11,415 nt of DNA from Deltaproteobacteria bacterium (GTDB lineage Bacteria; UBA10199; GCA-002796325; JACPFF01): NCBI GenBank assembly GCA_016183065.1, contig JACPFF010000024.1, forward strand, positions 1 to 11,415, read 5' to 3'. Shown piece after piece: positions 1-11,415 of this stretch (positions are counted from its first letter, which is position 1; every line of letters starts with the position of its first letter). Position numbers and translations under genes: made by a program. The notes under the pieces are model-generated. The model did no database searches. It saw only the letters and a program-made list of their open reading frames with translations, and had not been told where the DNA came from.

Positions 1-2
1 CG

Positions 3-134
3 CCGCAACAGGTGAGAAAAGCGATTGACCATTTTGTGGAAGCGTACAACAAAAAAGCAGCGCCGTTTGAATGGAAAAAACAGGTGGTGTATCAAAAACA
101 GTTCAAATATAAATACGCTGACTTATGTCAGTGA
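3..134 (+). CDS. IS630-family transposase, C-terminal end (partial)
   Basis: An open frame enters from the left edge and ends at the TGA at 132-134, giving 43 residues. The segment AIDHFVEAYNKKAAPFEW is what the extreme C-terminus of IS630/Tc1-mariner-like transposases looks like: a short helix, then Tyr-Asn and Pro-Phe-x-Trp. The catalytic DDE core lies outside the window. The sequence just after the stop, about 135-156, may be the element's terminal inverted repeat, but only one end is visible so this is inference. The next gene starts in the same reading frame 15 bases later, which suggests the element inserted into the 5' part of that gene. The family call is fairly secure for such a short piece; the subgroup is unknown. 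Confidence 0.7.
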   Translation, partial: PQQVRKAIDHFVEAYNKKAAPFEWKKQVVYQKQFKYKYADLCQ

Positions 135-149
135 GTACTAGAGCTTCTT

Positions 150-935
150 TTGCACCTCACGGCCGCACAACTCGCCTCACTGCCGCAATGGGTGCACGAC
201 ACAGGAGAGGCACGGCTGGCCATAGACCGCTTGCGTGCAGAGGGAAATCTCGCTGAGGCCACTCGGCTCGCCGAGCAGATGGCAAAACAATACCCGCAAT
301 GCCAGTATGCCCATCTCATCAAAGGGACACTGGCTGAAGGCAACGGCCACTATCCCGAGGCGATGCAGGCCTGGCGCGCTGCGGAGGCATTTCTTCCCCC
401 AAATACCCGCTCAGACGATCTGGACTGGCACATGCTCTTCGTTGCCTACACCATGCGTGATTGGGAACAGGCGACCCTCCGGGCGGCGGCGCTGATACAA
501 AACCCGACCGCAGACCGCGATTCCCGCCGCCATGCCCACTGGATGCAGGCCATGATTGTGCGAGAACAGAACGCGCTTCAGGACCCGAAAACCTATCAAC
601 AGCATCTCACGAGCTACGCCACGCTCCTCCGGGCCCATTTTTCCGAGGTCGGCGCAGAGAGTCTCCGGAAAGAGTGGGAATGGGCGCAAACGGATCTCCC
701 ACAGCCGTGGCCATCATCACACAGAGCCCCACCGGCAGTCCGCACGGTGGAAAGTCGCGTCCTCGCGACGTTTGCTGATCTCTTTGTCCTGGCGGGCGAT
801 CCCGAACGCGCTGCCGTGTTTCTGGAGCAGGCGAGTCAACATACACCTGAAGATGCGCGGTGGCATCGTGAGCTCGTCACGCTCTGGGCCGAAACGGGGC
901 AATGGGAGAAAGTCGGCCGTACGGCGGGAGAGTGA
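150..935 (+). CDS. TPR-repeat protein, probably 5'-truncated by the IS
   Basis: The frame codes for up to 261 residues, soluble, with no signal peptide or membrane segment. Helical repeat pairs fit tetratricopeptide repeats at about residues 24-50 (RAEGNLAEATRLAEQMAKQYP), 55-82 and 205-258 (LFVLAGDPERAAVFLEQASQ, then LVTLWAETGQWEKV). TPR domains mediate protein-protein contacts; no catalytic motif is seen. The only available 5' start is a TTG at 150 with no convincing Shine-Dalgarno sequence. The frame is open back to the transposase stop codon, so I infer that the original start was removed by the insertion and the first few codons are IS-derived. The gene ends 19 bases before the next one and probably shares its transcript. 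The specific role is unknown. Confidence 0.7.
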   Translation: MHLTAAQLASLPQWVHDTGEARLAIDRLRAEGNLAEATRLAEQMAKQYPQCQYAHLIKGTLAEGNGHYPEAMQAWRAAEAFLPPNTRSDDLDWHMLFVAYTMRDWEQATLRAAALIQNPTADRDSRRHAHWMQAMIVREQNALQDPKTYQQHLTSYATLLRAHFSEVGAESLRKEWEWAQTDLPQPWPSSHRAPPAVRTVESRVLATFADLFVLAGDPERAAVFLEQASQHTPEDARWHRELVTLWAETGQWEKVGRTAGE

Positions 936-954
936 TCCCGGATGAGGAGCACGC

Positions 955-3021
955 ATGACCAGTCCAACACTCCACTGTGAGACCCCGGAACTTCAGCAGT
1001 GGTTTCACCAGCTCCGCGAGGATGGCGTCCCGCTCCACGCGTTTGATGGGGGATATGGCGTCGCCCAGGCCACACCCGATCCCTTTGCCCCAGAGCGCGT
1101 GGTGGTCGGCAAAGAAGATGCCCTCATTAGTTGTGCCGAAATTGCCGAGGTCGTCTTTGCGCGATGGGAGCGGTATCGCGCACTGATTACCAAAGCAACG
1201 GGTCGCGACATTCCGTGGGACCTCCCGCCAGACGTCACGAAGAGAGTCGATTGGATCCGACGTGAGGTCCAGGCAGAGTGGAAACCCGACACCGTGGCGT
1301 TTACGCAACACCTCGGGTATGCGTTGTATATGTATGCGCTCCTCCCCAATGCGGAGCAGATGCCCTATTATCGCCAGTATCAGCAGGCGTGGTTGGCGCG
1401 GGTGACACACCGGCTCCGATTGGTGGGACTGGAGCCCGTGGCAGAACGGATCATGGCACGCGGTGGGCTGGGACTCGGATCGTTTCGAGGCGATCTCCCG
1501 CTGGAAGGGACCGCCATGGAGGCCTTGCAGGCCCAACAAGGCCACTGTACCGAGAAAGGGAAGGTGCTCTTCGGCCTCTTTGCGCGGGCGCGCCTCTCCC
1601 CCTTTGTCCTCCTGATGTCTGTGCCGCAGACCTATAAGGCGTGGAACGCGCTCTTTCCCGGTATGGGCGCGCAGTTTACACCCTCTCCCGATGAAGAGTT
1701 GCTTGGCCACGTGGTCCTCTCACAGCAGACAAGTCCCAAGACGGTCTATTCATATGATTTTCAAGCATTTTCGGCCAATCATCAACTCATTAGTCCGGAC
1801 ATTGCGCCATACGCAGTCACCCTGTCGGTTCGCGAATTTTTCCTGACGGATCTGCACAACCGCGTGGCTGCACTGAGAGATCAGAAACAATATGCTGCTG
1901 CGCGTCGGGTGTTAGAGAGTGCGAAACGCCTTGGCCCCTCCTTCCTGGATGCGCGGTTCAAGGCGACGGAAGCCGCACTTGCCCCGGATCATGAGACACG
2001 GCAGGCACTCATTGCGGAAGGACTACAGATCCTCCCCAATGACCCCCACCTTCAGCTTCAGCGTTGTAAGACATTGACCGACGTTGCCACGCAGGTGGAG
2101 TGCCTTTTGCCTCTTGCAGCACACCTCTCCGCTGCACACGCTTATGTCGCCCCACTGCTGATGAGGAACGGTCGCGTGGCAGAGGCCCTCCCGTACCTCG
2201 AAACACTGACCCGTGAGGGGAGCCCAACGGAACGACGTGACCACGCCGTGCTACTTGCGCACCACTATGCGGCCGACGGCCGTGATGCAGAGGCGATACG
2301 CTATTTCACCATGGCCCATCAATTAGATCCGACCAATGCGGACGTCTGTGCCATGTTGGCAACGCATTATCAAACGCGCAAGACCTGGCACGACGCCGAA
2401 CAGTGGTTTCAGCGCGCCACCCGATTGGCCGACTCGCCAACGCATCGCAGTCTGATCATGCTGCAAGCCATCCCAACGCTCATGGCACTCGACAATAAAG
2501 CGCTGGCGAAACATTACCTCCTTCGAAACCTCCAGACGGATCAGACCATGTCCGCTACCGCAGATTTACGGGCGTATCACGAAGCTGCGCGCGAGGCCGT
2601 TGTGGCGTTCGGCTTCATGCAAGAATACATGCAGCAGTTGGAAGATGAGATTTGGCGCCGCCCATGGGCCGAGGTGTTCGTCGTGGACCTGCAGTGGCGG
2701 CACGGCCACCAGGAGGAGGCCCTTGCCCGGGCCACCGCATTCTCGATTGCCGATGAATCCCCGCGCGCCATTGCCGCTTTTAAGGCAGATAGTTTCAGTA
2801 GGGAAGGCCGGAATATCGTCGAACAATGGGAGCTGGCCCTCCGGGTCTTGCCGGAGGATTTTTGGCACCGCGCACCTGCCGGACTGGTCAACTTCTATCG
2901 TGCCATGGCCCGGTGGCAAAAAGCCTGGGGAAATGACGCCGCGGCCGCCCGTGCCCTGCAGCATGTTCAGCAACACACCCCCACTCCGTCGGGATCGGAC
3001 GGACCTTTCCGCACACCCTGA
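955..3021 (+). CDS. transglutaminase-like domain protein with C-terminal TPR repeats
   Basis: This is a 688-residue soluble protein. The ATG start is supported by GAGGAG at 944-949. Around residues 185-275 it carries the landmarks of a transglutaminase-like fold: Cys198 in QQGHCTEKG followed by the hydrophobic helix and the R-L-SPFVLLM strand, His252 in LGHVVL, and Asp268 in VYSYDF. Their order and spacing match a Cys-His-Asp triad. From about residue 300 to the C-terminus the protein is helical repeats of TPR type, clearest at 303-335, 431-461 (HHYAADGRDAEAIRYFTMA) and 464-495. Residues 1-180 are unrecognised. The family includes proteases, peptide N-glycanase-like enzymes and amide cross-linkers, so the reaction here is open. 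The gene pairs with the upstream TPR gene and converges on the peptide-modification operon. A functional link to that operon is only inferred. Confidence 0.7.
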   Translation: MTSPTLHCETPELQQWFHQLREDGVPLHAFDGGYGVAQATPDPFAPERVVVGKEDALISCAEIAEVVFARWERYRALITKATGRDIPWDLPPDVTKRVDWIRREVQAEWKPDTVAFTQHLGYALYMYALLPNAEQMPYYRQYQQAWLARVTHRLRLVGLEPVAERIMARGGLGLGSFRGDLPLEGTAMEALQAQQGHCTEKGKVLFGLFARARLSPFVLLMSVPQTYKAWNALFPGMGAQFTPSPDEELLGHVVLSQQTSPKTVYSYDFQAFSANHQLISPDIAPYAVTLSVREFFLTDLHNRVAALRDQKQYAAARRVLESAKRLGPSFLDARFKATEAALAPDHETRQALIAEGLQILPNDPHLQLQRCKTLTDVATQVECLLPLAAHLSAAHAYVAPLLMRNGRVAEALPYLETLTREGSPTERRDHAVLLAHHYAADGRDAEAIRYFTMAHQLDPTNADVCAMLATHYQTRKTWHDAEQWFQRATRLADSPTHRSLIMLQAIPTLMALDNKALAKHYLLRNLQTDQTMSATADLRAYHEAAREAVVAFGFMQEYMQQLEDEIWRRPWAEVFVVDLQWRHGHQEEALARATAFSIADESPRAIAAFKADSFSREGRNIVEQWELALRVLPEDFWHRAPAGLVNFYRAMARWQKAWGNDAAAARALQHVQQHTPTPSGSDGPFRTP

Positions 3022-3092
3022 TTGTCTCCGGCACCGTGCGCCATCGACAGCGGTAGGGCAGAGATCTGGCCTGCAAGTGCCGCTGACAATGA

Positions 3093-3194
3093 ATGGAAAA
3101 ATTTCCAGACGGAAAGAGCTGGTTGAACTTTTACCGCATATGGACAGCCAAGGAAGCCCTACTGAAAACAAGTGGCATGGGGCTGAGAGAGCCT
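3093..3194 (+). pseudogene. remnant of an Sfp-type 4'-phosphopantetheinyl transferase
   Basis: About 34 codons translate to a stretch containing FYRIWTAKEALLKTSGMGL. This is the signature of Sfp/ACPS-type phosphopantetheinyl transferases, (F/W)-x-x-W-T-x-K-E-A-x-x-K-x-x-G-x-G-L, including the Mg-binding Glu and the following Lys. The enzyme normally runs to roughly 200-240 residues. Here the frame is closed by stops just upstream (3081-3083 and 3087-3089), the earlier motifs are absent, and similarity stops after the motif. I therefore read it as a decayed fragment rather than a working gene. It implies that a carrier-protein activating enzyme once stood here. Confidence 0.6.
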
Positions 3195-3480
3195 ATCCTA
3201 AAACCACCGGTCGGCAAAGACGCCGGCATGAAAACTGAGAAAAAGCGCTCCTCTGAAGTTTCAATTACTCGGATCATAGCTGTGCTCAAAAGTGTTCTAA
3301 ATTCCGCACACTATGATCGATTCTCTGTTGCCTGCCGATTACACTTGACAGGTGATTTCTGGCAGGGCACGGAGGGGAGACTCCGAAGTGGACGTTTATG
3401 GGATTACACGTAACCGCAAAACGCCCCACAACTCCCGTATTCACAAGCGACTTGGCTGTAATAAGCAAAGCGAGCGGAAT
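3195..3480. other. gene-poor stretch without recognised content
   Basis: The frame of the phosphopantetheinyl transferase remnant continues to 3413 but no longer resembles any family I recognise. I see no RNA gene, no clear promoter and no intact coding sequence here. The base composition is lower in GC than the flanking genes, as expected for decaying or IS-derived DNA. Confidence 0.4.
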
Positions 3481-3482
3481 TA

Positions 3483-3643
3483 GTGGGGCCCCACGGGCTC
3501 ACGCCCGTGGCACCCTGAGGGGAGGCTTCGCCGGAGCACGACACCCCCCGGACTGACGTCCGGGGCCCCACGACCCAGCCGCACCGCGGCGCTGAGGGGG
3601 AGGCTCCACCGGCTTTGCCGGTGGAGGGGGCGACGTGAGCCCC
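3483..3643. repeat. cluster of GC-rich hairpin repeats
   Basis: Three perfect hairpins lie within 136 bases. The first pairs CCACGGGC (3491-3498) with GCCCGTGG (3503-3510) around a TCAC loop. The second pairs CCCCGGAC (3546-3553) with GTCCGGGG (3558-3565) around a TGAC loop. The third pairs CTCCACCGGC (3604-3613) with GCCGGTGGAG (3617-3626) around TTT. The palindrome GTGGGGCCCCAC overlaps the first hairpin at 3483-3494, and GGGGCCCCAC recurs at 3562-3571. CTGAGGGG followed by (G)AGGCT occurs after each of the first two hairpins. This two-unit layout resembles dispersed REP-like extragenic elements. It sits between convergent operons and could also slow or stop transcription, though no U-tract follows any stem. 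Confidence 0.65.
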
Positions 3644-3736
3644 TCCAATGGTGGGCGAAGGAGAGAGCGAACCTGGTAGAAATCGGGGTCTTTGAAGCAG
3701 TTTCCTCACTCATCTTTCGGTCGGCGATGGCTCCAA

Positions 3737-3778
3737 CGGGGACGTTGCATCTGATTGATCCATATGTTGTCGTCCCCG
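3737..3778. repeat. inverted repeat downstream of the minus-strand operon
   Basis: CGGGGACG (3737-3744) is exactly complementary to CGTCCCCG (3771-3778) across a 26-base spacer. It lies 34-75 bases past the stop of the S41 protease gene. It could form a long-loop hairpin at the operon's 3' end, but there is no T-rich tail, so calling it an intrinsic terminator is not supported. The rest of 3644-3811 shows nothing I recognise. Confidence 0.35.
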
Positions 3779-3811
3779 ATAGCGGTCTCGTTTAGCGTAG
3801 CGCTCAGCTCC

Positions 3812-5197
3812 TCACCGATACCCGCACGCCTGCAAGGCCTCCATGATGCTGCCGTTGCCGAGGTGTTTGGGCACGACGGGATCGCCCTCCCATCGGCTGC
3901 CATCGGGCTTGAGGTATTCATCGAAGGGGAGACTCAGGTCGACATGGATACCGCTCTCCGGCGCAACAGGGTGGACGTCGTCGTAGCCGATCAGTCGCCC
4001 GGCCGTGGGGGTGCCGTACGTGCAGGTGGCGATGCGGGATTGCAGGTGATAGGCGAGGACATCGCAAAGACTCCCGCACAGTCCATTCGTGATGACGACC
4101 AAGGGGCCCTCCCACCGCGTCAATTTGTGTGCGGCCTCCGGCGTTGTGCGTTCGACGTCCCGCACATATCCCGCCGCGGTTTTGGGTCCCAAGGTCTCCC
4201 CCTCGGCAATCATTATGGCCACCGCGATGTCGCCATCCGACACGAGACTCTCGATGCGGTCCGGTAGTTGCACATGGAACTGATACCCCACGGTATAGAG
4301 GGCATTCAGTCCACCGCCCGAGGAATCGCGCAGGTCGAGGACCACGCCGTCGGCCTTTTGTATCCCGGCCTCCCAGCAGGCAAACGCCTGTTCAATGGCG
4401 TCCAGATCAAACCGGAGACCGCGGGGGTGCCACCAGAACCACGTCTTACCTCCCAGCGCCACAGAGGTGGCCACTTCCATCTCCCCGAGACAATACCCAT
4501 TCTCCTCCGAGATCTCCACGTCGCCCCAGAACGAGGGATACCCATTGCGCGAGAGCGCAAATGGCTGCTCCTCCAATACGGTCTCCCACTCGACGGCAGT
4601 GGTTTCAAGGGTCTCCTGCCCTTCGAACGCGATCTTGATAGTGTCGGTAAATCCCGGATACGGTTTCTTCCGGAACGTTGCAGTCAACGTGCGCGCGGCG
4701 ATTTCAAGAGCACTCGTCGTGGACGATTGCGGTTCCAATGCCGCACGATCTGCCAGCAGCTCCAGGATCGGCCGCCCATGCATGGCCACCACTTTCTTCC
4801 CGACATACGGCAGCAACGACACCGCGAATGCAGCAGCCACGCGCACCTCCTGCGTGGTCACATCATAGGTCAGCATCAGCGGATAGGTTTTCGAGGGCGC
4901 GTCACTACTGTAGATTTGAAAATCGGCATGGCCATCGGGCATCAGGGCCCGAAGGGCCCACAGCCCCTCGACCAGCGGTTTCCCTGCAATGGCGGCCAGA
5001 CACTTTTGCAAGAAGGCCTCTTTCCCATCGGGATAATGATACCGCAACCCCTGCCAATTCTCCGCATAGATCACGCACGATGTCGCCAGAACCTCCTGCG
5101 GCGTGGGCGGCGTGACTGCTGTCGCACGGCTAGCCTGCATCAGCATAAAGAGGAGAAGTGACACCAAGAAGTGCCATGTGCCTGTTCTCTTTCTCAT
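3812..5197 (-). CDS. secreted S41-family (C-terminal processing-like) serine protease
   Basis: The protein has 461 residues from the ATG at 5197. I chose this start because it begins a textbook signal peptide: Arg/Lys-rich residues 1-4, the hydrophobic core FLVSLLLFMLM and cleavage after ATA near residue 27. AAAGG stands 7 bases upstream. The mature protein would act in the periplasm or outside the cell. Residues about 115-150 (VGKKVVAMHGRPILELL) resemble a PDZ-type strand-turn. VVLDLRDSSGGGLNA (285-299) is the S41 motif, and NGLCGSLCDVLA (371-382) aligns with the nucleophile segment of tail-specific proteases, making Ser376 the likely nucleophile. At the position of the usual general-base Lys, 25 residues on, there is Arg401 (GTPTAGRLIG). 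The enzyme may use a different dyad or be a binding protein. It overlaps the upstream peptidase gene by 68 bases. Confidence 0.8.
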   Translation of the reverse strand: MRKRTGTWHFLVSLLLFMLMQASRATAVTPPTPQEVLATSCVIYAENWQGLRYHYPDGKEAFLQKCLAAIAGKPLVEGLWALRALMPDGHADFQIYSSDAPSKTYPLMLTYDVTTQEVRVAAAFAVSLLPYVGKKVVAMHGRPILELLADRAALEPQSSTTSALEIAARTLTATFRKKPYPGFTDTIKIAFEGQETLETTAVEWETVLEEQPFALSRNGYPSFWGDVEISEENGYCLGEMEVATSVALGGKTWFWWHPRGLRFDLDAIEQAFACWEAGIQKADGVVLDLRDSSGGGLNALYTVGYQFHVQLPDRIESLVSDGDIAVAIMIAEGETLGPKTAAGYVRDVERTTPEAAHKLTRWEGPLVVITNGLCGSLCDVLAYHLQSRIATCTYGTPTAGRLIGYDDVHPVAPESGIHVDLSLPFDEYLKPDGSRWEGDPVVPKHLGNGSIMEALQACGYR

Positions 5198-7118
5198 CGT
5201 GAGCCTTTCGCTTCTGGTTGAGAAACCGTTCAAACATGTCGACGGTGATCGTCTTGAGCCAGTCGTTGATTGATGCAGTTCTTGTGGCCAAGCACTCCTC
5301 GACACAGCAGAAGCCGAGAAAATATCCGTACTTTGGAAATGTCTCCCCCCGGGAGATGACAAATGGATGCGACAGGTGTCGAGGCTCAACCAGAGTATGT
5401 CTCCCCCGTCGAATGATCCACACATCCCCGCTGAGCCATTGCCAGAGAGCAGTGGCCAACATGGAGGCCTCTGCTGCATATCGCGCATAGTCCGCGTCGC
5501 TAAAGCCGAGCGCCCGCGCGGGAGAAATTCCCAGCAGATCAATAGTGGCTTTGCAGGCCAGGCCCTCGCCCAAGGCCGATTTCATCAACGATGGCACGCG
5601 CAGCGATTGCAGTAGCGGATTCGTAAGCGTATGGATCATTTCATGCATCAACACCCGTTGCAGATCGTGCGGTTTCAGTTTTTCCATGGAGAGGGCAATG
5701 CCATAGGACCGGTTTGCGGCATTAAAGGGCGCCCCGGCGAACACGTGGATGTCAACGACGCTGGGATCACTTCGAGCATCCCCACACCACTGTCGGACCA
5801 AATGGAAACACTCCGTTGCGCATGCACGAATCCGCTTGGTCCATTGCTCAGAGGAGAGCAGAGATTTTTTCCATTGATCCCAGTCCTCCTGCGCAAATGT
5901 GATTGCTGGAAGACCAAAACGGGCGTGCAAGGCGTTCCATGTCGGCAGCACCTTGTGGAGAGAGTCGACATAATTCCCGGACTGATATGCCGCCTTACGC
6001 AGTGGCTGGAGATGATCATGCACACGGATATCCGGATGCGCGATTGTTGACTGGGGCGCAATCACTGATCGTACACGATCCTGCCGTGTAAACGTCCGCA
6101 CCCCTTCTGCAAGTTGCTCCTGCAAGCTCACCACATCGGCCACAGTCACGCGCTCTGCACGCCATTCTTGTTCTCTACGACCATTGTGAGCGAATTCCGA
6201 AGGGGTCACGAGACAGGCGGCGCGGCCACCCCATCGCACCCATTGGCTCGCCTCACAACTCCCGTTCGTCAAATCGAGTGGATTGACACCAAGCCAATCT
6301 GTCAGCACCCCGCGGCGATCGGAACGACGCCACGAGGTCCCCTGACCGCAGAAATGGGCCAATGCTGGATATTCGGGCGTCACCTCAAGCGAGTAGAGCA
6401 TTGGCCAGTCCTGGATGGCAATCCCGAAATGTATTGACACATCCCGATGTGCATGAAGCCCACTGAAGCCGATTTCCTCATCCAGAGTCAGGAGTCCCAA
6501 CAGGTCTTGAGGGCGGTGTTGCACATAATAGGCAAGAATGGCCGCACAGCCCACATGATCGTCCAACCCCCACCCCTCGAACCAATCCTTGCGGACCATC
6601 CAGAGGTTATTGTGGTGAGGACCTCGTAAATAGCCCGGCAGTCGCACGACACTTTTTGTCTGGAACGAGATCCAAGACTCCTTGAGCCCCTGCCGTTGCG
6701 TATCGATCAATACCTCTTCCACAAAATCGCCATCAGCATCACACAGCATCATGCGTCGCCCTATGAGCCGCGCAGGAAGACCGCCTTGCACCACGGCGCT
6801 GTATCGATGCCATCCATTGGTGGTCGCATCGTCGAGGTGATGCGTAACGATAGCACCGGGATGGTCGAGATGGGCATGCAATACGAGGCGAGTCGTTGTA
6901 TTCCTGATATTGGCAAACCATCTCTGCATAGTATGCGTACCGAGCAACACATTGCCATAGACATCGCGGCAATGCGCGATACCTGCTCTGGCAAGTCGAT
7001 CGCTGAAGCGATACCAGCTCTTGGACGTCCACTGCCAGCCGGGAACCAGAGGAAACTGTTCAATCCACGCAAGCCAATCGGAAAAATCTTTTACAGATAC
7101 GGTTGTTCCAGATTCCAT
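5130..7118 (-). CDS. two-domain metallopeptidase: M42/M20-like aminopeptidase fused to an HExxH zinc protease
   Basis: The ATG at 7118 gives 662 residues and is preceded by AAGGAAGAAG. A longer open frame reaches 7310 but only by reading through the maturase gene. Residues about 10-335 carry the dinuclear-zinc aminopeptidase landmarks: HAHLDHPG (81-88; H83 and D85), GLDDHVG (184-190), TLDEEIGFSG (211-220; E214/E215), SLEVTP (243-248; Glu245 where M42 usually has Asp) and SEFAHN (307-312; H311). Residues about 380-640 form a second domain with VLMHEMIHTL (489-498), a zincin HExxH motif (H492, E493, H496), and GEGLA (517-521), where Glu518 is a likely third ligand. There is no signal peptide, so it should be cytoplasmic. 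It overlaps the maturase gene by 28 bases and probably trims the modified peptide or its leader. The fold class is well supported; the substrate is inferred. Confidence 0.8.
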   Translation of the reverse strand: MESGTTVSVKDFSDWLAWIEQFPLVPGWQWTSKSWYRFSDRLARAGIAHCRDVYGNVLLGTHTMQRWFANIRNTTTRLVLHAHLDHPGAIVTHHLDDATTNGWHRYSAVVQGGLPARLIGRRMMLCDADGDFVEEVLIDTQRQGLKESWISFQTKSVVRLPGYLRGPHHNNLWMVRKDWFEGWGLDDHVGCAAILAYYVQHRPQDLLGLLTLDEEIGFSGLHAHRDVSIHFGIAIQDWPMLYSLEVTPEYPALAHFCGQGTSWRRSDRRGVLTDWLGVNPLDLTNGSCEASQWVRWGGRAACLVTPSEFAHNGRREQEWRAERVTVADVVSLQEQLAEGVRTFTRQDRVRSVIAPQSTIAHPDIRVHDHLQPLRKAAYQSGNYVDSLHKVLPTWNALHARFGLPAITFAQEDWDQWKKSLLSSEQWTKRIRACATECFHLVRQWCGDARSDPSVVDIHVFAGAPFNAANRSYGIALSMEKLKPHDLQRVLMHEMIHTLTNPLLQSLRVPSLMKSALGEGLACKATIDLLGISPARALGFSDADYARYAAEASMLATALWQWLSGDVWIIRRGRHTLVEPRHLSHPFVISRGETFPKYGYFLGFCCVEECLATRTASINDWLKTITVDMFERFLNQKRKAHDEKENRHMALLGVTSPLYADAG

Positions 7119-8560
7119 GAATCTTCTTCCTTGACCACCGTCTTGAGACCATCTGCCCTGTTTTGGAGCAGTCGCTGAATCGCGGTGGCAACGAGCTCCT
7201 TGTGGGAATCGCAATGACTCGCAAAAATTGTTCCCGATTTCCAATGGGCGCCTCGTGCAGCAATTGCACAGCCTCCGCCGCATGTTAGCGCCACAGCACA
7301 CTTTGAGCACGGCTCATACATGCCGACGTGACGACGTTGGTACATGGCATATCGGTCGTTCAACGAGATCTCTCCATTTTCATCGAAATGGCCGACGGCC
7401 AATTGCCGATATCCCGCCTCTTCGTAACAACTATAGATATCGCGACGCTGGTCGATCAGAAAGGCATTCGGTGTATTTTGCATACAGAAGTTGGTACGAC
7501 GCAGGGGAATGCCACCATTGGCCTCGATGACCGGAAGCAGACGGGTCATCTTTGTATCCAATGGCGTTCGAAATGGGACCCGCGCGGCTTCCACTCTTCG
7601 TGTCAATGTGGCTCGTGAAAAAATTGGCTCCGGATTTGTCTGGTCGTAATGATTGTGAATGGCCTGCGCGTAGGGGCTGACATTTGGATGCGACGTAATC
7701 TCATCTGCTTCCAACTGTTCCCAAAGGCATTGCAGAGAATCGACCGTATTCTTGTTCGTGTTCACGCGGATTTTGATGCGCACGCCGCGGTCCAACAGCC
7801 GGTGAATATTCGCCAGAATGGCATCGAACGTCCCTTCCCCATAATGGGTGATGCGACTCTGATCGTGGTGGAGTTTATCTCCATCGAAAGAAATCTGGAG
7901 GGCATTGACCTGTCCCGGTTCGATCCCAAAAAAATCGACAAACACCCCCAACGACGACGCATTGGAAATCGCGGAGACCGGCATTTGATAGTCGCGTGTG
8001 TATTGAAAAATGCGCTCCAGCGCTGGCCGATTTCTCTCCAGGAACGGCTCGCCACCGTAGAGATCCACGGCAATGCTGCTGTATCGTGGAACATCGGGAT
8101 AGAGTCGCTTGATGACGGTCTGAAAAATGAGGTCGACCAGCTCTGGGGTCATGACATGCGTGACATTTTGTCCTTCCTTGGCTCGCAGCGGATGTTGATA
8201 GCAATAGAAGCAGGCCAGATTGCAGTAATAACTGGGAATCAACATCAGACTCCCGCGTTGTTTTCGCTGCGCACAAATTTTCTGGTGCAACGTTTCGACA
8301 TGCTGGCAGAAGAAGCGATGTTCTGCGTCCGGTGAAAGTGTTGTCAGATGACCGCGTTTTTCCAAAAACTGCAACGTCTCAACACTCAAACCGTCAGCAC
8401 GGAAACAGCGCCCTTGGACCCGGTCCGTCGTCAGCCGGTGTGCCAAGAGGCGATCGATTTCATCGATACAGCCCGTCATCCCATGAAACAGGATCGAACT
8501 GTTACGCTGCGACGGATAGACATTCAGATACCGACTGACGTAATAACTGGCTTCGGCCAT
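7091..8560 (-). CDS. radical SAM/SPASM peptide maturase
   Basis: This is a 489-residue radical S-adenosylmethionine enzyme. CNLACFYC (113-120) supplies the CxxxCxxC ligands (C113, C117, C120) of the SAM-cleaving 4Fe-4S cluster, and YGGEP (168-172) is the SAM-contact motif. The C-terminal SPASM region has all seven cysteines: C359, C378, C418-x2-C421-x5-C427-x3-C431 and C450, enough for two auxiliary clusters. The Gly usually found five residues before the second SPASM Cys is Arg373. Residues 1-100 are the variable N-terminus typical of RiPP maturases and may hold a leader-recognition winged helix. The gene starts 3 bases after the precursor's TGA with only a weak ribosome site, which suggests translational coupling. 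It most likely installs thioether or other radical-derived cross-links on the Cys/Asp-rich peptide encoded next to it. Confidence 0.92.
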   Translation of the reverse strand: MAEASYYVSRYLNVYPSQRNSSILFHGMTGCIDEIDRLLAHRLTTDRVQGRCFRADGLSVETLQFLEKRGHLTTLSPDAEHRFFCQHVETLHQKICAQRKQRGSLMLIPSYYCNLACFYCYQHPLRAKEGQNVTHVMTPELVDLIFQTVIKRLYPDVPRYSSIAVDLYGGEPFLERNRPALERIFQYTRDYQMPVSAISNASSLGVFVDFFGIEPGQVNALQISFDGDKLHHDQSRITHYGEGTFDAILANIHRLLDRGVRIKIRVNTNKNTVDSLQCLWEQLEADEITSHPNVSPYAQAIHNHYDQTNPEPIFSRATLTRRVEAARVPFRTPLDTKMTRLLPVIEANGGIPLRRTNFCMQNTPNAFLIDQRRDIYSCYEEAGYRQLAVGHFDENGEISLNDRYAMYQRRHVGMYEPCSKCAVALTCGGGCAIAARGAHWKSGTIFASHCDSHKELVATAIQRLLQNRADGLKTVVKEEDSWNLEQPYL

Positions 8561-8563
8561 GGA

Positions 8564-8917
8564 TCAGGCCCTATCAACATCATACCCAACAACGTCGTCG
8601 CAATCCGAATCACAACTATCGTGGCCGTCACAGTCGCATCCACTGTCCACATCACAACTGCCATCTACGTCACATTTACCAACATCGTCGCAATCCGTAT
8701 CACACGGTCCGGCAATCAGTGTTCGATCCGTGGCAATCTCTGATGTAGAAAGATCGAAAAGTCCCGCATATCGTTGCAGGTTCACTGAGAGACGGATGAA
8801 TGAATCTTTGGCAAGGCTTTTCCCTGCATCCACCTGCGCACCCTCTGCCGCTTCCTTATTTGCCATGGCTTTCAAGACCTCCCCGTGCACAACCGGTGTG
8901 ATCGATTTTGTACCCAT
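8564..8917 (-). CDS. RiPP precursor peptide with a Cys/Asp hexad-repeat core
   Basis: The protein has 117 residues from the ATG at 8917. An earlier in-frame ATG at 8923 is only one base from AAAGGAG, whereas the second ATG has a normal 7-base spacing, so I chose the second. The leader, residues 1-71, has no cysteine and contains an amphipathic stretch, DSFIRLSVNLQRYAGLF (38-54), that could be the maturase recognition helix. The core begins at C72 after IAGP. It holds eight cysteines (72, 76, 82, 88, 94, 96, 102, 106) and about 17 aspartates in 46 residues. From residue 76 it runs in six-residue steps with consensus C-D-V-D-G-x. Its neighbours are a SPASM maturase and proteases. CxxD pairs recall the CxxxD thioether donors and acceptors of ranthipeptides such as freyrasin, with one residue less. 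Unmodified, the DxD pattern could also bind metal. Confidence 0.88.
   Translation of the reverse strand: MGTKSITPVVHGEVLKAMANKEAAEGAQVDAGKSLAKDSFIRLSVNLQRYAGLFDLSTSEIATDRTLIAGPCDTDCDDVGKCDVDGSCDVDSGCDCDGHDSCDSDCDDVVGYDVDRA
8567..8704 (-). repeat. repetitive core-coding segment of the precursor
   Basis: The core region is built from approximately 18-base units coding for Cys-Asp hexads. Two copies are especially close: 8591-8614 and 8681-8704 match at 22 of 24 bases and lie exactly 90 bases (five units) apart. They encode CDTDCDDV and CDSDCDDV. This points to unit duplication during evolution of the core. Confidence 0.75.
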
Positions 8918-8955
8918 ATTCATGCTCCTTTCTTGTTGTCCTTCATAGTGAGGTT

Positions 8956-8971
8956 GTCGGCACTTGCCGAC
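8956..8971 (-). promoter_or_regulatory. small hairpin in the precursor 5' leader
   Basis: GTCGGC (8956-8961) pairs perfectly with GCCGAC (8966-8971) around a four-base loop. It falls between the predicted sigma-54 start site and the ribosome site of the precursor gene, about 38 bases upstream of the start codon. It could protect the message or modulate translation; no U-tract follows on either strand. Confidence 0.4.
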
Positions 8972-8996
8972 GGTTGAATGCATCGAATGGAGAAAC

Positions 8997-9012
8997 AGCA
9001 ATTCCTGTGCCA
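8997..9012 (-). promoter_or_regulatory. sigma-54 (RpoN) -24/-12 promoter of the peptide operon
   Basis: On the minus strand the sequence reads TGGCAC-N5-TTGCT, which agrees with the RpoN consensus TGGCAC-N5-TTGCW at every fixed position, with the required GG/GC spacing. It lies 80 bases upstream of the precursor start codon in the only long gap of the minus-strand genes. Transcription should begin near 8986, leaving a leader of about 70 bases. Sigma-54 promoters need an AAA+ activator bound upstream, and no such gene is visible here. Confidence 0.85.
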
Positions 9013-9090
9013 TTATGGTCGATTGGTAAGCATATGAAATCAAAATGCTTTTAAAAACTCCGCCCAAGACCATTTGTTCAGATATTCGAT

Positions 9091-9112
9091 ATTCCGGAAA
9101 AATATCCGGAAT
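9091..9112. promoter_or_regulatory. inverted repeat, probable activator (enhancer) site for the sigma-54 promoter
   Basis: ATTCCGGA (9091-9098) and TCCGGAAT (9105-9112) are perfect inverted arms separated by six A/T bases. The centre lies about 103 bases upstream of the -12 element, the usual range for enhancer-binding protein sites. The A/T-rich intervening DNA (9033-9056, including AATCAA at 9038-9043) could be a bend or weak IHF site. The arm symmetry is seen directly; the binding role is inferred. Confidence 0.6.
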
Positions 9113-9183
9113 GGTGAACTGGCATCCATTGAAATCGAAGGCCGCCATCACCCCGCGCAAGGGACGGGGATCACCGAGGTCAC

Positions 9184-11274
9184 TTACGTCGGCAGTTTCT
9201 GCGGGATCTTCATGGGGATGATACCATCGGCGGCGGCGCAGAGCGGATCGCTCATGAGCTCCCGCGCGGATTCCCCGCTGGCGACGAACACCTTCTTCAC
9301 GCCTTGGGCTTTCAGGTGCGTAATCACTTGATCAACGCGCCAAGTGGACTCGGGGATGTGCTTGTCGACGAAGGCAAAATCGAACTTGGTGTAATCGGGT
9401 TGGGTGGCCTCACACGCTTCCATCGACGCAAACGTGGTGATGGTTGCTAACCCGAGCCGCCGCCCTTCCATCGGCCAGACAAACCGTATCCCTTCATCAT
9501 CGTCGAGGACAAGGGCCGTCGGTTTCGCGGTTTCGCTATTCGATAGTTGAGGAGAGGGTGCTGTCGCAATGTGTGCGCTGATTGTCGTCGCTATGGATTC
9601 TGCTACAGGCTCGACCCGAACCGGCACGAATCCCGCCAAACCCTTCGGGATCAAACGCACGCCCATCTCTGCACAGCGCGCTTGGATCGGCGTTTCTTCA
9701 TAATGACTCGTCACCAAGATCGCGCGGTCGGCAACGTTCAACTGCGCGATCAACTCCAACCCGTTGTTCGGATGTCCCAGAAATTCGTAATCACAGAGGA
9801 AGTGGGTATTGGCTTGACCCTGATACCAAGTCACCACCTCGGTCCCGGAGGAAAAGTGCTGCAAGGTAATCTCCTGGGCGTCTCCTTCCAACCGCTCCTG
9901 CCAGATCTGATGAATCGAGACGTCGTCATCGACGATCACGATCGTGCTCCCGGGCGTAAGCACCAACTCCGGCACAAACCACGCCGGGGCCACCGCGCGC
10001 GGCAAGGTGAGCGTCACCGTGGTACCGACTCCCACCGTCGAGGTGAGCGTCACCGTCCCCCCCCACCTCTCGAACATCGTCCGGGCATGATACAATCCGA
10101 GTCCTGAGCCACCGTTCTTCCCAAATGATGCCCCGTGGTTCATAAGTTTTGGCAACACATCAGGCGGAATGCCTCTCCCCGTATCCGTCACCGTCAGCAC
10201 GACGCTCTCGTCTTCCTGCCGCACCGCCACCGTCACCAATCCCTGGTCCATCGCTTCCACAGCATTGTTGATCAGATTGGAGATGACCCGCTTAAACTCC
10301 ACCGGCTGCACCACCGCAAACACCCCATAACTCGCCCCATCCAACGCCGCATGAATTTCCACCCCCAACTTCGCCCGATGCTGTGTCCGCTTCTCGGAGA
10401 TCAAGGGTTCAAGCAAGCTCGACAGCAATTGCTCCGAGCACACATCGGCGCCGCCCGCTTCTCCCGCCCGTTCATGCTCTCGTTTCGCGCATAGATCATT
10501 TGCAATATCCTCAATCCGCTGCACCGCATTCCGCATCATCACCCGAGACTCTTCCGACACCCCCGCCACCTGTCCCACCATCGCTCGCAAGGCCGTCAAT
10601 GGCGACCGGATGTCGTGGGCCATCTGTTGTGCCAATTTTGCGGTGGCCGAGTCGACAGCTCTTAGTTGATTTTCCTCGCGGTTTTTTCGAACTGCTGTGA
10701 TGAGCTGGTTGATGGAATTTTCCAATGACCGCAGCTCTTCGGTCGGGGGATTGCTGTTCACACCGACGGCTAAATCGGAGGATGCCGAATTGGCGACAGC
10801 GCCTAATAGGCACTGCAAGGGGATGACGACCCGTCGGCGATAGAACACATTAATGCTAAAGAGCCCAATGACCATGATGACCAACCAGAGCACCAAAATA
10901 CGCGCCAGGGCACTGGCACTCCAGAGGCGAGTCACCGTCTGATTATGAGACCGTGACTTCACCAAGAATCCGCAGTGGCGATCGGCGTATTGCAGCGCAA
11001 TAACGACATGGATCAGGTTATCAGCATAACACTGCGCAACATCCACAGCTTCATATCGTGTAAAATTGAAACAGCCCTGCGGTAATTGTACTTGCTCAAC
11101 AATAGCGATGTTCTGCAACCCTTCTTGTATTTGAATTGATTGCAAGAGTCTTTTTTCAGCGTCGGGCTGTTCGAGCAAAATGGTGGCAAGCAATCGTTCG
11201 GTCTGCGGACCAGTATCGCGCAGCAATTCATGTGTTGCTCTTAAGCGTTCTTGAGCCTCATGCGTTTGAATCAA
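9184..11274 (-). CDS. hybrid sensor histidine kinase with two receiver domains, probably 5'-truncated
   Basis: From the TTG at 11274 the frame gives 696 residues. Residues 1-120 are a sensor segment, 124-145 (ILVLWLVIMVIGLFSINVFY region) a membrane helix, and about 146-200 a HAMP-like linker. HisKA carries the phosphoacceptor His220 (MAHDIRSPLTALR). The HATPase domain shows NLINNA (333-338), DTGRGIP (364-370) and GGSGLGL (388-394). A first receiver follows (D449-D451 acidic pocket, D495 acceptor, T522, K544), then a second (D591-D593, D637, S666, K689). There is no DNA-binding output, so the signal must pass to another protein. Kinases of this plan normally begin with a first membrane helix, which is missing; an in-frame stop lies at 11287-11289 and IS630 sequence starts just beyond. 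I infer that the 5' end was lost to the insertion. It could otherwise control the sigma-54 operon next door. Confidence 0.85.
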   Translation of the reverse strand: MIQTHEAQERLRATHELLRDTGPQTERLLATILLEQPDAEKRLLQSIQIQEGLQNIAIVEQVQLPQGCFNFTRYEAVDVAQCYADNLIHVVIALQYADRHCGFLVKSRSHNQTVTRLWSASALARILVLWLVIMVIGLFSINVFYRRRVVIPLQCLLGAVANSASSDLAVGVNSNPPTEELRSLENSINQLITAVRKNREENQLRAVDSATAKLAQQMAHDIRSPLTALRAMVGQVAGVSEESRVMMRNAVQRIEDIANDLCAKREHERAGEAGGADVCSEQLLSSLLEPLISEKRTQHRAKLGVEIHAALDGASYGVFAVVQPVEFKRVISNLINNAVEAMDQGLVTVAVRQEDESVVLTVTDTGRGIPPDVLPKLMNHGASFGKNGGSGLGLYHARTMFERWGGTVTLTSTVGVGTTVTLTLPRAVAPAWFVPELVLTPGSTIVIVDDDVSIHQIWQERLEGDAQEITLQHFSSGTEVVTWYQGQANTHFLCDYEFLGHPNNGLELIAQLNVADRAILVTSHYEETPIQARCAEMGVRLIPKGLAGFVPVRVEPVAESIATTISAHIATAPSPQLSNSETAKPTALVLDDDEGIRFVWPMEGRRLGLATITTFASMEACEATQPDYTKFDFAFVDKHIPESTWRVDQVITHLKAQGVKKVFVASGESARELMSDPLCAAADGIIPMKIPQKLPT

Positions 11275-11305
11275 ATATACTCGGCGTCATAAATAAATGC
11301 CGAAA

Positions 11306-11413
11306 TCAAACAACGCATAACGATTGCAGAACCTGACTTCGTAATCGCCAATCGCAAAACGTTTTCTCCACCACATCTATGACATCGCCAAGGCTCTCAA
11401 AATATACGTTGTG
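11306..11413 (-). CDS. IS630-family transposase, C-terminal end (partial)
   Basis: A minus-strand frame enters from the right edge and ends at the TGA at 11308-11306, giving 35 residues. It begins HNVYFESLGDVIDVVEK and ends LQSLCVV, which matches the tail of IS630 transposases (Thr-His-Asn-x-Tyr-Phe, a helix, then Leu-Cys-Val near the end). The element boundary probably lies between 11275 and 11305. Several TA dinucleotides at 11275-11280 could be the target duplication, but the other end is outside the window. The match is short, so the call rests on the motif and on the truncated look of the adjacent kinase gene. It differs in sequence from the transposase tail at the left edge, so the two are not copies of one element. 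Confidence 0.55.
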   Translation of the reverse strand, partial: HNVYFESLGDVIDVVEKTFCDWRLRSQVLQSLCVV

Positions 11414-11415
11414 AA

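Follow-up and report, generated by a model that had tools for sequence, protein, structure and literature searches.

A candidate RiPP operon joining a Cys/Asp-rich precursor and a SPASM maturase to an M42-HExxH fusion and a secreted S41-family protein

Introduction

When RiPP systems are compared by their gene content, several described ones resemble the locus presented here. The freyrasin-type ranthipeptide system PapA/PapB (NF047865) combines a SPASM maturase with an adjoining Cys- and Asp-rich precursor, PapA, which carries six CX3D/E motifs; PapB joins Cys to Asp and accepts Cys-Xn-Asp spacings with n from 0 to 6 (PMC9413430). The SCIFF maturase CteB (TIGR03974; structure 5wgg) is also of the SPASM type and matches the maturase described below over the whole fold, N-terminal region included. 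CefB (NF038107) and the maturases of TIGR04463, finally, are encoded alongside Cys-rich precursors and provide the best-scoring NCBIfam models for this maturase.

The window, that is, the whole stretch of 11,415 bp analysed here, is one entire contig of a 1.97-Mb MAG. We read four of its genes as a RiPP operon in which the maturase P0002 cross-links the core of the peptide P0001 and the putative proteases P0003 and P0004 process the product, a reading that we hold at a probability of roughly 0.7. The locus conforms to a RiPP operon in the broad sense, namely a short precursor adjoining a maturase with a predicted RRE-like N-terminus.

Organization of the locus

The four genes lie on the minus strand in the order precursor P0001 (8564–8917), maturase P0002 (7091–8560), fusion P0003 (5130–7118) and S41-family protein P0004 (3812–5197). 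The compact layout claimed in the first-pass annotation was reproduced in every element: the minus-strand reading frames of P0001 and P0002 are separated by only 3 bases (8561–8563), P0003 starts at 7118 and overlaps P0002 by 28 bases, and P0004 starts at 5197 and overlaps P0003, which ends at 5130, by 68 bases. A gene for a hybrid histidine kinase/receiver protein (9184–11274, minus strand) lies 266 nt upstream of the precursor as context, and is at most a possible member of the operon; its 5' end runs close to the contig end. The contig can be assigned to the MAG, because a dispersed repeat at 3482–3658 has 53 matches throughout the 1.97 Mb and because the tetranucleotide usage of the two is comparable, so that mis-binning is unlikely.

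The precursor and its probable maturase

P0001 (117 aa) would be the ribosomal precursor. Its start at 8917 is the second in-frame ATG, preceded 7 nt upstream by a Shine-Dalgarno-like AAAGGAG (8925–8931, minus strand), with the first in-frame ATG at 8923 as a possible alternative. A leader of about 70 residues is followed by a Cys/Asp-rich core (CDTDCDDVGKCDVDGSCDVDSGCDCDGHDSCDSDCDD), of which residues 72–106 (8600–8704, minus strand), with 8 Cys and five C-D-x-D units, form the presumed cross-linked region. The peptide as a whole contains 8 Cys and 21 Asp; every Cys lies within the C-terminal 46 residues, and 8 Cys and 15 Asp fall within 40 residues. Chance can be excluded as the source of this density, since 1.65 Mb of DNA from relatives and from the genome itself contained no other ORF of at least 50 aa with even 6 Cys and 10 Asp per 40 residues. 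The repeats are not a recent DNA duplication either, given that their synonymous codons vary (GAT 14/GAC 7, TGT 5/TGC 3). P0001 has no match in Pfam or NCBIfam, and in a scan of 60 genomes it retrieved only itself.

P0002 (489 aa) is a radical SAM/SPASM protein with an RRE-like N-terminal region (about residues 1–95), a CX3CX2C triad (Cys 113, 117 and 120) and seven SPASM-region Cys (359, 378, 418, 421, 427, 431 and 450), all ten of them invariant in an alignment of 36 sequences. Its SPASM membership is supported by TIGR04085 (37.5 bits, cut-off 27). The predicted structure (pLDDT 90.3) is closest to the solved structures of anSMEcpe (4k36, Z 26.7) and CteB (5wgg, Z 26.7 over 398 residues), and CteB, aligning over 1–450 with its N-terminal leader-binding region included, is the top match that also covers the N-terminus, at 18% identity. 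P0002 nevertheless stays below the cut-off of every maturase family catalogued in NCBIfam: it scores 111.5 bits against CefB (cut-off 600), 101 against TIGR04463 (cut-off 525), 89 against Clo7bot, 89.3 against PapB (cut-off 340), 78 against DynA and 54.6 against TIGR03974 (cut-off 425). Single-sequence scans with P0002 of genome contigs and viral contigs gave no matches.

P0001 is not a SCIFF peptide, and its Cys are spaced mostly by 6, with 4 and 2, rather than at every fifth position as in the CefA/CefB and TIGR04463 systems. Compared with the six motifs of PapA it contains a single CX3D (C96–D100), the repeated unit being CDxD, although this spacing would be covered by the range that PapB accepts.

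Taken together, P0002 very probably cross-links P0001, and the case for P0001 as its substrate is strong. The RRE-like region of P0002 would bind the leader of P0001, whereupon SAM radical chemistry, aided by the SPASM clusters, would cross-link the core, most likely through ranthipeptide-like Cys-to-Asp thioethers, a bond type in which we place moderate confidence.

Relatives of the maturase

P0002 falls inside a 26-member clade (local support 1.0 in a midpoint-rooted FastTree phylogeny) of maturases from Elusimicrobiota, Smithellaceae, Desulfobacteraceae, Deltaproteobacteria and Oligoflexia. The Elusimicrobiota loci (L048 and L170–L189), whose maturases are 34–39% identical to P0002 (E down to 4e-95), resemble the window in having an adjacent, usually Cys-rich peptide and a HExxH protein directly 3' of the maturase. 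They differ from it in the conserved leader of this peptide (consensus SLNxTxxExLTLEKAxDRMEFEALP), in the M50-type membrane protease that represents the HExxH protein at nearly all of them, in the lack of an S41 protein and in a secreted TPR-like protein that is often found upstream. Their precursor cores include ...CDCDGPVGYINCHPYKG and RCGTYSDPDDPCPDDDPLDY; the nearest ones contain fewer Asp than that of P0001.

The first-pass annotation had proposed that homologous maturases consistently lacking an adjacent Cys/Asp-rich peptide would count against it. This is not what was found: the conserved-leader peptide stands by the maturase at 15 of the 21 Elusimicrobiota loci read, and an adjacent peptide also occurs at L049–L051, such peptides being usually Cys-rich and sometimes Asp-rich as well. 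Small Cys-rich ORFs accompany 59% of 80 wider relatives versus 15% of 295 control genes, so that the RiPP-type pair of precursor and SPASM maturase recurs well above background. CDxDC-like cores appear in more distant relatives as well, namely in Ktedonosporobacter (e.g. WDCGCDSDC), where the precursor is present in four copies, and in Selenomonadaceae (WDCGCDNDCNC). By contrast, SPASM enzymes from the organism's own class (G010, G013, G020 and others) are flanked by TonB receptors and solute-binding proteins, have no Cys-rich peptides beside them, and were taken to belong to another system. Neither Pfam nor NCBIfam has a name for the wider maturase clade or its precursors, and a search of the open literature found no paper on RiPP maturases like these in Elusimicrobiota.

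The leader of P0001 belongs to neither of the leader types of the clade: it lacks the Elusimicrobiota consensus, and against the Elusimicrobiota precursor profile the peptide reaches 2.1 bits, in the core only. The assignment of P0001 as substrate therefore depends on adjacency and core composition. The deviating leader and the extreme Asp/Cys content of the core would also suit an unmodified metal-binding protein, with P0002 acting on some other substrate, but the short gap to the maturase gene and the systematic adjacency of precursors across the clade make this very improbable.

A more serious alternative concerns the product, since maturase models for several different chemistries give P0002 similar scores. 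It could instead form C-alpha thioethers, as in a sactipeptide, C-C or cyclophane links, or carry out epimerisation, with the Asp residues serving as metal or calcium ligands; the CDxDxDG-like strings of P0001 do resemble calcium-binding loops, and the lower Asp content of the nearest Elusimicrobiota cores points the same way. However, CteB, the best structural match covering the N-terminus, is a thioether maturase, and the pairing of Cys with Asp is seen again in relatives; we consider another product unlikely, albeit the most credible of the alternatives. Cys-to-Asp thioethers remain our preferred assignment.

The putative protease pair

P0003 (662 aa) has no signal peptide and consists of an M42 domain (about residues 1–350; 24.6–26.2 bits, cut-off 23.2) followed by a HExxH/DUF2268-like domain (about residues 376–640), whose match is marginal (24.3 bits against 23.6 for the domain alone, 21.3 in the whole protein). 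Each domain thus passes its Pfam gathering score when scanned apart, in agreement with the M42-like/HExxH fusion originally annotated. In alignment with ordinary M42 proteins the putative metal ligands are kept (HLD, LDD, DEE and a C-terminal H), with E replacing the usual D at one of them. A single-sequence fold was uninformative (pLDDT 32).

The HExxH domain might alternatively resemble the alpha-ketoglutarate-dependent HEXXH enzymes, which add hydroxyl groups to His, Asp or Gln residues of RiPP cores and occur with or fused to radical SAM RiPP enzymes, ChlH hydroxylating both His and Asp (PMC12636437); the Asp-rich core would then be the substrate of an oxidative tailoring step. Such a function is improbable, as no NCBIfam model matches P0003 even at an E of 1, whereas DUF2268, a predicted Zn protease family, reaches its gathering score with the domain alone. 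In addition, a GEGLA motif lies 25 residues past HExxH, a position that suits the third ligand of a metalloprotease.

P0004 (461 aa) begins with a Sec-type signal sequence (about residues 1–27), identified by eye, and matches Pfam S41 at 40.2 bits (cut-off 24), so that secretion and family stand as first annotated while peptidase activity is putative. The candidate nucleophile Ser376 (GSLCD) aligns with the GSAS Ser of another S41-like protein; the residue after TAG is Arg, not the Lys of CtpA-type enzymes, and a PDGH motif suggests a tricorn-like Ser/His arrangement.

The genome search proposed in the first-pass annotation gave a divided answer: the pairing of maturase and Cys-rich peptide recurs, but not the same peptidase neighbours. 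No homologue of P0003 or P0004 lies near any maturase relative found, and the genomes and loci searched hold no second M42-HExxH/S41 pair. P0003 retrieved ordinary M42 proteins and weak matches, and no fusion, from 99 and then 385 genomes, and none from plasmids or from eight genomes with the nearest named maturases. When 106 genes neighbouring the relatives were surveyed with Pfam, in a listing that leaves out families matched a single time, S41, M42 and DUF2268 did not appear among the 25 commonest. One genome (G197) weakly matches both proteins, on separate contigs and in unrelated surroundings. The processing part is thus the unusual feature of the operon, with an M42-HExxH fusion and an S41 protein where relatives have an M50-type protease.

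Leader removal by two proteases, or by an endoprotease plus an aminopeptidase, has precedent in other RiPPs (PMC10885120). By analogy, the HExxH domain of the cytoplasmic P0003 may cut the leader endoproteolytically and its M42 domain may then trim as an aminopeptidase, while P0004 may act outside the cytoplasmic membrane, either on the product or on excess peptide; we hold these roles with weak to moderate confidence. The two proteins could instead serve clearance or self-protection, destroying mature or stray peptide. The contig carries no exporter, as had been remarked at first, and no immunity gene, and an M50-type protease serves other clade members, which means that the core pathway can, in general, do without P0003 and P0004. 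Yet their genes run in the same direction as that of the maturase, in an overlapping series, and an unrelated HExxH protein comes right after the maturase at almost every Elusimicrobiota locus, which suggests a common processing need; clearance is accordingly a doubtful explanation, and maturation the one we favour.

Significance

A broader reading, less probable than the operon model itself, is that the window belongs with the Elusimicrobiota loci to a single RiPP class that is not yet catalogued. Its maturases would turn repeats of Cys/Asp (or Cys/Asn) into a cross-linked peptide that is compact and acidic and possibly binds metal. The M50-type protease would have been replaced in the lineage of the window by the bifunctional M42-HExxH protein, which would both cut and trim the leader, leaving the secreted S41 protein to finish the product beyond the cell membrane.

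The locus exposes a maturase clade with precursor families of its own, and its CDxD repeat, with a spacing unlike that of PapA, makes Cys-to-Asp cross-linking directly testable by mass spectrometry. If the roles proposed for them are true, the protease types linked to RiPP maturation would grow by two, the M42-HExxH fusion and the S41 protein.

The operon and its contig

The window holds a real RiPP-type operon of the SPASM/Cys-rich-peptide kind. The first-pass annotation had proposed four compactly arranged same-strand genes; they lie on the minus strand, and their positions, gap and overlaps are all confirmed: the precursor P0001 (8564..8917), the radical SAM/SPASM maturase P0002 (7091..8560), an M42 and HExxH (DUF2268-like) fusion, P0003 (5130..7118), and the secreted S41-family protein P0004 (3812..5197). 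P0001, with AAAGGAG 7 nt upstream of its ATG at 8917, comprises 117 residues, including 21 Asp and eight Cys (72, 76, 82, 88, 94, 96, 102 and 106), a Cys/Asp density unequalled by any ORF of at least 50 residues in 1.65 Mb of its own genome and related DNA. Upstream on the same strand, a hybrid histidine kinase with receiver domains (9184-11274) could regulate the operon. A short ORF at 3093-3413, partially matching phosphopantetheinyl transferases (ACPS, 27 bits, 26 residues), is probably a gene remnant.

The window is one entire contig of a 1.97-Mb MAG. It contains a dispersed repeat (3482-3658, about 170 bp) that is GC-rich and hairpin-bearing and has no match in Rfam, many copies showing 90-97% identity; since this repeat is shared with the rest of the MAG (53 full or partial matches genome-wide), mis-binning is unlikely. 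The final 139 bases (11276-11414) are identical to the end of another contig of the MAG, C1, and both contigs therefore run into one repeat common to the two ends.

The maturase and its clade

The general Radical SAM and SPASM models both recognise P0002, but no equivalog model reaches its cut-off, the best being CefB (111.5 bits, cut-off 600), with TIGR04463 at 101 bits (cut-off 525) and Clo7bot and PapB at 89 bits each (cut-offs 600 and 340). Its predicted structure (mean pLDDT 90.3, 35 homologues as input) gives Z 26.7 against anSMEcpe, over 342 residues, and Z 26.7 against the SCIFF thioether maturase CteB, over 398 residues (9 to 468 of the model), with CteB's N-terminal region covered; TigE is also matched over its length. 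Every Fe-S ligand Cys is invariant in an alignment of 36 relatives.

Scanning GTDB genomes with a profile yielded 80 maturase loci, the best match being in an Elusimicrobia MAG. Within that phylum, 17 of 340 genomes have matches at E <= 1e-25, mostly with 34-39% full-length identity to P0002. In a midpoint-rooted FastTree phylogeny, P0002 falls within a 26-member clade (support 1.0) of Elusimicrobiota plus loci from Smithellaceae (L049), Deltaproteobacteria (L050), Oligoflexia (L051) and Desulfobacteraceae (L055). Genomes of the window's own class (L023-L032) encode another SPASM radical SAM enzyme, with no Cys-rich peptide; a TonB-type receptor lies on one side of it and, on the other, a sensor-like protein together with an extracellular solute-binding protein.

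Precursors beside related maturases

Of the maturases at the 80 loci, 59% have within 600 bp a small same-strand ORF whose final 50 residues contain three or more Cys, compared with 15% among 295 control genes; for five or more Cys, the proportions are 23% and 3%. A peptide with the leader SLNxTxxExLTLEKAxDRMEFEALP occurs near the maturase in 15 of 21 Elusimicrobiota loci (L048 and 14 of L170-L189), with cores such as CNGVNTGCECNNSYTNCDCNGSKSTCSCNDG and PCDCDGPVGYINCHPYKG, two of the six negative loci being cut by contig ends. L049-L051 carry a second peptide family, with VGxITPxNLLSG and CCGP. P0001 has neither leader type of the clade, and its own is a third. More distant relatives show ExLNxxxLDxExLExRLE-type leaders, those of Selenomonadaceae and Synergistaceae Nif11-like leaders, and in Ktedonosporobacter the precursor is present in four copies, with WDCGCDSDC among the cores. 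None of the scanned precursors reached a Pfam or NCBIfam family above cut-off. The Smithellaceae maturase and its peptide are also flanked by two secreted small proteins (L049:8961-9332 and L049:11065-11469) that look like Kunitz/BPTI domains.

Putative processing genes and proposed mechanism

Directly 3' of the maturase, nearly all sufficiently long Elusimicrobiota loci encode a HExxH protein that is M50-like: it matches Pfam M50 weakly, below cut-off, and weakly resembles the YydH/LiaK epipeptide and daptide proteases. The window has P0003 in this slot. The first domain of P0003 clears the M42 threshold, its metal-binding motifs being retained; the second exceeds the DUF2268 threshold only if scanned alone. 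P0004 combines a Sec-type signal sequence with an S41 domain retaining the conserved Ser but, unlike CtpA-type enzymes, lacks a Lys at the expected catalytic position. No homologue of P0003 or P0004 was found near any relative, nor was the fusion among about 385 diverse genomes, and a limited search of the open-access literature returned no described case of an S41 peptidase in RiPP biosynthesis. In the Elusimicrobiota loci L171-L186, a secreted TPR-like protein often directly precedes the maturase, some of these loci having a DUF4097 protein downstream; in Elusimicrobia GWB2_63_22 (L048:12528-14502), the M50-type protease is followed by a second radical SAM/SPASM protein and an aminoglycoside-phosphotransferase-like kinase.

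A search of the window's genome found no PqqD, the protein that usually serves as a free-standing leader binder. In the proposed mechanism, an RRE-like region of P0002 would bind the leader, radical chemistry would cross-link the CDxD repeats of the core, P0003 would remove the leader in the cytoplasm and P0004 would act outside it. We infer the bond type and both protease roles; Cys-to-Asp thioethers have a precedent in PapB, which works on Cys-Xn-Asp motifs where n is 0 to 6 (PMC9413430), and two-protease and endo-plus-amino processing in other RiPPs (PMC10885120). What is unusual in the operon is the protease pair, seen once; behind it stands a wider, uncatalogued maturase clade.
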